This document shows, piece by piece, positions 1 to 64,000 of a DNA stretch of 64,000 nucleotides. The stretch lies in NCBI RefSeq assembly GCF_001618005.1, contig NZ_LQXA01000019.1, forward strand, positions 124,001-188,000, read 5' to 3'. Made by a program: the position numbers and the translations under genes. Origin of the DNA: Clavibacter tessellarius (GTDB lineage: Bacteria > Actinomycetota > Actinomycetes > Actinomycetales > Microbacteriaceae). Position 1 is the stretch's first letter; the number at the start of each line of letters is the position of its first letter. The notes beneath the pieces were generated by a model that searched no databases, was not told the DNA's origin, and saw nothing but the letters and a program-made list of their open reading frames with translations.

Positions 1-1
1 G

Positions 2-985
2 CTCCGCCGGCGCGAGGTGCTCGTGGGCGCGGCGCTCGCCGTCGTCATCGTCGCCGTCGCGCTCGTGGCGCTCGGCACGGGCGACTACCCGCTCACGGTG
101 CCCGAGGTGATCCGCGCCCTCGTGCTGCCCGACGGCTCGTTCGCCGCCACCATCGTCACCGAGTGGCGCCTGCCGCGCGTGCTCGCCGCGCTCGCGTTCG
201 GCGCGGCCCTCGGGGTCGCGGGCGCCGTCTTCCAGTCGCTCACGCGCAACCCGCTCGGATCGCCCGACGTCATCGGCTTCTCGACCGGCTCCTACACGGG
301 CGCGCTCCTCGTCACGACGCTGGCCGGCGCGACGTTCCTGCCCACCGCGGTGGGGGCGCTCGCGGGCGGGCTCGGCACGGCGCTCGTCGTCTACCTGCTC
401 GCGTACCGTGGCGGCGTGCAGGGCTTCCGGCTGATCATCACGGGCATCGCCGTCACGGCCGTGCTGCACGGGGTGAACACGTTCCTGCTGCTGAAGGCGG
501 GCACCGAGGTGGCGATGGCCGCGTCGATCTGGGGCGCCGGATCCCTCGCGCTCGTCGGCTGGGACCGCGCCCTCCCCGCGTTCGCCGCGCTCCTCGTGCT
601 CGCGCCGGCGATCCTGCTGCTCTCCGCGCCGCTCCGGCAGCTCGAGCTCGGCGACGACGCCGCGCGGGCCCACGGCGTGCGGGCCGAGCCGACGCGCCTG
701 GCGCTCCTGATCCTCGGGGTCGCCCTCACCGCGATCGTGACGGCCGCCGCCGGGCCCATCGCCTTCGTCGCGCTCGCCGCGCCGCAGATCGCCCGCCGCC
801 TCACGCGCAGCGCCGGCCTGCCGCTCGTGCCGGCCGCGCTCACCGGCGGCCTGCTGCTGCTCGCCGCCGACTCCGTCGCCCAGCACGCGCTGCCGGGGAC
901 GGTGCCCGTCGGCATCGTCACGGTCGTGGTCGGCGGGGTCTACCTCATCGCGCTCCTGATCCGCGAGGCGGCCCGACGTGCCTGA
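2..985 (+). CDS. Iron-siderophore ABC transporter permease, FecCD family (5' end outside window)
   Basis: Inner-membrane permease subunit that moves ferric siderophore through a BtuCD-type importer. The visible 327 codons are almost wholly hydrophobic helices with the family landmarks R-L-P-R-V-L near residue 55, the G-x-x-x-Q-x-x-x-R-N-P-L-G-S-P motif, and G-P-I-x-F-V-A-L-A-A-P-Q near the C-terminus. The frame is open to the left edge and already codes for basic residues before the first helix, so the true start lies upstream and a GTG at 17 is not needed. The ATPase gene follows at once, giving a permease-ATPase pair. Iron repression is likely from the family, but no operator is visible in the window. 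Confidence 0.9.
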   Translation, partial: LRRREVLVGAALAVVIVAVALVALGTGDYPLTVPEVIRALVLPDGSFAATIVTEWRLPRVLAALAFGAALGVAGAVFQSLTRNPLGSPDVIGFSTGSYTGALLVTTLAGATFLPTAVGALAGGLGTALVVYLLAYRGGVQGFRLIITGIAVTAVLHGVNTFLLLKAGTEVAMAASIWGAGSLALVGWDRALPAFAALLVLAPAILLLSAPLRQLELGDDAARAHGVRAEPTRLALLILGVALTAIVTAAAGPIAFVALAAPQIARRLTRSAGLPLVPAALTGGLLLLAADSVAQHALPGTVPVGIVTVVVGGVYLIALLIREAARRA

Positions 986-1049
986 CGTGCCTGACGTGCC
1001 CGGCGTGCCCCGCGCCGCCCTCGATCCCGATCCCCTGGGAGGTCCCGTC

Positions 1050-1922
1050 GTGGACGACACCGCATCCGCCCGCCCGGCCGTCACCGCTCCCGCGCCGCCC
1101 GCCGCCGAGCATCCTGCCACCGAGCGTCCGATCCCCGCGCCACGCCTCCGCGCCGAGGGCGTCACGCTCGCCTACGACCGCCGCGTGATCTCCGAGGCGC
1201 TCGACGTCGATGTGCCCGACGGCTCGTTCACGGTCATCGTCGGCCCGAACGCGTGCGGCAAGTCCACCCTGCTGCGCGCGCTGTCGCGCCTGCTCGCGCC
1301 GACGGCCGGCAGCGTGCTCCTCGACGACCGGCCGCTCGCGTCGTACCGGGCGAAGGAGGCGGCGCGGATCATCGGACTCCTCCCGCAGAGCGCGATCGCG
1401 CCCGACGGCATCACGGTCGCCGACCTGGTGGCGCGCGGCCGCTTCCCGCACCAGAACCTCATCCGCCAGTGGACGGCGACCGACGAGGACGCCGTGCAGC
1501 GGGCGATGGCGGACACGGGAGTGGCCGACCTCGCGGACCGCCACGTCGACGAGCTCTCCGGCGGCCAGCGCCAGCGGGTGTGGGTCGCGATGGCGCTCGC
1601 GCAGCAGACGCCCGTGCTGCTCCTCGACGAGCCGACGACGTTCCTCGACATCGCCCACCAGATCGAGCTGCTCGACCTCCTCGCCGACCTGCACCGCGGC
1701 GGCAGCACGATCGTCGCCGTGCTCCACGACCTGAACCACGCCGCGCGCTACGCCGACCACCTCATCGTGATGGGCGACGGCCGCGTCGTCGCGTCCGGCG
1801 CCCCGCACGAGATCGTGACCGCGGAGCTCGTCGAGCAGGTCTTCGGGCTGCCCTGCCTCGTGATCGACGACCCCGTGTCCCACACGCCGCTCATCGTGCC
1901 GCGCGGGGGCCGCTGGGCCTGA
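1050..1922 (+). CDS. Iron-siderophore ABC transporter ATP-binding protein
   Basis: Cytoplasmic ATPase that powers the FecCD permease encoded just upstream. Walker A is G-P-N-A-C-G-K-S-T at about residues 65-73 (Ala where Gly is usual), the signature L-S-G-G-Q-R-Q-R at about 169, and Walker B L-L-L-D-E-P at about 190, followed by the switch His in V-L-H-D-L-N. I chose GTG 1050 because GGGAGG lies 7 nt before it; the frame is open back to 978 across a short GTGCCTGAC tandem repeat, but those codons add only a Pro/Val-rich tail overlapping the permease stop. Length 290 residues is slightly above the family's usual 255-275 because of a disordered N-terminus. Confidence 0.9.
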   Translation: MDDTASARPAVTAPAPPAAEHPATERPIPAPRLRAEGVTLAYDRRVISEALDVDVPDGSFTVIVGPNACGKSTLLRALSRLLAPTAGSVLLDDRPLASYRAKEAARIIGLLPQSAIAPDGITVADLVARGRFPHQNLIRQWTATDEDAVQRAMADTGVADLADRHVDELSGGQRQRVWVAMALAQQTPVLLLDEPTTFLDIAHQIELLDLLADLHRGGSTIVAVLHDLNHAARYADHLIVMGDGRVVASGAPHEIVTAELVEQVFGLPCLVIDDPVSHTPLIVPRGGRWA

Positions 1923-1952
1923 GATCCGGGACCCGAGGCCCGAGGGCGGCGG

Positions 1953-2375
1953 TCAGCCGGCGGCCGGCGCCGGCGCGATCGACACCATCCAGTCGATCCC
2001 GAAGCGGTCGGTGCACATGCCGAACCGGTCGCCCCACGGCGCCACCTCGAGCGGCAGCACGACCGTGCCGTCCGCCGTCAGCGCGTCCCACCAGCCGCCG
2101 AGCACCTCGGCGTCGTCGCCCGAGAGCGAGAGCGTGATGGCGGATCCGCTCGGCACGCCCATCGAGGCCGGGGTGTCCGAGGCCATCAGCACGAAGCCCG
2201 CGTCGGAGGTCAGCTGGCCGTGCATGATCTTGTCGGCCTCCGCCGGGTCCGGGCTCATGCCCTGCTCGCCGAACGTGCTCAGCGCGAGCTCGCCGCCGAA
2301 GACCCCCTGGTAGAAGCGCAGCGCCTCGGCCGCCTGGTCGCGGAAGGACAGGTACGGGTTCATGATCGCGGACAT
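1953..2375 (-). CDS. VOC-family PhnB-like protein
   Basis: 140-residue glyoxalase/bleomycin-resistance fold protein of the PhnB type. It opens with the typical N-P-Y-L-S-F and A-x-x-A-L-R-F-Y-x-x-V-F-G-G-E, and closes with W-G-D-R-F-G-M-C-T-D-R-F-G-I-D-W-M. Members bind metal in a beta-alpha-beta-beta-beta cup; the substrate of this group is not known and PhnB itself is not needed for phosphonate breakdown. Start ATG 2375 has GAGGAG 8 nt upstream; the frame is open further upstream only as an antisense shadow of the neighbouring gene. Convergent with the siderophore ATPase. Confidence 0.85.
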   Translation of the reverse strand: MSAIMNPYLSFRDQAAEALRFYQGVFGGELALSTFGEQGMSPDPAEADKIMHGQLTSDAGFVLMASDTPASMGVPSGSAITLSLSGDDAEVLGGWWDALTADGTVVLPLEVAPWGDRFGMCTDRFGIDWMVSIAPAPAAG

Positions 2376-2485
2376 GGGGGCGCTCCTCGGCTGGCGGGCC
2401 CCGCGGTCGCGGGGACCTGTGGGTCCCGATCCTGCTCCTCCCGCAGTCGGCGCGCACCGTGCCCGCGCGAGAGGGTCGTGAGCGG

Positions 2486-3514
2486 CTAGAGGCCCTGGAT
2501 CCGCACGCCCGCGTCCCCGTCGAGGGTCACGCGCCAGCTCACGCTGAACCGCACGTCCTCGTCGAGGTCCTTGACGCTGCCGTCGTACAGCGAGCGGACG
2601 GGCACCCGGATGTGCGCGGTTCCGACCGTGGACGGCACGACCCAGTCGAGGTCGGCGGGGTCGTCGCTCGCGGGGCGCAGCGTGATCTCGGGCATGGCCG
2701 TCATCGTCCACACCGGCGGGTCGGTGATGCGGTCGCGGATCGCCTTCCCGAACGGGCAGCCGGACGGGAAGAGCACGGCCTGCGTGGTGCACGCGGTGAG
2801 GTACGACTCGACCTCGCCCTGCACGGAGTCCACGAGCTCCTGCGTCGGCTCGGCGTCGACGCGGGCGGGCACGACGCTGCCGGGGTCCGTGACCGCCACG
2901 TCGGTCTCCTGCGCCTCGAGGAACGACGACGAGTGGTCGAGGGCAAGGGTGCTCGGCGCGAGCACGAGGTACGTGGATCCGGCGCCCGCGGCCGCGTCGC
3001 CGCCCGCCGTCGCGGAGACGGCGAGCCCGTTCGCGGTGAAGGTGGCGGCGTGCCGGAGCTCGAGGTCGACGGCCGCGACCGGGCTCGTCGCGAACTCCCA
3101 CCGGCCGAAGAGGCCGAGCGCCGCAGGCGCCTCCCGCACGCGGAAGGCGGTGGATCCGGGTCCCGAGGGCAGCGTGTACGCGTACGTGACCACACGCTCG
3201 CCCTCCGCGCCGTCGGGCGCCCGCTCGTCGGAGACGAGCTCGACGTCGGCGAGGCCGGGCAGGGCGCGGTCGTCGAGGAGCGCGCGGCTCCCGTCGTCGG
3301 GCAGGACGACTCCGGGGGTGGCGAGGGCGTCGCGGCTGTCCTCGCGGGCGAGCGCGTCGAGGTAGGAGCGCACGAACCCGTGGGCGCTGAAGACGGTGTG
3401 GTTGAGCGTCGCGACCGTGCCGGCGAACGCCCCGAGGAGCAGGGCCGCGAGCACCGACCAGAGGACGACGGCCCGACGCAGCTCGCCGCGCGCGTCGACG
3501 GCGGGGCTCGGCAT
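2486..3514 (-). CDS. Hypothetical membrane-anchored protein
   Basis: 342-residue protein I do not recognise. One N-terminal membrane segment (about residues 14-36) is preceded by a short basic cytoplasmic tail; the rest is a polar extracytoplasmic region rich in beta-type sequence, with two cysteines close together near residue 255 that could form a disulphide. Two similar stretches (each giving a charged reading followed by predicted strands) suggest a duplicated NTF2-like or Ig-like fold, but that is a guess. ATG 3514 has an AGGA 8 nt upstream; ATG 3523 is an alternative giving three more residues. Transcribed divergently from the helicase gene at 3645. Confidence 0.7.
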   Translation of the reverse strand: MPSPAVDARGELRRAVVLWSVLAALLLGAFAGTVATLNHTVFSAHGFVRSYLDALAREDSRDALATPGVVLPDDGSRALLDDRALPGLADVELVSDERAPDGAEGERVVTYAYTLPSGPGSTAFRVREAPAALGLFGRWEFATSPVAAVDLELRHAATFTANGLAVSATAGGDAAAGAGSTYLVLAPSTLALDHSSSFLEAQETDVAVTDPGSVVPARVDAEPTQELVDSVQGEVESYLTACTTQAVLFPSGCPFGKAIRDRITDPPVWTMTAMPEITLRPASDDPADLDWVVPSTVGTAHIRVPVRSLYDGSVKDLDEDVRFSVSWRVTLDGDAGVRIQGL

Positions 3515-3644
3515 GCGGATCATCCTACGGGCGGGGGATCCGCGACCGGCCGGGGCGGGCCCGGGGTAGATTCGAGTGCGCATCCGCGCCGCGCCGCCGC
3601 CCTCGATGCGCGCCGCATCCACCCCGAACCGCCAGGAGCCCCGC

Positions 3645-4946
3645 GTGAGCACGGTCCCCCTCTCCCCGGAGCAGGCCGCCGTCTTCCAGGCCATCGAGGG
3701 CACGCGCGACCACATCTTCGTCACGGGTCGCGCCGGCACCGGCAAGTCGACCCTCCTCACGCACCTGTCGTGGAACACCGAGAAGCAGATCGTGATCTGC
3801 GCGCCCACCGGGGTCGCCGCGCTGAACGTGGGCGGGCAGACCATCCACTCGCTGTTCAAGCTGCCCATCGGCGTCATCGCCGACGAGGAGATCGAGCAGA
3901 CCGGCGAGCTGCGGAAGCTCCTCAACACCATCGACACGCTCGTCATCGACGAGGTCTCCATGGTCAACGCCGACCTCGTCGACGCCATCGACCGCAGCCT
4001 CCGCCAGGCGCGCCACAAGAAGGACGTGCCGTTCGGCGGCGTGCAGGTCGTGCTGTTCGGGGATCCGTACCAGCTGGCGCCCGTGCCCGGCGACGGCGAC
4101 GAGCGCGCCTACTTCGCCGACCGCTACCGCTCCATGTGGTTCTTCGACGCGAAGGTGTGGGAGGAGGCGCAGCTCCGCATCTACGAGCTCACCGAGATCC
4201 ACCGGCAGCACGAGGAGGCGTTCAAGGAGATGCTCAACGCCGTGCGCCACGGGCGGGTCACGGCGGAGATCGCGGGCGTGCTGAACGCCGCGGGCGCGCG
4301 CCCGGCGCCCACCGACGGCGCCATCACGCTCGCCACGCGCAACGACACCGTCAACCGGATCAACGCCGAGGCGCTCAAGCGCCTGCCCGGCCGCTCGCTC
4401 ACCGCCACCGCCGACGTCACGGGCGACTTCGGCGGCCGCACCTACCCGGCCGACGAGAAGCTCGACCTCAAGATCGGCGCGCAGGTGATGTTCCTCCGCA
4501 ACGACGTCGACCAGCGCTGGGTGAACGGATCCGTCGGGGTCGTCACGCGCATCGACACGAACGTGTACGTCGAGCTCGACGGCGTCGTGCACGAGGTCGA
4601 GCCGGTCACGTGGGAGAAGCACAAGTACTCGTACTCGCCCACCACCAAGCAGCTGCGGCGCGACGTCGTGGCCGACTTCACGCAGTTCCCGCTGCGGCTC
4701 GCGTGGGCGGTCACGATCCACAAGTCGCAGGGCAAGACCTACGACCGCGCCATCGTCGACCTCGGCGCGCGCGTGTTCAGCCCCGGGCAGACCTATGTGG
4801 CGCTCAGCCGGATCACCGACATCGGCGGCCTGTACCTCACGCGGCCGCTGCGGCCGGGCGACATCATCGTCGACGAGAACGTGCGGCGGTTCATGAGCGA
4901 GGCGACGCGGATCCGCGTGACGCCCGCGGTGGCGCCGGCGCCGTAG
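3645..4946 (+). CDS. PIF1/RecD2-like superfamily 1 DNA helicase
   Basis: 433-residue helicase unwinding DNA 5'-3' by family analogy. Walker A is T-G-R-A-G-T-G-K-S-T-L-L near residue 27, motif Ia V-I-C-A-P-T-G-V-A-A, motif II V-I-D-E-V-S-M-V near residue 105, motif III F-G-D-P-Y-Q-L-A-P-V, and the C-terminal UvrD-like block contains A-V-T-I-H-K-S-Q-G-K-T and Y-V-A-L-S-R-I. GTG 3645 was chosen because AGGAG sits 6 nt before it and the ATPase core begins only about 20 residues later; upstream in-frame codons from 3576 look like leader sequence. Likely role in replication or recombination maintenance; it stands alone and not in a phage context. Confidence 0.9.
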   Translation: MSTVPLSPEQAAVFQAIEGTRDHIFVTGRAGTGKSTLLTHLSWNTEKQIVICAPTGVAALNVGGQTIHSLFKLPIGVIADEEIEQTGELRKLLNTIDTLVIDEVSMVNADLVDAIDRSLRQARHKKDVPFGGVQVVLFGDPYQLAPVPGDGDERAYFADRYRSMWFFDAKVWEEAQLRIYELTEIHRQHEEAFKEMLNAVRHGRVTAEIAGVLNAAGARPAPTDGAITLATRNDTVNRINAEALKRLPGRSLTATADVTGDFGGRTYPADEKLDLKIGAQVMFLRNDVDQRWVNGSVGVVTRIDTNVYVELDGVVHEVEPVTWEKHKYSYSPTTKQLRRDVVADFTQFPLRLAWAVTIHKSQGKTYDRAIVDLGARVFSPGQTYVALSRITDIGGLYLTRPLRPGDIIVDENVRRFMSEATRIRVTPAVAPAP

Positions 4947-4996
4947 CGGCGTCGCCTCAGCCGTCGCTCGCGCGGCTGCGCGGCGGGGAGCCGGGA

Positions 4997-5695
4997 TCAG
5001 TGGCCCGAGTGCTCGCCCTGGATGCCCGTGAGGTCGACGGAGCCGTGCTGGCCGTGCGGGACGGCGTGCTCGCCCGCGTCGGTGAGCGAGAGCGCGGGGG
5101 TGACGATGCCGGCGACGAGGAAGGCGCCGGCGAGGACGCCCACGAGGTAGCGGCGGCCGGTCGGTTCCGGCTCGGCGGGAGCGGGAGCGGAAGCGGAGTC
5201 GGCCGCGGGCGTCGCGGCGGAGAGGACGACGGCGGACGCCGGGTGCGCCGCGGTCGGGTGCGAGGCGCCGGATCCGACGAGCGCGATGTCGGCGGGGAGC
5301 CGCGACTCGACGGCGGTGCAGGTGGCCTCGGCCTCCGACTCCGCGCGGGAGCGGAGGTGCCGGCCGACGATGGCGGCGATCGCCAGGTCGAGGAGGGTCG
5401 CGGCGAGCATGGGGATCGCGGGGATGCCGCTCGTGATGCCCGGGGCCGCGAGGACCACGGCGGCCGAGACGAGGAGCGCCCAGCCGGCGACCGGCACGAG
5501 CGCGCCGACGACGGCCCAGGATGCGGCGGGCAGGCGGTCCGAGCGGAGGACCGCGACGGCCCAGGCCAGCTCGGCGGCGCCGATGACGAGGAGGGCCACC
5601 ATGGACGCCGGCGAGGATCCCGCGCCGACGGCCAGGTGGATGAGCGCGGCGCCCAGGGCGGCGAGGGCCAGCCAGTGGCGGATGAGCAGTGACAC
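4997..5695 (-). CDS. Hypothetical membrane protein with His-rich end
   Basis: 232-residue integral membrane protein with about four helices in the first 115 residues, a long Ala/Pro-rich loop, and one last helix before a short tail rich in His and Gly (H-G-Q-H-G and G-E-H-S-G-H). The tail could bind metal, but this is inference. Start GTG 5695 has AAGGGA 8 nt upstream. An 8-bp tandem repeat array lies just 48 bp upstream, in the presumed promoter/leader. Family unknown to me. Confidence 0.75.
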   Translation of the reverse strand: MSLLIRHWLALAALGAALIHLAVGAGSSPASMVALLVIGAAELAWAVAVLRSDRLPAASWAVVGALVPVAGWALLVSAAVVLAAPGITSGIPAIPMLAATLLDLAIAAIVGRHLRSRAESEAEATCTAVESRLPADIALVGSGASHPTAAHPASAVVLSAATPAADSASAPAPAEPEPTGRRYLVGVLAGAFLVAGIVTPALSLTDAGEHAVPHGQHGSVDLTGIQGEHSGH

Positions 5696-5742
5696 GTGCT
5701 GGTCCCTTCGTCGTCCCGGGCGCCGCGGTGGTGCGGTGCTGC

Positions 5743-5830
5743 GTGCTGTCGTGCTGTGGTGCTGTGGTGCTGTGGTGCTGTGGTGCTGTGGTGCTGTCGT
5801 GCTGTCGTGCTGTCGTGCTGTCGTGCTGAC
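5743..5830. repeat. Octanucleotide tandem repeat, 11 units
   Basis: Eleven head-to-tail copies of an 8-bp unit: GTGCTGTC, then five GTGCTGTG, four GTGCTGTC, and a last GTGCTGAC. It sits between two minus-strand genes, 48 bp upstream of the GTG of the membrane protein ending at 4997, so copy-number change would alter promoter spacing or leader length, not the protein. Confidence 0.95.
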
Positions 5831-5887
5831 GTGCGGTGATGCGTGACGCGCCCGGTGCAGCGGCGCGCGGCGGTAGTGCGGTGCTGC

Positions 5888-6307
5888 CTAGGCGGCGCGG
5901 GCGGCGCGGTTGCGGACGCCCTTCTCGGCGCCGAGGCCCACGATCAGCAGCACGACGGCGCTGCCGAGGTGCAGGAAGTGGTCGGCGGTGTTGAGCGCGA
6001 GCACGTTGAAGTCGGTGTTCACGAGGAAGAAGCCGACGACGCCGAGCGCGAGGTACGCGAATCCGATGGTCGAGTTGACGGCCTTGGCCGCCGCGACGCT
6101 GGAGAGGCCGCCGATGAGGAGGGCCGCGCCGATGAGGAGGTGGGCCACGTTGTGGAACGGGTTCACCATGAAGATGCCGAGCAGCAGGCCGCCGTCGGAC
6201 GAGAAGAAGCCCCCGCTGTTCGGCGGGAACAGGAAGCCGAGAAGGCCGACGAGGACGTAGACGGCACCGAAGGCGGTGCCGAGCAGGCGGTTCGGGGACG
6301 AGGTCAT
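5888..6307 (-). CDS. DUF4383 membrane protein
   Basis: 139-residue four-helix membrane protein. The sequence L-x-G-x-x-x-G-x-x-Y-V-L-V-G near the start, N-P-F-H-N-V-A-H-L-L-I-G in the middle and D-H-x-L-H-L-G near the end match DUF4383, a family common in actinobacteria and of unknown function; the conserved His residues lie at membrane edges. GGAGG is 7 nt before ATG 6307. Just upstream (6360-6410) is AT-richer sequence with a near-palindromic GTACCGCGTAC, a plausible promoter/operator region. Confidence 0.9.
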   Translation of the reverse strand: MTSSPNRLLGTAFGAVYVLVGLLGFLFPPNSGGFFSSDGGLLLGIFMVNPFHNVAHLLIGAALLIGGLSSVAAAKAVNSTIGFAYLALGVVGFFLVNTDFNVLALNTADHFLHLGSAVVLLIVGLGAEKGVRNRAARAA

Positions 6308-6404
6308 GATGTTGCCTCCACTGGTAGGGAAGAGCCGGGACATTCCCAGGCTCCTTACATTCGTACCGCGTACTCGACCGGTTTGGTGCGATCGCGGTAC
6401 TGGA

Positions 6405-7058
6405 TCAGGACCGGTTTCCCAGGTGGTCGGCCAGGAAGCCCTCCGTGCGCCGGTAGGCGAGCGCCGCGGCGTCCGGATCCAGGCGGTCGCGGAGGCTCGC
6501 GTTGGGGAACGCGGGGGTGGTGCCGGCGTAGGTGTGCGCCGTGATCGGGGTGCCGTGCTCACGCAGCCGGCCGATGAACGCCTCGGGGCGCTGGTCGTCG
6601 ATCCACTCGTCGTGCTCGGCCAGGTGCAGCAGCACCGCGCAGGGGATGACGCCGTGCTCCTCGGGACCGAGGCTCGCGCAGTAGGCGACGACCGCGTCCG
6701 CCCCGCCGTCCTGCGCCTCGAGGAGGGCGAGCCAGCCGCCGGGCGCGAAGCCGACGAGGCCGACGCGGGCGGATCCGCGGGCGCGCGCCGAGTCGATGCC
6801 GTCGCGGATGGTGCCGAGCGCGAAGCCCACGTCGAGCTCCGCGGCGAGGCCGGCGGCCAGCCCGTCGTCGAGGGTGGCGCGGCCGTCGTACAGGTCGGGC
6901 ACGAGCACGTGGAAGCCGGAGCGGGCCAGGGCGAGCGCGTACTGGTCGAGCCAGGGGAGGCGGCCGTGGTCGTCGTGCACGAGCACGACGACGGGGCTGC
7001 CCGGCTCGCCGAACTCGAGGGTCGTGCCCGGATGGGGCAGGTCGACGATCTCGGGCAT
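6405..7058 (-). CDS. Dienelactone hydrolase-like protein lacking catalytic Cys and His
   Basis: 217-residue alpha/beta-hydrolase of the dienelactone hydrolase family. The fold markers are present: V-V-L-V-H-D-D-H-G near residue 25, L-V-P-D-L-Y-D-G, and L-A-E-H-D-E-W-I carrying the acid. However the nucleophile elbow reads G-F-A-P-G-G where active members have G-F-C-x-G-G, and the usual G-A-x-H-A-F reads G-T-T-P-A-F, so both the nucleophile and the catalytic His are replaced. I infer a non-hydrolytic relative. Start ATG 7058 has a TAGGTT box 6 nt upstream and no ribosome site, so a leaderless message is likely. Confidence 0.85.
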   Translation of the reverse strand: MPEIVDLPHPGTTLEFGEPGSPVVVLVHDDHGRLPWLDQYALALARSGFHVLVPDLYDGRATLDDGLAAGLAAELDVGFALGTIRDGIDSARARGSARVGLVGFAPGGWLALLEAQDGGADAVVAYCASLGPEEHGVIPCAVLLHLAEHDEWIDDQRPEAFIGRLREHGTPITAHTYAGTTPAFPNASLRDRLDPDAAALAYRRTEGFLADHLGNRS

Positions 7059-7064
7059 GGGGAG

Positions 7065-7070
7065 AACCTA
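7065..7070 (-). promoter_or_regulatory. -10 element of leaderless promoter
   Basis: TAGGTT on the minus strand, 6 nt before ATG 7058; transcription would begin at or beside the start codon. Confidence 0.6.
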
Positions 7071-7114
7071 TCCTCCGGGACGCGCGGTGCCGCGCCGTGG
7101 AGGAGGATCGTCGC

Positions 7115-7840
7115 ATGGGATACCGACACCGCCTCGCCGCCGCCACGACCGCGCTCGTCCTCGCCGCCGGCCTCGCCGGCTGCTCGACACCGCCGCGCAC
7201 GCCCGAGGACGCGGCGTCGCCGAGCGCCGACGCCGACGCCGCGGCGCCCCTGGAGACGGGGTCCGAGGGCTGGAACCGCGCCGACCTCGCGTTCGCGCAG
7301 GACATGGGCGATCACGCCGCACGATCGGTGGCGCTCGCCGTCGCCGCCCTCCAGGCCGCCGACCTGCCGCCGGGGGCGGAGGAGCTGGCCGTGCAGATCC
7401 GCGACCAGCAGGGTCCGCAGGCCCGGGAGCTCGCCCGGCTCGCCGAGGGATGGGCGGGGGAAGACGGCGCGTCCGGCTCGAACGGCACGGAGGACCGCGA
7501 GGAGGCCGGTGGTGTCGGAGGCGGCGCGGGCGGCGCGGAGGGGACGGCGGGCGCGAGCGGCAGCGCGTCCGGCACCGGCACCGACGCGGAGTCCGCGGAG
7601 GCGGGTGCCGCCGCATCCGACGCGCAGCAGCAGGCCGTGCGGTCCGCACGCGGCATGGACGCCGGGCGCCTCTTCCTGCAGGGCATGATCGCCCAGCACG
7701 AGGCGGCGATCGCGATGGCCGACGGGGAGGCGCAGGTCGGCACGTCGACCGCCGCGCTCGACATCGCGGGTGCGATGCGCTCGTCGCAGGAGGGGCAGCT
7801 CACGAAGATGCGGGCGCTGCTGGCCTCGTACGGGGGCTGA
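7115..7840 (+). CDS. DUF305 lipoprotein
   Basis: 241-residue secreted lipoprotein: signal peptide 1-22 with lipobox L-A-G-C, Cys23. Two DUF305 half-repeats are visible, the first at F-A-Q-D-M-G-D-H (about 61) and the second at F-L-Q-G-M-I-A-Q-H-E-A-A-I-x-M-A (about 185). Between them is a long Gly/Ala/Ser/Glu low-complexity linker unusual for the family. DUF305 proteins are ferritin-like four-helix bundles; metal binding is suspected but unproven. AGGAGG lies 8 nt before ATG 7115; the in-frame GTG 7097 precedes that site and is not the start. Confidence 0.9.
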   Translation: MGYRHRLAAATTALVLAAGLAGCSTPPRTPEDAASPSADADAAAPLETGSEGWNRADLAFAQDMGDHAARSVALAVAALQAADLPPGAEELAVQIRDQQGPQARELARLAEGWAGEDGASGSNGTEDREEAGGVGGGAGGAEGTAGASGSASGTGTDAESAEAGAAASDAQQQAVRSARGMDAGRLFLQGMIAQHEAAIAMADGEAQVGTSTAALDIAGAMRSSQEGQLTKMRALLASYGG

Positions 7841-7850
7841 TCCGCCGTGA

Positions 7851-7895
7851 ACGTGGAGAGGGCCCGACGCGCATCGCGTCGGGCCCTCTCCACGT
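7851..7895. terminator. Bidirectional terminator, 21-bp perfect stem
   Basis: Perfect inverted repeat, arms 7851-7871 and 7875-7895 with a CAT loop, between the convergent DUF305 and aminopeptidase genes. No U-tract, as is common in this GC range. Confidence 0.85.
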
Positions 7896-7947
7896 GCGGG
7901 CGGCGTCGGCTGCCGGGCGCCCGCCGGGCGCCTGCCGGTCCTGCCGG

Positions 7948-9243
7948 TCAGCCAGCCGGGCGGAGGAACGCGGCGGCCGCGGCGGCGAGGTGCCCCGGGT
8001 CGTCGGCGCCGCACAGCTCGCGGGCCGAGTGCATCGAGAGCAGGGGGATGCCGACGTCGACCGTGCGGATGCCGAGGCGCGTCGCCGTGATGGGCCCGAT
8101 GGTGGAGCCGCACGGCACCGCGTTGCTGGAGACGAACTCCTGGGTGGGCACGCCCGCGCGCTCGCAGGCCAGCGCCCACTCGCGGGCCCCGACGCCGTCG
8201 GTCGCGTAGCGCTGGTTCGCGTTGATCTTCAGCAGCGGGCCGCCGTTCGGCACCGGCCGGTTGGCCGGGTCGTGGCGGTCGGGGTAGTTGGGGTGCACGG
8301 CGTGGCCGGCGTCGGCCGAGAGGCACCAGGACGCGGCGAACGCGCGGCGGCGCTCCTCCGATGCGGCGCCGAGGCCGGCCGAGATGCGACCGAGCACGTC
8401 CTCGAGGATCGGGCCGGCGGCGCCCGACGGGGTCGCGGATCCGACCTCCTCGTGGTCGAAGGCGGCGAGCACCGCGATGGGCGCCTCCGCGTCGTCGTCG
8501 ACCGTGGCCGCGAGCTCGAGCAGGGCGGCGAGGCCGGCGTGCACCGAGCTGAGGTTGTCCATGCGGCCCGCGGCGAACAGCTCGCCGTCGAGGCCGAGGG
8601 ATCCGGGCGCCTGCGTGTCGGCGACGCGCACGTCGTAGCCGAGCACGTCGTCGGCGGCGACCCCCGCGAGCCGCGCGAGGTGGCCGAGCACGTCGGCGTC
8701 GGCGGGGGAGCCCGTGCCGAGGATCGGCGTCATGTGGCGCTGCGGATCCAGTCGGAGCCCCTCGGTGTTCACGCCGCGGTCGAGGTGCACGGCGAGCTGC
8801 GGGAAGCGCAGCAGCGGGCCGGTGCGGACGAGGTGCTGACGGCCGTCGCGTGCGACGAGACGACCGGCCAGCTCGAGGTCGCGGTCGAGCCAGGAGTTGA
8901 GGAGCGGGCCGCCGTAGACCTCGACGCCCGCCTGCACCCAGCCGTCCGATCCGACGGTGGGCTTCGGCTTGAGCGCGAAGCCGGGGGAGTCGGTGTGCGC
9001 GCCGAGCACGCGGAAGGGCGTGGTGGCGTGCGCGCCCGCGGGCTGGATCCAGGCGAGGAGCGCGCCGTCGCGGACGATGTAGCGGCGACCGGGGCCGGTG
9101 GGCCACGCGTCGCGCTCGTCGAGTGCTGTGAAGCCCGCGGCGTCGAGGCGGCGGGCGGCCTCCGCGACCGCGTGGAAGGAGGAGGGGGAGGCCTGGATGT
9201 AGCGGCCGAGGTCGGCCAGGTGCGCGCGGCGGTCCGCGGGCAT
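7948..9243 (-). CDS. M18 family aminopeptidase
   Basis: 431-residue cytoplasmic zinc aminopeptidase of the aspartyl aminopeptidase (PepC/ApeB) family, which removes N-terminal residues, usually acidic ones. Metal-binding landmarks are G-A-H-T-D-S-P near residue 84, F-D-H-E-E-V-G-S near 255 and S-M-H-S-A-R-E near the end. Full family length. Its ATG overlaps the stop of deoC as TGATG, so translation is probably coupled and the two form an operon with deoC first. Confidence 0.92.
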   Translation of the reverse strand: MPADRRAHLADLGRYIQASPSSFHAVAEAARRLDAAGFTALDERDAWPTGPGRRYIVRDGALLAWIQPAGAHATTPFRVLGAHTDSPGFALKPKPTVGSDGWVQAGVEVYGGPLLNSWLDRDLELAGRLVARDGRQHLVRTGPLLRFPQLAVHLDRGVNTEGLRLDPQRHMTPILGTGSPADADVLGHLARLAGVAADDVLGYDVRVADTQAPGSLGLDGELFAAGRMDNLSSVHAGLAALLELAATVDDDAEAPIAVLAAFDHEEVGSATPSGAAGPILEDVLGRISAGLGAASEERRRAFAASWCLSADAGHAVHPNYPDRHDPANRPVPNGGPLLKINANQRYATDGVGAREWALACERAGVPTQEFVSSNAVPCGSTIGPITATRLGIRTVDVGIPLLSMHSARELCGADDPGHLAAAAAAFLRPAG

Positions 9244-9965
9244 CAGTAGCCGCTCGATCCGAGCGCGCCGTTCTCGGGCGTCTGCACCGGGCCCGCCAGC
9301 ACGACGGCGCTGCCGGAGACGCCCAGGCGGGTCGCGCCGGCCTCGATCATCTGCACGGCGGTCTCGTACGTGCGGATGCCGCCGGACGCCTTCACGCCGG
9401 CCTCGCCGTCGACGGTGCGGCTCATGAGCTCGACCGCGTGCACGGTGGCGCCGCCGGTGGGGTGGAAGCCCGTGGAGGTCTTGACGAAGTCGGCTCCGGC
9501 GGCCACGGCTGCCCGGCAGACGGCGACGATCTGGTCGTCGTCGAGGGCGGCGGACTCGATGATGACCTTGAGCACGGCCGGCGCGGGCACGGCCTCGCGG
9601 ACGGCGCGGATGTCGGCCTCGACGTCGGCGAAGCGGCCCTCGCGGGCGGCGCCCACGTCGATGACCATGTCGACCTCGTCCGCGCCCTGGCGGACCGAGA
9701 GGGCGGCCTCGGCGGCCTTGACCTCGCTGTGGTGCTTCCCGCTCGGGAAGCCGCAGACCACGGCGACCTTCAGGTCGGATCCCGCGGGCAGCGCGAGCGG
9801 CAGCATCGACGGGGAGACGCACACCGAGTAGGTGCCGAGCTCCACGGCCTCGGCGACGAGGGCGGCGACCTCGTCGCGCGTGGCCTCGGGCTTGAGGAGC
9901 GTGTGGTCGATGATGCGGGCGATCGCGGCGGTGTCGGCCGGGGGCGTGGACGGGCTGGTGCTCAT
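9243..9965 (-). CDS. deoC: Deoxyribose-phosphate aldolase
   Basis: 240-residue TIM-barrel aldolase cleaving 2-deoxyribose 5-phosphate to glyceraldehyde 3-phosphate and acetaldehyde in deoxynucleoside salvage. The Schiff-base lysine is in F-V-K-T-S-T-G-F (about residue 163) and the second active-site lysine in G-V-K-A-S-G-G-I-R (about 193); D-M-V-I-D-V-G supplies the proton-relay Asp. GAGGA lies 9 nt before ATG 9965. First gene of a two-gene unit with the M18 peptidase; no other deo genes are near. Confidence 0.95.
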
Positions 9966-10036
9966 GCGGGTTTCCTCACGTCGTGCGGGACCTCGATCCT
10001 ACGGCCGGGGTCGCGCGTGACGGCCCGCGCGGCGGC

Positions 10037-10240
10037 TCAGGAGTAGTCGGCGCCCGGGATGCCCGCGGGCCGGTAGACGTAGCCGTCCTCATCGCTGTCG
10101 AGCTCCCAGACGACCTCCTCCTCGCTGAGCGAGGTGGCGCGCGTGAAGCTCTTGACGGGCTCGCCGTTGAGGAACTCGACCTCGGTCTCCTCGGTGCCCT
10201 CGGGGCCGACCAGCTGTGCGGTGTACGTGGAATCAGTCAT
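10037..10240 (-). CDS. Small acidic hypothetical protein
   Basis: 67 residues, acidic, predicted mainly beta with no membrane segment and no motif I recognise. The coding case rests on codon bias, an isolated position with clear limits, and a TAGGGT box exactly 6 nt before ATG 10240, the same leaderless layout seen at a dozen other genes here. Confidence 0.65.
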   Translation of the reverse strand: MTDSTYTAQLVGPEGTEETEVEFLNGEPVKSFTRATSLSEEEVVWELDSDEDGYVYRPAGIPGADYS

Positions 10241-10246
10241 GCTCCG

Positions 10247-10252
10247 ACCCTA
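10247..10252 (-). promoter_or_regulatory. -10 element of leaderless promoter
   Basis: TAGGGT on the minus strand, 6 nt before ATG 10240. Confidence 0.55.
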
Positions 10253-10332
10253 CGACCGTCCGCGCGCGGCGACCGGGCCCGGCGGGGATCCCCAGGCGAC
10301 GCCCGCCCGCGTCCGTCTGGGGAGGGGCCGGC

Positions 10333-11232
10333 TCAGGCCTCCAGCTCCACGAGCACGCGCGGCAGCTCGAGGAGCAGCTCGCTCGCGAGGTAGCCGAGGG
10401 GGCCGACCTGCACGGCCAGCCGGTCGCCCGCCGCGGCGTGCGCGTGGGTCGCCCAGACCGCGGCCTGGGCGGGGTCCGCGCCCCGGGCGCAGAGGCCCGC
10501 GACCGCGCCGCCGAGCACGTCGCCGGATCCGGACGTGCCGAGGCCGCTGCCGCCCGCGCCGACCGTCCACGCCCGTCCGTCCGACGCCGCGACCACGCCA
10601 CCCATCGACACGACCGCGCCGTACTCCCGGGCGATCTCCCGCGCGTCCGCCACGGCGTCGTCGCCCGCGTCGCGCCCGAGCAGCCGCTCGGCCTCGGAGG
10701 AGTTGGGCGTGAGCACGAGACGCCCGGCGAGGCGGGCGGCCGACTCGCGGCACGCGGGCAGCACGCCGAGCGCGTAGGCGTCGAGCACCACGACGGCGTC
10801 GTCGGGCACGAGCGTCGCGAGGAGGCGCACCATCCGCTCGGCCTCGTCCGCGTCGTCGAGCCCGGGGCCGAGCAGCACGGCGTCGGCGGACGCGACGTCG
10901 TCCTCGGCCGCGCGGATCCCCGCGCCCCGCACGTGCCCGGCGTCCGTCTCCTCGAGCGGCACGACGCCGCTCTCCGGCACCGCGACGGCGACCTCGGTCG
11001 CCACGGACGCGCCCACCGCGAGCGTGAGCCGACCGGCGCCGACGCGCAGGGCCGCGAGCCCGGCGATCATGGCCGCGCCGGGGGAGCGGAGGGCGCCGCC
11101 GACGACCACGACCTGACCGCGCCCGTACTTGGATCCGGTCGCCGCGGGCAGCGCCCAGTCGCGGAGCGCCGCCGGCGTCACCACCTCCGCGGGTGCGTCG
11201 GCGCGGGCGTCGGCGTCATCGTCCTCGGACAT
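10333..11232 (-). CDS. nnrD: ADP-dependent NAD(P)H-hydrate dehydratase
   Basis: 299-residue ribokinase-fold enzyme that dehydrates damaged (S)-NAD(P)HX back to NAD(P)H using ADP. Markers: K-Y-x-R-G-x-V-x-V-V-G-G near residue 35, L-L-G-P-G-L, L-T-P-N-x-x-E near 178 and G-S-G-D-V-L-G-G near 236 (the anion hole and catalytic Asp). The epimerase (NnrE) domain fused in many bacteria is absent here. The start overlaps the end of the phosphatase gene by 17 nt, so these genes form one minus-strand operon with the MBL hydrolase. Confidence 0.88.
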   Translation of the reverse strand: MSEDDDADARADAPAEVVTPAALRDWALPAATGSKYGRGQVVVVGGALRSPGAAMIAGLAALRVGAGRLTLAVGASVATEVAVAVPESGVVPLEETDAGHVRGAGIRAAEDDVASADAVLLGPGLDDADEAERMVRLLATLVPDDAVVVLDAYALGVLPACRESAARLAGRLVLTPNSSEAERLLGRDAGDDAVADAREIAREYGAVVSMGGVVAASDGRAWTVGAGGSGLGTSGSGDVLGGAVAGLCARGADPAQAAVWATHAHAAAGDRLAVQVGPLGYLASELLLELPRVLVELEA

Positions 11233-11953
11233 CGGGTTCCCCTCCGTGCTGGGTGACGGGGGCGCCGTGCCCGTCGAGGTGCTCCGTGGCCGAGAAGGTC
11301 CGGAGGGTCCACGGGCCGCGCGGGGCGGACCGCTCGAGCACCGTGACGGACGCGTTCGCCACGGTGTGCTGCGACTGGAAGGCGAGCAGCTCGGCCTCGG
11401 AGAGGCCGAGGCCGACGTAGAGGAAGAGCATCACCACGGCGTCGTGCGTCGTGATCAGGGCGCGGCCGTCGGCGGCCTCGACCTCGGGATCCTGCAGGAA
11501 CGAGCGCACGCGGAGCGCGACGTCCGCCCACGACTCGCCGCCCGGCGGCCGGTAGGAGAGCTTGCCCAGCCAGCGCCGTCGGGCGTCCTCGCCGGGATGG
11601 CGGGCGGCGACGCCGCGGGAGGTGAGGAGGTCGAGGATGCCGAGCTCCCGGTCGCGCAGACGCTCGTCCGCGCGCACCTCCGCGGCGATCCCCGCCTCGG
11701 CCAGCGCGACCGCCGCGGTCGTCCGGGCCCGCAGGTAGTGCGACGACCAGACGGCCGTCGGCACGTCCGAGCGGCTCGCGAACCAGCGGCCGAGAGCGCG
11801 CGCCTGCGCCTTCCCGGTGTCCGAGAGGGGGACGTCCGGATCCCGGTGGTCGACGTGGATGACCTCGGCGCCGTCGCGGTCGGCCCGGCTCGCGGCGACG
11901 TTGGCCGTGCTCTCGCCGTGGCGCACGAGCCACAGCTCGGTGAGGCCCGTCAC
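11216..11953 (-). CDS. Histidine phosphatase family protein
   Basis: 245-residue phosphoglycerate-mutase-like protein. The catalytic L-V-R-H-G-E-S-T is at residues 9-16, a second Arg is in S-H-Y-L-R-A, Glu is in R-D-R-E-L-G, and the second His is in I-T-T-H-D-A-V-V near 167. Substrate cannot be read. GTG 11953 overlaps the upstream MBL gene stop as GTGA, so the pair is translationally coupled. Confidence 0.85.
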   Translation of the reverse strand: MTGLTELWLVRHGESTANVAASRADRDGAEVIHVDHRDPDVPLSDTGKAQARALGRWFASRSDVPTAVWSSHYLRARTTAAVALAEAGIAAEVRADERLRDRELGILDLLTSRGVAARHPGEDARRRWLGKLSYRPPGGESWADVALRVRSFLQDPEVEAADGRALITTHDAVVMLFLYVGLGLSEAELLAFQSQHTVANASVTVLERSAPRGPWTLRTFSATEHLDGHGAPVTQHGGEPDVRGR

Positions 11954-12729
11954 GCCGGCCCCGCCGAGCGCGCGGCCGAGACGGCGGCGCGGATCCCGTT
12001 CCGCCAGGGCGCGCCGTGCCCCGGCAGCACGATGCGCGCGCCCGTCTCCTCGAGCGCCGCGAGCGACCGGAGCGCCCGCCCGCTGTCCGCCGTGGCGGCG
12101 CCCGCGACGATGCGGCAGCCGGTGCGTCCCGTGTACGGGTCGAGCGTCACGAGCGCGTCGCCCGTGATCAGCGCGTCCCGGTCGGGCAGGTGCAGCGCGA
12201 CGTGGCCGTCGGTGTGGCCGGGGGTCGGGATCACGACGGGACGGCCGGGCACGTCGAGCGGGCCGGCCGCGAGGTCGGCCACGGCGTCCACGCCCTCGAC
12301 GCGCAGCGCGCCAGCGGCGGCCATGGCGGCGACCACGGGGATCGCCCGGCCGTACCGGAGCGGGTAGGCGAACGGCGTGCGCTCACGTCGGTAGGAGTAC
12401 GGGTGCCGGGCGATGCGCGCGTCGCCCGGGTGCACGTGCACCGGCACGCCGAGCTCGCGGGCGGCCCGCGCGGCGGATCCGACGTGGTCGAAGTGCCCGT
12501 GCGTGAGCACCACGGCCCGCACGTCGTCGGGCGTCCGGCCGATCGCGCGGAGGGCGCGGAGCAGGTGCGGCCAGGTGTCCGGGAACGCCGTGTCGACGAG
12601 GGTGACGCCGTCGTCGTCCTCGATCAGGCACAGGTTCACGTGCGCGTGGGAGAGCAGGTGGACGCCCGGCGCCACGTCGCGCGCGAGCACGGGGGAGGCG
12701 GGGTGCGGCGGCGTGCCGGTGCGGATCAT
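11950..12729 (-). CDS. MBL-fold metallohydrolase
   Basis: 259-residue metallo-beta-lactamase fold protein. The dizinc motif L-T-H-G-H-F-D-H-V-G is at about residue 76, with further ligands in P-T-P-G-H-T-D-G-H, I-T-G-D-A-L and L-P-G-H-G. Glyoxalase-II-like or general hydrolase; substrate unknown. AGAGGA is 5-6 nt before ATG 12729. Leads an overlapping three-gene operon with the phosphatase and nnrD. Confidence 0.87.
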   Translation of the reverse strand: MIRTGTPPHPASPVLARDVAPGVHLLSHAHVNLCLIEDDDGVTLVDTAFPDTWPHLLRALRAIGRTPDDVRAVVLTHGHFDHVGSAARAARELGVPVHVHPGDARIARHPYSYRRERTPFAYPLRYGRAIPVVAAMAAAGALRVEGVDAVADLAAGPLDVPGRPVVIPTPGHTDGHVALHLPDRDALITGDALVTLDPYTGRTGCRIVAGAATADSGRALRSLAALEETGARIVLPGHGAPWRNGIRAAVSAARSAGPA

Positions 12730-12785
12730 GCGGTCCTCTCGCGGGGTCGGCCCGCGTCCGGGTGGACGCGGGCCCAGGCACGCGA

Positions 12786-12821
12786 CCGTGCGGCCGACCC
12801 CTCGCGGGATCGGCCGCACGG
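12786..12821. terminator. Terminator downstream of manganese catalase
   Basis: 12-bp perfect stem, arms 12786-12797 and 12810-12821, in the gap between the catalase stop and the MBL gene on the minus strand; it separates the two transcription units. Confidence 0.7.
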
Positions 12822-12835
12822 GCGCGCGTCGCTCA

Positions 12836-13720
12836 TCACTCGGGGGTGACGGCATCCTTCACGGCGCTCGCCGCCTTCTTCAGCAGACCCGGGTCCTTCG
12901 GCGGGATGGTGCCGTGGAGGAGCGGGTTGCCGACGGGCGGCGGGGGCATCGGCACCGACGACGTGGGGCCGTCGTGGTACGTGAAGGTGCCCTTGCCGTC
13001 GGGCGCGGGGCCGGACGCCCACGAGCCCTCGGAGGCCGCGGGACCGTCCGAGAAGTTGAGGTACTGGTACGAGACGTCCCGGTCCTCGAGCTCGACGGGG
13101 AAGTCGCTCGGCACGGGCAGGTTCTCGGTGCCCTCGGCCTGGAGCTCGGCGATCGCCGCGACCCACTGGTTCTGGTGCATGGTGTCCCGGGCCAGCAGGA
13201 AGGACAGGAGGTCCTTCACGCCGTGGTCGTCGGTCATGTGGAAGAGCCGCGCCACCTGGAGGCGGCCCTGCATCTCGGCGTTCGCGTTGGCGTGGAAGTC
13301 GGCGAGCAGGTTGCCGCTCGCGGTGATGAACGACCCCTGCCACGGGTTGCCGTTGCTGTCGACGGGGCGCGCGCCGGCGCCCGCGACGATGGCGTGCTGG
13401 ATGTCGCCGCCGCCGATGACCGCGGCGAGCGTCGGGTCCTTCATCGCGTCCTCGGTCGCCTCGACCGGTGCGGTCTCGAGCAGCTTCGCGATCATGATGG
13501 CGAGCATCTCGACGTGGCCGAACTCCTCCGCGCCGATGCCGTAGAGCATGTCGCGGTACTTGCCGGGGAGCTTCGAGTTCCAGGACTGGAAGCCGTACTG
13601 CATGGCGACGGAGATCTCGCCGTACTGGCCGCCCAGCACCTCCTGGAGGTGGCGCGCGTAGATGGGGTCGGGCTTGTCGGGGGTGGCGCTGTGCTGCAGC
13701 TCCTGCTTGTGGAAGAACAT
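12836..13720 (-). CDS. Manganese catalase
   Basis: 294-residue non-haem catalase that disproportionates hydrogen peroxide at a dimanganese site in a ferritin-like bundle. Ligand-bearing motifs are visible: G-Q-Y-G-E-I-S (about 36), G-A-E-E-F-G-H-V-E-M (about 65-72), N-A-E-M-Q-G-R and R-D-T-M-H-Q. Length is normal for the family. Start ATG 13720 follows GGAGAGG. The upstream strand carries a GTCAA-type element (TGTCAAGGGG) shared in part with the promoters at 14438 and 14891. Confidence 0.95.
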   Translation of the reverse strand: MFFHKQELQHSATPDKPDPIYARHLQEVLGGQYGEISVAMQYGFQSWNSKLPGKYRDMLYGIGAEEFGHVEMLAIMIAKLLETAPVEATEDAMKDPTLAAVIGGGDIQHAIVAGAGARPVDSNGNPWQGSFITASGNLLADFHANANAEMQGRLQVARLFHMTDDHGVKDLLSFLLARDTMHQNQWVAAIAELQAEGTENLPVPSDFPVELEDRDVSYQYLNFSDGPAASEGSWASGPAPDGKGTFTYHDGPTSSVPMPPPPVGNPLLHGTIPPKDPGLLKKAASAVKDAVTPE

Positions 13721-14042
13721 GGAGGACCTCTCCTGGTGGACGGCACCGCGCCGGTTCCGGCCGCGGCTCTTCTCCCCACGAGCGTTCGCCGACGCCGGGG
13801 CCTCCGCCTACCCCCTTGACAGGTCGTCGGCCGGTCGGTCCGGGCGCGCCGGATCCGCGCTCCGCGTCCCCTCCCCAGGATCGGCTCATTACCACACGCG
13901 GATCGTCCTCCTGGACGATGCCTCACGCGACGGCAGGGCTGGCATAGTGGGTGGGCACGGCCGAAGCTCAGCGCCGCACTCTGGCCCCCTCTATCGTCGG
14001 CGCGGGGCACGAGAGCTCACGAGGGGGACAACGGGATCGATC
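13721..14042. other. Divergent intergenic region, catalase / DUF7882 gene
   Basis: About 320 bp without a gene. It holds a TTGACA at 13816-13821 and an AT-richer CATAGT near 13943, which may serve the plus-strand gene, but I cannot fix either promoter. No repeat or RNA gene seen. Confidence 0.5.
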
Positions 14043-14366
14043 ATGGGCACCTTCAAGTACGACTCGACGCTCACGGCGGAGTTCGACGACCGCCTGCTCG
14101 CTCACCTCCAGCTCGTCATCGGCGCGAAGCTGCGCCGCGGGGAGAACTTCTACTTCTCCTGGCGCGACGACGTGGAGGTCGGGGACGGGCGCACCACCAT
14201 CTGGATGCACAACTCGCTGCCCCTGGTCTTCAAGTACCACGGCAGCCGGGTGCCGCCCATCAACCGCAAGTGGGTGGACGCGCTCATGACCACGGCCAAC
14301 AGCCCGGGCGGCCTCCTCATCATGCGCGAGCCCCCGGAGGACGAGCCCCGGGACGAGACGCGCTGA
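14043..14366 (+). CDS. DUF7882-type small protein (Microbacteriaceae marker)
   Basis: 107 residues. The pattern D-D-R-x-L-A-H-L-x-x-V-I, K-L-R-R-G-E, T-I-W-M-H, and the ending A-N-S-P-G-G-L matches a family very widespread in Microbacteriaceae, often mis-annotated as DNA ligase. It has no ligase motif and its function is unknown. A GAGGGGG lies rather far (about 15 nt) upstream of ATG 14043, so start recognition is weak. Confidence 0.85.
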   Translation: MGTFKYDSTLTAEFDDRLLAHLQLVIGAKLRRGENFYFSWRDDVEVGDGRTTIWMHNSLPLVFKYHGSRVPPINRKWVDALMTTANSPGGLLIMREPPEDEPRDETR

Positions 14367-14528
14367 CCCCCTCCGCGCCCGCCCGGGTCCCCGCGAAGAC
14401 CCTCCCGATCGGGAGGTAGTCCGCGCACCCGTCCCGTGTCAACCCCCCGGCGGGGCATTGGGGTCCGCGCGTGCCGCCTGGCATCGTGGTGTCGGGTCAC
14501 GCGGGCGCGTCGCCCGGGAGAGGGACGC

Positions 14529-14855
14529 ATGCAGGACACGAGCGCCGACGACATGGGCGATCTGGTCCAGTCCTCCGCGAGCGAGGCCCTCCCCTCCCGC
14601 CCCCGCGGGCCGATCCGCAGCTCCACCGAGCAGGCGCGCTTCGTCGCCGGGTACTTCGGCTGGTCCATCACGGGCGACACGATCCGCGGCGCCGACGACG
14701 CGGTCGCGCTCTACATCGAGGACCTCGCCGCCGCCCTCGGCGAGCTCGGCTGGATCGCGCCGGACGGCATCCGCTGGGATCGCCTGCCCTTCGGCGAGGA
14801 CGACGCCGCCGACGCCCTCCGCGCGGTGCAGCGCGCGCACGGCTGGGACGTCTGA
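14529..14855 (+). CDS. Small hypothetical protein
   Basis: 108 residues, soluble, with a polar N-terminal 35 residues and a compact helical rest ending A-V-Q-R-A-H-G-W-D-V. No family recognised. ATG 14529 is preceded by GAGAGGGA at suitable distance. Its upstream region begins with a GTCAACCCCC motif at 14438 that recurs at 14891. Confidence 0.75.
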   Translation: MQDTSADDMGDLVQSSASEALPSRPRGPIRSSTEQARFVAGYFGWSITGDTIRGADDAVALYIEDLAAALGELGWIAPDGIRWDRLPFGEDDAADALRAVQRAHGWDV

Positions 14856-15243
14856 CCCGACCGCTCTCCCGTGCATCCGCCGGGAGCCACGTCAACCCCC
14901 TGGGCATTTCCCCACCTGCGGAGCACACTCTCAGCACGAGGCCTGACGGGCTCGGGCGCTTGAGGGTTGTCGAGAGTCCTCCTATGCAGTCCGGACCGTC
15001 GATCGATGGTCTCCGGATCCGCCCCGGAGCGGTCGTGTCGTGGACGACCGACGGCCGGGGCGGATCGCTGCGCGCCGTGCGCCGCCCGCCGCGCGCTGCC
15101 GCCCGCCGTCGCCTTCGCGCCGCGCCCGGCCGTCGCGGTTGCCTGGACGCGGCCTGGCTGTCCCTTGGCGGACGGCCCCGGAGGGCGTTGTGTGGATGAG
15201 CGCCGCCCCACGAGGGTCCGGCGCCCGAGCACGAAGGAGCACG
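14856..15243. other. Intergenic region upstream of alcohol dehydrogenase
   Basis: About 390 bp with no convincing gene. It contains GTCAACCCCCTGGGCATT from 14891, closely similar to the sequence from 14438 before the previous gene, and the ribosome site AAGGAG just before 15244. Candidate ORFs here are short and lack codon bias. Confidence 0.5.
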
Positions 15244-16419
15244 ATGAAGGCACTCACCTGGCAGGGCATCCACGACGTCGAGGTCAAGGACGTCGCCGAC
15301 CCCGTGATCGAGCAGGACACCGACGCGGTGATCCGCATCACGTCGACCGCGATCTGCGGATCCGACCTCCACCTCTACGAGGTCTTCGGCCCGTTCCTCG
15401 ACAAGGACGACGTGCTCGGGCACGAGAACATGGGCGTCGTCGAGCAGGTCGGCAGCGCCGTCACGAAGCTCAAGGTCGGCGACCGCGTCGTCGTCCCCTT
15501 CGTCATCGCGTGCCACGACTGCTTCATGTGCGACCGCGGCCTCTTCACGCAGTGCGAGACCACGCAGGTGAAGGCCCAGGGCAGCGGCGCCGCGCTGTAC
15601 GGCTTCAGCGAGATGTACGGATCCATCCCCGGCGGCCAGGCCGAGCGTCTCCGCATGCCGCTCGCCGACGCCAACGCCATCGTCGTGAACAGCGAGCTCC
15701 CGGACGAGCGCTACCTCTTCCTCAGCGACATCCTCCCCACCGCCTGGCAGGGCGTGCAGTACGCGAACGTGCCCGAGGGCGGCACGCTCGGCGTCATGGG
15801 CCTCGGCCCGGTCGGCCAGTTCGCGGCGCGCATCGGCAAGCACCTCGGCTACCGCGTGATCGCGGTGGATCCCGTCCCCGAGCGCCGCGCCATGGCCGAG
15901 CGCCACGGCGTCGAGACCCTCGACCTCACCGACGACGTGGCCGACAAGCTGCGCGAGATGGTGGACGGCCGCGGGCCCGACGCGATGGTCGAGGCCGTCG
16001 GCATGGAGGCGCACGGCAGCCCCGCCGCGTCCTTCGCCCAGAAGGCCGCCGGCCTCCTGCCCGACGGCATCGCGAAGAAGGTCATGGACGTCGCGAGCGT
16101 CGACCGCCTCGCGGCCCTGCACACGGCGTTCGACGCGGTGCGCCGCGGCGGCACCGTCTCGATCTCCGGCGTCTACGGCGGCGAGGCCGACCCGCTGCCC
16201 ATGAAGTCGCTCTTCGACAAGCAGATCGCGATCCGCATGGGCCAGTGCAACGTCCAGTACTGGATCCAGGACCTGCTGCCCCTCGTCGAGGACCCGTCCG
16301 ACCCGCTCGGCGTCATGGACCTCGTCACGCACTCCGTGCCGCTCAGCGAGGCCGCGCACATGTACGAGATCTTCCAGAAGAAGGAGGACGGCTGCATCAA
16401 GGTGGTGCTCAAGCCGTAG
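15244..16419 (+). CDS. Zinc-dependent alcohol/formaldehyde dehydrogenase
   Basis: 391-residue medium-chain dehydrogenase of the glutathione-independent formaldehyde dehydrogenase-like branch. Catalytic zinc ligands are in A-I-C-G-S-D and G-H-E-N; structural-zinc cysteines are in I-A-C-H-D-C-F-M-C, with a fourth in T-Q-C-E. The Rossmann motif G-L-G-P-V-G-Q is near residue 184. AAGGAG lies 6 nt before ATG 15244. Monocistronic, ended by a strong hairpin. Real substrate not readable. Confidence 0.9.
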   Translation: MKALTWQGIHDVEVKDVADPVIEQDTDAVIRITSTAICGSDLHLYEVFGPFLDKDDVLGHENMGVVEQVGSAVTKLKVGDRVVVPFVIACHDCFMCDRGLFTQCETTQVKAQGSGAALYGFSEMYGSIPGGQAERLRMPLADANAIVVNSELPDERYLFLSDILPTAWQGVQYANVPEGGTLGVMGLGPVGQFAARIGKHLGYRVIAVDPVPERRAMAERHGVETLDLTDDVADKLREMVDGRGPDAMVEAVGMEAHGSPAASFAQKAAGLLPDGIAKKVMDVASVDRLAALHTAFDAVRRGGTVSISGVYGGEADPLPMKSLFDKQIAIRMGQCNVQYWIQDLLPLVEDPSDPLGVMDLVTHSVPLSEAAHMYEIFQKKEDGCIKVVLKP

Positions 16420-16433
16420 CCTCCGGCGCTTCG

Positions 16434-16474
16434 ACGACGACGGCCGCGTCCCCGAGGGGCGCGGCCGTCGTCGT
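16434..16474. terminator. Bidirectional terminator
   Basis: Inverted repeat with arms 16434-16452 and 16456-16474 (one G-T wobble) and a 3-nt loop, between convergent dehydrogenase and FMN reductase genes. Confidence 0.8.
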
Positions 16475-16505
16475 GCGCGGGGCGTTCGGCCCCGTCGCGG
16501 TGGTG

Positions 16506-17057
16506 TCAGGCGGCGGTCGCCGAGGAGCGCACGGCGTCGAGCACCTCGCGGAGCTGCTCCACGACCTCGGCGTCGTCCGCCGGGTGGCGCTCGGCGAACC
16601 GGATCACCGACTCGGGGACGGCCATCCGGACGTCCTCGAGCACGCGCGCGCCGGCGATGCCGAGCGCCTTGCGGGCCTCGTCCTGCGCCCAGACGCCGCC
16701 GAACTGGCCGAACGCGCTGCCGATGACCGCGGTCGGCTTCCCCGCGAGGGCGGAGGCGCCGAACGGGCGCGAGGCCCAGTCGATCGCGTTCTTGAGCACC
16801 GCGGGCATCGTGCCGTTGTACTCGGGCGTGACCACGAGGAGCGCGTCCGCGGCGGCGATCGCGTCGCGGAAGCGGACGGCCTCGTCGGGGACGGATCCCT
16901 CGACGTCGACGTCCTCGTTGTAGAAGGGGAGCCGGTCGAGGCCGGTGTGGATGTCGAGCGTGACGTCGTCGGGGGCGTGACGCTGGGCCGCCTCGGCGAT
17001 CTGCTGGTTGGTGGAGCCGGTGCGCAGGCTCCCGACGAGCACGAGGACGTGCGTCAT
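16506..17057 (-). CDS. NADPH-dependent FMN reductase family protein
   Basis: 183-residue flavodoxin-fold reductase. The FMN phosphate loop is G-S-L-R-T-G-S at residues 9-15, and T-P-E-Y-N-G-T-M-P near 80 is the family signature. Members reduce FMN, quinones or azo dyes with NADPH. AAGGAG is 7 nt before ATG 17057. Stands alone, convergent with the alcohol dehydrogenase. Confidence 0.9.
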   Translation of the reverse strand: MTHVLVLVGSLRTGSTNQQIAEAAQRHAPDDVTLDIHTGLDRLPFYNEDVDVEGSVPDEAVRFRDAIAAADALLVVTPEYNGTMPAVLKNAIDWASRPFGASALAGKPTAVIGSAFGQFGGVWAQDEARKALGIAGARVLEDVRMAVPESVIRFAERHPADDAEVVEQLREVLDAVRSSATAA

Positions 17058-17213
17058 GGTGTTCTCCTTCGGGGTCGTTCGGGTCGGGTCGTCTCCGTCG
17101 ACGTGCCGCGGGGTGAGAGGCGCGTGCCTCTCCCGGGACCCTAACCGGCCTCCTCGGGCGTCTCCTCGGACGGGTGCCTGCGCGGATGGTCGCCGCCGGT
17201 GGACCCGGTGCCG

Positions 17214-18317
17214 TCAGCGCGCGCCGATGTCCGCGAGGATCCGGTCCGTCAGCTCGGCGAGGGCCACCGACTCGGCGTGCGGCATCTCGGCGCACTCGAC
17301 GCTGCCCGCGCGGATCGCCTCCTGCGCGGCGCGGAACATGGGCACGTAGCCGCGGCCCTCGATGTCGTGCTCCTGCCGCTCGGCGTCGCCGTCGGCGGGC
17401 ACGATCACGAGGCCCGAGGAGGCGAGGAAGAGCGGATCCACCTCGATGCGGCCGGCCGTGCCGCTGACGGTCGCGCCCAGGGGCAGTGCCGCGACGAGCG
17501 AGCAGGCGAGCGTGGCCTGGCGGCCGTCGGGCCAGCCGAGCAGGATCGCGACCTCGGTGTCGACGCCGCGCGGGAGCACGGTGCCGATCGCGGACACCGA
17601 GGAGGGCGCGCCGAACAGGCCGTGCGCGAAGGCGAGCGGGTACACGCCCATGTCGAGCAGCGTGCCGCCGCCGACCCCGGGATCCCAGAGGCGGCCCGCG
17701 CCCTCCTCGGTGACGAAGCCGAAGGACACGGCGATGGCGCGGGGATCGCCGATGCGGCCCGCGTCCAGCGCCGCGCGCACGGCGAGGTAGCCGGGGGAGA
17801 ACGCCATCCACAGCGCCTCGAGGAGGAGCCGGCCCTCGGCGCGCGCGAGGTCGACGAGCGCGCGGGTGTCGGCGGCCGTCGTGGTGAGGGGCTTCTCGCA
17901 GACGACGTGCTTGCCGGCGCGGAGCGCAGCCTCGGCCTGCGACCGGTGGAGGGTGTGCGGGGTGGCGACGTAGACGGCGTCCACCTCGGGGTCGGCGAGG
18001 AGCGCCTCGAGGGTGTCGTGGATCCGCGCGATGCCGCACGCCGCCGCCAGCTCCTCGGCGCTCGCGCGGGTGCGCGAGTGCACGGCGACGACCTCGATCC
18101 CGGGCACGAGCAGCATGTCGGGCACGACCGAGCGGGCGATGCCGGCGGCACCGACGACGGCCCAGCGGGTGGGGCGGGCGGCGTCGTGGGCGGCGTCGTG
18201 GCCGGTGCCGGTGCCGGTGCCGGTGCCGGTGCCGGTGCCGGTGCGGTCGCGGTCGCCGTCGCCGTCGCCGTCGCCGTCGGGGGAGGGCGCTGGCGAGGGC
18301 GGCATCGACGTCGACAT
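17214..18317 (-). CDS. Gfo/Idh/MocA oxidoreductase with repeat-encoded N-terminus
   Basis: 367-residue NAD(P)-dependent sugar-type dehydrogenase. The Rossmann start V-V-G-A-A-G-I-A is near residue 54 and the family motif C-E-K-P-L-T near 140. Before the domain lies an unusual tail of alternating Asp-Gly and Thr-Gly encoded by a hexanucleotide repeat (18201-18278). The tail is probably really translated, because a TAGGCT box stands exactly 6 nt before ATG 18317 in the leaderless layout. Divergent from the LacI gene at 18402, which is its likely regulator. Substrate unknown. Confidence 0.88.
   Translation of the reverse strand: MSTSMPPSPAPSPDGDGDGDGDRDRTGTGTGTGTGTGTGHDAAHDAARPTRWAVVGAAGIARSVVPDMLLVPGIEVVAVHSRTRASAEELAAACGIARIHDTLEALLADPEVDAVYVATPHTLHRSQAEAALRAGKHVVCEKPLTTTAADTRALVDLARAEGRLLLEALWMAFSPGYLAVRAALDAGRIGDPRAIAVSFGFVTEEGAGRLWDPGVGGGTLLDMGVYPLAFAHGLFGAPSSVSAIGTVLPRGVDTEVAILLGWPDGRQATLACSLVAALPLGATVSGTAGRIEVDPLFLASSGLVIVPADGDAERQEHDIEGRGYVPMFRAAQEAIRAGSVECAEMPHAESVALAELTDRILADIGAR
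18201..18278. repeat. Hexanucleotide repeat, 13 units, in coding sequence
   Basis: Seven GCCGGT, two GCGGTC and four GCCGTC units in a row (plus strand). On the minus strand it codes for Asp-Gly, Asp-Arg and Thr-Gly dipeptides; unit changes keep the frame. Confidence 0.95.
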
Positions 18318-18323
18318 GCGACG

Positions 18324-18329
18324 AGCCTA
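18324..18329 (-). promoter_or_regulatory. -10 element of leaderless promoter
   Basis: TAGGCT on the minus strand, 6 nt before ATG 18317 of the oxidoreductase. Confidence 0.6.
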
Positions 18330-18401
18330 GGCCGGGGACCGCGGCCGTACACTCGACCTGATCCACGCCGCGCCTGATCCGAGCAGCACCTGAGGGGGAC
18401 C

Positions 18402-19418
18402 GTGGCCGCCGACGACGAGCAGCAGCAGCCCACGCTCGAGATGGTCGGCGCGCTCGCCGGGGTCAGCCGGGCCACGGTCTCGCGGGTGGTGAACGGATCG
18501 GGCAAGGTCGCGCCCGGTGCCGTCGCCGCCGTCCAGGCCGCCATCGCGCAGCTCGACTACGTGCCCAACCGGGCGGCGCGCTCGCTCGCGGGACGCCGCA
18601 CGAACGCCCTCGCGCTCGTGATGCCGGAGCAGACCGCGCGCGTGTTCGCGGATCCGTTCTTCGCATCCCTGATCCAGGGCGCCATGACCCACCTCGCCGC
18701 CACCGAGCACACCCTCACGCTCCTCATCTCCTCGCCCGCGCAGGCGGAGAAGACGCGGCGCTTCCTGCTCGGCGGCAACGTCGACGGGGTGCTCGTCGTC
18801 TCGCACCACTCCGGGGACGCGACCTTCAGCGGCCTGCGCGACCGGCTGCCGGTCGTGTTCGCCGGCCGCCCGCTGCGTGAGGACGACCGCGACGCGCCCA
18901 CCGTCGACGTCGACAACGTGGGGGCGGCGCGCGTCGCGACCGAGCACCTGATCGCGCGCGGCCGCACGCGGATCGCCACGGTGGCCGGCCGGCAGGACAT
19001 GCCCGCGGGCATCGACCGGCTGCGCGGCTTCCGGCAGGCGATGGCGGCGGCGGGCCTGGATCCGACGCGCGTCGCGGTCGGCGACTTCTCGCCCGCGTCC
19101 GGTGCCGACGCGATGCGCGCGCTGCTCGCGCGCGGCGAGCCGATCGACGGGGTGTTCGCCGCGAGCGACCGCATGGCCGCAGGCGTCTACACGGCCCTGC
19201 GGGAGCACGGCCTGCGGGTGCCGGAGGACGTGGGCGTCGTGGGCTTCGACGACGACTACCTCGCGGAGTCGGCCGTGCCGCCGCTCACCACCGTGCGCCA
19301 GCCCAGCCAGGAGTTCGGGCGGACCATGGCCGAGGTGCTGGTGCGGCTGGTGGCGGGCGAGGACGTGGATCCGCTGACCCTCGTGCCGACGACGCTGGTG
19401 GTGCGGCAGAGCAGCTGA
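18402..19418 (+). CDS. LacI family transcriptional regulator
   Basis: 338-residue repressor. The helix-turn-helix is at residues 11-31 (A-G-V-S-R-A-T-V-S-R-V-V-N), followed by the hinge helix with Y-V-P-N-x-A-A-R-S-L, and a periplasmic-binding-like sensor domain ending V-G-F-D-D-D near 285. TGAGGGGG lies before GTG 18402. The divergent oxidoreductase, 84 bp away, is the natural target; I see no clear palindromic operator in the gap. Ligand probably a sugar. Confidence 0.92.
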   Translation: MAADDEQQQPTLEMVGALAGVSRATVSRVVNGSGKVAPGAVAAVQAAIAQLDYVPNRAARSLAGRRTNALALVMPEQTARVFADPFFASLIQGAMTHLAATEHTLTLLISSPAQAEKTRRFLLGGNVDGVLVVSHHSGDATFSGLRDRLPVVFAGRPLREDDRDAPTVDVDNVGAARVATEHLIARGRTRIATVAGRQDMPAGIDRLRGFRQAMAAAGLDPTRVAVGDFSPASGADAMRALLARGEPIDGVFAASDRMAAGVYTALREHGLRVPEDVGVVGFDDDYLAESAVPPLTTVRQPSQEFGRTMAEVLVRLVAGEDVDPLTLVPTTLVVRQSS

Positions 19419-19423
19419 GGCGC

Positions 19424-20170
19424 CTACCGTCCGCTGAGCAGCGCGAGCATCTCGTCGTGACGGCCGTCACGCTCGGCGAAGCGGAGGCCGTGCACGTCCT
19501 GCACGAGGATCTCCTCGTCCTCCGGGCGGGCCTGCAGGATGCCCATGACCTCGTCGAGGAAGTCCTCGAGCGGCATCGCGTCGGCCGCCTCCGCCTGCCC
19601 GGGCATGAGCGCGGTCTGCACCTTGGGCGGCACGAGCTCGACGACCTCGACCGATGATCCGGCCAGCTGCGCGCGCAGGCTCTGCGTGTACGAGTGCACC
19701 GCCGCCTTCGTGGCGCTGTAGGTGGGTGTGACGGCCAGGGGCACGAACGCGAGGCCGGAGGAGACGGTCATGAGCGTGGCCTCGTCGCTGGCGAGGAGGC
19801 CCGGCAGGAACGCGTCGACCGTGCGGATGGTGCCGAGGAGGTTCGTGGTGACGATGGCCTCGGCGGTGGCCTGGTGCGCGGGGTCGCGGAGGTCCTCCGG
19901 CTGCATGATGCCGGCCATGGTGATCACCACGTCGAGGTCGGGGTGGCTGCGCGCGAGCTCGTCGCGGGCGGCGGTGATGGACGCGGGGTCGGCCACGTCG
20001 AGCACGACCGACGCCATGCCCTCGTGCCGGGCGGTGATCTCGTCGAGCAGCTCCGCGCGCCGCCCCGCGACGACCACGCGGTTGCCCGCGGCGTGGAGGC
20101 GCTCGGCGAGCCCGAGGCCGATGCCCGAGGTGCTTCCGGTGATGAGGACGGTGCGGCCGGTGATCTTCAT
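19424..20170 (-). CDS. Short-chain dehydrogenase/reductase
   Basis: 248-residue SDR. Cofactor loop T-G-S-T-S-G-I-G-L at 12-20, a degenerate N-A-G (T-M-A-G-I-M) near 88, catalytic Ser in V-S-S-G and Y-S-A-T-K near 151-155. The C-terminal part resembles DltE-type SDRs (M-P-x-E-x-F). GAAGGAG precedes ATG 20170. Convergent, with only a few bases between it and the LacI stop. Substrate not readable. Confidence 0.9.
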   Translation of the reverse strand: MKITGRTVLITGSTSGIGLGLAERLHAAGNRVVVAGRRAELLDEITARHEGMASVVLDVADPASITAARDELARSHPDLDVVITMAGIMQPEDLRDPAHQATAEAIVTTNLLGTIRTVDAFLPGLLASDEATLMTVSSGLAFVPLAVTPTYSATKAAVHSYTQSLRAQLAGSSVEVVELVPPKVQTALMPGQAEAADAMPLEDFLDEVMGILQARPEDEEILVQDVHGLRFAERDGRHDEMLALLSGR

Positions 20171-20375
20171 GGTGCTCCTTCGCGGCGGATGCGCGGCTGG
20201 CGGGGTCGGGATCGGTGCGTGCGCCGCGCGTGGGGCGCGGCTGCGTGGATCGAGTGTGGCCCGTCGCGGGCGCCGCGGGGGTGGGCGCGCGGGGGAGCGG
20301 GGGAGGATCCAGCGGGCGTTCACGTGGGGAGGGGCGGGCCCGGGAGGCTCCGCGCGCGGCGACGCGCGCGACCGC

Positions 20376-20381
20376 TACCTT
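20376..20381 (+). promoter_or_regulatory. -10 element of leaderless promoter
   Basis: TACCTT, 6 nt before GTG 20388. Confidence 0.5.
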
Positions 20382-20387
20382 CAGCGG

Positions 20388-21512
20388 GTGCCCTCGCCCC
20401 TCCCCGCCCCGCCCGCGTCGACCGGGAGGTCCGGGACCGCCGTGGCGGCGACCGCCTTCTGGACCCTGCTCCTCGGCACCGTCGTGCTCCTCGTGCGCGG
20501 ACTCGTCGTCGTCCTCGCGGACCCGTCCGCCGCGCACGACGCCCCGGCCTGGATCGCGGCGTCGGCGGCGCTCGTGCTGCTCCCGGCCCTGGTTGGCCGC
20601 GCGGCGCGCGGGGACGCCATCCGGCGCGCCCTCGGCGCCCCTCCCGCGACCACCGTCCTCGGCCTCCGCGCCCCGGCGCTGGTCGCGGGCCTCGCGGGTC
20701 TCGCGGCGATCCCGGCGGTGGTCGAGTCGCTCGAGATCGGCCTGCCCCTCGTGCACGTCGCGGGCGCGCTGGCGGGCGCGGTCGGGGTCGGTGCCGCCAG
20801 CCGGATCCTCGGCGGACGGGCGGGGGCCGACGCGGCCGAGCTCCGCGACGGCCTCCTCGACGGTGTCCCGTTCCCGGCCGACGTGCCGTGGGACCGCCGC
20901 GCCGTGCTCCTGCGCGTCGCCGGGATCGGCGGGCTGGCGTTCCTCACGATGGTGGTCGGGGCCGCCGTGCAGGCGCCGCCCGTCGACCCGTCGTCGCCGC
21001 TGGCCGACGGCGTCATGGCGCTGAGCATCGGCGCGGCGGGCATCGTCGCCGGCATCGCGAGCATGCTCGTGGTGCGTCCGGCCGGACGGGCCCTGCGTCC
21101 CCTCCTCCTCGACCTCGACAGGCCGACGCGGACGGCCGTCCTCCGACGTATCCGCGGCGCGGGCGCGGCGCTCGCGCCGGACCACGAGTGGCGGGCCGCG
21201 CGGATCGCCCGGGCCTGCCGCATCGGCGAGGCGTTCAGCGCCGCGGGCCTCGTGCTCATCGTGATGGGCGCGTCCGCTTGCGTGTTCGGCGCGGCGTCCA
21301 TGACGCCGCCCGGTGCCACCTCCGTGCTGACGTCCGTCGCCATCGCCCTCGCGTTCGTCGGCGCGCTCCTCGCGGCCGTCCTCGGGGTCGCCTACGGCAG
21401 CGTGCTGGTGCACTCGGCCGGCGATGCCGTGATCGCGCTGGCCGCATCCCCGCGGCCGGGAGCGGTGGAGGCCGACCGCTGGTCGGCGCCGACGGGCGTG
21501 CCGCTCGGCTGA
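20388..21512 (+). CDS. Hypothetical membrane protein, paralogue of 21725-22828
   Basis: 374-residue protein with about seven to eight helices. It is clearly paralogous to the next locus: both carry E-W-R-A-A-R followed by helices of the same spacing, and the same order of helix pairs separated by an acidic loop. Start GTG 20388 has no ribosome site but a TACCTT box 6 nt upstream; the long in-frame extension back to 19722 is antisense to the SDR gene. Function unknown; DUF2975-like topology is possible. Confidence 0.75.
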   Translation: MPSPLPAPPASTGRSGTAVAATAFWTLLLGTVVLLVRGLVVVLADPSAAHDAPAWIAASAALVLLPALVGRAARGDAIRRALGAPPATTVLGLRAPALVAGLAGLAAIPAVVESLEIGLPLVHVAGALAGAVGVGAASRILGGRAGADAAELRDGLLDGVPFPADVPWDRRAVLLRVAGIGGLAFLTMVVGAAVQAPPVDPSSPLADGVMALSIGAAGIVAGIASMLVVRPAGRALRPLLLDLDRPTRTAVLRRIRGAGAALAPDHEWRAARIARACRIGEAFSAAGLVLIVMGASACVFGAASMTPPGATSVLTSVAIALAFVGALLAAVLGVAYGSVLVHSAGDAVIALAASPRPGAVEADRWSAPTGVPLG

Positions 21513-21712
21513 TCCGGCAGGCGGCGTCCGCGGTCGGTCTGCCCCGTGCCGGGGAGCCGTCGGAGCGCCCGTGGGTCCATGGCGTCGATCGGGGAGCGCA
21601 CGCGGCACGGATCCGACCACCCCTCGACACCGGCCGGACCGCACCGGCGCCGCAGCCGCTACGCCGCGTCCACGCGCGAGCTGAAGGGATCGGAGCGAGC
21701 GTCGGCGACCGA

Positions 21713-21718
21713 TACGGT
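21713..21718 (+). promoter_or_regulatory. -10 element of leaderless promoter
   Basis: TACGGT, 6 nt before ATG 21725. Confidence 0.6.
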
Positions 21719-21724
21719 CGGCGC

Positions 21725-21991
21725 ATGAGCTCGCGCGGCACGGCCCCCGGATCCACCCCGACCGACACGGCGCGCGCCGGCGGCCTCGGCTCCCGCATCG
21801 CACTCCTGATCGTCCTGGTCGCCCTGATCCTCGGCCTCGGCACGCTCTACGGCTTCGGGCTGTACCAGGTGGCCGTCGTCGCCGACGCGGATGCGGCCGC
21901 GATCCTCCCGCAGGTCACCGCGGGCCTGCTCGCGCTCGCGTTCGCCCCGGCCCTCGGCCTGCTGGAGCTGCAGTCGTGGCGGGACCCCTAG
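21725..21991 (+). CDS. N-terminal part of a split membrane protein
   Basis: 88 residues with two membrane helices, ending at a TAG (21989-21991). The following ORF at 22019 is in the same frame with no frameshift, and together they match the architecture of the intact paralogue at 20388-21512. I therefore read this as the first part of one gene interrupted by a single in-frame stop, although it could be a genuine two-subunit arrangement. Leaderless start. Confidence 0.65.
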   Translation: MSSRGTAPGSTPTDTARAGGLGSRIALLIVLVALILGLGTLYGFGLYQVAVVADADAAAILPQVTAGLLALAFAPALGLLELQSWRDP

Positions 21992-22018
21992 CGCACCGTC
22001 GGGACGCGCCGGCGCCCG

Positions 22019-22828
22019 GTGCGGGTGATCGTGTGGGTCGGCATCACCGCGCTCGCCGTGGTCGTGCACGCGGTCGCGTCGCTGGTCGGCGGCGTCTCCC
22101 CGCTCGTCGTCATCGGGTTCGTCGTGGCCGCCGTCGCGACGGCCGCCGCCAGCTGGATCCTCGTGCTGCGTGCCCAGGCCGCCGCCGTCCGCCGGCTCGG
22201 CGCGCGCCTGGCCGACGACAGCCCGACCCTCTCGATCGACCTCGACTGGACCGCCGACACGGCGCGACGCAAGTGGCGCCTCATCGGCCTGGTGTTCGTG
22301 GTCGCGCTCGTCGTGACCGTCGGCGGCACGCTGCTGCTCGGCCGGTTCGAGCGGCAGGATGCGGCCACGGTCATCGCGCTCGTGCTCCAGTTCTCGCTGC
22401 TCGCGCCGGCGCTCACGTGCCTGTTCGTCTCGATCGGCGCGCAGCTCTCGGGATCCGCCATCACCGGGGGCCTGGCGAAGGAGCACCGGAAGGCGGTGGC
22501 GCAGCGTGCCCTAGGCAAGGGCGAGGAGCTCGAGCCCGAGCTCGAGTGGCGCGCCGCGCGGCTCGCCGTCTTCAGCCGCACGCTGCAGCCGTTCCAGCTG
22601 GCGCAGTCGCTCATGCTGCTAGTCGGGATCTTCGTCCCCACCCTCATCCGCGGCGACATCGACGGCTGGTTGTTCGTCCTCTTCCTCATCAGCCTCGTCG
22701 TGTTCGCCGGCACGCTGCCGTTCGCGATCGTGCAGCACCGCCGCATGTCGCGGTACGCCGCGACCGTCGGCGACCTCCCGCGTGCGGACGCGCCCGTCTC
22801 GTCCGACCCGCCTGCCCAGCCCGCCTGA
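22019..22828 (+). CDS. C-terminal part of a split membrane protein
   Basis: 269 residues, about five helices. E-W-R-A-A-R-L near residue 178 aligns with E-W-R-A-A-R-I in the paralogue at 20388-21512. The reading frame is continuous with 21725-21991 apart from one TAG. GTG 22019 has no convincing ribosome site of its own, which supports the view that this piece was once read from ATG 21725. Whether it is still made is uncertain. Confidence 0.65.
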   Translation: MRVIVWVGITALAVVVHAVASLVGGVSPLVVIGFVVAAVATAAASWILVLRAQAAAVRRLGARLADDSPTLSIDLDWTADTARRKWRLIGLVFVVALVVTVGGTLLLGRFERQDAATVIALVLQFSLLAPALTCLFVSIGAQLSGSAITGGLAKEHRKAVAQRALGKGEELEPELEWRAARLAVFSRTLQPFQLAQSLMLLVGIFVPTLIRGDIDGWLFVLFLISLVVFAGTLPFAIVQHRRMSRYAATVGDLPRADAPVSSDPPAQPA

Positions 22829-22849
22829 TCCCGTGTCGGCGGCCCCCGC

Positions 22850-22855
22850 TACCGT
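22850..22855 (+). promoter_or_regulatory. -10 element of leaderless promoter
   Basis: TACCGT, 6 nt before ATG 22862 of nei. Confidence 0.6.
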
Positions 22856-22861
22856 CGACCC

Positions 22862-23668
22862 ATGCCCGAGGGTGACTCCGTCTTCGTCCTCGCCGCGCGC
22901 CTCCGCGCGCAGGTCGCGGGCGCGATCGTCGCGGACGGGGAGCTGCGGTCCGGCGCACGGGCGGGAGCGCGGCTCGGCGGGCGGCGCATCACCGGGTTCG
23001 ACACGCACGGCAAGCACCTGCTCATGCGGCTGGACGACGCGTCCACCCTGCACACGCACCTGCGCATGCAGGGCTCGTGGACGGTCACCGGGCCGGGCAA
23101 GCGCGTCCCCGAGCGGATCCGGCACCAGGTGCGCGTGCGCCTCCGCCTCGATGACGGCCGCACCCTCTGGGGCATCGACCTGCCCGTGGTCGAGCTGATC
23201 CCCACCCGCGACGAGCGCGCGGCCATCGGCCATCTCGGGCCGGACCCGCTGCGTGACGACTGGGATCCGGCGCTCGCCGTCGCCCGCCTCGCCGCCCGGC
23301 CGGACGACGCGATCCGCGCGGCCCTCCTCGACCAGCGCCCGATGGCCGGCCTCGGCAACCTCTGGGTCAACGAGGTCGGCTTCCTGCGCGGCGTGCACCC
23401 CGCGACGCGCGTCCGCGACGTCGACCTGCCGCCACTCGTCGACCTCGCCGCTCGCTCGCTGCGCCACTCGGCGACGGTGCCGGCGGCGTACCAGATCACG
23501 ACGGGTGATCCCCGCCGCGGCCGCACGCACTGGGTGGCCGGCCGCGCGGGCCGGCCGTGCCTGCGCTGCGGCACGACGGTGGTCGGCGTGGACGATCCGG
23601 GCGGCACGAGCGAGCGCGGGCGGCGGGCGTGGTGGTGCCCCAGGTGTCAGCCGGGGACGCGACGATGA
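22862..23668 (+). CDS. nei: Endonuclease VIII-type DNA glycosylase
   Basis: 268-residue Fpg/Nei-family base-excision enzyme removing oxidised bases. It begins M-P-E-G-D, where Pro2 is the Schiff-base nucleophile and Glu3 the general acid; Asp (not Leu/Ile) at position 5 and the sequence as a whole favour the Nei branch. L-G-N-L-W-V-N-E-V near 168 belongs to the H2TH motif, and the C-terminal zinc finger shows C-L-R-C and C-P-R-C. Full length. ATG is leaderless. Confidence 0.93.
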   Translation: MPEGDSVFVLAARLRAQVAGAIVADGELRSGARAGARLGGRRITGFDTHGKHLLMRLDDASTLHTHLRMQGSWTVTGPGKRVPERIRHQVRVRLRLDDGRTLWGIDLPVVELIPTRDERAAIGHLGPDPLRDDWDPALAVARLAARPDDAIRAALLDQRPMAGLGNLWVNEVGFLRGVHPATRVRDVDLPPLVDLAARSLRHSATVPAAYQITTGDPRRGRTHWVAGRAGRPCLRCGTTVVGVDDPGGTSERGRRAWWCPRCQPGTRR

Positions 23669-23686
23669 GGATGCCCGGCCGCGCCC

Positions 23687-23692
23687 TACGGT
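23687..23692 (+). promoter_or_regulatory. -10 element of leaderless promoter
   Basis: TACGGT, 6 nt before ATG 23699. Confidence 0.55.
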
Positions 23693-23698
23693 GGTGGC

Positions 23699-23902
23699 AT
23701 GGCATCGGAGGTGTGGGTCGTCCAGCACGACGAGACTCCCGACAACACGATCCTCGGGGTCTTCGCGACGCGACAGGAGGCGTACGCGTTCGCGGAGGAG
23801 GTGACCGACCGCTTCCCGAACGGCGCGATGACGGTGCGCTTCCCGATCGGCTATCGCTACGACCGAGGCACGGGGTACGTGGAGTTCGGCCCGGATCTCT
23901 GA
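23699..23902 (+). CDS. Small hypothetical protein
   Basis: 67 residues, soluble, with a ferredoxin-like beta-alpha-beta look: V-W-V-V-Q-H strand, a helix after A-T-R-Q-E-A, and two final strands. No family recognised. Coding is supported by a TACGGT box exactly 6 nt before ATG 23699, as for the neighbouring nei. Confidence 0.7.
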   Translation: MASEVWVVQHDETPDNTILGVFATRQEAYAFAEEVTDRFPNGAMTVRFPIGYRYDRGTGYVEFGPDL

Positions 23903-24141
23903 CGCTCGTCGTCCGCCACTCCCGCCGCCCGGCCGCCCGAGCCGCGCTCCCGATCGACTGCCTGACCGTGCTCCCCGCGGATGCGGACACGGCGTCCGCG
24001 CGGGGCGTCTATGGCGGGGTGCCGGGCCGACCCCGCCCGCGTCGCCATGAACGTCACGGAGGACGCCCACGAGATCCTCAGTGAGGCGCTCCCCGTCGGC
24101 TCGACGTTCTGTACCGGGCGACCGCCCGCGAGGATGGCCCC

Positions 24142-24723
24142 ATGCCCACCGACGACCTCGCCCGCTGGCTGCGCGCGCAGCCCTCGCTCACCGGATCCGC
24201 GCCGTCGCTCGACCTCGCTGCGCTCCCGGACGACCCCGACGACCTCTTCCGCACGTGGATCACCGCGGCCGTCGACGCGGGCGTCCCCGAGCCGCACGCG
24301 GCGACGCTCGCGACGGTCGACGCGGACGGCCTGCCCGACGCCCGCACGCTGATCCTCAAGGACGTCGGCCCGCGCGGCTGGGCGTTCGCGGGCACGCGCT
24401 CCTCCGCCAAGGGCGCGCAGCTCGCGGCGAACCCGGTGGCGGCGCTCGCGTTCTGGTGGCAGCCGATCGTGCGGGCGGTGCGGGTGCGCGGATCCGTCGC
24501 GGAGGCCACCGCCGAGGAGAGCGCCGCCGACCTGGCCGCGCGCTCGGCCGCGGCCCGCGCGGACGTGGATCCGGGCGACTGGGTGCTGTGGCGCATCCGC
24601 CCCGCGCACGTGGAGTTCTGGCAGGGCTCGCCCGACCGGCGGCACACGCGGATCCTGTTCGACCGCGTCGGCGACGGCGACGCGTGGATCCGGAGCGGCG
24701 CCGGTGGCGAGGGCCGCACCTAG
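24142..24723 (+). CDS. Pyridoxamine 5'-phosphate oxidase family protein
   Basis: 193-residue FMN-binding split-barrel protein of the PdxH type, which oxidises PNP/PMP to pyridoxal phosphate. Matching blocks are A-A-T-L-A-T-V-D, D-A-R-T-L-I-L-K, S-S-A-K-G-x-Q-L, F-W-W-Q and the PLP-contacting W-Q-G-S-P-D-R-R-H-T-R. The usual last residues R-L-x-P, which touch the active site, are missing: the protein ends in a Gly-rich tail. It may be a PdxH paralogue with altered activity. Start: ATG 24142 with a GAGGAT box 6 nt before it. Confidence 0.82.
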   Translation: MPTDDLARWLRAQPSLTGSAPSLDLAALPDDPDDLFRTWITAAVDAGVPEPHAATLATVDADGLPDARTLILKDVGPRGWAFAGTRSSAKGAQLAANPVAALAFWWQPIVRAVRVRGSVAEATAEESAADLAARSAAARADVDPGDWVLWRIRPAHVEFWQGSPDRRHTRILFDRVGDGDAWIRSGAGGEGRT

Positions 24724-24746
24724 CCGGACCAGTCCCGGGGCGACCC

Positions 24747-24780
24747 GGCGCGGGCGGGAGGCGCCACGCCCGCCCGCGCC
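24747..24780. terminator. Bidirectional terminator
   Basis: 12-bp perfect stem, arms 24747-24758 and 24769-24780, between the convergent oxidase and small membrane protein genes. Confidence 0.7.
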
Positions 24781-24788
24781 GCGCGACG

Positions 24789-25055
24789 TCAGCGGCGGTC
24801 TCGGCCCACCGCGGTCACCGCATCCCCGATGGAGGTGCCGGGGTGGTCCTCGCGGTACGCGCGCACCGCTCGGGCGTCGATGTCACCAGCCGGCCGCGCC
24901 GGCACCCGCCCGAGCACGGCCCGGCCGGAGAGGAACGCGACGGCCAGGGCGACCACGATGAGGAGCATCCCGAGGACGTGATCGATCGTGAGGAAGGTCA
25001 CGACCGCGAGGAGGGTCAGGAGGATCGGCGCGAGGGCCCGGAGCCAGCGGTTCAT
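24789..25055 (-). CDS. Small two-helix membrane protein, possible immunity protein
   Basis: 88 residues with two adjoining membrane helices (about 8-24 and 28-46) and a basic/polar cytoplasmic tail. ATG 25055 overlaps the stop of the upstream secreted-peptide gene as ATGA, so its translation is coupled to it. That arrangement, a small membrane protein directly after a secreted peptide, is typical of bacteriocin immunity; this is inference from context, as I do not recognise the family. Confidence 0.7.
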   Translation of the reverse strand: MNRWLRALAPILLTLLAVVTFLTIDHVLGMLLIVVALAVAFLSGRAVLGRVPARPAGDIDARAVRAYREDHPGTSIGDAVTAVGRDRR

Positions 25056-25582
25056 GAGAAGCACTGCTCCTTGATCTGGGTGACGCCGATGAGCTCACCG
25101 GCGAGGGCGGCCGCAGCACCCCCGAGGGCCTGCACCTTCTCGTAGGAGAAGCTCGCGCCCCACATGATCTTCGCGGCCTCTGTGACTCCCCCGAGCGACT
25201 TGATCAGGGCCTTGACCTTGAGGATCTTGGCGGCGGGGAAGGCCGTGGACGCGATCACGGTCGCGATCGCCGCGCCGCAGCCGAGGACGCTGGCCTGCGT
25301 GCTCACCATGCCCTCCGGTGCGGTGTTCGCGGGCGCGTTCGCGGCCAGCCACTGCTGCGTTGCAGCGTCGCCCTGGACGAGGACGTCATCGGGGATCTGC
25401 TCCACGAGGGCCAGGCCCTGCTCGAAGTCCCGCAGCTGGGCCTCCGAGGGCGCGCTCTGCCCGGTCGATTCGGCAGGAGCCGATGATGCGGCTGCCACGG
25501 CGGGACTCGTCCCGCCGAATGCGACGGCCACTCCCACCGCACCGCTGAGCAGGAGGGCCGATATCTGATTCTTGCGCTTCAT
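25052..25582 (-). CDS. Secreted hydrophobic peptide precursor, bacteriocin-like
   Basis: 176 residues: Sec signal peptide (basic start, hydrophobic core, A-V-A-A cleavage near 30), an acidic Ser/Ala-rich propeptide, then an amphipathic and Gly-rich C-terminal domain of about 75 residues. The domain has just two cysteines, one at its start (L-G-C-G-A) and one three residues from the end (Q-C-F-S), likely a disulphide. I know similar unnamed actinobacterial proteins with the K-I-L-K-V-K and L-G-G patterns. Bacteriocin function is a hypothesis from composition and the coupled small membrane gene. Confidence 0.7.
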   Translation of the reverse strand: MKRKNQISALLLSGAVGVAVAFGGTSPAVAAASSAPAESTGQSAPSEAQLRDFEQGLALVEQIPDDVLVQGDAATQQWLAANAPANTAPEGMVSTQASVLGCGAAIATVIASTAFPAAKILKVKALIKSLGGVTEAAKIMWGASFSYEKVQALGGAAAALAGELIGVTQIKEQCFS

Positions 25583-25754
25583 CTTCCTGGGTCCTCTCGG
25601 ATCGGAGTCGGACGGTCGTGCTGATCAGCTCTTAAGACGGTAGCGACCGGACGGCTCTTTTTCCACAGGCTTTGACGGCATACCCAGCGAAGGGCGGAGC
25701 GCCGTGGTATGTGACCAGCCTTCTTGGCCTCCTACTGGAAGGCGGGGTCGTCGC

Positions 25755-27155
25755 CTACACGACCGACGCCACCCCGAACACCGCCGCCGCGATCGCGAAG
25801 CCCATCGCGCCGATGGCCGTCTCCATCACCGTCCACGTCTTGAGGGTCGTCTTCACGTCCATCTCGAAGAAGCGGCCGACGAGCCAGAATCCGGAGTCGT
25901 TCACGTGGCTCGCGACCACGGATCCGCCGGCCACCGCCACGACGAGCGCCGCGACCTGGAAGGCGTTGAAGTCGCCCGCGAGGATCGCCGGGGAGACGAG
26001 GCCCGCGGCCGTGGTGAGCGCGACCGTCGCCGACCCTTGCGCGATGCGGAGGATCGCGGCGATGAGGAAGCCGGCCAGGATGATCGGGATGCCGAGGTCG
26101 CCGAGCACGTCGGCGAGGGCGTTGCCGATGCCGCTGGTGCGGAGGACACCGCCGAACATGCCGCCCGCGCCGGTGATCAGGATCACCGAGCAGACCGGGC
26201 CGAGCGCCGACTCGAGCGTCTTCTCGAGGGCGCTCTTGTCGATCCCGCGGCGCCGGCCGAGCACGAACGCCGCGAACAGCAGCGAGATGAGGAGCGCGAC
26301 GGGCGTCTCGCCGAGCGTGCGGAGCACCTGGTACCAGGTCTGGTCGCTCGTGCCCTCGGGGAGGATCCCGCCGGTGGAGGCGGCGTTGAGGCCGGTGTTG
26401 AGGAAGATCAGGATCAGCGGGAGCAGCAGCACGGCGACGACGGTGCCGAACTTCGGCGGGTTCGACTCGGCGTGCGCGTCGGCCTCGCCGAGCAGGGTCG
26501 GGATCGGCAGCACGAACCTCTTCCCCACCCACAGGCCGAACAGGTACGCGGTGACGTACCAGGTGGGGATCGCGGCGAGGAGGCCCACGAGGATCACGAT
26601 GCCGACGTTCGCGCCGAAGAACTCGCTCGCCGCGACGGGGCCGGGGTGCGGCGGCACGAAGACGTGCATCACCGAGAAGGCGCCGGCCGCGGGGAGGCCG
26701 TAGCGGAGCACGCCGCCGCCGAGGCGCCGGGCCACCGAGAACACGATGGGCAGCATCACGACGAGGCCGGCGTCGAAGAAGATCGGGAACCCGAACAGCA
26801 GCGACGCGACGCCGAGCGCGAAGGGGGCGCGCTTCTCGCCGAAGACGCGGATCAGGGTGTCGGCCAGCGCCTTCGCCCCGCCGCTGGTCTCGACCAGGCG
26901 CCCGAGCATCGCCCCGAGCCCCACGAGCAGCGCGACGGCGCCGAGCGTGGATCCGAAGCTGCCGACGAGCACGGTCACGATCTGCGAGGTCGGGATCCCG
27001 GTGGCGAACGCGGTGACGAGGCTCACGAGGATCAGCGCGACGAACGCGTGGATGCGCAGCGTGATGATCAGGATCAGCAGGACCGCGATGGCGCCCGCGG
27101 CGATCAGGAGGAGCGGCCCCGCGGTGAGGGTCTGCGTCCAGTCTTCGATGGTCAT
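25755..27155 (-). CDS. Gluconate:H+ symporter, GntP family
   Basis: 466-residue transporter with about 12-14 helices, importing gluconate. Recognisable family stretches are F-G-F-P-I-F-F-D-A-G, M-H-V-F-V-P-P-H-P-G-P, I-L-I-T-G-A-G-G-M-F-G and V-A-G-G-S-V-V-A-S-H-V-N-D-S-G-F-W. GGAGA precedes ATG 27155. The divergent regulator that normally controls it (27268-27828) is decayed and no gluconokinase is in the window, so expression may be constitutive or lost. Confidence 0.93.
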   Translation of the reverse strand: MTIEDWTQTLTAGPLLLIAAGAIAVLLILIITLRIHAFVALILVSLVTAFATGIPTSQIVTVLVGSFGSTLGAVALLVGLGAMLGRLVETSGGAKALADTLIRVFGEKRAPFALGVASLLFGFPIFFDAGLVVMLPIVFSVARRLGGGVLRYGLPAAGAFSVMHVFVPPHPGPVAASEFFGANVGIVILVGLLAAIPTWYVTAYLFGLWVGKRFVLPIPTLLGEADAHAESNPPKFGTVVAVLLLPLILIFLNTGLNAASTGGILPEGTSDQTWYQVLRTLGETPVALLISLLFAAFVLGRRRGIDKSALEKTLESALGPVCSVILITGAGGMFGGVLRTSGIGNALADVLGDLGIPIILAGFLIAAILRIAQGSATVALTTAAGLVSPAILAGDFNAFQVAALVVAVAGGSVVASHVNDSGFWLVGRFFEMDVKTTLKTWTVMETAIGAMGFAIAAAVFGVASVV

Positions 27156-27267
27156 GGGTCTCCGTTCGGCTGGGCGGATCCGTGGATCGCGTCGCGGGAG
27201 GCGGCGCCCGGCCGGGGAGGTGGGCGTCGGTGCCTGCGTGGGGCGGGCGGCGGCGGGGCCGCTCGCG

Positions 27268-27828
27268 TTCCGTCTACACAACACCCGTAGCCGCGTCCGC
27301 GTCCTCGAGGCGATGGCGCTCCTCGTGCCGAAGCGCCGCGCGGGCATCGTGGTGCAGGGCCCGGACCGTTGGAACGTCTCCGACCCGCGCATCATCCGCT
27401 GGCGCCTCACCGGCCCGGCCCGCTCGGACCAGTTCCGCTCCCTCACCTAGCTGCGCCGCGCGGACGAGCCGGTCGCGGCGTCACTGGCCGCGCCTAACGC
27501 GACTACTGCTCAGCGCACGCGCACGCGCATCGCCGATCTCGCGGTCGCTCTCCGCCGCCCCTGCGAGGCCGGCGCCCTCGTCGACTTCCTCGCCGCCGAC
27601 ATCGAGTTCCACCACCTGATCCCCGAGGCCAGCGGTCACGACGTGTTCTGCGCCCTCCGCGAGGTGACCACGGAGGTCCTGAGCGGTCGCACGCACCAGG
27701 GCCTGATGCCGCGGCCGCCGCGGCCGCATGCGCTACACACTGACGAGTAGATGGGGCACTTGATCCGGGATGGCGACGCGGCGACGGCGGAGTCGTTGCT
27801 GCCGGAGGGTAACAGTGAGATTCGCTAG
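27268..27828 (+). pseudogene. Remnant of GntR/FadR-type gluconate regulator
   Basis: Reading frame 1 from about 27268 gives the end of a winged helix (R-V-R-V-L-E-A-M-A-L-L), W-N-V-S-D-P-R-I-I-R-W-R-L and then an FCD ligand domain with A-D-I-E-F-H-H-L-I and D-V-F-C-A-L-R. The frame is broken by TAG at 27448-27450 (where L-T-E-L would be expected) and TAG at 27748-27750, and ends at TAG 27826. The N-terminal recognition helix is missing or scrambled. It is divergent from the GntP permease, the usual place for its repressor. The low-GC island begins directly after it. Confidence 0.8.
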
Positions 27829-27882
27829 CTTTCTGACCTATCGTCTTCCGCCCCGGCGGAGAGGTGACCCGCCGTATATCGA

Positions 27883-28083
27883 CTACCGAAAATCGTAATC
27901 CTCGTCCATGCCGCTCGACAACCAAATATCCTCGGCGTCGGACTCGCTCAGCATGTTACTCGACGGGCCGTCTGACCCGGAGTCATGGTCCTCGCCAATA
28001 GTGCAACGACAATCCTCAGCGTACACCGATCCAGGATCATCATCGCGCTCGGTGAACTTCTTATGCTTAGGCCCTGTGGGCAT
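27883..28083 (-). CDS. Small acidic hypothetical protein in island
   Basis: 66 residues, strongly acidic after a basic first dozen, with two cysteines (D-C-R-C) and an ending E-D-Y-D-F-R. GAGGA lies about 6 nt before ATG 28081-28083. I do not recognise it with certainty. It is transcribed away from the HEPN-ATPase pair and sits at the left island limit. Confidence 0.45.
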   Translation of the reverse strand: MPTGPKHKKFTERDDDPGSVYAEDCRCTIGEDHDSGSDGPSSNMLSESDAEDIWLSSGMDEDYDFR

Positions 28084-28523
28084 CTGGTCCTCGACCTCGT
28101 TTGGGCTCCGTCAGTAATCGTGGGGAGGAGCCAACACCGCCTGAACCAGAGCTTAGGGCCGTAGTACGACGCCTAAGCCCGGGCCAAATCAAGCTCCCGT
28201 CGCAAGAGTGACCACCCCTCGGTAACATCTCAGCCTCGCGATAGTACGACGGGACTGGTGGGCCGCAAAAAAAGTATCGCCGTACTCATCAAGACCGCCG
28301 CTCGAGCCCCGAAGACCCTCCCACACGCGCTGCTCACCTTACTGTGTCCGTGGGCTAATAGTGTGCCCTTGCTGGTCGGTAGAGAAGAGTGGAGTCGGTC
28401 GTCAGCTCACTCTCGTGCACCCGGCCGCTCTAGGTTCAATAAAGCCGGGTGCCACCCTTATTGGGGGTGCCACAGCTGAGAACTGCTTGTCCTTACTTCA
28501 AGCCTCGAGGCCATACTCGTCAT
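28084..28523. other. Non-coding region upstream of HEPN gene
   Basis: About 440 bp. Includes an inverted repeat GCTTAGG/CCTAAGC (28151-28157 and 28172-28178) with a 14-nt loop, the 7-mer GCTTAGG again at 28065, and the two-hairpin element at 28417-28469. The ORF at 28258-28479 has no ribosome site or recognisable composition and I do not call it. Confidence 0.5.
28417..28469 (+). promoter_or_regulatory. Two consecutive hairpins in HEPN leader
   Basis: First stem: GCACCCGGC (28417-28425) with GCCGGGTGC (28444-28452), 18-nt loop. Second stem follows at once: CACCC (28453-28457) with GGGTG (28465-28469). The pair lies 55-107 nt before ATG 28524 and includes a direct repeat GGGTGCCAC. Could be an attenuator or RNA-binding site for the downstream system. 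Confidence 0.5.
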
Positions 28524-28991
28524 ATGGAACACCCGGTAGCTTTCCTCCCAGAACCCGAATATCTCGCCCGCATAGGTGCCCTTGCGTACACGGTTTCGAG
28601 TGTGGAGTGGATGGTGTTGGGGGACCTTGGCCGCCTTGCCTCCGACTTACCGGATCAGCTGTCGCTGACCGCGCTGGAGTCCAGGACGACGTCCCAGATC
28701 GCGATAGAGATAAAGGCTGCGCTTTCTGAAGTCGCTGCCGGGCCAACAAAAACATACTTGGTTGCCGCATATAGGGCGCTATTTAAGGTGGCCACCATTC
28801 GCAATGATGTTCTGCATGCGCGGCCGGCAACGCATCCGTCAGGGTCGCAGCGTCTTAGTAGGGCGGAGACCGCTAATCAGGCTCCGACGGGAAATCGTTT
28901 CTGGATCGACGACGGGTGGCTCGACGACGCTGTTTCAAGCGTAAACCAGCAATTGAGAAATGTATCTGAAGCCAGGCCGCCGTTCGCGTGA
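28524..28991 (+). CDS. HEPN-domain protein, putative ribonuclease toxin
   Basis: 155 residues, mostly helical. Residues 93-98 read R-N-D-V-L-H, an exact match to the catalytic R-[N/H/D]-x3-H motif of HEPN RNases, followed by A-R-P-A-T-H. The opening L-P-E-P-E-Y-L and V-S-S-V-E-W resemble small actinobacterial proteins of the Cthe_2314-like HEPN group. ATG 28524 was chosen because the domain begins there; upstream in-frame codons overlap the hairpins. No good ribosome site is visible. The ATPase gene follows 87 bp downstream on the same strand and is its probable partner. RNase activity and target are inferred. Confidence 0.7.
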   Translation: MEHPVAFLPEPEYLARIGALAYTVSSVEWMVLGDLGRLASDLPDQLSLTALESRTTSQIAIEIKAALSEVAAGPTKTYLVAAYRALFKVATIRNDVLHARPATHPSGSQRLSRAETANQAPTGNRFWIDDGWLDDAVSSVNQQLRNVSEARPPFA

Positions 28992-29078
28992 CGTCGCGTT
29001 CGTTATCTTCGAATCAGACTACGTTCAACCTCACTTTTTACCTTTTCCGCGAAGTGCCAGCACGGGGGTCGATAACTT

Positions 29079-31280
29079 ATGAAAAAGCTAAAAATAGACT
29101 TTACGAATTGCCACGGTATTCGTCACTTGAAGGCAGATCTTAGCTTCAAGGATGCAAGAGCAACTGCGATTTACGCGCCTAACGGAATGATGAAGACTTC
29201 ATTCGCCCGCGCCTTTAGCGATTTGTCTCGACGGGAGGAGTCGACGGATCACGTATTCCCAGAGCGCGAAAGCTCCAGGACCATCACTGACGAAGATGAT
29301 ACCGCCCTCACGGCGGACCAAGTGGTTGTGATCGTCTCTTATGACGAGGAAATTGGGCCCACGGAGTATACTTCAACGCTCCTTGTGGACAAGGTCCTCC
29401 GCTCGGAGTACGCGGCGATTCAGAGTAAGATTATTGAGTCGAAGGCGGAGCTAATTGCGGCACTCAAGGCGCAAGCTCAAACAAAAAAAGACGTGTCTTC
29501 GGAGCTCTCGATGGCATTCACGCGTGACCGCGAGAGCTTTTTCAAAGCCCTCCTTCGTGTCGAAGATGAAGTTAAAGACGAAGAGTCTCCTTACGCGTGG
29601 TTGCCGTATGACGTTTTATTTGACGACAAAGTTGTTGCACTTCTGGCAACAAAAGACTTTGCCTCATCCCTTGCCAATTATGTCACTCGTTTTAATGAGC
29701 TTTTAGATTCGTCCTCGTATTTTTCCCGAAAAACCTTCAGCTATTACAACGCCGAGACTATCGCGAAAAGCCTGGGTGGAAACGGCTTCTTTGAAGCAAA
29801 GCACTCCGTCATTCTGAATGACGGAGCTGATGGAACCGCGCTGTCGACGCAGGCCCAGCTGGCGGAGTTGATTGCTTCCGAGAAAGAGGCTATTAGCGAC
29901 GACCCGCAACTTCGCAAAACATTCACCGCGATCGAAAGCAAGCTCACTAAAAATATCGAGTCGCGGCGCTTTTTTGACCTCGTGTCGGACCATCAAGAGC
30001 TTCTTCTGGAGCTTGATAATGTTGAGCGCTTTAAGGAGCGTGTCTGGAAGTCTTATTTGAAGGCTAACGAGCCCCTTTATCTGGAAGCAGTATCTCGCTT
30101 TCGAAAGGCAGAATCGCGAAAAGCAGAAATTGAGGCGGAAGCCGGAGCGCAAAGGGGGCAGTGGGAAGATGTTATCGAAATATTCAATCGTCGCTTCTTC
30201 GTTCCGTTCACCTTAATTGCGGAGAACCGCACAAATGTAGTTCTTGGACTTGAGCCGGTCGCTAAGCTCGGTTTTGAATTTGCGGACGGTGGTGACCGAA
30301 CTTCCGTGGACCGCGGAGACCTCTTGGGCGTCCTGAGTACGGGCGAGAAGAAGGCACTTTACATTCTTAATGTTTTATTTGAGGTCGAGCGCCGCAAGGG
30401 GGTGCCGGGTGACACCGTATTTATCGTTGATGATATTGCCGACTCATTTGACTATAAAAACAAGTATGCCATCATTCAGTACCTGAAGGATATCGCCGAG
30501 GTGCCAAATTTTCGCCTTGTGGTCCTTACGCATAACTTCGACTTCTTCCGCACGCTTGAAAGTCGTTTTGTACCTTACAGCCAGTGCCTCATGGGACAAA
30601 GGGCACCAGCGGGGATGGAGCTAGTAAGGGCAGCCGGAATTAAAAATCCTTTTATCAAGGACTTTAAGCCAAACTTCTTTACGGATGCAACCAAACGATC
30701 TGCCGCAATTCCGTTTGTGCGTAATCTACTCGAGTATACACGCGGCGAGGATGATCCTGGATACGTCAAGTTGACGTCTCTCTTGCACTGGAAAGCCGAA
30801 ACCGCCACAGTCACCCAGGCTGATATCGACACTATCTTTAATGACTTATTTTCAACCACTGGCTGCTGGCCGAGGCCGGATGAAAGCGTAACTGAGATGA
30901 TTGGCGAGGAAGCGCAGAAATGCGTCGCTGACGCAGTGACCATGGATCTAGCGAATAAGATCACTTTGTCAATCGCGATTCGTGTTGCTGCAGAAAAGTA
31001 TATGGTCGATAAAATTGCGGATCAGTCGTTTGTTGATGGCTTACGTGCCAATCAGACAGGCCACCTCTTTGCGCATTACAGGAAAAATTTCCCCGACGAT
31101 CGTGACGCAATTCGAACTGTTGACGAAGTGGTGCTGATGACGCCCGAGAATATTCATGTAAACTCGTTTATGTACGAGCCCATACTGGATATGACTGACG
31201 AGCACCTTGTTCGCTTGCTCAAAGATGTAGGCACACTGCAAAAGAGTGTTTCTGGGATCTCTTCAAACTCCAGCTCTTGA
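29079..31280 (+). CDS. ABC-type (AAA_13/PrrC-like) ATPase, putative defence sensor
   Basis: 733 residues. Starts with an ABC head: K-I-D-F-T-N-C-H-G-I and a variant Walker A, A-P-N-G-M-M-K-T at 33-40. A charged, largely helical insert (about 110-380) follows, then signature L-S-T-G-E-K-K-A-L-Y at about 418, Walker B F-I-V-D-D-I-A-D-S-F-D near 447, and switch His in V-L-T-H-N-F-D near 483. After the head is a C-terminal domain of about 240 residues with no motif I know. Layout resembles SMC/RecF-like ATPases of PrrC, RloC and similar systems. Codon use is foreign. No nuclease motif of its own is evident, fitting a partnership with the HEPN protein upstream. Confidence 0.75.
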   Translation: MKKLKIDFTNCHGIRHLKADLSFKDARATAIYAPNGMMKTSFARAFSDLSRREESTDHVFPERESSRTITDEDDTALTADQVVVIVSYDEEIGPTEYTSTLLVDKVLRSEYAAIQSKIIESKAELIAALKAQAQTKKDVSSELSMAFTRDRESFFKALLRVEDEVKDEESPYAWLPYDVLFDDKVVALLATKDFASSLANYVTRFNELLDSSSYFSRKTFSYYNAETIAKSLGGNGFFEAKHSVILNDGADGTALSTQAQLAELIASEKEAISDDPQLRKTFTAIESKLTKNIESRRFFDLVSDHQELLLELDNVERFKERVWKSYLKANEPLYLEAVSRFRKAESRKAEIEAEAGAQRGQWEDVIEIFNRRFFVPFTLIAENRTNVVLGLEPVAKLGFEFADGGDRTSVDRGDLLGVLSTGEKKALYILNVLFEVERRKGVPGDTVFIVDDIADSFDYKNKYAIIQYLKDIAEVPNFRLVVLTHNFDFFRTLESRFVPYSQCLMGQRAPAGMELVRAAGIKNPFIKDFKPNFFTDATKRSAAIPFVRNLLEYTRGEDDPGYVKLTSLLHWKAETATVTQADIDTIFNDLFSTTGCWPRPDESVTEMIGEEAQKCVADAVTMDLANKITLSIAIRVAAEKYMVDKIADQSFVDGLRANQTGHLFAHYRKNFPDDRDAIRTVDEVVLMTPENIHVNSFMYEPILDMTDEHLVRLLKDVGTLQKSVSGISSNSSS

Positions 31281-31349
31281 CGGTGTCGCCCAAGCGCCTT
31301 GAGTGGTTGAGTTTGGCAATCAAAACTCGAATTGATATTGATATTGGTG

Positions 31350-31423
31350 TGGAGCGAGTGACGGGAATCGAACCCGCGCTATCAGCTTGGGAAGCTGAAG
31401 TTCTACCATTGAACTACACTCGC
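31350..31423 (-). tRNA. tRNA-Gly (anticodon CCC)
   Basis: 74 nt including encoded CCA. Acceptor arms GCGAGTG (5', ending at 31423) and CACTCGC pair fully; the anticodon stem TCAGC/GCTGA encloses loop TTCCCAA, anticodon CCC; T-arm GCGGG-TTCGATT-CCCGT. Marks the right edge of the low-GC island, with its 3' end facing the island. Confidence 0.95.
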
Positions 31424-31492
31424 GCGACCGGCCATCAGCCGGGTCGAGACCACAGCCTAGCAAGAGTCCGGCCGGGCGCCACCCCGCGCCGG

Positions 31493-31498
31493 TAGGCT
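31493..31498 (+). promoter_or_regulatory. -10 element of leaderless promoter
   Basis: TAGGCT, 6 nt before GTG 31505 of dcd. Confidence 0.6.
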
Positions 31499-31504
31499 CC
31501 TGCC

Positions 31505-32110
31505 GTGCTCCTCTCCGACCGTGACATCACCGCCGAGCTCGACGCCGGACGAGTGGCCCTCGACCCCTACGACCCCGGGATGCTGCAGCCCGCGAGCATC
31601 GACGTGCGCATCGACCGCTTCTTCCGGCTGTTCGACAACCACAAGTACCCCTACATCGACCCCGCCGAGGACCAGCCCGAGCTGACGCGCCTCATCGAGT
31701 CGAAGCCGGGGGAGCCGTTCATCCTGCACCCGGGCGAGTTCGTCCTGGGGTCCACGTTCGAGCTGGTCACGCTGCCCGACGACGTCGCCGCGCGCCTCGA
31801 GGGCAAGAGCTCGCTCGGCCGCCTCGGCCTCCTCACGCACTCCACCGCCGGCTTCATCGACCCCGGGTTCTCCGGCCACGTCACGCTGGAGCTGTCGAAC
31901 GTCGCGACGCTGCCCATCAAGCTCTGGCCCGGGATGAAGATCGGCCAGCTCTGCTTCTTCCGCCTGTCGTCGCCCGCCGAGAAGCCCTACGGATCCGGCG
32001 AGTACGCCTCCCGCTACCAAGGCCAGCGCGGCCCCACGGCCTCCCGCTCGCACCTCAACTTCGTGCACACCGACGTGACGGTGACGGACGCGGGGCAGTC
32101 GGGGGAGTAG
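31505..32110 (+). CDS. dcd: dCTP deaminase
   Basis: 201-residue trimeric enzyme deaminating dCTP on the way to dUMP; actinobacterial members are often bifunctional deaminase/dUTPases. Active-site block [11 protein letters not shown] (about 99-109), with A-G-F-I-D-P-G-F-x-G following; the N-terminal L-L-S-D-R-D-I and P-A-S-I-D-V-R are also typical. GTG start is fixed by the TAGGCT box 6 nt upstream and by alignment with the family's first residues. First core gene after the island. Confidence 0.95.
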
Positions 32111-32384
32111 CCCGACCACTCGTCGCGCGGTGACTCCCGCGCGGCACCGGGACTCGGCGTGCCCGCGCACACCACCCCCCGTGGAGAACCCGCCGACCCC
32201 GCCCCGGCCGCATGCCATCCTCAGCCACCGGTTGCGATCCCCCCGTCGCGACACCGGCAGGGGCGCCCCTCCGCACCACATCCCACGCACCACGCACCAG
32301 CCAGCGATCCACCTGGGGCGCTTCGTCCGCACGCCGCCGGGCGCACACTCGTGCGCCCGGCTCCGTCCCACGAAGGAGAAGGCC

Positions 32385-35381
32385 ATGTCGTCACGCCCAC
32401 GCAGCAGCAGCAGGACCCGGAGGAGGTGGCTGGCGACGCTCGTCGTCGGCACCGTCCTCGCCACCGGATCGGTCGCGGTCACGCATTCCGCCAACGCGGA
32501 GGAGGCCGAGGCCGCGACCGTGTACCCGTACACGCTGAAGTCGAGCAAGATCCGGGCCGGCTTCGCCTCCGACGGCTCGCTCCAGTCGCTGAAGGTGGCC
32601 GGCGACCTGCACGACACCGAGTACCTCATGAACCCCACGACCGCGCCCGACCAGGCCGCGGATCCCGACGTGGGCAACCGCCAGTGGCTCGGCAACCTGA
32701 TGTTCTCCTACGCCACGGGCGACGGCGCGATCACGAAGGACGGCGTCGGATCCACCGCGTGGAAGACGGCCTGGACCACCCGGTCGCAAGACGCCCGCAC
32801 GGTCACGGCCACGCCCACGAGCGTCACGGTCACCTACGCCGACTCGAAGGACCCGCGCGGCATCTCCGGCTTCACCGTGCGCGAGACGTACTCGATCGCG
32901 GCCGACGGCTCCCTCACGTGGAAGCAGGACGTCACCAACTCGGGCAGCCAGCGCCTCGTCATCGGCGACTGGGGCATGCCCGTCCCCGGCAACGAGCTGT
33001 GGAAGGGCGGCGACCGGATCTACGAACGCCGCGTCCTCACCCACTCCTACGTGGGCAAGAACGGCTCCTACATCACCCTCGAGCGCCCCAGCGGCCAGGG
33101 CCCGTTCGTCGCGCTGACCCCGGACACCGCCACCGGATCCGGCCTCGAGTACCAGGACCGCTGGCGCACCCAGGAGGTGGGCGACACCCCGTGGGCCTGG
33201 AACGAGGACAAGGAGGGCTCGATGGTGAAGGGCCTCAACGTCTACTACGCGCACTCCATGGCGATCCAGAAGACGAACCGCGGCTACCTCGGCTCGACCA
33301 GCCTCGCCCTCGCCCCCGGTGTGTCGAAGAGCTACACGTACCACCTCGGCAAGGTCGCCGACGATCACGCGCTGAAGCAGTCGATGTACGACCAGGGCCT
33401 CCTCGACACCTCAGTGGTGCCCGGCTACATCGTGCCCGTCGACCGGAAGGCCGAGATGGCGTTCCGCGTGAAGGGCACCATCACCTCGGTGACGGCGCAC
33501 AACCGCAACGACCTGCACGGTGCGAGCCCCACGGATCCGACGGTCACGTTCTCACGCGGCAACGGCGACTACCGCATCTACGACATGGCGTTCGACCGCA
33601 CGCAGCTCGGCGCGAACGACGTCACGGTGGCGTACACCGACCAGACGGGAGCCGCGCGCACCTCGGTGCTCCAGTTCTCGGTGATCGACGACATCGCGCA
33701 CCTGCTCGACATGCACGCGCAGTTCATGGTCGACAAGATGCAGTGGACGCCGAAGGACGGCATCGCCGCCTCCGACATCCGGGACTACACCTTCGACGAC
33801 TGGATGATGAACGCCAAGGACGGCAGCGTCCCCACCCCGGCGAACCCCGCGGAGGGCCGCCGGAACGTCTACGACGGCTACTGGGGCCTCGGCGACGACT
33901 GGGGATATCCGCACGCGGAGTTCCTCGCCGAGAAGCAGGTCGTCCGGCCCGACGCGCACCAGATCGAGGCGCTCGACATGTACCTCCAGAAGGCGGTCTG
34001 GGAGCACCTCATGGGCAACACCTCGGCCACCGCGGCGCCCAGCTACGTGATCCACGACTTCTTCGAGCAGGGGAAGCCGGGCGCCCAGAACGACACCCCC
34101 ATCGGGCGCGGCTACGCGTACCCGCACATCTACAACACGTTCCTCTCGATGTACGAGGTCGTGAAGAAGAACCCGTCGGCGGTCGCGTACCAGCACCCCG
34201 CCGAGTGGTACCTCCAGGCGGCGTATGGCGTCTTCAAGGAGCTGTACGACAACAAGGACGTGTTCTACAACTACTCGACCGGGCTCATGGGCGAGCAGTC
34301 GACGCCCCGCCTCATCGACGACCTCCGGGCCGAGGGCATGGGCGCGCAGGCCGACGACATCGTGAAGAAGATGGCGACGAAGTACGCCAACGTCTCCGCG
34401 GCGAAGTACCCGTACGGATCCGAGTACACCTACGACAACACGGGCGAGGAGGCCGTGTACATGCTCGCGCGCACCAACGTCGACGCGGATCGCACGAAGG
34501 CGCTCAAGATCATGCGCGACATCGTGTCGAAGACCGAGGCCGACCGCGGCCGCATGCCCGTCTGGTACTGGAACTCCGTGCCCACCACCATCACGGGCGA
34601 GAACACCTGGCAGTTCCAGTACACGGCGGCGCTCGCCGGCTACACGATGGACGACTACATCAACCACACGGCGGCCCTCGAGACCGGCGCCCAGGCCGTC
34701 TCGCCCGCCCGCCGGGCCGAATTGCAGCGGCTCAACTACGCCGGGAAGGTGGCCGAGCTCGCCACGGTGAACGCGGGGCAGATCAGCTCCGCCCCGGAGA
34801 ACATCGGCGCCTCCGCGTGGACCTACCAGTCCGAGCGCGGCAACCTCGGCACCACGGGCGTGGGCGGCGGATCCGACGTGCCGCTCCTCAACGGCTGGCG
34901 CGGCATGACCGGCGAGAGCGACCTCGGGCTCTGGGGTGCGATGCAGACCCTGAGCGCCGACGTGGTGACCGACGACCCGATCTTCGGCACCGTCGCGTAC
35001 GGCGCCGACGTCTCGTCCGCCGGCGGATCGCAGACCGTCGTCCCGGAGGACGGCCTCCAGCGACGCCTGCACCTCGTCACGCAGCAGCTCTCGGTGGACC
35101 TGAAGGACGACGCGTACGCCCGCGCCACGGTGAGCTCGGACAGCACCGACCTGCGCCTCGCGATGCTCAACCGCGGTGGCGCCGCGCACTCCGGCGCGGC
35201 CGAGGTCACCGGTCTCGCATCCGGCACCTACGCGGTGGTCGTGGGCGGGGTGACGCAGCGCACCGTCAAGGTGCAGCGTCCGGCGGCGGTGACGGATCCG
35301 ATCGCGCAGCCCACGCGGATCGCGTTCGACGCCCCGGCCGGCGCCACGTTCGACGTGCACGTGGTGCGCACGGGCAGCTGA
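32385..35381 (+). CDS. Secreted DUF5695 protein, putative carbohydrate-active
   Basis: 998-residue exported protein. Signal peptide of about 43 residues with a basic start (R-T-R-R-R-W-L-A), possibly Tat-type, ending A-N-A. A beta-rich domain follows (to about 440), then an alpha-helical domain typical of toroid glycosidases, with H-A-E-F-L-A-E-K, Y-P-H-I-Y-N-T and Y-D-N-T-G-E-E-A motifs, and a final beta domain. This matches DUF5695, whose substrate is unknown; polysaccharide cleavage is inferred. GAAGGAGAAGG lies before ATG 32385. Plausibly relevant to growth on plant polymers. Confidence 0.8.
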   Translation: MSSRPRSSSRTRRRWLATLVVGTVLATGSVAVTHSANAEEAEAATVYPYTLKSSKIRAGFASDGSLQSLKVAGDLHDTEYLMNPTTAPDQAADPDVGNRQWLGNLMFSYATGDGAITKDGVGSTAWKTAWTTRSQDARTVTATPTSVTVTYADSKDPRGISGFTVRETYSIAADGSLTWKQDVTNSGSQRLVIGDWGMPVPGNELWKGGDRIYERRVLTHSYVGKNGSYITLERPSGQGPFVALTPDTATGSGLEYQDRWRTQEVGDTPWAWNEDKEGSMVKGLNVYYAHSMAIQKTNRGYLGSTSLALAPGVSKSYTYHLGKVADDHALKQSMYDQGLLDTSVVPGYIVPVDRKAEMAFRVKGTITSVTAHNRNDLHGASPTDPTVTFSRGNGDYRIYDMAFDRTQLGANDVTVAYTDQTGAARTSVLQFSVIDDIAHLLDMHAQFMVDKMQWTPKDGIAASDIRDYTFDDWMMNAKDGSVPTPANPAEGRRNVYDGYWGLGDDWGYPHAEFLAEKQVVRPDAHQIEALDMYLQKAVWEHLMGNTSATAAPSYVIHDFFEQGKPGAQNDTPIGRGYAYPHIYNTFLSMYEVVKKNPSAVAYQHPAEWYLQAAYGVFKELYDNKDVFYNYSTGLMGEQSTPRLIDDLRAEGMGAQADDIVKKMATKYANVSAAKYPYGSEYTYDNTGEEAVYMLARTNVDADRTKALKIMRDIVSKTEADRGRMPVWYWNSVPTTITGENTWQFQYTAALAGYTMDDYINHTAALETGAQAVSPARRAELQRLNYAGKVAELATVNAGQISSAPENIGASAWTYQSERGNLGTTGVGGGSDVPLLNGWRGMTGESDLGLWGAMQTLSADVVTDDPIFGTVAYGADVSSAGGSQTVVPEDGLQRRLHLVTQQLSVDLKDDAYARATVSSDSTDLRLAMLNRGGAAHSGAAEVTGLASGTYAVVVGGVTQRTVKVQRPAAVTDPIAQPTRIAFDAPAGATFDVHVVRTGS

Positions 35382-35384
35382 ACC

Positions 35385-35439
35385 CGGTGGGGGATCCGGC
35401 GCGCTGCCGAGTACAGCTAGGCGCCCGGATCCCCCACCG
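35385..35439. terminator. Bidirectional terminator overlapping lrp 3' end
   Basis: 15-bp perfect stem, arms 35385-35399 and 35425-35439. The right arm lies inside the last codons of the AsnC-type gene (stop at 35417), so coding and terminator functions share bases. Confidence 0.65.
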
Positions 35440-35911
35440 CCGGCCCCGAGTGGTGGTGGTCGAACACGACGCTGGTGCGGGTCGACGCCACCGCCGGGTG
35501 CGCCGACAGGTGCTTCAGCACGAAGTCGCGGAGGTGGTCGCTGTCGCGGACGGCGATGTGGAGGATGAAGTCCTCGGATCCGCCGAGGAAGAAGAGCTGC
35601 ACCACATCCGCCAGCTCGCGCATCTCGTCGGCGAACGCGGCCATCTCGTGCCGGGCGCCCGCACGGATCGCGATGCTGATGAGCGCCTGCAGGCCCACGC
35701 CCACCGCATCCGCGTCGATGGTGGCGGTGAAGCCCGTGATCACGCCGCGCTCGACGAGGCCGCGCACGCGGGTCACGCACGTCGACGGCGCGATGCCCGC
35801 CTGCTCCGCGAGGCGGCTGTTCGGGGTGCGCGCGTCGGCGCGGAGCAGGGCGACGAGCTTCCGGTCGACCGCATCCAGCGGCTCGGGGGCCCGCAGTTCC
35901 TTCGTCCGCAT
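35417..35911 (-). CDS. Lrp/AsnC family regulator of alanine dehydrogenase
   Basis: 164-residue regulator: N-terminal helix-turn-helix ([11 protein letters not shown], then [10 protein letters not shown]) and a C-terminal RAM domain with [10 protein letters not shown] binding an amino acid effector. Divergent from ald with 164 bp between the starts; such pairs usually have the regulator (AldR type) controlling alanine dehydrogenase in response to alanine. No obvious ribosome site before ATG 35911. Confidence 0.92.
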
Positions 35912-36075
35912 GATCCGCTCGCCCTCCCGCTCCGCAGGATCGCACCAGATGTACGTCTGCCGCCGACGATCCTACGGATTTCACGCGCTCGAAACGCACA
36001 ATGGGCACCATGAGTCTCGCCCTCCCGCATCGCCGCCGCCGGCCGCACCTCGCGGGGAGACGAGACGGAGCACGC

Positions 36076-37191
<1,116 letters not shown>

Positions 37192-37204
37192 CCCACGCGC
37201 TCAA

Positions 37205-37236
37205 GGCCGTCGCGGGATCGTGACCCCGCGACGGCC
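37205..37236 (+). terminator. Terminator after ald
   Basis: 12-bp perfect stem, arms 37205-37216 and 37225-37236, 8-nt loop, 14 bp after the ald stop. Confidence 0.75.
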
Positions 37237-37268
37237 GGATCCGTTCGCATCCCTGGCAGGGTCGATGC

Positions 37269-37970
37269 ATGACCTTCCGCTACGCCCCCGAGCCCGAGCC
37301 GACCGCGCCCCGCGAGCGGAAGACGTCGAACGGGGTCGGCGTCGCCGCGCTCATCGTGGGCGTGGTGTCGCTCATCGGCGCCGTCATCCCGCTCCTCAAC
37401 TACGTGTCGGGGTTCCTCGCGTTCGCCGGCATCGTGCTCGGGATCATCGGCCTGGTGCTCCGCGACCGCCCCAAGGGCAGCGCGCTCGCCGGCCTCATCG
37501 TGAGCTTGGCGGCGCTGATCCTGTCGATCGTCCTCGCGATCGCCTACACGGTGGGCATCGCGTCGGTCATCGGCGACGCGGTGGAGGAGTCGCGCTCGTC
37601 GGCGAGCCCGGTGCCGCTGCCCGAGCCGCAGGGCACCGGATCGCCGGACGACGTCGAGGTCACCTACGAGATCACCGGCACGGCGACCTCGGTCACGGCC
37701 TCGTGGACGAGCGCGGTCGGCGATGTCTTCGGCATCGACCAGGCCGACGGGCAGACCCTCCCGTTCACCCGCGAGGTCGTCCTCCCCGGCGGCAGCGCGT
37801 TCGACGACCAGCGGCTGACGCTCGTGGGCGTCGGCGGGACGGAGCCGAGCGACCTGTCCTGCCGGATCCTCGTGGACGACCGGGTCGTCGTCGAGTCGTC
37901 CGCGTCGGGCCAGGCGGCCGCGGTCTCGTGCGTCGCGACGGCCGCGGAGATCCGCGGCCTCGACGACTGA
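37269..37970 (+). CDS. DUF4190 / MmpS-like membrane protein
   Basis: 233 residues. Two closely spaced helices (about 25-47 and 53-90, Gly/Ile/Leu-rich) form a DUF4190-like anchor; after a Ser/Pro linker comes an extracytoplasmic beta domain starting V-E-V-T-Y-E-I-T-G-T-A that resembles the C-terminal part of MmpS proteins. Two Cys in this domain may pair. A CAGGGT box 6 nt before ATG 37269 suggests a leaderless start. Function unknown. Confidence 0.8.
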   Translation: MTFRYAPEPEPTAPRERKTSNGVGVAALIVGVVSLIGAVIPLLNYVSGFLAFAGIVLGIIGLVLRDRPKGSALAGLIVSLAALILSIVLAIAYTVGIASVIGDAVEESRSSASPVPLPEPQGTGSPDDVEVTYEITGTATSVTASWTSAVGDVFGIDQADGQTLPFTREVVLPGGSAFDDQRLTLVGVGGTEPSDLSCRILVDDRVVVESSASGQAAAVSCVATAAEIRGLDD

Positions 37971-37984
37971 GCCGCGCACGACGA

Positions 37985-38013
37985 CGGGCCCGGCGCGCAT
38001 CGCACCGGGCCCG
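37985..38013 (+). terminator. Terminator after DUF4190 gene
   Basis: 9-bp stem CGGGCCCGG/CCGGGCCCG, arms 37985-37993 and 38005-38013. Confidence 0.65.
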
Positions 38014-38219
38014 CATCACGGGGCGAGGTCCCCGAACCCTCCCTCGTCGTCCGACCGGCACGTGGTGGTGAGCTGTTCCCGTGCACCGTTCCCGGTGCGA
38101 GGTGCGGGGCTGACGTGTGCTCGGCTCTCGCCGGGTGCGCTGCCCTCCGCGCCACAGGGGATCAGGATTCCCGCTGATCCGCCGGGGTGTGCCCGCTCCG
38201 GACGACTACCGACTCGCCC

Positions 38220-38726
38220 CTAGCCTTCCGTCCCGCCTGCCTCCTCGACCAGCTCCACCTCCCAGTTCGCGCGCTGGATCCGAGCGTCGAGCTCCCGCAG
38301 CTCGCGCGCCGCGTCGTCGGCCCGGTCGCGCACCTCGCGGATCGGCAGCGCCGCGATCTGCCGCAGCTCGCTCCGCATCTGCCGCGGCGCGTAGCCGGCG
38401 GCCATGCCCCCGCCCGCGCGGCCGGAGGCGGCGTCGGCCGCCGAGGTGAGGATCCCGTGCCGCGTCCGCAGCGCGTCCCGCCGGGCGAGCGCGGACGTCA
38501 GCGGCGTGCCGTCGTCGAGGCGGGCGGCCGTGTTGGTGAGGTTGATCCGCGTCACGAGCGCCGCCAGCACGTCGACCGTCTCGACGGCCTCCGCGAGCAG
38601 CGCGGCCGCGTCCTCCGCGGGATCCTCGCCCTCCTGGTACCGGGCGCTCGCCTGGATCCTGCTCCGCAGCGACTCGACGCGCCTCTGCAGGTCGGACCGT
38701 TCCATCAGCGCCTCGGCGAGTCTCAT
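38220..38726 (-). CDS. DIP1984 family protein
   Basis: 168-residue coiled-coil-rich soluble protein. M-R-L-A-E-A-L-M-E-R-S-D-L-Q, R-I-N-L-T-N and L-D-A-x-I-Q-x-x-N-W match the DIP1984 (septicolysin-like) family, widespread and uncharacterised. A GACGGT sequence 6 nt before ATG 38726 fits, imperfectly, the leaderless pattern. Divergent from the patatin gene. Confidence 0.85.
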   Translation of the reverse strand: MRLAEALMERSDLQRRVESLRSRIQASARYQEGEDPAEDAAALLAEAVETVDVLAALVTRINLTNTAARLDDGTPLTSALARRDALRTRHGILTSAADAASGRAGGGMAAGYAPRQMRSELRQIAALPIREVRDRADDAARELRELDARIQRANWEVELVEEAGGTEG

Positions 38727-38853
38727 GCGTCCACCGTCTCACGGCTCCGGACCCCTGTCGGAGCCGGCGTCCAGCTGCCGTCCGCCTCGCGGTCGCCGCG
38801 CTCGTGGATGATGGTCGGGGACCCGCACCGGGCGGGCCTGGACAGGAGCGACC

Positions 38854-39735
38854 GTGAGCAGAGCGCAGGCATCGGAGCAGCAGGGCACCACGCGGGGGCT
38901 GGTCCTCGGCGGCGGTGGCGTCGCCGGCATCGCGTGGGAGACCGGGCTCCTCTCGGGCCTCATCGCCGCGGGCGTCGACCTCGGCGCGGCCGACGCGGTC
39001 GTCGGCACGTCGGCCGGATCCGTCGTCGCGATCAACCTGCGCGCCAGCGCCATCGACGCCGCCTACGACGAGCACTTCGTCGACGTGGCCGGCATGGTCG
39101 AGCCGATGGGCAGCCGCGACCTCTCCCGCACGATCGAGGTGATCGGCGAGGGCGTCGTGAGCACGGCAGGCGAGATCCCGACCCGGCAGAGGATCGGCGA
39201 GTTCGCGCTCGAGGAGTACGACCCCGAGGTCGACGACGCGGCGAGCGTCGAGCGCATCGGCCAGCTCCTCCCCATCCGCGACTGGCCCGAGAAGGACCTC
39301 CGCATCACCGCGGTCGACGCCGGCACCGGCCGCTTCACCGTCTTCGACAAGGACTCCGGCGCCGACCTCGTGCGCGCGTCCGCCGCGAGCTGCGCCGTCC
39401 CCGGCGTGTTCCCGCCCGTCACCATCGACGGCCGCCCCTACATGGACGGCGGCATGCGCTCCGGCACGAACGCCGACGTCGTCGCCGAGCACGAGCGGAT
39501 CCTCGTCATCGCGTGCGGCCCCGAGGCGCCCGCCTCCGGCATGGGCCCGACGCTCTCCACCGTCGTGCAGCAGCTGCGCGGCCGGGCCGAGGTGCTCGTG
39601 ATCCAGGCCGACGCGGAGAGCACGGCCGCGTTCGGCGAGAACTCGCTCCTGCTCTCGACCCGCAAGGTCTCCGCCGAGGCGGGCCGACGCCAGGCCGAGC
39701 GCGTCGCCGACGAGGTCCGCGCGTTCTGGGGGTGA
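38854..39735 (+). CDS. Patatin-like phospholipase
   Basis: 293-residue serine acyl hydrolase. Oxyanion hole G-G-G-G-V-A-G near residue 19, nucleophile in G-T-S-A-G-S near 53 and catalytic Asp in D-G-G near 190, making a complete Ser-Asp dyad. No signal peptide, so it acts in the cytoplasm. CAGGAG lies before GTG 38854. Substrate probably a lipid ester; not readable. Confidence 0.9.
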   Translation: MSRAQASEQQGTTRGLVLGGGGVAGIAWETGLLSGLIAAGVDLGAADAVVGTSAGSVVAINLRASAIDAAYDEHFVDVAGMVEPMGSRDLSRTIEVIGEGVVSTAGEIPTRQRIGEFALEEYDPEVDDAASVERIGQLLPIRDWPEKDLRITAVDAGTGRFTVFDKDSGADLVRASAASCAVPGVFPPVTIDGRPYMDGGMRSGTNADVVAEHERILVIACGPEAPASGMGPTLSTVVQQLRGRAEVLVIQADAESTAAFGENSLLLSTRKVSAEAGRRQAERVADEVRAFWG

Positions 39736-39761
39736 TCCCGCCCGCCCGCCCGCCGGGTGCG

Positions 39762-39804
39762 CGACGAGGGGCCCGGCCGCGCGAAGCGGCCGGGCCCCTC
39801 GTCG
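39762..39804. terminator. Bidirectional terminator, 19-bp perfect stem
   Basis: Arms 39762-39780 and 39786-39804 with a 5-nt GCGAA loop, between the convergent patatin and idi genes. Confidence 0.85.
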
Positions 39805-39817
39805 GTGGAGCGTCGGA

Positions 39818-40390
39818 TCAGACCGCGGGCACGGCCGCCGCATCCGGCGAGCCGGCGTGCGCCGGGTGCTCCGGGTACAGCAGCGGCAGCTGCAGCGTGA
39901 GCCACGGGCTGAAGGCCCACGGCGTGTGGGCGACCGCGGGGATCAGCTCCTCCGGATCCGCCCACCGGTACTCGCCGACCTCCTCGGGTCGCGGATCCAC
40001 CGGCGTGGCCGCCACGGCGCGGAACACCGGGCAGATCTCGTTCTCGACGATGCCCGCGGCGTCGGTCGCGCGGTAGCGGAAGTCGGGCAGCACGAGCTCG
40101 ACCGAGGCGAGGGTGAGCCCGAGCTCCTGCTCGGCGCGGCGGTGCACGGCCTCGAGCATGTCCTCGCCCGGTGCGGGGTGCCCGCAGAACGAGTTCGTCC
40201 AGACGCCGGGCCAGGTGAGCTTGCCGATCGCGCGGCGCGTGACGAGGATCCTGCCCTCCGCATCGAACACGTGGCACGAGAACGCGAGGTGCAGCGCGGT
40301 GTCGCGGGTGTGGACCGTCGCCTTCGGCGCCGTCCCGATGGTCTCGCCGTCGTCGTCCAGGAGGACGACGAGCTCGGTGTGCTGTGACAT
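39818..40390 (-). CDS. idi: Isopentenyl-diphosphate delta-isomerase
   Basis: 190-residue type I (Nudix) isomerase converting IPP to DMAPP, the starter for the carotenoid operon next door. The catalytic Cys is in N-S-F-C-G-H-P and the catalytic Glu in E-N-E-I-C-P; the Nudix-like helix has A-V-H-R-R-A-E-Q-E-L. AGGGAG is 3-4 nt before ATG 40390. Divergent from crtE with 44 bp between starts, so both may share control. Confidence 0.95.
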   Translation of the reverse strand: MSQHTELVVLLDDDGETIGTAPKATVHTRDTALHLAFSCHVFDAEGRILVTRRAIGKLTWPGVWTNSFCGHPAPGEDMLEAVHRRAEQELGLTLASVELVLPDFRYRATDAAGIVENEICPVFRAVAATPVDPRPEEVGEYRWADPEELIPAVAHTPWAFSPWLTLQLPLLYPEHPAHAGSPDAAAVPAV

Positions 40391-40422
40391 GCGCTCCCTG
40401 CTTTCCGTTACCGCCTCGATGT

Positions 40423-40428
40423 TAGGTT
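40423..40428 (+). promoter_or_regulatory. -10 element of leaderless crt operon promoter
   Basis: TAGGTT, 6 nt before GTG 40435 of crtE, inside the 44-bp gap to idi. Confidence 0.6.
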
Positions 40429-40434
40429 TCATCC

Positions 40435-41505
40435 GTGGACGCCACCAACCTCGCTGCCGTCTCCACATCGAGGCAGGCCCACGTGAACAACGTGCTGGAT
40501 GCGTTCTTCGCCCGCTCCCTCGTCCGCGCCGAGGCCATGGGCGACGAGTACGTGAAGCTGTGGCGCACGCTGGAGTCCAACACGGCCGGCGGCAAGCGCT
40601 TCCGTCCCCGCATGGTCATGGCCGCGTACGACGGCCTCGGCGGCCAGGACGTGCAGGCCGCGGCCCACGTCGGCGCCGCGTTCGAGATGCTCCACACCGC
40701 GCTCATCGTGCACGACGACGTCATCGACCGCGACTTCACCCGGCGCGGCGGCCCCAACGTCTCCGGTGCCTACCGCGACATCGCCACCACGCAGGGCCTG
40801 CCCCAGCCGCTCGCCGAGCACCGCGGCATGTCGGCCGCCGTCATCGCGGGCGACCTCGCGCTCGTCAACGCGTACCGCCTCATCGACGCGAGCGGCGTGC
40901 GCGACCTCACCCGGTCGCACCTGCTCGAGATCCTCGACGACGCCGTGTTCGCGTCCGCCGCGGGCGAGCTCATCGACGTCGAGTTCTCGCTCACGGCGGA
41001 CGTGCCGAGCGTCGAGGAGATCCTCCGCATGGAGCGCCTCAAGACCGCCGTCTACTCGTTCGAGGCGCCGCTGCAGGCCGGCGCCGTGCTCGCGGGCGCG
41101 CGCCCCGAGGTCGTGGCCGCGCTCGGCGACTTCGGCCGGGACATCGGCATCGCCTACCAGGTGGTCGACGACGTGCTCGGCGTCTTCGGCGATGAGGAGG
41201 AGACCGGCAAGACGAACCTCGGCGACCTCCGCGAGGGCAAGCGCACCGTGCTCATCGCCCACGCCGTCCGCTCCTCGGAGTGGCGGGAGATCAGCGCGCT
41301 CATCGGCAAGGACGACCTCTCCCGCGGCGAGGCGGCCCTCGTGCGCTCGGTGCTGGAGAGCTCCGGCGCCCGCGCGTTCGCCGAGGGCGTGGCGCGCGAC
41401 CTCGCGACGGCCGCGTGCGCGCGCCTCGAGGACCCGGTCGTGCCGGAGGCGCTCCGCCGGGAGCTCGCGCCCGTCGCCGAGTCCGTGCTCGGGCGCATCC
41501 GATGA
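40435..41505 (+). CDS. crtE: Geranylgeranyl diphosphate synthase
   Basis: 356-residue trans-prenyltransferase making GGPP. The first Asp-rich motif is D-D-V-I-D (about 94-98), the second D-D-V-L-G-V-F-G-D (about 244). G-K-R-F-R-P near 55 binds IPP. GTG 40435 is set by a TAGGTT box 6 nt before it. First gene of a six-gene carotenoid operon; its stop overlaps the crtB start as ATGA. Exact chain length is inferred from context. Confidence 0.93.
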   Translation: MDATNLAAVSTSRQAHVNNVLDAFFARSLVRAEAMGDEYVKLWRTLESNTAGGKRFRPRMVMAAYDGLGGQDVQAAAHVGAAFEMLHTALIVHDDVIDRDFTRRGGPNVSGAYRDIATTQGLPQPLAEHRGMSAAVIAGDLALVNAYRLIDASGVRDLTRSHLLEILDDAVFASAAGELIDVEFSLTADVPSVEEILRMERLKTAVYSFEAPLQAGAVLAGARPEVVAALGDFGRDIGIAYQVVDDVLGVFGDEEETGKTNLGDLREGKRTVLIAHAVRSSEWREISALIGKDDLSRGEAALVRSVLESSGARAFAEGVARDLATAACARLEDPVVPEALRRELAPVAESVLGRIR

Positions 41506-44153
41506 CGCGTCGCCTGCCCGGCCGCCGGCCCGCCGCCCCCGAGGCGCCCACGGGCCTCGACAAGTACGACCGGGTGGCGCAGGACACGGCCTCCGTCGTG
41601 ATCCGCAGCTACTCCACCTCCTTCGGCCTCGCCTCGCGCCTCCTCGGCGCGGACGTGCGCCAGCACATCGAGAACGTGTACGCGCTCGTGCGCATCGCCG
41701 ACGAGATCGTCGACGGCGCGGCGGCCGGTGCCGGCGTGGATCCCGCGCACGTCGAGGACCTGCTCGACGCCCTCGAGCAGGAGACCGAGGACGCGATGCT
41801 GCGCGGCTACAGCACGAACCTCGTCGTGCACGCGTTCGCCATCACGGCCCGCCGCGCCGGCTTCGGCGCCGAGCTCACCGCGCCGTTCTTCGCCTCCATG
41901 CGCATGGACCTGCGGCGCATGGAGCACACGCCCGCCTCCTTCACGGAGTACGTCTACGGATCCGCGGAGGTCGTCGGCCTCATGTGCCTCCGCGCGTTCC
42001 TCATGGGCCACGCCACCACGCGGCCCGAGCGGATCCGGTTCGAGGAGGGCGCCAAGCGCCTGGGCGCCGCGTTCCAGAAGGTCAACTTCCTGCGCGACCT
42101 CGCCGCCGACCACGACGCGCTCGGCCGCAGCTACTTCCCGGGCGTCGACGTCGCGTCCTTCTCGGAGGCCGACAAGGAGCGCATCCTCGACGACATCGAC
42201 CACGACCTCCGCATGTCCGGCGCCGTGATCCCCGACCTCCCCGCCTCCAGCCGCCGCGCCGTCGCGCTCGCGCAGGGCCTGTTCGCCGAGCTCGCCGTGC
42301 GGCTCCGCGACACCCCGGCGGCCGAGCTGGCGCGCACGCGCGTGCGGGTGCCGGATCCCGTGAAGGCCCGCATCGCGCTCGCCGCCGCCACGGGCGCCGA
42401 GCCCTCGGGCGTCGACGGCCGCCTCGTCCGCCGCTCGCGCGCCCCCCGCGTCCACGGCGCGCGCTCCACGCCCGCGTCCCGCGCGGAGACCGACGACCAC
42501 GACGACCACGACCACCGCCCCGCCCCGTCCGACCCCGAGCAGCAGGAGAGCGCCATGACCGCACCCACCGCCATCGTGATCGGCGGCGGGATCGCCGGCC
42601 TCGCCTCCGCCGCGCTCCTCGCCCGCGACGGCTACCGCGTCACCCTCGTCGAGGGCCGCGACGAGGTCGGCGGCCGCGCCGGCTCCTGGGAGCGCGACGG
42701 CTTCCGCTTCGACCTCGGCCCCAGCTGGTACCTCATGCCCGAGGTGTTCGACCACTTCTTCAAGCTGATGGGCACGAGCGCGGCCGAGCAGCTCGACCTG
42801 GTGCGCCTCCCCGGCTACCGCGTGCTCTTCGAGGGCGACCCGGATCCCATCGACATCCGCGACTCCCGCGAGGCCAACCTCGACCTGTTCGAGAGCGTCG
42901 AGCCCGGATCCCGCCCCGCGATGGCCCGCTACCTCGACTCCGCGAAGGAGGTCTACGAGATGGCGAAGAAGCGCTTCCTCTACACGACCTTCGCCGACTA
43001 CCGCCCGCTGCTGAAGCGCGACATCGTCACCCGCACCGGCACGCTCGGGAAGCTCCTGCTCACGCCGCTCGAGACGCACGTGGCCCGCTATGTGAAGGAC
43101 CGCCGTCTCCGCCAGATCCTCGGCTACCCGGCCGTCTTCCTCGGCTCCTCGCCCAAGCTCGCGCCGAGCATGTACCACCTGATGAGCCACCTCGACCTCG
43201 AGGACGGCGTGCTCTACCCGCAGGGCGGCCTCATCACCGTGATCGACGCCATCGAACGGGTGGCCCGTGCCGAGGGCGTCGAGATCCGCACGGGAGCGCC
43301 CGTCTCGCGCATCCTCACCGAGCCGACGAAGGCCGGCAAGGCGCGGGCGCGCGGCGTGCAGATCACCACCGACGCCGGCACCGAGACGCTCGACGCCGAC
43401 GTGGTCGTCTCCACCGCCGACCTGCACCACACCGAGACCGAGCTGCTCCCCGAGGCGTTCCGCACCTACCCGCAGGCGTACTGGGACAAGGCCACCGCCG
43501 GCCCCGGCGCCGTGCTCGTCTACCTCGGCGTGAAGGGCGAGCTGCCCGAGCTGCACCACCACACGCTGCTGTTCACGGAGGACTGGGACGAGAACTTCTC
43601 CCGCATCTTCCCGCCGAAGGGCGGCGCGACCTCGGTACCGGATCCCGCCAGCATCTACGTCTGCAAGCCCAGCGCCACCGACGGCTCGGTCGCGCCCGCG
43701 GGCCACGAGAACGTCTTCATCCTCGTGCCGATCCCCGCCGACCCGACCATCGGCCGCGGCGGCATCGACGGCGCCGGGGACGCGCGCGTCGAGGAGATCG
43801 CCGACCGCGCCATCCAGCAGATCAGCGACTGGGCCGGGATCCCCGACCTGGCCGAGCGCATCGTGCTCCGCCGCACCTCGGGCCCCGGCGACTTCGCCGC
43901 CGACCTGCACTCGTGGACGGGCACCATCCTCGGGCCCGCGCACACGCTCTCGCAGTCGGCCATGTTCCGTGCCGGCAACACGAGCAAGCGGGTCGACGGG
44001 CTGCACTACGCCGGCGGATCCACCATCCCCGGCATCGGCCTGCCCATGTGCCTCATCAGCGCGGAGATCCTCGTGAAGCGCCTCCGCGGCGACACGTCGA
44101 CCGGCCCCGGCGCCGAGCCGCTCGTGCGCACGGTCGGCCGCCCGGTGGTCTGA
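41502..44153 (+). CDS. crtB-crtI: Phytoene synthase-phytoene desaturase continuous ORF (CrtB-CrtI)
   Basis: 883 codons with no internal stop. Residues 1 to about 300 are phytoene synthase: D-E-I-V-D near 66 and R-D-L-A-A-D-H-D-A-L-G-R near 196 are the two Asp-rich motifs. A Pro/Asp/His-rich linker of about 50 residues leads straight into a full CrtI. CrtB therefore has no stop of its own: translation from ATG 41502 should give a fusion, while CrtI alone can start at ATG 42555, which has its own ribosome site. CrtB joins two GGPP to phytoene. ATGA overlap with crtE. Confidence 0.85.
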   Translation: MTRRLPGRRPAAPEAPTGLDKYDRVAQDTASVVIRSYSTSFGLASRLLGADVRQHIENVYALVRIADEIVDGAAAGAGVDPAHVEDLLDALEQETEDAMLRGYSTNLVVHAFAITARRAGFGAELTAPFFASMRMDLRRMEHTPASFTEYVYGSAEVVGLMCLRAFLMGHATTRPERIRFEEGAKRLGAAFQKVNFLRDLAADHDALGRSYFPGVDVASFSEADKERILDDIDHDLRMSGAVIPDLPASSRRAVALAQGLFAELAVRLRDTPAAELARTRVRVPDPVKARIALAAATGAEPSGVDGRLVRRSRAPRVHGARSTPASRAETDDHDDHDHRPAPSDPEQQESAMTAPTAIVIGGGIAGLASAALLARDGYRVTLVEGRDEVGGRAGSWERDGFRFDLGPSWYLMPEVFDHFFKLMGTSAAEQLDLVRLPGYRVLFEGDPDPIDIRDSREANLDLFESVEPGSRPAMARYLDSAKEVYEMAKKRFLYTTFADYRPLLKRDIVTRTGTLGKLLLTPLETHVARYVKDRRLRQILGYPAVFLGSSPKLAPSMYHLMSHLDLEDGVLYPQGGLITVIDAIERVARAEGVEIRTGAPVSRILTEPTKAGKARARGVQITTDAGTETLDADVVVSTADLHHTETELLPEAFRTYPQAYWDKATAGPGAVLVYLGVKGELPELHHHTLLFTEDWDENFSRIFPPKGGATSVPDPASIYVCKPSATDGSVAPAGHENVFILVPIPADPTIGRGGIDGAGDARVEEIADRAIQQISDWAGIPDLAERIVLRRTSGPGDFAADLHSWTGTILGPAHTLSQSAMFRAGNTSKRVDGLHYAGGSTIPGIGLPMCLISAEILVKRLRGDTSTGPGAEPLVRTVGRPVV
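42555..44153 (+). CDS. crtI: Phytoene desaturase (internal start within CrtB-CrtI ORF)
   Basis: 532 residues, the normal CrtI length, desaturating phytoene to lycopene. FAD-binding G-G-G-I-A-G-L at 8-14, then L-V-E-G-R-D-E-V-G-G-R; C-terminal G-G-S-T-I-P-G-I-G-L-P-M family signature. AGGAGAG lies 6 nt before ATG 42555, so independent initiation is likely although the frame is open from crtB. The stop overlaps crtYe as TGATG. Confidence 0.9.
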   Translation: MTAPTAIVIGGGIAGLASAALLARDGYRVTLVEGRDEVGGRAGSWERDGFRFDLGPSWYLMPEVFDHFFKLMGTSAAEQLDLVRLPGYRVLFEGDPDPIDIRDSREANLDLFESVEPGSRPAMARYLDSAKEVYEMAKKRFLYTTFADYRPLLKRDIVTRTGTLGKLLLTPLETHVARYVKDRRLRQILGYPAVFLGSSPKLAPSMYHLMSHLDLEDGVLYPQGGLITVIDAIERVARAEGVEIRTGAPVSRILTEPTKAGKARARGVQITTDAGTETLDADVVVSTADLHHTETELLPEAFRTYPQAYWDKATAGPGAVLVYLGVKGELPELHHHTLLFTEDWDENFSRIFPPKGGATSVPDPASIYVCKPSATDGSVAPAGHENVFILVPIPADPTIGRGGIDGAGDARVEEIADRAIQQISDWAGIPDLAERIVLRRTSGPGDFAADLHSWTGTILGPAHTLSQSAMFRAGNTSKRVDGLHYAGGSTIPGIGLPMCLISAEILVKRLRGDTSTGPGAEPLVRTVGRPVV

Positions 44154-44497
44154 TGGGCCTCCTCTACCTCGCGGCCCTCCTCGTCACCCTCGGCTGCATG
44201 ATGCTCGTCGACCGCCGCTGGCGCCTGTTCTTCTGGCGCGACCGCACCGCCGCGGCCGTCACCACGCTCGTGGGCGTCGCCTTCTTCCTCGCGTGGGACG
44301 TGGCCGGCATCTCGCAGGGCATCTTCTTCCGCGGCGAGACGCCGTTCATGACGGGCATCCTCGTGGGCCCCGAGCTCCCGCTCGAGGAGGTCTTCTTCCT
44401 CACGCTGCTCTGCTACCTCACGATGAACCTCGTCAACGGGTTCAGCCGCCTCGCCGACCACCACGTCGCCCGGGCGAGGGAGCGCGCGAACCGATGA
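44153..44497 (+). CDS. crtYe: C50 carotenoid cyclase subunit
   Basis: 114 residues, three helices, the first of two small subunits of the heterodimeric C50 carotenoid cyclase (CrtYe/LbtB type). The P-L-E-E-V-F-F motif near residue 75 carries the acidic pair expected in the active site. One-base TGATG overlap with crtI and ATGA overlap with the next gene. Ring type (beta, epsilon or gamma) cannot be read from sequence alone. Confidence 0.88.
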   Translation: MGLLYLAALLVTLGCMMLVDRRWRLFFWRDRTAAAVTTLVGVAFFLAWDVAGISQGIFFRGETPFMTGILVGPELPLEEVFFLTLLCYLTMNLVNGFSRLADHHVARARERANR

Positions 44498-44862
44498 GCT
44501 ACCTCGTGCTCGACCTGCTGTTCCTCGCTCCCGTCGCGGTCGTCGGATTCCTGTTCCGTCGCCTGCTGCTGCGCGAGGCCAACGCCGTGCCGTACGGATC
44601 CAGCCGCTTCGACTACCCCGAGTACTACTGGTACCGGCGGATGCCCGTCGCGATCCTGCTCGTGATGACGCTCCTCTTCGACAACATCATGATCAAGGTC
44701 GGCCTCGTCGGGTACGACCCCGACAAGCTCGTGGGCCTCGTGCTCGGCTACGCGCCCATCGAGGACTTCGCCTACGCGATCGCGGCCCTCGTGCTGCTGC
44801 CGGCCGTCTGGTACCTGCTGCGCCGCCGCCGCAGCGTCTCCGGCATCGAAGCGCATGAGTGA
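44494..44862 (+). CDS. crtYf: C50 carotenoid cyclase subunit
   Basis: 122 residues, three helices, second cyclase subunit (CrtYf/LbtC type). P-I-E-D-F-A-Y near residue 89 is the counterpart of the acidic motif in CrtYe. Starts within ATGA of the preceding stop and ends 8 nt inside crtEb, so the two subunits are made together. Acts in the membrane on the product of CrtEb. Confidence 0.88.
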   Translation: MSYLVLDLLFLAPVAVVGFLFRRLLLREANAVPYGSSRFDYPEYYWYRRMPVAILLVMTLLFDNIMIKVGLVGYDPDKLVGLVLGYAPIEDFAYAIAALVLLPAVWYLLRRRRSVSGIEAHE

Positions 44863-45751
44863 CGTGCGGGCCCGGCCCGGCGCCGCGGAGATGATCCGCA
44901 CCATCGCGCTGTCGTCCCGCCCGCTCTCCTGGGTCAACACGGCCTTCCCGTTCGCGGCCGCCTACCTCACGGTCACGCGCGAGCTCGACCTCACGGCGGT
45001 GCTCGGCACGCTCTACTTCCTCATCCCGTACAACCTCGCGATGTACGGCATCAACGACGTCTTCGACTACGAGTCCGACATGCGGAACCCCCGGAAGGGC
45101 GGAGTGGAGGGCGCGGTGCTGGCGCGCGCGATGCACCGGCCGGTGCTGATCGCGGTGCTCGTCACGAACGTGCCGTTCCTCGCGTACCTCGTGGCGGTGG
45201 GATCCGCGGCGAGCCTCGCCGTGCTCGCCGTGAGCGTGTTCGCCGTGATCGCGTACTCGCTGAAGGGCCTCCGCTTCAAGGAGCGGCCCATCCTCGACTC
45301 GCTCACCTCGAGCACGCACTTCACGTCGCCCGCGGTCTTCGGCATCGTGCTCGCGGGCGGGACGTTCACGCCCGGGCTGTGGGCGATCCTCGCGGCGTTC
45401 TTCCTCTGGGGCGTCGCCTCGCACGCGTTCGGCGCCGTGCAGGACATCGTGGCCGACCGCGAGGGCGGCATCTCCTCCATCGCGACCGTGCTCGGCGGCG
45501 CCGCCACCGTGCGGATCGCGGTGCTCGCCTACGCCGCGGCCGGCGTGGCGATGCTGTTCACGGGCTTCCCTGGGATCGTCGCGGCCGCGCTCGTGATCCC
45601 GTACATCCTCAGCACCGCGCCGTTCTGGTCGATCCGCGACGAGGACGCGGAGGCGGCGAACCGCGGTTGGCGGCGCTTCCTCGGCCTCAACTTCCTCTCC
45701 GGCTTCGTGGTGACGATGCTGCTCATCGCGTACTGGCTCGCCACGCCCTGA
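44855..45751 (+). CDS. crtEb: Lycopene elongase (UbiA-type prenyltransferase)
   Basis: 298-residue membrane prenyltransferase adding two dimethylallyl units to lycopene to give a C50 skeleton. The first Asp-rich motif N-D-V-F-D-Y-E-S-D is near residue 68 and the second D-I-V-A-D-R-E near 197. About eight helices. Overlaps crtYf by 8 nt; last gene of the operon. The product feeds CrtYe/CrtYf. Confidence 0.9.
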   Translation: MSDVRARPGAAEMIRTIALSSRPLSWVNTAFPFAAAYLTVTRELDLTAVLGTLYFLIPYNLAMYGINDVFDYESDMRNPRKGGVEGAVLARAMHRPVLIAVLVTNVPFLAYLVAVGSAASLAVLAVSVFAVIAYSLKGLRFKERPILDSLTSSTHFTSPAVFGIVLAGGTFTPGLWAILAAFFLWGVASHAFGAVQDIVADREGGISSIATVLGGAATVRIAVLAYAAAGVAMLFTGFPGIVAAALVIPYILSTAPFWSIRDEDAEAANRGWRRFLGLNFLSGFVVTMLLIAYWLATP

Positions 45752-45779
45752 TCCGCGACATCGGCGACGGCGCCCGCGC

Positions 45780-46100
45780 TCAGTAGTGCGTGGGCATCAT
45801 CCCCATGGCGAGCTCGCGGTGACGCCGGGCGTGCTCGCCCGCGAACGAGAGCAGCTCCATGTCGTGCTCGCGCATCCAGTCGATGGCCGCCTCCAGCGTG
45901 ACCGCGGTGGAGACCCACACGCGGCGGCCGGACGCGTCGACCGCATCCGCGTAGACCTCGTAGACGGGTTCCGCGCCGGCGGCGCGCGCCGTGGGCACGA
46001 CGTAGCCGAGCACGGGCTGCGACGCGACCTGCACGCGCCAGGCGCCCTGGTGGTAGCGGGCGTGCGGGTGGTGGACGAGGGGCTCGGGCTCGCGGGTCAT
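45780..46100 (-). CDS. Hypothetical protein
   Basis: 106 residues, soluble, with a beta-rich first half and a helical second half (A-A-I-D-W-M-R-E-H), ending G-M-M-P-T-H-Y. Not recognised. GGAG lies 7 nt before ATG 46100; a longer frame to 46178 exists, but a TATCGT box at 46156-46161 would start the message inside that extension, so I prefer the shorter form. Confidence 0.65.
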   Translation of the reverse strand: MTREPEPLVHHPHARYHQGAWRVQVASQPVLGYVVPTARAAGAEPVYEVYADAVDASGRRVWVSTAVTLEAAIDWMREHDMELLSFAGEHARRHRELAMGMMPTHY

Positions 46101-46228
46101 CGGATGCTCCAGGTGGTGGGTCGAGGGCGCGAGCACCCGGCCGTGCTCGTGCACGACGATAGGCTCGGCCTCCGACACGGGGGTGTTCGGCGCATGATGG
46201 AACGACGCCCCTCGATCCCCAGGAGCCC

Positions 46229-46960
46229 ATGACCCCGCCGATCCGCGTCCTCCACCAGGCCGTCCGCCCCTTCGTGGCGGCGAGCCTGCGCGGCGGCATC
46301 CCCACCCCGCTCACCGCGACCGTGCCCACGGACGCGCCGGTCGGCGTGGTGCCGGGTCCCGACCCCGACCGGATCCTCGCGCTCGGCGGCATCGGCGGAT
46401 CCGGCGTGGGCCTCCGCACGCACGCGGACGGTGTCGTCGCGCAGTCGGCGCAGGCGCTCGCGGCGCTCACGGGCCGCGGGGTGGAGTGGCGCACGGTGCC
46501 GCTCGCCGACCAGCACCTCACCGCCACGCAGGAGGCCGTGCGGCAGGTGACGGAGCTGCACCGCTACGACGTCGTGCTCGTGATGCCCGGGGTCGCCGAC
46601 GCGCTCGAGCTCGCGCGCATCACACCCTGGGTCCACCGCCTCGAGGACCTGCTCGACCACCTCGTGGAGCAGACCGCCGACAACTCGATCGTGCTCGTGT
46701 CCGACGTGCCGCAGGTGTCGCAGTACGTGGAGGCCGGCGCGTTCGTGCGCGGCCTCTTCCGCGACCACGCCGCGTACCTCTCCCAGCGCAAGGCCGAGGT
46801 GTGCGCGCGCTTCCCGCAGGCCGTCTCGGTGAAGCTGCCGGATGCGGGCCCGGTCGACTTCGTGGGCGGCGAGTTCCGCTACACGTCCATGTACCGGCGC
46901 TGGGGCGAGCACGTGGCCGGGGTCGTCGCCGACCTGCAGGCCGCGCGCGGCGGGATCTAG
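46229..46960 (+). CDS. SGNH-hydrolase-like protein with altered active site
   Basis: 243 residues with the outline of an SGNH/GDSL esterase: block I L-G-G-I-G-G-S-G-V-G near 51, a helix and strand V-E-W-R-T-V-P-L, Y-D-V-V-L-V-M-P-G-V-A-D-A near 112 and a final W-G-E-H. Compared with active members, the G-D-S becomes G-G-I, the G-x-N-D loses Asn, and the D-x-x-H loses Asp, so catalysis is doubtful. AGGAG precedes ATG 46229. Its stop overlaps that of the convergent LysR gene. Confidence 0.7.
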   Translation: MTPPIRVLHQAVRPFVAASLRGGIPTPLTATVPTDAPVGVVPGPDPDRILALGGIGGSGVGLRTHADGVVAQSAQALAALTGRGVEWRTVPLADQHLTATQEAVRQVTELHRYDVVLVMPGVADALELARITPWVHRLEDLLDHLVEQTADNSIVLVSDVPQVSQYVEAGAFVRGLFRDHAAYLSQRKAEVCARFPQAVSVKLPDAGPVDFVGGEFRYTSMYRRWGEHVAGVVADLQAARGGI

Positions 46961-47997
46961 CGGCCGCGTCGACCGCCCCGCGGCGGGGGAGTGCGCCCGC
47001 CGCCCGTGCCGCCGGATCCGCCCTTCGGCGTCGGCTTCCCGCCGCCCTTCGCGCCCGCGGCCCCCGGCTTCCCCGCGGCCTTGCGCGCGGTCTTCTGCGC
47101 GGCCGTGGGCTTCCGGCGGTCGCGCTCGTCGTCGTCGCGCGCCGACCGGGAGCTCGCCGCGGTCCGCCCGCGGACGATGCCCACGAGCTCCTCGATGTGC
47201 GGGCTGGCGTCGCCCTCGCGCCAGGCCACGGCGATCCGCGTCTCCGGCAGGTCGTGCACCGGCACAGCGACCACGTCCTTGCGCGCGTGCAGCCGGCCGA
47301 GCGCGTGCGGCACGACGACGAAGCCGACGCCCGCGGCGACCAGCTCGACGGCCGCCGCCACGTCGTCGGGCATCGGCACCGGATCCGCGCCGGCCGTGCG
47401 CCCCGGCCAGCCCGGCACCTGCTCGGCCGGCTGCAGGAGCAGCTCCTCGGCGAGGTCGGTGAGGGAGATCGCATCCGCGGTCGCGTGCGCGTGCTCCTTG
47501 GGCAGGATCGCGACCTGCACCTCGCCGTAGAGGGGCACGACGGTGAGGCCGCGGCCGTCGACGGGGAGGCGGAGGAACGCGACGTCCACGGATCCATCGA
47601 CGAGGGACGGCGCCGCATCCGGCTCGGCGAGCGGCATGATCCGCAGCGGCACGTCCGGCACGCGCTCGTCCCACGCGCGGGTCCACTTGGCGACCGTCAC
47701 GCCGGGCACGATGGCGACGACCAGCCCGCGCGGCGGGGCGGCGGCCTCGGCGGCGAGTCGCGCGTCGTCCGCGTCGATCGCGGCCCGGGTCTCGGCGAGG
47801 CGCGCCTCGCCGTCCGGGGTGAGGCGCGTGGGCCCCTCGTCGCGCACGAACAGCTCGACGCCCCAGAGCGCCTCGAGGTCGAGGATCGAGCGGCTCACGG
47901 CGATGCGCGAGACGTTCAGGGCCTTGGCGGCGCGGGCGAAGTGCAGTTCGTCGGCCACGGCGGCGAAGCGCCGGAGGGCGGTCGGGTCGGCGTCCAC
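46957..47997 (-). CDS. LysR family regulator with basic C-terminal tail
   Basis: 346 residues. The winged helix (R-R-F-A-A-V-A-D-E-L-H-F, V-S-R-I-A-V-S-R-S-I-L-D-L-E) and the periplasmic-binding-like effector domain fill residues 1 to about 280. After that comes a tail of about 65 residues made almost only of Lys, Arg, Gly, Ala and Pro, absent from ordinary LysR proteins and reminiscent of actinobacterial histone-like tails. GTG 47997. No obvious target next door. Confidence 0.85.
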   Translation of the reverse strand: MDADPTALRRFAAVADELHFARAAKALNVSRIAVSRSILDLEALWGVELFVRDEGPTRLTPDGEARLAETRAAIDADDARLAAEAAAPPRGLVVAIVPGVTVAKWTRAWDERVPDVPLRIMPLAEPDAAPSLVDGSVDVAFLRLPVDGRGLTVVPLYGEVQVAILPKEHAHATADAISLTDLAEELLLQPAEQVPGWPGRTAGADPVPMPDDVAAAVELVAAGVGFVVVPHALGRLHARKDVVAVPVHDLPETRIAVAWREGDASPHIEELVGIVRGRTAASSRSARDDDERDRRKPTAAQKTARKAAGKPGAAGAKGGGKPTPKGGSGGTGGGRTPPPRGGRRGR

Positions 47998-48086
47998 GGG
48001 AGTCCCCTCGATGGCCCGCTCGGTGGTGGCGCGTGAGCGGCGGCGGGTCGATCCAGGCTAGTGCAGGGCGCCCGGGGCCCCGACGG

Positions 48087-48092
48087 TACCCT
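48087..48092 (+). promoter_or_regulatory. -10 element of leaderless promoter
   Basis: TACCCT, 6 nt before ATG 48099. Confidence 0.55.
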
Positions 48093-48098
48093 GGGCAC

Positions 48099-48530
48099 AT
48101 GACGAGCCCCGGATCCAGCCAGACGATGAAGGCCGCGACCGCGGCGAAGAAGCTGGGCGTGCACCTCCCGGCGACCCCCGTGGAGTTCCAGGAGTCGACC
48201 CCGTCCCGCGCGGAGCTCGCCGAGATGACCGCGAACCCGCCGGAGTGGCTGGCCACGCTGCTGCGCGACGGCCCGCACCCGCGCCCGGTCATCGCCGGCA
48301 AGCTCGGCGTCTCCATCGCCGGCCTCGCCCGCGGCGGCGTCGACGAGGCGCTCACCACCGCCCAGATCAAGGAGCTGCTCCAGGCCCCGCCGCAGTGGCT
48401 GGTGCAGGAGCGCGCGACGCAGGCCGAGGTGCGCGAGGAGCAGATCCGCGTGAAGAACCGCGACGCCGGCCGCGCCGCCATGGCCGCGGAGCGCGAGCGC
48501 CAGGAGGGCGCGGGCGGCTCGCGTCGCTGA
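48099..48530 (+). CDS. DUF5997 family protein
   Basis: 143 residues, helical and charged, with K-K-L-G-V-H-L-P-A-T-P-x-E-F, P-P-E-W-L-x-x-L-R-x-x-G-P-H-P-R and G-L-A-R-G-G, matching actinobacterial DUF5997. Function unknown. ATG 48099 is placed by the TACCCT box 6 nt upstream. The C-terminus is a long basic/acidic helix. Confidence 0.82.
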   Translation: MTSPGSSQTMKAATAAKKLGVHLPATPVEFQESTPSRAELAEMTANPPEWLATLLRDGPHPRPVIAGKLGVSIAGLARGGVDEALTTAQIKELLQAPPQWLVQERATQAEVREEQIRVKNRDAGRAAMAAERERQEGAGGSRR

Positions 48531-48608
48531 GGCCACCCGCCGTCGCTGAGCGGATGGGCCGGGGATCGCCACGCCCTCATCCCGCGCCCGCGTGAGACCC
48601 TTGCTCGC

Positions 48609-50069
48609 GTGACCAGTCCGAACGCCCCGTCCCGCCCCCGCGACGCGGACGCCGCCGAGCCGGATCCCGCCTCCGACGTCCCGGGGCTCCTCACCGGGTC
48701 CCGCGTCCCCGGCACCGTCGGCGTCGTCATCGTCGCCGCGCTCGTCACCGCCGTGTACGTGCTGTACTCCGCGCTCCAGTGGCGCCGCTTCACCGTGAAG
48801 TCGTGGGACACCGGCATCTTCACCCAGCTCGCGCAGGACTACTCGCGCTTCCAGGCGCCGCTCGTCTCCATCAAGGGCGACGGCTTCAACCTCATGGGCG
48901 ACCACTTCCACCCGATCCTCGTGCTGCTCGGCCCGGTCTACGCCGTGTGGCCGCACGCCTTCGCGCTGCTCGTGGTGCAGGCGGTGCTCATCGGCATCTC
49001 GGTGGTGGGGGTAGGGCGCCTCGCCGGTCGCGTGACCGGGCGCTGGGGCGCCATCACGGTGGCCGCCGCGTACGGGCTGAGCTGGGGCATCCAGGGCGCG
49101 GTCGCGTTCCAGTTCCACGAGATCGCGTTCGCGCTGCCGCTGCTGGCCTTCGCGCTCGACGCGGTGATCGCCCGACGGGCCCTCGCCGCCGCGCTCTGGG
49201 CCGCGCCGCTCGTCTTCGTGAAGGAGGACCTCGGCCTCACGGTCGCCGTCCTCGGCGCGATCATCGCCCTCACGATGGACCGCCGCGTCGGCATCGCGCT
49301 CGCCGGCTGGGGCGTGGCGTGGTTCGTGCTGGCGACCACCGTGATCCTCCCCGCGTTCAACCGCGAGGCCCGCTGGGACTACGCGTCGAAGCTCGACGCC
49401 GGCGGCGCGCTCGCGGATCCGTTCGGCACGCTCTGGGGGCTCTTCGCGGCACCCAAGGTGGAGACCGTCGCGTTCCTCGTGCTCGCGGGCGCGCTGATCG
49501 CCGTGCGCTCGCCGCTCCTCCTCCTCGTGGTGCCGACGCTGGCCTGGCGCTTCCTGGCCCCCACCGAGGCGTACTGGGCGCCCGGCTACCACTACGACGC
49601 GGTGCTCATGCCCATCGTGTTCGCGGCGGCGATCGACGGCGTCGTCCGGGCGCGTGGCGGCGGGCAGCGATGGCTCGCGAACGCGTCGCGCGCGACCGTG
49701 CCCCTGCTCGCCGTGGCCGCGGTCCTGCTGTTCCTCCGCTCGCCCCTGATGGAGCTCGGGAAGCCCGCCGCGTGGCAGCCGTCGCCGCGGGCCGCGCAGG
49801 CGCAGGCCGCGCTCGACCACGTGCCGGCCGGCGCGAGCGTGCTCAGCGACATCGGCCTCATGTCGTACCTCGTCGACGACCACGAGGTGTACTGGCTCGG
49901 CAACCCGGGCAACCCGGCGCCGCAGTACGTGGTCATCGACACGCTCGGCGGCGGGCTCGGAGCCGGCGCCCTCTCGGCCGACCAGTACGGCGCGGCCACG
50001 CAGCCGGGCGCCGCCTACCGGATCGTCTACTCCGAGGCCGGGTACCAGGTCGCGGAGCGGGTCTCCTAG
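48609..50069 (+). CDS. DUF2079 membrane protein
   Basis: 486-residue polytopic protein, about 10-11 helices, with the DUF2079 marks F-x-x-x-S-W-D-T-G-I-F-x-Q, G-D-H-F-H-P-I near residue 98 and K-E-D near 205. The acidic and His residues in the first extracytoplasmic loop recall GT-C glycosyltransferases, so a lipid-sugar transferase role is possible. GTG 48609 has no clear ribosome site. Ends before a strong terminator. Confidence 0.85.
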   Translation: MTSPNAPSRPRDADAAEPDPASDVPGLLTGSRVPGTVGVVIVAALVTAVYVLYSALQWRRFTVKSWDTGIFTQLAQDYSRFQAPLVSIKGDGFNLMGDHFHPILVLLGPVYAVWPHAFALLVVQAVLIGISVVGVGRLAGRVTGRWGAITVAAAYGLSWGIQGAVAFQFHEIAFALPLLAFALDAVIARRALAAALWAAPLVFVKEDLGLTVAVLGAIIALTMDRRVGIALAGWGVAWFVLATTVILPAFNREARWDYASKLDAGGALADPFGTLWGLFAAPKVETVAFLVLAGALIAVRSPLLLLVVPTLAWRFLAPTEAYWAPGYHYDAVLMPIVFAAAIDGVVRARGGGQRWLANASRATVPLLAVAAVLLFLRSPLMELGKPAAWQPSPRAAQAQAALDHVPAGASVLSDIGLMSYLVDDHEVYWLGNPGNPAPQYVVIDTLGGGLGAGALSADQYGAATQPGAAYRIVYSEAGYQVAERVS

Positions 50070-50211
50070 GCGGATCGCGGATCCCGCCGGGCCGGGTTCG
50101 CGGATCCTGCCCGGGTTCGCGGATCCCGGCCCGGTGGGCGGATCCCGCCCCGGTCGGCGGTTCGCGGCCCGGCGCATCGCGGCGACCGGCCCGCCGTCCC
50201 CGCGCACGCGA

Positions 50212-50246
50212 GGAGGCCGGGCGCTCCCCCGAGCCGCCCGGCCTCC
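50212..50246. terminator. Bidirectional terminator
   Basis: 12-bp stem, arms 50212-50223 and 50235-50246, with further pairing possible in the loop; between convergent DUF2079 and citrate transporter genes. Confidence 0.7.
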
Positions 50247-50253
50247 GCGTGCA

Positions 50254-50289
50254 CGCTCCTCGCGGAGCGGTGGCGCTCCTCGCGGAGCG
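50254..50289. repeat. Duplicated small hairpin
   Basis: The 16-mer CGCTCCTCGCGGAGCG (stem CGCTCC/GGAGCG) occurs at 50254-50269 and again at 50274-50289, just before the citrate transporter stop; probably part of the terminator region. Confidence 0.7.
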
Positions 50290-50297
50290 CCTCCCGA

Positions 50298-51743
50298 TCA
50301 GATCGGGATGGCCGCCGTGAGCACGCCCACCGCGAGCATCACGAGCGACACCAGGACGGCGCGCCACAGCACCTTGCGGTGGTGGTCGCCGAGGTTCACG
50401 TCGGCCAGCGACACGAGCAGCAGGATCGCCGGCACGAGCGGGCTCTGCAGGTGCACGGGCTGCCCGGTGATGGACGCGCGGGCCATCTCCACGGGATCGA
50501 TGCCGTAGTTCGCCGCGCTCTCCGCGAGCACCGGGAGCATGCCGTAGTAGAAGGCGTCGTTGCTCATGAAGAAGGTCATCGGGATGCTGAGCACGCCCGT
50601 GATGACCGCGAGGCCCGGGCCGAGCGCGTCCGGGATGATCGTGACGAGCCACGCCGACATCGCCGAGACCATGCCCGTGCCGTTGAGCACGCCGATGAGG
50701 ACGCCGGCCGCGAGCACCATCGAGACGACGCCGACCACGCTGGGCGCGTGCGCGGCGATGCGCTCGCCCTGGTCCTTCAGCACCCGGAAGTTGACGATCA
50801 GGGCGATGGCGGCGCCGACCATGAAGACGTAGGCGAGGGGCAGCTGGTCCATGATCAGCAGCACGAGCACCGCGATGGTGAGCCCCAGGTTGAACCAGAT
50901 GAGGCGCGGACGGAGCGTCTCGCGGTCGGGGTCGAGCATCGTCGAGCCGACCGTGGAGACCGCGGCCGTCTCGGCGCGCACGAGCGAGGGGGCGAGGGTG
51001 ATGAGGCCGCCGCGCGGGGTCGCGGGGGCGCCGCGACCGGCGCGCCACCAGCCGGAACCGCCCGTGGATCCGCCGGAGCCGGCACCCGCGCCGCCGTCGA
51101 GGCCGCCCTCGGCCCGCGCCTCGCCGAGCGCCGCGAGGCGGTTGCGCTCGCGGACGCCCATGGTCCAGGCGAAGATGAAGACGAGCGCCAGGCCCACCAG
51201 GAGCGACGGGATCATCGGCACGAAGATGTCGGTCGGCGAGACCTTGAGGGCCGCCGCCGCGCGGACGGTCGGGCCGCCCCACGGGACGATGTTGAGCGTG
51301 CCGTTCGCGAGCCCGGCCGTGCAGGTGAGGACCACCGGGCTCATCCCGAGCTTGCGGTAGATGGGCAGCATGGCCGCCGTGGTGACGATGAAGGTGGTCG
51401 ATCCGTCGCCGTCGAGGGAGACCGCCGCCGCGAGGATGGCCGTGCCGAGCACGATCTTCGCCGGGTCGCCGCCCGCGACGCGGAGGATGAGGCGCACCAG
51501 CGGGTCGAACAGGCCGACGTCGATCATGATGCCGAAGTAGATGATGGCGAACATCAGCAGCGCGGCCGTGGGGGCCAGGTCGCCGAGCGCCTCGATGACC
51601 ATGTCGCCGATGCCGAGCCCGGCGCCCGCGAAGAGCCCGAAGATCGTCGGCACGAGGATGAGGGCGACCATGGGCGTCAGCCGCTTGGTCATGATGAGCG
51701 CCATGAAGGTGAGGACCATGGCGAAGCCCAGGAATACCAGCAC
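50298..51743 (-). CDS. Citrate:Mg2+/H+ symporter, CitMHS family
   Basis: 481-residue transporter importing metal-complexed citrate. Family features: F-x-M-V-x-x-F-M-x-L-I-M-T-K-R-L-T-P near the start, S-L-D-G-D-G-S-T-T-F near 108, N-I-V-P-W-G-G-P near 145 and F-F-M-S-N-D-A-F-Y-Y-G near 400. A Gly/Ser-rich loop near 225-245 is longer than usual. GTG 51743 with AAGGAG 7-8 nt upstream. Divergent from its probable two-component regulators. Confidence 0.93.
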   Translation of the reverse strand: MLVFLGFAMVLTFMALIMTKRLTPMVALILVPTIFGLFAGAGLGIGDMVIEALGDLAPTAALLMFAIIYFGIMIDVGLFDPLVRLILRVAGGDPAKIVLGTAILAAAVSLDGDGSTTFIVTTAAMLPIYRKLGMSPVVLTCTAGLANGTLNIVPWGGPTVRAAAALKVSPTDIFVPMIPSLLVGLALVFIFAWTMGVRERNRLAALGEARAEGGLDGGAGAGSGGSTGGSGWWRAGRGAPATPRGGLITLAPSLVRAETAAVSTVGSTMLDPDRETLRPRLIWFNLGLTIAVLVLLIMDQLPLAYVFMVGAAIALIVNFRVLKDQGERIAAHAPSVVGVVSMVLAAGVLIGVLNGTGMVSAMSAWLVTIIPDALGPGLAVITGVLSIPMTFFMSNDAFYYGMLPVLAESAANYGIDPVEMARASITGQPVHLQSPLVPAILLLVSLADVNLGDHHRKVLWRAVLVSLVMLAVGVLTAAIPI

Positions 51744-51865
51744 GTGTGACTCCTTCGTCGGTGGGCGGACGCCCGGCTGAACACCACACGCTAGGTCGGC
51801 TTCCCCGCTTCGTCGCGCTTGTGCCGCTTCATCGCGATAGTGCACGCAAACGACGTTCTGCGCAT

Positions 51866-51871
51866 TATGCT
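51866..51871 (+). promoter_or_regulatory. -10 element of sensor kinase promoter
   Basis: TATGCT, 7 nt before ATG 51879; supports that start over upstream in-frame GTG and ATG codons. Confidence 0.5.
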
Positions 51872-51878
51872 CACCTCG

Positions 51879-53816
51879 ATGGATCGGGCGACGGGGCGAC
51901 GACGGGCGGGGCTCGACTTCGCCCGGCGCACCCTCGTCCTCCAGCTGCTCGTCGTGCTCGTCGTCGTGGGCATCGCGACCATCGCCTACGGTCTGCTCAG
52001 CTCGTCGGAGAACCGCCAGGAGGCGCAGGCGACGGCGCTCGCGATCGCGCGGACGACCGCCGAGGATCCCGCGCTCCGGGCCGCCGTCACCGCCGAGACC
52101 GCGGATCCCGCGCGACCCTCGGCCGCGGACCTCGCCGACGGGCTGGTGCAGCGGAGCTCCGAGGCGGTGCGCGAGCGGACGGGCGCGCTCTTCGTCGTGG
52201 TGACCGACGACCGCGGACTGCGGCTCGCGCACCCCGACCCGGCCGAGCTCGGGCAGCTCGTGAGCACGGATCCGGCCGTCGCGCTCGCGGGACGCGAGGA
52301 GGTCACCTGGGCGACCGGCACGCTCGGGGAGTCGGCGCGGGCGAAGGTGCCGGTGCGGGCGCTGGACGCCGAGGCGCCCGCGGGCGGTGCCTCCGGTGCG
52401 TCCGGTGCGTCCGGTGCGTCCGGTGCGTCCGGTGCGTCCGGTGCCTCCGGTGCCTCCGGTGCGTCCGCCGCCGACGGCCGCGTCGTCGGCGAGGTCAGCG
52501 TCGGCTTCGCGGCGGCGACCGTGCGCGACTCCATCGGCGTCGACGTCGCGGCCATCGCGGTGGTCGCCCTGCTCGCGCTCGGCGTCGGGGCGGTGGCCAG
52601 CGGGATCCTCTCGCGCCGTCTCGCTCGCCTCACCCTCGGCCTCCAGCCGTCCGAGCTCGCGGGCCTCGTGCAGGACCAGGCGGCCGTGCTGTCCGGGGTA
52701 GGCGAGGGCGTGCTCGGCCTCGGCCCCGACGGGCGCGTCACGGTCTGCAACCCGCGGGCCGCGGAGCTGCTCGGCCTCGAGGATCCGGTCGGCCGCACGC
52801 TCGCGGACCTCGGCGTCGCGCCGGTCCTGCGGGACGCGGTGGCCGCGGCGCGGGCCGGTCAGGGATCCACGGCCGGGTCCGCCGGCGCGCCCGACGCCGG
52901 ATCCGCGTCGCTGCGCGCGGTGGTCGACGACCGGCTCCTCTTCGTCGACGTCGCCCGGGTCGCCCGCGACGGCCGCGACCTCGGCACCGTGATGGTGCTG
53001 CGCGACGAGACGGACGTCGAGGCGATGAGCCGCCGCCTCACCGCCGTCACCGCGATGTCCACGGCGCTGCGGGTGCAGCGGCACGAGTTCGCGAACCGCC
53101 TCCACGTCGTGCGCGGCCTCGTCGCGACCGGCCGGGTGGACGAGGCCGACAGCTACCTCGCGGGCGTGCTCGAGCAGGGGCCCGTGGCGTTCCCGACGGT
53201 CGACGCGGGGCTCGTCGACGAGCCGTACCTGCAGGCGTTCCTCGGCGCGAAGGCGATGGAGGCCGAGGAGCGGGGCGTGACGCTGCGGGTCGGGCCCGGC
53301 ACGCTCGTCCGCGGGTTCCTGGTGCGGCCGGAGGAGGTCACGACCGTCCTCGGCAACCTCGTCGACAACGCGGTGCACGCGGCCGTACGCGGATCCCGGG
53401 CCGACCGGTGGGTGGAGGTGGAGGCGCTCGACGACGGCGCCGACCTGCACCTCGCGGTCGCCGACTCGGGTGACGGGCTCGGGTCGGCGGACGCCGTGGG
53501 GATCTTCCGGCGCCGGCCCGACGACGTGGACGGGGCCGCGGAGGCGCTCGCGGCGGCCGGCGGAGCGGATCCCGCGCACGGACTCGGCTTCGGGCTGCCG
53601 CTCGTGCGCGACATCGCCCGGCGCGACGGCGGCGACGTGTGGGTCGCGGACCCGGGTGGCCCGCCGTCCGAGGCCGAGTCCGGCGCGGTGTTCTGCGCGC
53701 GCCTCGCGGGCGTGGTCGAGCCGCCCGACGCGGATCCGCCGGCCGACGATCCCCACTTCCCCGCCACCCCCGGCACCGACCCCGACACCCACACCCCCGA
53801 CGGAGCCCGCGCATGA
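51879..53816 (+). CDS. CitA/DcuS-type sensor histidine kinase
   Basis: 645 residues. Helix 1 about 20-42, extracytoplasmic PAS-type sensor to about 215, helix 2 about 218-240, cytoplasmic PAS (about 265-370), then phospho-acceptor His in Q-R-H-E-F-A-N-R-L-H near 401 and an HATPase with D-N-A-V-H-A-A and G-L-G-F-G-L-P-L. It should sense citrate and phosphorylate the next gene's product. Odd: a Gly-Ala-Ser repeat (about 170-196) in the sensor domain, from 9-bp tandem repeats, and a Pro/Asp-rich tail. ATGA overlap with the regulator. Confidence 0.92.
   Translation: MDRATGRRRAGLDFARRTLVLQLLVVLVVVGIATIAYGLLSSSENRQEAQATALAIARTTAEDPALRAAVTAETADPARPSAADLADGLVQRSSEAVRERTGALFVVVTDDRGLRLAHPDPAELGQLVSTDPAVALAGREEVTWATGTLGESARAKVPVRALDAEAPAGGASGASGASGASGASGASGASGASGASAADGRVVGEVSVGFAAATVRDSIGVDVAAIAVVALLALGVGAVASGILSRRLARLTLGLQPSELAGLVQDQAAVLSGVGEGVLGLGPDGRVTVCNPRAAELLGLEDPVGRTLADLGVAPVLRDAVAAARAGQGSTAGSAGAPDAGSASLRAVVDDRLLFVDVARVARDGRDLGTVMVLRDETDVEAMSRRLTAVTAMSTALRVQRHEFANRLHVVRGLVATGRVDEADSYLAGVLEQGPVAFPTVDAGLVDEPYLQAFLGAKAMEAEERGVTLRVGPGTLVRGFLVRPEEVTTVLGNLVDNAVHAAVRGSRADRWVEVEALDDGADLHLAVADSGDGLGSADAVGIFRRRPDDVDGAAEALAAAGGADPAHGLGFGLPLVRDIARRDGGDVWVADPGGPPSEAESGAVFCARLAGVVEPPDADPPADDPHFPATPGTDPDTHTPDGARA
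52386..52466. repeat. 9-bp tandem repeat, 9 units, in sensor kinase
   Basis: Nine copies of GGTGCSTCC (six with G, three with C at the variable position), each coding Gly-Ala-Ser. Copy changes keep the frame and lengthen or shorten a loop in the citrate-sensor domain. Confidence 0.95.
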
Positions 53817-54478
53817 CCGACGACCTCACCGTCCTCATCGTCGACGACGACTTCCGCATCGCCCGCCTGCACGAGGGCATCGTGGAGCAGGCGCCCGGGT
53901 TCCGGTCCGTCGGCACCGCGGGCAGCGTGCGGGCGGCGCTCGCCGTGCTCGACACGTCGCGCCCCGACCTCGTGCTCCTCGACGCGTACCTGCCCGACGG
54001 CAGCGGCATCGACCTGGTGCGGCGCATCGAGCCCGACGTGATCCTCGTCACGGCCGCCGACGATCCCGCCACCGTCCGCCGCGCCCTCCGCGGCGGCGCC
54101 GTCTCCTACCTCGTGAAGCCGTTCGCGCCGGAGCTGCTCACCGCGCGCCTGGCGGCCTACGCGGCCTTCCGTGCCGGGCTCGCGAGCGACCGCCCGCTCG
54201 ACCAGGCCGGCATCGACCGCGCCATCCACGCCCTGCGGCCCGGCCGGGTCTCGGCGCGCGAGCGCCCGGCGACCGAGCAGGCCGTGCTCGACGCCCTCGC
54301 CGCATCCGACGCGGAGCTCAGCGCCCCGGAGATCGCGGAGCGGGTGGGCGTCTCCCGCGCCACCGCGCAGCGCTACCTCGGCGCCCTCGCGCGCGACCGC
54401 GTCGTGGACGTGCAGCTCAACTACGGATCCACGGGCCGCCCGGAGCACCGCTACCGGATCCTGCGGCCGCGCGGCTAG
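53813..54478 (+). CDS. CitB/DcuR-type response regulator
   Basis: 221 residues: receiver domain with acidic pocket V-D-D-D-F near 11, phospho-Asp in L-L-D-A-Y-L-P-D-G near 56 and K-P-F near 103; C-terminal winged helix with I-A-E-R-V-G-V-S-R-A-T-A-Q-R-Y. Coupled to the kinase gene through ATGA. Expected to activate the divergent citrate transporter at 51743. Confidence 0.93.
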   Translation: MTDDLTVLIVDDDFRIARLHEGIVEQAPGFRSVGTAGSVRAALAVLDTSRPDLVLLDAYLPDGSGIDLVRRIEPDVILVTAADDPATVRRALRGGAVSYLVKPFAPELLTARLAAYAAFRAGLASDRPLDQAGIDRAIHALRPGRVSARERPATEQAVLDALAASDAELSAPEIAERVGVSRATAQRYLGALARDRVVDVQLNYGSTGRPEHRYRILRPRG

Positions 54479-54499
54479 CGCGACGGCGACGCCGACGGA

Positions 54500-54919
54500 T
54501 CAGGGGCAGACGTACATGTACGGCGTGAGGCCCGCGCCCTGGATCTCGACGAGCGTGCGGGCGAGGATCTCGAGGGTGTCCTCCACCTCGTACGAGGCCC
54601 AGTCGCCCACATGGGGGCAGACGCCCTGCCAGCGCTCCGCGAGCTCGTCGCGTCGCGCGGGCACGGCGTCGCGCAGCAGGCCGGCGAGCCCCGAGCTGAG
54701 CGGCATCACGAAGACGGCGAAGTCGTCCGTCTCCGCGATGGGCTCCTGGGTGTACGTCGGGAGCTCCGAGCCGGCGACTCCGCGGATCAGCCCCTCGAGC
54801 TCCCAGACCTCGTCGGGCATCAGGTAGCAGTCGTACCCCTCCGGCTCCCCGTCGAGCTCGAGGACGGCCGCGGCCGCCTCATCGTCTGCAGCACCGAACA
54901 CGATCGTCGTCATCCCCAT
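54500..54919 (-). CDS. Hypothetical protein
   Basis: 139-residue acidic soluble protein, alternating helices and strands, ending T-P-Y-M-Y-V-C-P. No family recognised. GAGAGGA lies 7 nt before ATG 54919 (ATG 54913 is possible). The following 255 bp to 55174 hold no gene I can support. Confidence 0.7.
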   Translation of the reverse strand: MGMTTIVFGAADDEAAAAVLELDGEPEGYDCYLMPDEVWELEGLIRGVAGSELPTYTQEPIAETDDFAVFVMPLSSGLAGLLRDAVPARRDELAERWQGVCPHVGDWASYEVEDTLEILARTLVEIQGAGLTPYMYVCP

Positions 54920-55174
54920 GCGGTCATCCTCTCGTGGCGACCGGCGGTCGTGCGAGGCGCGAGCGGATACGTGGAGAAGACGGTCTGCAGCAGCTCGCGT
55001 GGGGAGAATCAGTGGGCTGAACAGAGGCTCGTGATGTGCTCCCGAATCCGTCTCTTCGTGACACTTGTCGCGCATAAGCGACGCTACGAGGAGCATTGGC
55101 GACACTTCTGTCAGCGATGAGCTCCCTCTCGGCGCCGTCCACCGGTCACACGCGGTGCACTGCGCTTCAGCGGA

Positions 55175-56485
55175 TCAGCTCCCGACGGCCACCGGCAGCG
55201 GGACCTCGTCGGCGGCGAGCTCCTCGCTCGTGGAGCCGAGCACCTCGCGGACGGCCTCGCGGATGATGGCGAGCCCCTCCTCGACCTGCTCGTCGGTGAT
55301 GGTGAGCGCGGGCAGCACCTTCATGACCGTGCCGCCGGCGCCGCTCGTCTCCATGAGCATGCCGCGCTCGAACGCCGCGCGGCAGACGGCGCCGGCGAGG
55401 TCGCCCGAGGGGAACTCGATGCCCCGCGCGAGGCCGCGGCCGCGCACCTTCAGCGTCATCTCCGGCGCGACGGAGGCCGCGATCTCGGTGAAGACCTCGT
55501 GGATTCGCTCGCCCTTGCGGAGCGTGGACGCCTCGAGCTCGCCGTCTGCCCAGTACAGGCGGATGGCCTCAGCGCCCGTGAGGAACGCGGGCGCGATGCC
55601 GCGGAAGGTGCCGTTGTGCTCGCCCGGCTTCCACTGGTCGAGCTCGGGCTTGAGGAGCGTGAGGGCCATGGGCAGGCCGTATCCGCCGATGGACTTGGAG
55701 AGCGTGACGATGTCGGGGACGATGCCCGACTCCTCGAAGCTGAAGAACCCGCCCGTGCGGCCGCAGCCCATCTGCACGTCGTCGACGATGAGGACGATGC
55801 CGTGGCGCGTGGTCAGCTCGCGCAGCTTCCGCAGCCACTCGGGTGAAGCGACGTTGATGCCGCCCTCGCCCTGCACGGTCTCGACGATGACGCCGGCGGG
55901 CGTGTCGACGCCCGAGCCCGAGTCGTCGAGCAGCTTCTCGAAGTACGCGAGGCTGTCGGTCTCGCCGCCGAGGTAGCCGTCGAACGGCACCGCGATGGCG
56001 TGGTGGAGCGGGTGGCCCGCGCCGCCGCGCTTGAGCGCGTTGCCGGTGACGGAGAGCGCTCCCTCGGTCATGCCGTGGAACGAGTTCGTGAAGTGCACGA
56101 TGGTGGTGCGGCCGGTGACCTTGCGCGCGAGCTTCATGGCGGCCTCGACCGCGTTGGCGCCGCCCGGGCCGGGGAACATGATGCGGTAGTCGAGCCCGCG
56201 CGGCTGGAGGATGACGTCCTGGAAGGTCTGCAGGAAGTCGCGGCGGGCCTCCGTGAACATGTCGAGGGAGTGCGTGACGCCGTCGCGGAGGATGTAGTCG
56301 ACCAGCTTCTGCTTGAGCGCCGGGTTGTTGTGCCCGTAGTTGAGCGCGCCGGCGCCCGCGAAGAAGTCGAGGTAGCGGTCGCCGTCGGCCGTGAACATCT
56401 CGCTGCCCACCGCGCGGTCGAACACGACCGGCCAGCCGCGGCTGTAGCTCCGGACCTCGGACTCCATCTGCTCGAAGATCGTCAT
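55175..56485 (-). CDS. ectB: Diaminobutyrate-2-oxoglutarate aminotransferase
   Basis: 436-residue class-III PLP aminotransferase converting aspartate semialdehyde and glutamate to L-2,4-diaminobutyrate. F-P-G-P-G-G-A-N-A-V-E-A-A and N-S-F-H-G-M-T bind PLP; I-V-D-D-V-Q near 236 and the Schiff-base lysine in L-S-K-S-I-G-G near 263 are intact. Length matches EctB. AAGGAG lies 9 nt before ATG 56485. No ectA or ectC nearby, so the product probably serves something other than ectoine, most likely diaminobutyrate for the cell wall. Confidence 0.88.
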   Translation of the reverse strand: MTIFEQMESEVRSYSRGWPVVFDRAVGSEMFTADGDRYLDFFAGAGALNYGHNNPALKQKLVDYILRDGVTHSLDMFTEARRDFLQTFQDVILQPRGLDYRIMFPGPGGANAVEAAMKLARKVTGRTTIVHFTNSFHGMTEGALSVTGNALKRGGAGHPLHHAIAVPFDGYLGGETDSLAYFEKLLDDSGSGVDTPAGVIVETVQGEGGINVASPEWLRKLRELTTRHGIVLIVDDVQMGCGRTGGFFSFEESGIVPDIVTLSKSIGGYGLPMALTLLKPELDQWKPGEHNGTFRGIAPAFLTGAEAIRLYWADGELEASTLRKGERIHEVFTEIAASVAPEMTLKVRGRGLARGIEFPSGDLAGAVCRAAFERGMLMETSGAGGTVMKVLPALTITDEQVEEGLAIIREAVREVLGSTSEELAADEVPLPVAVGS

Positions 56486-56645
56486 GCCGTGTCGCTCCTT
56501 GATGCTCATCGGCGACCTGCGTGGACCGCCGCGCGTCGGGCGGGGCTCGTGGCTCCGGGCGACGGGGAAGACGCTGCGATGCGCAGCCCCTCCATCGTCG
56601 CACCTCCTCCCGACATCGCAGGAATCCGCGGCGTGAGGATCTCGA

Positions 56646-56651
56646 TAGGGT
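56646..56651 (+). promoter_or_regulatory. -10 element of leaderless promoter
   Basis: TAGGGT, 6 nt before ATG 56658. Confidence 0.6.
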
Positions 56652-56657
56652 CGCGAC

Positions 56658-57590
56658 ATGGCCGCATCCGGGGACGTCGATCCGCTCCGGGCCCCGGGGA
56701 CCGCGATGCTCGAGGTCGGCGGCCGGCAGGTGCGGCACCGCGTGACCGGCACCGGGGATCCGCTGCTCCTCCTGCACGGCATCGGCCGCAGCCTCGAGGA
56801 CTGGGACGAGCAGCACGCGCGGCTCTCCGAGGGGCACGCGCTGCACAGCCTCGATCTGCCGGGCTTCGGCTGGTCGGATCCCGTCCCCGGCGCCACCACG
56901 CTCGACGCGCTGGCGGACGCCCTGTCCGCGTACCTCGACGCGGTGGGCGTCCGCGGACCCGTGACCGTCGTCGGCAACTCGCTCGGCGGCGCCGTCGCGA
57001 TGACGCTGGCGGTACGGCACCCGGATCGCGTGCGCGCCCTCGTGCTCGCGGACAGCGCGGGCTTCGGCCGTCAGGTGACCGTGGGGCTCCGGATGCTCGC
57101 CTTCGACCCGCTCGCCACGCTGCTCATGCGGCCGACGCCCGGCAACTCGCGGCGCTCGACCCGCACGATCTTCCACGACCCGGCGCTCACCACCGACGCG
57201 CGCGTGCGGCACGCGCAGGAGCTCTCGGCCCGGCCGACCCACGCGGCCACGATGCTCGGCATCGCGCGCGACCTCGGCACGGTCCGCGGGGTGAGCTCGC
57301 GTTGGCGGCGCCCGCTGGTCGAGAGCGTGCGGGCGTCGGGCCTGCCGGTGCTCGCGGTGTGGGGCGACCGCGACCGGATCCTCCCGCCCGCGCACCTCAC
57401 GGCCGTCGCGCGCGAGCTGCCCGACGCGCGCACGCGCCTCATCCCGGACTGCGGCCACATGCCGCAGATCGAGCGGCCGGACCTGTTCGCCGGGCTGGTA
57501 GAGGACTTCCTAGCGTCGCTGCCGACAGATCCCGCGGTGGGGCCGGAGCCGGAGCCGGGGCCGGGGTCGGGGCCGGAGCCGGAGGGCTAG
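56658..57590 (+). CDS. Alpha/beta hydrolase
   Basis: 310 residues with a complete triad: Ser in G-N-S-L-G-G near 114, Asp in W-G-D-R-D near 238 and His in C-G-H-M-P near 265; oxyanion region L-L-H-G-I-G near 38. The last 20 residues are a Gly-Pro-Glu repeat. Leaderless ATG. Its stop overlaps that of the convergent HEAT protein (CTAG). Substrate not readable. Confidence 0.9.
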   Translation: MAASGDVDPLRAPGTAMLEVGGRQVRHRVTGTGDPLLLLHGIGRSLEDWDEQHARLSEGHALHSLDLPGFGWSDPVPGATTLDALADALSAYLDAVGVRGPVTVVGNSLGGAVAMTLAVRHPDRVRALVLADSAGFGRQVTVGLRMLAFDPLATLLMRPTPGNSRRSTRTIFHDPALTTDARVRHAQELSARPTHAATMLGIARDLGTVRGVSSRWRRPLVESVRASGLPVLAVWGDRDRILPPAHLTAVARELPDARTRLIPDCGHMPQIERPDLFAGLVEDFLASLPTDPAVGPEPEPGPGSGPEPEG

Positions 57591-58243
57591 GAGCGGTCGG
57601 CGTCCGCGTCGGTCGCGGCGTCGTCCATCGCGTCCTCGTCGTCCGCATCCGGCGCCGCCGTGCTCGCCGCAGCAGCGGCGGCCGCATGGCGCCCCGCAGC
57701 CGACAGCACCTGGTCGTGGCGAGCGGCGAGGGCCTCGAGGCCGTCGTGGGCGGCGACGCGCACGGAGGTGTCGGGGTCGGTCAGCGCGCGGCGGATGACG
57801 TCCTCGTCGGCGGGGGAGCCGACGGCGCCGAGCGCGCGCAGGGCGGCGCCGCGGACGCGGGCGTTCTCGTCGGTGACGAGCACGGTGAGCGCGCGCACGA
57901 GCGGCAGCTGCCGGGTCGCGACGACCTTCGCGCATGCCTCGCGCACGCGCCACGCGCGGTTCGTCAGGTTCTTCTCGACGACCTTCGCGGCCTCGGGGGT
58001 CCACGCGTAGAGGAGCGCGCGGGCGCCCCAGGCCTCGGGCCAGTAGAGGGGAGGGGCGCCGTTGAGGATCCCGCGGGCGTGCCGTCCGCCGACCAGCAGC
58101 AGGAAGTCGTCGCCCTCGTACAGGCCGTCGAGCAGGCCCATCGCCCGCAGGGCGACCTCCCGCTCGCTCGTGCGCGACACCGCGTCGCTCATGCGCGTCG
58201 CGAGGGAGTCCTCGCGACGGCGGGGGTCATCTCCGTCAGCCAT
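57587..58243 (-). CDS. HEAT-repeat protein
   Basis: 218 residues. The middle (about 85-175) has three helical pairs with spacing and residues typical of HEAT/PBS-lyase repeats (R-V-R-E-A-C-A-K-V, R-V-R-G-A-A-L-R-A-L-G, S-V-R-V-A-A-H-D-G-L). Ala- and Asp-rich tail. Such proteins are scaffolds. ATG 58243 has TACGGT 7 nt before it, near the leaderless pattern. Confidence 0.82.
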   Translation of the reverse strand: MADGDDPRRREDSLATRMSDAVSRTSEREVALRAMGLLDGLYEGDDFLLLVGGRHARGILNGAPPLYWPEAWGARALLYAWTPEAAKVVEKNLTNRAWRVREACAKVVATRQLPLVRALTVLVTDENARVRGAALRALGAVGSPADEDVIRRALTDPDTSVRVAAHDGLEALAARHDQVLSAAGRHAAAAAAASTAAPDADDEDAMDDAATDADADRS

Positions 58244-58305
58244 GCGGACAACCGTATCGGCTGCGGCGCGCCCGGCCCGCCGCCGGTCGCGTACCGGGTG
58301 CCGGA

Positions 58306-59415
58306 TCAGCCCGCCTGCGTGTTGAAGAGCAGCCCCAGCAGGTAGGTGGCCCCGGCCGCGCCGAAGCCGATGAGCAGCTGGCGGCCGGCGCGGCGGAGCG
58401 GCGGGCCGCCCGAGAGGAGGCCGGTCACCGCGCCCGTGATGGACAGCGCGATCGCGACCAGCACGCACGCGAGGGCCAGCGCCGCGATCCCCTGGAGGCC
58501 GAAGAGGTACGGCAGCACGGGGATCACGGCGCCGGACGCGAAGAAGCAGAAGCTCGACAGCGCCGCGCCCCAGGCTGTGCCGACGCTCTCGTGCTCGTCG
58601 TCGGACGCGGTGACGCCCGCGATGCTGACCGGGATCGGCCGGGTCTCGGCGGCGAGGTCGCGGAGGACCTCGTCGGCGTGCGCGAGCGCCTCCTCCTCCG
58701 TCATGCCGCGGGCGCGGTAGACGAGGGCGAGCTCGTTGGCGTCGACGTCGAGGTGGGGGAGGGCGTCGCGCGTGCCCGGATCCGGGGCGGACGCCTCGAG
58801 CAGCTCGCGCTGGGAGCGCACGGACACGAACTCGCCCGCGCCCATCGAGAGCGCCCCGGCGAGGAGGCCCGCGAGGCCGGTCGCGAGGATCACGGCGTTC
58901 GGCACGCCCGTGGCCGTGATGCCGAGGACGAGCGCGAGGTTGCTCACGAGGCCGTCGTTCGCGCCGAAGACGGCGGCGCGGAAGGTGCCCGAGAGGCGCA
59001 TCCGGCCGCGGGTCGCGAGGCCGCGCACGACCTCCTCGTGCACGCGCTCGTCGGCGGCCATCGCGTCGGTGGCGTCGGCGTCGTCCGCGTACGGCGAGCG
59101 GCTCTCGGCGCGCTGCGCGAGGGCCAGCACGAAGACGGATCCGAAGCGGCGGGCGAGCAGGCCGAGGATCCGGGTGCGGATGTCGCCGCGCACGGGCTTG
59201 CCGACGCGGTCGCCGAGCAGCTCGATCCAGTGGTCGGCGTGCCGGCCCTCGGCCTCGGCGAGGGCGAGCAGGATCTCGCGCTCCTCGCCCGTGCGGCGGC
59301 CGGCGAGGTCGCGGTAGACGGCGGCCTCGGCGCGCTCGTCGGCGAGGTACTGCCGCCAGCGGCGCACCTGCGCGGGCGTCGGATCGGGCGTGCGGGCAGG
59401 GGGCATGGCGGGCAT
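58306..59415 (-). CDS. Ferritin-like / VIT1 fusion transporter (MbfA-like)
   Basis: 369 residues. The first about 145 form a ferritin-like bundle with E-x-x-H pairs (E-A-E-G-R-H-A-D-H-W and R-V-H-E-E-V); the rest is a CCC1/VIT1 membrane domain with F-G-A-N-D-G-L-V-S-N, a G-A-L-S-M-G-A-G-E-F block and about five helices. Members export iron or manganese, with the bundle sensing the metal. GGAGG lies 5 nt before ATG 59415. The 287 bp upstream hold no gene. Confidence 0.9.
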   Translation of the reverse strand: MPAMPPARTPDPTPAQVRRWRQYLADERAEAAVYRDLAGRRTGEEREILLALAEAEGRHADHWIELLGDRVGKPVRGDIRTRILGLLARRFGSVFVLALAQRAESRSPYADDADATDAMAADERVHEEVVRGLATRGRMRLSGTFRAAVFGANDGLVSNLALVLGITATGVPNAVILATGLAGLLAGALSMGAGEFVSVRSQRELLEASAPDPGTRDALPHLDVDANELALVYRARGMTEEEALAHADEVLRDLAAETRPIPVSIAGVTASDDEHESVGTAWGAALSSFCFFASGAVIPVLPYLFGLQGIAALALACVLVAIALSITGAVTGLLSGGPPLRRAGRQLLIGFGAAGATYLLGLLFNTQAG

Positions 59416-59702
59416 GGGTCCTCCGGTCGGGCGACGGCCGGGACCCGGGTGGGGCGCTCCGGCCGACGCGACGGCGCGCGTGCGCCTGTCGTTCGTCTGG
59501 CCGAAGGTCTCGTCCGCCCGCCGTGCACGTGCAGGTGGCGGGTGATGCACCGGGCCCGGGGGCCAGCATGTCGACGCATCGCCGTCCGGCCCGGGGGCCG
59601 GGGGGACTACTCCCCTTCGAGAGGAGACCCTAGCGCACGGGTCGGCGGGGTCCCGGCGGAGGGCGCTGCGCGGACGGACGCCGCGGACGGCGCCTCGCGG
59701 GA

Positions 59703-60557
59703 TCAGCGGACGGGCAGCAGCACGATCACGAGCGGCAGCACGGGGAGCGCGCACGCGACCGCGCACAGCGTCCGCAGCGCGATCCGGTGCCCGCCGCGGG
59801 GGTGGCGCATGCGGTCGGCGCGGAGGCCGGAGAGGCCGCCCCCGGGATCCAGCTTCGTGAGGGCGGCCGCGACGGTGGCGGGGCCGGACACCCGGGCGGC
59901 GTGGTCGTCGGCGATGAACTCGATCGCGATGGTGGTGGAGAGCGCCAGGCGCTGGCTCGCGGGCAGCGCCGGGAGGATCGCGCGGGACACCTGGGCGAGG
60001 CGCACGGCCAGCGCGTGCCGCTGCTCCAGGTGCGCGGTCTCGTGCTCGATGACCGCGGCGAGCTCGTCGTCGTCGAGGCGGGCGCGCGCCTCGGTGGTGA
60101 GGAGGATCACGCCGGTCGCGGGGGAGAGCGCGGCGAGCGGCACGTCGGACTCGACGATGCGCGCGTCCCGCCCGGCCACGCGGTACGGGCGCGACGCGAG
60201 CAGCAGGGTCGCGACCTCGCCGGCGCGGTGCCGGGCCTCGCGCACCACGCGCCCACCCTCCTCGACGATGCGGAACAGCAGGATCCCGAGCACGCCCGCC
60301 GCCGCGTACGCGAGCGGCACGACCACCGCGACGCGCTCCGCGCCGGCGCCCGCCTGCATCGCCATGCCCTGGTGGATGAGGAGGCCGAGCCCGGAGCCGA
60401 GGCTCAGCACGGCCGTGACGAGGAACCCGTGCCACGCGGCGAGCATCGCGACGGGCCGCTGCGCGACGAGCGGCAGCCGGCCGAGGAGGAGCGGCGCCAG
60501 CAGCGTGACCGTGACGTAGCACTCGAGCAGGAGCACCGCGCGGACCGTGTCGCTCAC
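59703..60557 (-). CDS. M56 family (BlaR1-type) membrane metalloprotease
   Basis: 284 residues, three or four helices with a cytoplasmic zinc site H-E-T-A-H near residue 172 and a Glu downstream in I-E-F-I-A-D-D-H. It lacks the extracellular sensor of BlaR1. Such genes usually pair with a BlaI repressor; here the neighbour is a MarR-type gene instead. GTG 60557, no clear ribosome site. Confidence 0.85.
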   Translation of the reverse strand: MSDTVRAVLLLECYVTVTLLAPLLLGRLPLVAQRPVAMLAAWHGFLVTAVLSLGSGLGLLIHQGMAMQAGAGAERVAVVVPLAYAAAGVLGILLFRIVEEGGRVVREARHRAGEVATLLLASRPYRVAGRDARIVESDVPLAALSPATGVILLTTEARARLDDDELAAVIEHETAHLEQRHALAVRLAQVSRAILPALPASQRLALSTTIAIEFIADDHAARVSGPATVAAALTKLDPGGGLSGLRADRMRHPRGGHRIALRTLCAVACALPVLPLVIVLLPVR

Positions 60558-60641
60558 TCGTCGGGCTCCGATCGGGTGGGCGGACGCCGCGGGGGGCGGA
60601 TGCCGGATGGGCGCCTCCCGGTCGGGTGGCGGACGCGTCCG

Positions 60642-61103
60642 TCAGATGGTCTCGGGCAGCGCCTTCGCATTGTCGATGACCTGGCTGAGCACGGTCTTCA
60701 GGCCCTCGAGCTGCTCCTCCGTCATGGAGAGCCGGTCGCGGATGCGCTGCGGGATGGCGACGGCCTTCTCGCGGAGCTCGCGGCCCTGGTCGGTGAGGCC
60801 GATCTCGAGCACGCGCTCGTCCGTGGCCCGGCGCACGCGCCAGACGTGGCCCATGGCCTCCAGCCGCTTGAGCAGCGGCGAGAGGGTGGCGCTGTCGAGC
60901 TGGAGCTCGTGGCTCAGGTCCTTCACCGAGCGCGGCCCGCTGGCCCAGAGGGCGAGGAGCACGAGGTACTGGGGGTGGGTGAGCCCCAGCGGGTCGAGGA
61001 TGGGTCGATAGAGGGCCGTCACGCTGCGCGCGGCGACGACGAGCGCGTAGCTGACCTGCTTGTCGAGCGCGAGCGGGTCCTGCAGGTCCTGCGGTGTTGA
61101 CAT
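60642..61103 (-). CDS. MarR/OhrR-family regulator without the peroxide-sensing cysteine
   Basis: 153 residues. Y-R-P-I-L-D-P-L-G-L-T-H-P-Q-Y-L-V-L-L-A-L-W and L-D-S-A-T-L-S-P-L-L-K-R-L-E follow OhrR closely. In OhrR the reactive Cys stands in L-C-F-x-L-Y; here the place reads V-S-Y-A-L-V, and the whole protein contains no cysteine. It should bind DNA as a dimer but cannot sense organic peroxide in the classical way. ATG 61103. No ohr gene is adjacent. Confidence 0.88.
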   Translation of the reverse strand: MSTPQDLQDPLALDKQVSYALVVAARSVTALYRPILDPLGLTHPQYLVLLALWASGPRSVKDLSHELQLDSATLSPLLKRLEAMGHVWRVRRATDERVLEIGLTDQGRELREKAVAIPQRIRDRLSMTEEQLEGLKTVLSQVIDNAKALPETI

Positions 61104-61216
61104 GGTTCCTCCGCCGGTCATTCTGTCACTCCGTGTTGCTAACTCCCGGGCGAACGGGGGGTAGCGGCCGGATCTGTGGAAAGGCTCCTGCTTGTGAGGG
61201 ATTCGGAGCGGGCGCC

Positions 61217-61939
61217 TCAGGCGGCGGGCCGCGCGACCTGGGGGACCAGGATCGCCTCGAGCTCGTCGGCCGTGTCGACCACCGCGATGGTGCCGGCGGC
61301 CTCGGCCGGGCTGCCGTAGCCCCAGCCGACCATGACCGTCGGGATCCCGTGGGCGGCCGCGCCGAGCACGTCGTGCTCGCGGTCGCCGACCATCACGACG
61401 TGGTCGAGGTCGACGCCCGCGCGCCGCAGCCGGAGCAGCGCCTCCTCGATGACGTCGGCCTTCGCGGACCGCACCTCGTCCTCGCTCGCGCCGCACACCT
61501 CGGTGAAGAGGTCGGCGAGCCCGTAGTGGTCGAGCACGCGGCGGGCCTGCGACTCGGGCTTGCTGGTGGCGAGGGAGAGCGGGATGCCGGCCGCGTGGAT
61601 CGCGCGGAGCACGTCGGGCACGCCGTCGTAGACCGAGCTGTCGAAGACGCCGCCGCCCGAGTAGCCCTCGCGGTAGTGGGCGAGCGCGCGCTGCTGGGCC
61701 TCGTCGTCCATGCCCGCGAGGTCGCGGAAGGAGTCGAGGATCGGCGGGCCCACGTACTCGAGGAGCTGCGCGGGGCCGGGCACGGGCAGGCCCATGAAGA
61801 CGAGCGTCTTCGCGAGCTGCGCGGTGATCCCGGGGGCCGAGTCGGTGATGGTGCCGTCGAGGTCGAACAGGACGCAGCTCCAGGGAGCGGAGGCGGATCC
61901 GGCTGTCGTGTCGGGTGCGGACGTGTCGGGTGCGGTCAC
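61217..61939 (-). CDS. HAD family phosphatase, Gph-like
   Basis: 240 residues: motif I F-D-L-D-G-T-I-T near 25, motif II L-A-T-S-K near 125, motif III Lys, and motif IV V-G-D-R-E-H-D near 186. Resembles phosphoglycolate/beta-phosphoglucomutase-type phosphatases with an alpha-helical cap. GTG 61939 has TAGGGT 6 nt upstream (leaderless). Substrate not readable. Confidence 0.9.
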   Translation of the reverse strand: MTAPDTSAPDTTAGSASAPWSCVLFDLDGTITDSAPGITAQLAKTLVFMGLPVPGPAQLLEYVGPPILDSFRDLAGMDDEAQQRALAHYREGYSGGGVFDSSVYDGVPDVLRAIHAAGIPLSLATSKPESQARRVLDHYGLADLFTEVCGASEDEVRSAKADVIEEALLRLRRAGVDLDHVVMVGDREHDVLGAAAHGIPTVMVGWGYGSPAEAAGTIAVVDTADELEAILVPQVARPAA

Positions 61940-61945
61940 CCGCCC

Positions 61946-61951
61946 ACCCTA
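61946..61951 (-). promoter_or_regulatory. -10 element of leaderless promoter
   Basis: TAGGGT on the minus strand, 6 nt before GTG 61939. Confidence 0.55.
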
Positions 61952-61986
61952 CGAGGGTCGCGCGGACGCCTGCCGGGAGCGTCCCC

Positions 61987-63708
61987 TCACTGCTGGGTGA
62001 GGCCGTGCTCCGTCTTCTCCCAGTAGTGCGGGCGCGTGAGCAGCTGCCACAGGCCCTTGTAGGCGGAGATGGAGTGCAGGATCCAGTACACCGGGTTGAG
62101 CAGCGACCACAGGATGAGGTGGAACGTGCCGCGCTTGAACGGCCCCATCATCGAGACGTAGACCATGACCCCGTTGCCGACGAGGAAGTTGAACAGGCTC
62201 GTCCAGAGCGCCCACGCGGGGAAGACGGAGGCGATGACCTCGTTCGGGATCGCGAGCGACGCGATCGTCACCAGGTAGAAGGGGATGACCCCGAGGAACG
62301 TCGCCGGGGTGCCGCCGATGAGGAGCGCGAACGCGACGAAGCGCACGATGCCGACCTCGCGGATGAGGGCGACCGGGCGGCGGGCGTGCACGAGCGTCGT
62401 CTGCATGTACCCCTTGATCCACCGGGAGCGCTGGCGGATGAAGTTGGGGATGGAGGTGTTGGCCTCCTCCATGGTGGTGGAGTTGATGACGCCCACGCGG
62501 TAGCCGACGGCCGAGGCGCGGATGCCGAGGTCGGCGTCCTCGGTGACGTTGTACGGGTCCCAGCCGCCGAGCTCGACGAGCGCGGCCGTGCGGAAGTGGT
62601 TCGAGGTGCCGCCGAGCGGGATCGGCAGGTTCGAGTGGTCGAGGCCCGCGAGCATGTAGTCGAACCAGTAGGAGTACTCGAGCGTGAACATGCGGGTGAG
62701 GGCGTTCTCGCTCGCGTTGAAGTAGTTGAGGGCGGCCTGCACGCACACCATCTCGGGGCCGCCGCGGTCGAAGGCGACGAGCGCCTTCTTCAGCTGGTCG
62801 GGATCCGGGGTGTCCTCGGCGTCGTAGATGACGAGGTACTCGCCGGACGCGAGCGTGAGGCCCACGTTGCAGGCGCGCGGCTTGGTCTGCGGCTGGCCCG
62901 CGGGGATCGTGACGATGTGGAAGTGGGCGGGCGGATCCGCGTGCACGATCGCGTCGCGCGTCTCGGAGTCCTCCTCCTCGATGAGGATCAGCACCTCGAG
63001 CTTGTGCGCCGGGTAGTCGAGGCCGCCGAGGTTCTCGATGAGCTGGGCGACGATGTTCGCCTCCCGGAACACCGGGACGAGCACCGTGTAGACCGGCAGG
63101 TCGGCGTCGACGAGGCGGTGGACCTCCGCCTCGGTGACGCGGTCGACGACGTCGTAGCGCGCGCCCTGCAGCGCGACGAAGAACTTGAACGCGGTGGCCG
63201 CGAGGAACGCGAGGCTGACCACCGACAGCGCGCCGACGGCGGTCTGCCGCGGCCACACCACGGCGAGGGCGACCAGCAGGACGGCGCCCACGAGCGCGCC
63301 GGCCTTCTGTCCGCGGGAGAAGACGAGGCGCCCGGACAGCTCCGGGTTCGCGCGGAAGAGCCGGTTGGCGGCGTCGTCGGCCACGGCCTCGCCGCACAGG
63401 CGGAGGACGGCGTCCTTCAGCTCCCACGCGTCCACGCGGGTGAGGGCGACGGGCGCGCCGAGCTCCGCGGCCAGCGCGGCCGCGAAGCCGGGATTCCGGC
63501 GCCGGTCGTCGGCGGCGACGAGCTGCCGGCCGTCGGCGAGGAGGCGGACGGGGATCCACCCCTCGGCGAGGTAGCGCTCGCGGGGGCCCTGGCGCACCGG
63601 ACCCGGGTCGATGCCGTCCTGCCACGTCGGTGGAGCCGGAGTCGCGGGTGCGCTGTCCGCGGTCGTCATGTCGCGCCCGTCCGAGGGCGCCGGCTGCGTC
63701 GTGGTCAT
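61987..63708 (-). CDS. Family 2 membrane glycosyltransferase
   Basis: 573 residues. An N-terminal GspE/MshEN-like region (about 25-130), two helices, a GT2 catalytic domain with the usual D-A-E-D-T-P-D, T-E-D-A-D-L-G and Q-R-S-R-W-I-K-G (Q-x-x-R-W) motifs, and four to five C-terminal helices. This is the processive cellulose-synthase-like architecture; it should build an exopolysaccharide. Two candidate starts, ATG 63708 and ATG 63669. It directly follows the membrane gene at the window edge, probably in one operon. Confidence 0.88.
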   Translation of the reverse strand: MTTTQPAPSDGRDMTTADSAPATPAPPTWQDGIDPGPVRQGPRERYLAEGWIPVRLLADGRQLVAADDRRRNPGFAAALAAELGAPVALTRVDAWELKDAVLRLCGEAVADDAANRLFRANPELSGRLVFSRGQKAGALVGAVLLVALAVVWPRQTAVGALSVVSLAFLAATAFKFFVALQGARYDVVDRVTEAEVHRLVDADLPVYTVLVPVFREANIVAQLIENLGGLDYPAHKLEVLILIEEEDSETRDAIVHADPPAHFHIVTIPAGQPQTKPRACNVGLTLASGEYLVIYDAEDTPDPDQLKKALVAFDRGGPEMVCVQAALNYFNASENALTRMFTLEYSYWFDYMLAGLDHSNLPIPLGGTSNHFRTAALVELGGWDPYNVTEDADLGIRASAVGYRVGVINSTTMEEANTSIPNFIRQRSRWIKGYMQTTLVHARRPVALIREVGIVRFVAFALLIGGTPATFLGVIPFYLVTIASLAIPNEVIASVFPAWALWTSLFNFLVGNGVMVYVSMMGPFKRGTFHLILWSLLNPVYWILHSISAYKGLWQLLTRPHYWEKTEHGLTQQ

Positions 63709-63709
63709 G

Positions 63710-64000
63710 TCAGGCCCATCCGAGGGCGCGGGCGAGCGCGCCCATCCAGTCGAGGACCACGGGCCGGTTGTAGGCGGCGGCCCAGGCGATGGCGATCTGC
63801 ACGGCGGCGACGAGCGTGATGAGCACGTCGGCCCGGCGCGTGGTGGCCGCGGGGAGGATCGCCATGCCCATCATCGTCATGATGAAGAAGGTGTTGCCGG
63901 CCGAGTTGGCGGGGATGAGGCCCAGGATGTAGCCGGTCAGCAGCCCGAGGAACAGCAGCGTGGAGATGAGCACGGCACCCGGGCGGCGGACGAGCAGCGC
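63710..64000 (-). CDS. Membrane protein, 5' end outside window
   Basis: Ninety-six visible codons of the C-terminal part, with three helices (I-S-T-L-L-F-L-G-L-L-T-G-Y, a Met-rich T-M-M-G-M-A, and L-I-T-L-V-A-A). The frame is open to the window edge, so the start lies beyond it. Only one base separates its stop codon from the glycosyltransferase start codon, suggesting a shared polysaccharide role. Family not recognisable from this fragment. Confidence 0.7.
   Translation of the reverse strand, partial: ALLVRRPGAVLISTLLFLGLLTGYILGLIPANSAGNTFFIMTMMGMAILPAATTRRADVLITLVAAVQIAIAWAAAYNRPVVLDWMGALARALGWA

What the first reader, a model, noticed from the sequence alone, without database searches (positions are those of the whole stretch)
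41502..44153. Phytoene synthase and phytoene desaturase form one open reading frame
CrtB has no stop codon: a roughly 50-residue Pro/Asp/His-rich linker leads in frame into CrtI. CrtI also has its own ribosome site and ATG at 42555. The cell may make both an 883-residue CrtB-CrtI fusion and free CrtI, which would channel phytoene directly and set the enzyme ratio. In most actinobacteria these are separate proteins.
Basis: partly seen in the sequence, partly recalled or inferred. Interest (0 to 1): 0.65.

Follow-up and report, generated by a model that had tools for sequence, protein, structure and literature searches.

The report
Fused pigment enzymes, second start retained
In this actinobacterium two consecutive carotenoid enzymes, phytoene synthase and phytoene desaturase, are encoded as one protein, and a conserved start site inside the gene very likely still makes the second enzyme on its own as well.

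Summary
One 883-codon frame (41502-44153) encodes a complete CrtB, a 53-residue linker and a complete CrtI, with no stop between them. In 73% GC DNA an open frame proves little alone, but 16 of 18 genomes of the genus (unnamed; by recall Clavibacter) keep both in one frame although linker length changed at least ten times among them. The two exceptions are not sisters and end crtB at a TGA overlapping the crtI ATG (ATGA); one comes from a frameshift-prone assembly. Stop-start overlap is the norm in relatives (52 of 63 family loci; 73 of 80 named loci, partly the same genomes), so fusion is derived. Fusions also occur in genus g45 (13 of 15 genomes, no ATG in the linker; perhaps Rathayibacter, where a crtBI gene is in print) and in one genome of another family. 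The crtI start is under nucleotide-level constraint: a 79-nt invariant block around ATG 42555 is twice the next longest, with zero synonymous diversity, an AGGAG site and weak structure. Best reading: every CrtB is made as a CrtB-CrtI fusion, with extra free CrtI from the internal start. Both products and substrate channelling await protein data.

The parts
41502..42395 (+). CrtB (phytoene synthase) domain, residues 1-298 of the fusion; its ATG overlaps the crtE stop (ATGA)
   Evidence: Pfam SQS_PSY residues 34-284, 2e-31; only SQS_PSY match in the genome
42396..42554 (+). In-frame linker, residues 299-351, no stop; head conserved, middle variable in length, end (SDPEQQESA) invariant in the 16 fused genomes
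   Evidence: pLDDT about 24-30 in a low-confidence model
42529..42607 (+). 79-nt stretch invariant in the 16 fused genomes, around the CrtI start; next longest run in the gene is 36 nt
   Evidence: zero synonymous diversity in 12-codon windows covering residues 343-366 against a mean of 0.146
42544..42548 (+). Shine-Dalgarno-like AGGAG, 6 nt before ATG
42555..44153 (+). CrtI (phytoene desaturase) domain, 532 residues plus stop, with its own ATG
   Evidence: TIGR02734 residues 357-873, 8.6e-164
40435..41505 (+). crtE, polyprenyl (GGPP-type) synthase; start codon not established
   Evidence: Pfam polyprenyl_synt 1e-53
44153..44497 (+). lycopene cyclase-domain protein, CrtYe-like
   Evidence: TIGR03462 8.7e-16
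44494..44862 (+). lycopene cyclase-domain protein, CrtYf-like
   Evidence: TIGR03462 5.5e-14
44855..45751 (+). UbiA prenyltransferase, CrtEb (lycopene elongase)-like
   Evidence: NF009608/PRK13105 2.6e-144
39818..40468 (-). idi, isopentenyl-diphosphate isomerase, divergent
   Evidence: NF002995 6.6e-80, TIGR02150 1e-45

Best explanation
crtB and crtI are fused in frame, so ribosomes starting at 41502 make one 883-residue protein with a phytoene synthase domain, a flexible linker and a phytoene desaturase domain. The old crtI ribosome site and ATG (42555) were kept inside the fused gene, so ribosomes entering there make free CrtI (532 residues). The cell would thus make no free CrtB, and CrtI in excess of CrtB. 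The fusion arose in the ancestor of the genus from the usual ATGA/GTGA stop-start overlap, by a frame change in the linker. Shown here: the fused frame, its conservation, its derived origin, and nucleotide-level constraint on the internal start. Inferred: that both products are made. Not shown: channelling or any gain in flux.
For: Fused frame in 16 of 18 genus genomes. Linker length changed at least 12 times over all 18 genomes on the rpoB tree, and at least 2 of these changes break the frame; among the 16 fused genomes alone at least 10 changes are needed, in-frame by the way that group is defined. My arithmetic: 10 or more in-frame changes out of 12 has p about 0.0005 if one third of indels were multiples of 3, about 0.02 if one half were. 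Relatives: stop-start overlap in 52 of 63 family loci and 73 of 80 named loci; fused in 2 of 63 (both g45) and 0 of 80 (the sets share some genomes and are best hits, not random draws). g45: 13 of 15 genomes fused, no ATG and no SD-like motif in the linker of these 13. G391, another family, is also fused with no Met in the linker. Internal start: 79-nt invariant run around ATG 42555, next longest 36; zero synonymous diversity in three consecutive windows against a mean of 0.146; AGGAG spaced 6 nt, and local folding weaker than at about 98% of positions in the ORF. In the two split genomes the same conserved ATG overlaps the crtB stop, where the crtI start is expected.
Against: No protein data. 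The middle of the linker evolves with little constraint on residues (pN/pS 0.75). Two of 18 genomes lack the frame, so the fusion is not indispensable. Slippage in short repeats could bias indels towards multiples of 3. Three other in-frame ATGs in the ORF (41796, 41982, 42960) have SD-like sites as long or longer, so the motif alone does not prove initiation. One other 12-codon window, at residue 223, also has no synonymous difference. The 111-nt region 42505-42615 folds only slightly less well than its shuffles (z 1.37).
Confidence: 0.7

Rival explanations
1. Only the fusion matters: the internal ATG is a relic of the separate crtI gene and gives little or no free CrtI.
For: In g45 and G391 the fused frame exists without any ATG in the linker, and in the 13 g45 linkers without an SD-like motif. 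Active translation of crtB through the site could hinder initiation there (inference).
Against: The site lies in the most strictly conserved stretch of the gene, synonymous positions included, as expected if it is used.
Confidence: 0.2
2. The fusion is an accident of GC-rich DNA: losing the stop does no harm, the linker is cut by proteases, and the enzymes act as separate proteins.
For: Long spurious ORFs cover this region. The linker middle is near neutral and has very low pLDDT, in a poor model. Two of 18 genomes are split.
Against: At least 12 length changes in the linker with as few as 2 losing the frame, and compact fusions in g45.
Confidence: 0.15
3. Sequencing or assembly error joins the two frames in this genome.
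For: Frameshifts that look like assembly errors do exist in this set: G007 has broken rpoB and crtE frames.
Against: The same open frame, with different linkers, in 16 genomes.
Confidence: 0.01

Closest known systems
crtBI of Rathayibacter toxicus FH-79, 'bifunctional phytoene synthase/oxidoreductase' (PMC5552033; passages seen)
   Same: Same family, same domain order by name, and the same set of six operon genes: crtEb, crtYf, crtYe, crtBI, crtE and an isopentenyl-diphosphate isomerase.
   Different: Reported there as a gene annotation. If g45 is Rathayibacter (no call names it), its linker has no internal ATG or SD-like motif, unlike the window.
CrtIB fusion of Verrucomicrobiota rhodopsin operons (PMC10284914; passages seen; [quoted passage not shown]
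   Same: Phytoene synthase and desaturase joined in one bacterial protein.
   Different: Named CrtIB, so by name the opposite order; retinal operon, another phylum; so probably an independent event.
Trifunctional CrtIBY of thraustochytrids (PMC10016063 passages; PMC5924542 listing only)
   Same: CrtI and CrtB on one chain; reported as the sole carotenoid route in Aurantiochytrium limacinum.
   Different: Eukaryote, order I-B-Y by name, includes a cyclase.
SpaO long and short isoforms in Salmonella (PMC13059759; listing and start of abstract only)
   Same: One bacterial gene gives a full-length protein and its C-terminal part as a shorter variant (that the short one comes from an internal start is recalled).
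   Different: Unrelated protein; not a fusion of two enzymes.

Membership tests
Natural CrtB-CrtI fusion protein | Complete phytoene synthase domain | tested here: met
   SQS_PSY profile 1-260 of 263; DEIVD (67-71) and DLAAD (199-203) present, their aspartates invariant in the 29 aligned fusions (motif meaning recalled)
Natural CrtB-CrtI fusion protein | Complete CrtI-type desaturase domain | tested here: met
   TIGR02734 profile 1-500 of 504, over its cut-off
Natural CrtB-CrtI fusion protein | One uninterrupted frame, conserved in relatives | tested here: met
   16 of 18 genus genomes
Natural CrtB-CrtI fusion protein | One polypeptide with both activities in cells | not testable with these tools
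   No protein or enzyme data
Gene with internal in-frame start giving a C-terminal isoform | SD and start codon inside the frame, conserved beyond coding needs | tested here: met
   AGGAG at 6 nt; 79-nt invariant block; zero synonymous diversity
Gene with internal in-frame start giving a C-terminal isoform | Short product observed | not testable with these tools
   No protein data
C50 cyclic carotenoid (decaprenoxanthin-type) crt operon | crtE, crtB, crtI, two CrtYe/Yf-type cyclase proteins and a CrtEb-type elongase in order | tested here: met
   Family matches and order; that this set defines the type is recalled
C50 cyclic carotenoid (decaprenoxanthin-type) crt operon | C50 pigment made | not testable with these tools
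   No chemistry

The most novel reading that the evidence does not exclude
The gene is a built-in two-product device. In frame it gives a CrtB-CrtI fusion plus free CrtI. A suitable small change of frame in the repeat-rich linker turns it into separate CrtB and CrtI, because crtB then ends at a TGA overlapping the crtI ATG (ATGA), as seen in 2 of 18 genomes. The lineage could thus switch between fused and separate enzymes without losing either, perhaps even within a population.
Probability: 0.2. Interest if true: 0.6.

Novelty: new variant of a known kind. Interest (0 to 1): 0.42.

Why it matters
Phytoene is a membrane-bound, water-insoluble intermediate, and whether CrtB hands it directly to CrtI is a practical question in pigment engineering (recalled). 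Here evolution fused the pair three times in actinobacteria on the simplest reading, in one lineage keeping a likely separate supply of the second enzyme and in others not. That gives natural fused, fused-plus-free and separate versions of related enzymes to compare for flux and intermediates. It also suggests how an ATGA overlap lets a lineage move between separate and fused genes by one frame change.

Tried and rejected
Sequencing error in the window: rejected, 16 genomes agree.

G002 and G007 as the ancestral split state: judged unlikely. They are not sisters, and starred branches force two changes; from the topology a split ancestor would need at least three gains, so the margin is small. 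G007 is frameshift-prone (rpoB and crtE broken). G002 shows no other broken frame among 32 gene-like ORFs with hits (13,026 aa), so its split may be real. Reading the CrtI frame upstream of the ATG in these two does not by itself tell direction.

One common fusion origin for g1 and g45: on CrtB+CrtI the joint clade is not rejected (p-AU 0.447, 62 rows), although the best tree puts unfused g71 next to g1. On rpoB it is rejected (p-AU 0.000135, 30 rows) and g71 is sister to g1 with support 100/99. One older fusion with several losses is less parsimonious but not excluded.

Structure prediction: poor (mean pLDDT 57 for the window protein with 29 sequences, 69 for a g45 fusion with 13), so no statement on domain packing. 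Foldseek with the g45 model matched carotenoid desaturases and CrtM-like synthases, as expected.

Baseline for multiples of 3 among gaps outside gene-like ORFs: 34 of 222; inside gene-like ORFs non-multiples also dominate there (104 of 436 were multiples), which shows that these blastn gaps are noisy, so I did not rest the argument on them.

Order-level survey: 89 genomes, 65 with a match; fusions were sought by equal open frames of the CrtB and CrtI rows, by eye; beside the window only G391 stood out. Class-level survey: 89 genomes, 72 with a match; only 3, the window's among them, had full-length CrtI of this subfamily at 60% identity or more (plus a contig-end fragment in G421), and only the window was fused; most other rows are distant CrtI without a CrtB row, so it says little. 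The match lists end before all matches; in the family search 251 of 299 genomes had a match, but junctions were read for 63 loci only, chosen from the best hits.

Literature. In the listings shown (25 of 44, 15 of 28) and the passages read in five papers I saw no report of a CrtB-CrtI fusion in Clavibacter; the library holds open-licence papers only.
Full report
OBSERVATION. The frame 41502-44153 is open for 883 codons. It holds a complete phytoene synthase domain (SQS_PSY, residues 34-284) and a complete CrtI-family desaturase (TIGR02734, residues 357-873). Between them lies a linker of 53 residues (299-351) with no stop. ATG 42555 (residue 352) has AGGAG six bases upstream. Because the DNA is about 73% GC, long open frames are cheap: other frames of 1243 and 950 aa overlap the same region. 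Conservation had to decide.

SURROUNDINGS. The fusion sits in a carotenoid operon: idi (divergent), crtE, crtB-crtI, two lycopene cyclase-domain proteins (CrtYe/CrtYf-like) and a CrtEb-like prenyltransferase. The neighbouring junctions overlap (crtE and crtB share ATGA at 41502-41505; crtI/crtYe, crtYe/crtYf and crtYf/crtEb overlap too). In a simple scan of six starts, crtB and crtEb have no Shine-Dalgarno-like site and crtI has the longest match. The genome has one SQS_PSY match only, so CrtB should come from this frame alone.

GENUS. Of 18 genomes in the genus, 16 keep CrtB and CrtI in one frame. The linker stretch has nine different lengths among these 16. On an rpoB tree at least ten changes of length are needed among the 16 and at least 12 over all 18, of which at least two change the frame. 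The two split genomes, G002 and G007, end crtB at a TGA that overlaps the crtI ATG. They are not sisters, and starred branches force two changes, so the fused state is most simply ancestral in the genus and was lost twice. G007 has broken frames in rpoB and crtE and its split may be an assembly error; G002 shows no other broken frame among 32 gene-like ORFs with hits.

FAMILY AND BEYOND. Junctions were read for 63 family loci outside the genus: 52 stop-start overlaps (39 ATGA, 13 GTGA), 9 other separate arrangements, 2 fused, both in genus g45. Of 80 named loci from genome contigs, 73 are overlaps, 7 otherwise separate, 0 fused (the two sets share some genomes). In g45, 13 of 15 genomes are fused; in the other 2 the parts lie on different contigs. 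In those 13 the stretch from the end of CrtB to the CrtI glycine motif has no ATG and no SD-like motif; the only GTG codons lie at its two ends. A third fusion, again without Met in the linker, is in G391 of another family of the order; two other genomes of its genus, G330 and G363, show CrtB and CrtI in different open frames. On rpoB, unfused g71 is sister to the window's genus (100/99), an unfused genome (G147) is sister to g45 (96/99), and joining g1 and g45 is rejected (p-AU 0.000135). On CrtB+CrtI joining them is not rejected (p 0.447). The simplest account is three independent fusions.

THE INTERNAL START. Across the 16 fused genomes the longest invariant nucleotide run in the gene is 79 nt, 42529-42607, around ATG 42555; the next is 36 nt. 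Twelve-codon windows starting at residues 343, 349 and 355 have no synonymous difference, against a mean pS of 0.146 (sd 0.079); one other window, at residue 223, also has none. Local folding around the ATG (-4.5 kcal/mol) is weaker than at about 98% of positions in the ORF, although a 111-nt stretch is only slightly less structured than its shuffles (z 1.37). Three other in-frame ATGs have SD-like sites as long or longer, so the motif alone would not convince. In the two split genomes the same ATG overlaps the crtB stop. The pattern fits selection on an active initiation site and not on the peptide alone. Upstream, the linker head is constrained as protein (pN/pS 0.14), the middle hardly (0.75).

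MECHANISM. Most likely, translation from 41502 gives CrtB-CrtI and translation from 42555 gives free CrtI. Steps shown: frame, conservation, constraint. Steps inferred: both products, CrtI in excess. Not shown: channelling. AlphaFold models were too weak to speak on domain contact.

KNOWN OR NEW. A crtBI gene is listed in Rathayibacter toxicus in an operon of the same make-up (PMC5552033, passages), and g45 may be that genus, though no call names it. A CrtIB fusion is reported as the first natural one in Verrucomicrobiota (PMC10284914, passages). CrtIBY is known in thraustochytrids (PMC10016063, passages). So the kind is known. What appears new, as far as the listings and passages and the reading reach, is its presence through this genus, the retained and strictly conserved internal crtI start, the likely return to ATGA in two genomes, and the repeated origin.

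VERDICT. A real, conserved gene fusion, not an artefact; a new variant of a known kind; the two-product idea is well supported by sequence and needs protein data.

Noticed in passing
window 28001-32000: A stretch of about 54% GC in a 73% GC window, next to tRNA-Gly(ccc) at 31350-31423 (-), looks like a small genomic island. It carries a 733-aa ATPase (29079-31280 +) matching PADLOC PDC-S46, a candidate anti-phage protein, over residues 1-720 (E 4.5e-265), and a 180-aa ORF (28449-28991 +) without a PADLOC or Pfam match.
   Followed up: partly
L204 (G391), minus strand 1640-4312: CrtB-CrtI fusion without internal Met in a different family of the order; two other genomes of its genus look unfused. 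The survey of that genus failed on the server.
   Followed up: partly
L208, L020 (G007): Single-contig genome with broken frames in rpoB and crtE as well as in the crtB-crtI linker: a likely error-prone assembly.
   Followed up: partly
   Followed up: no
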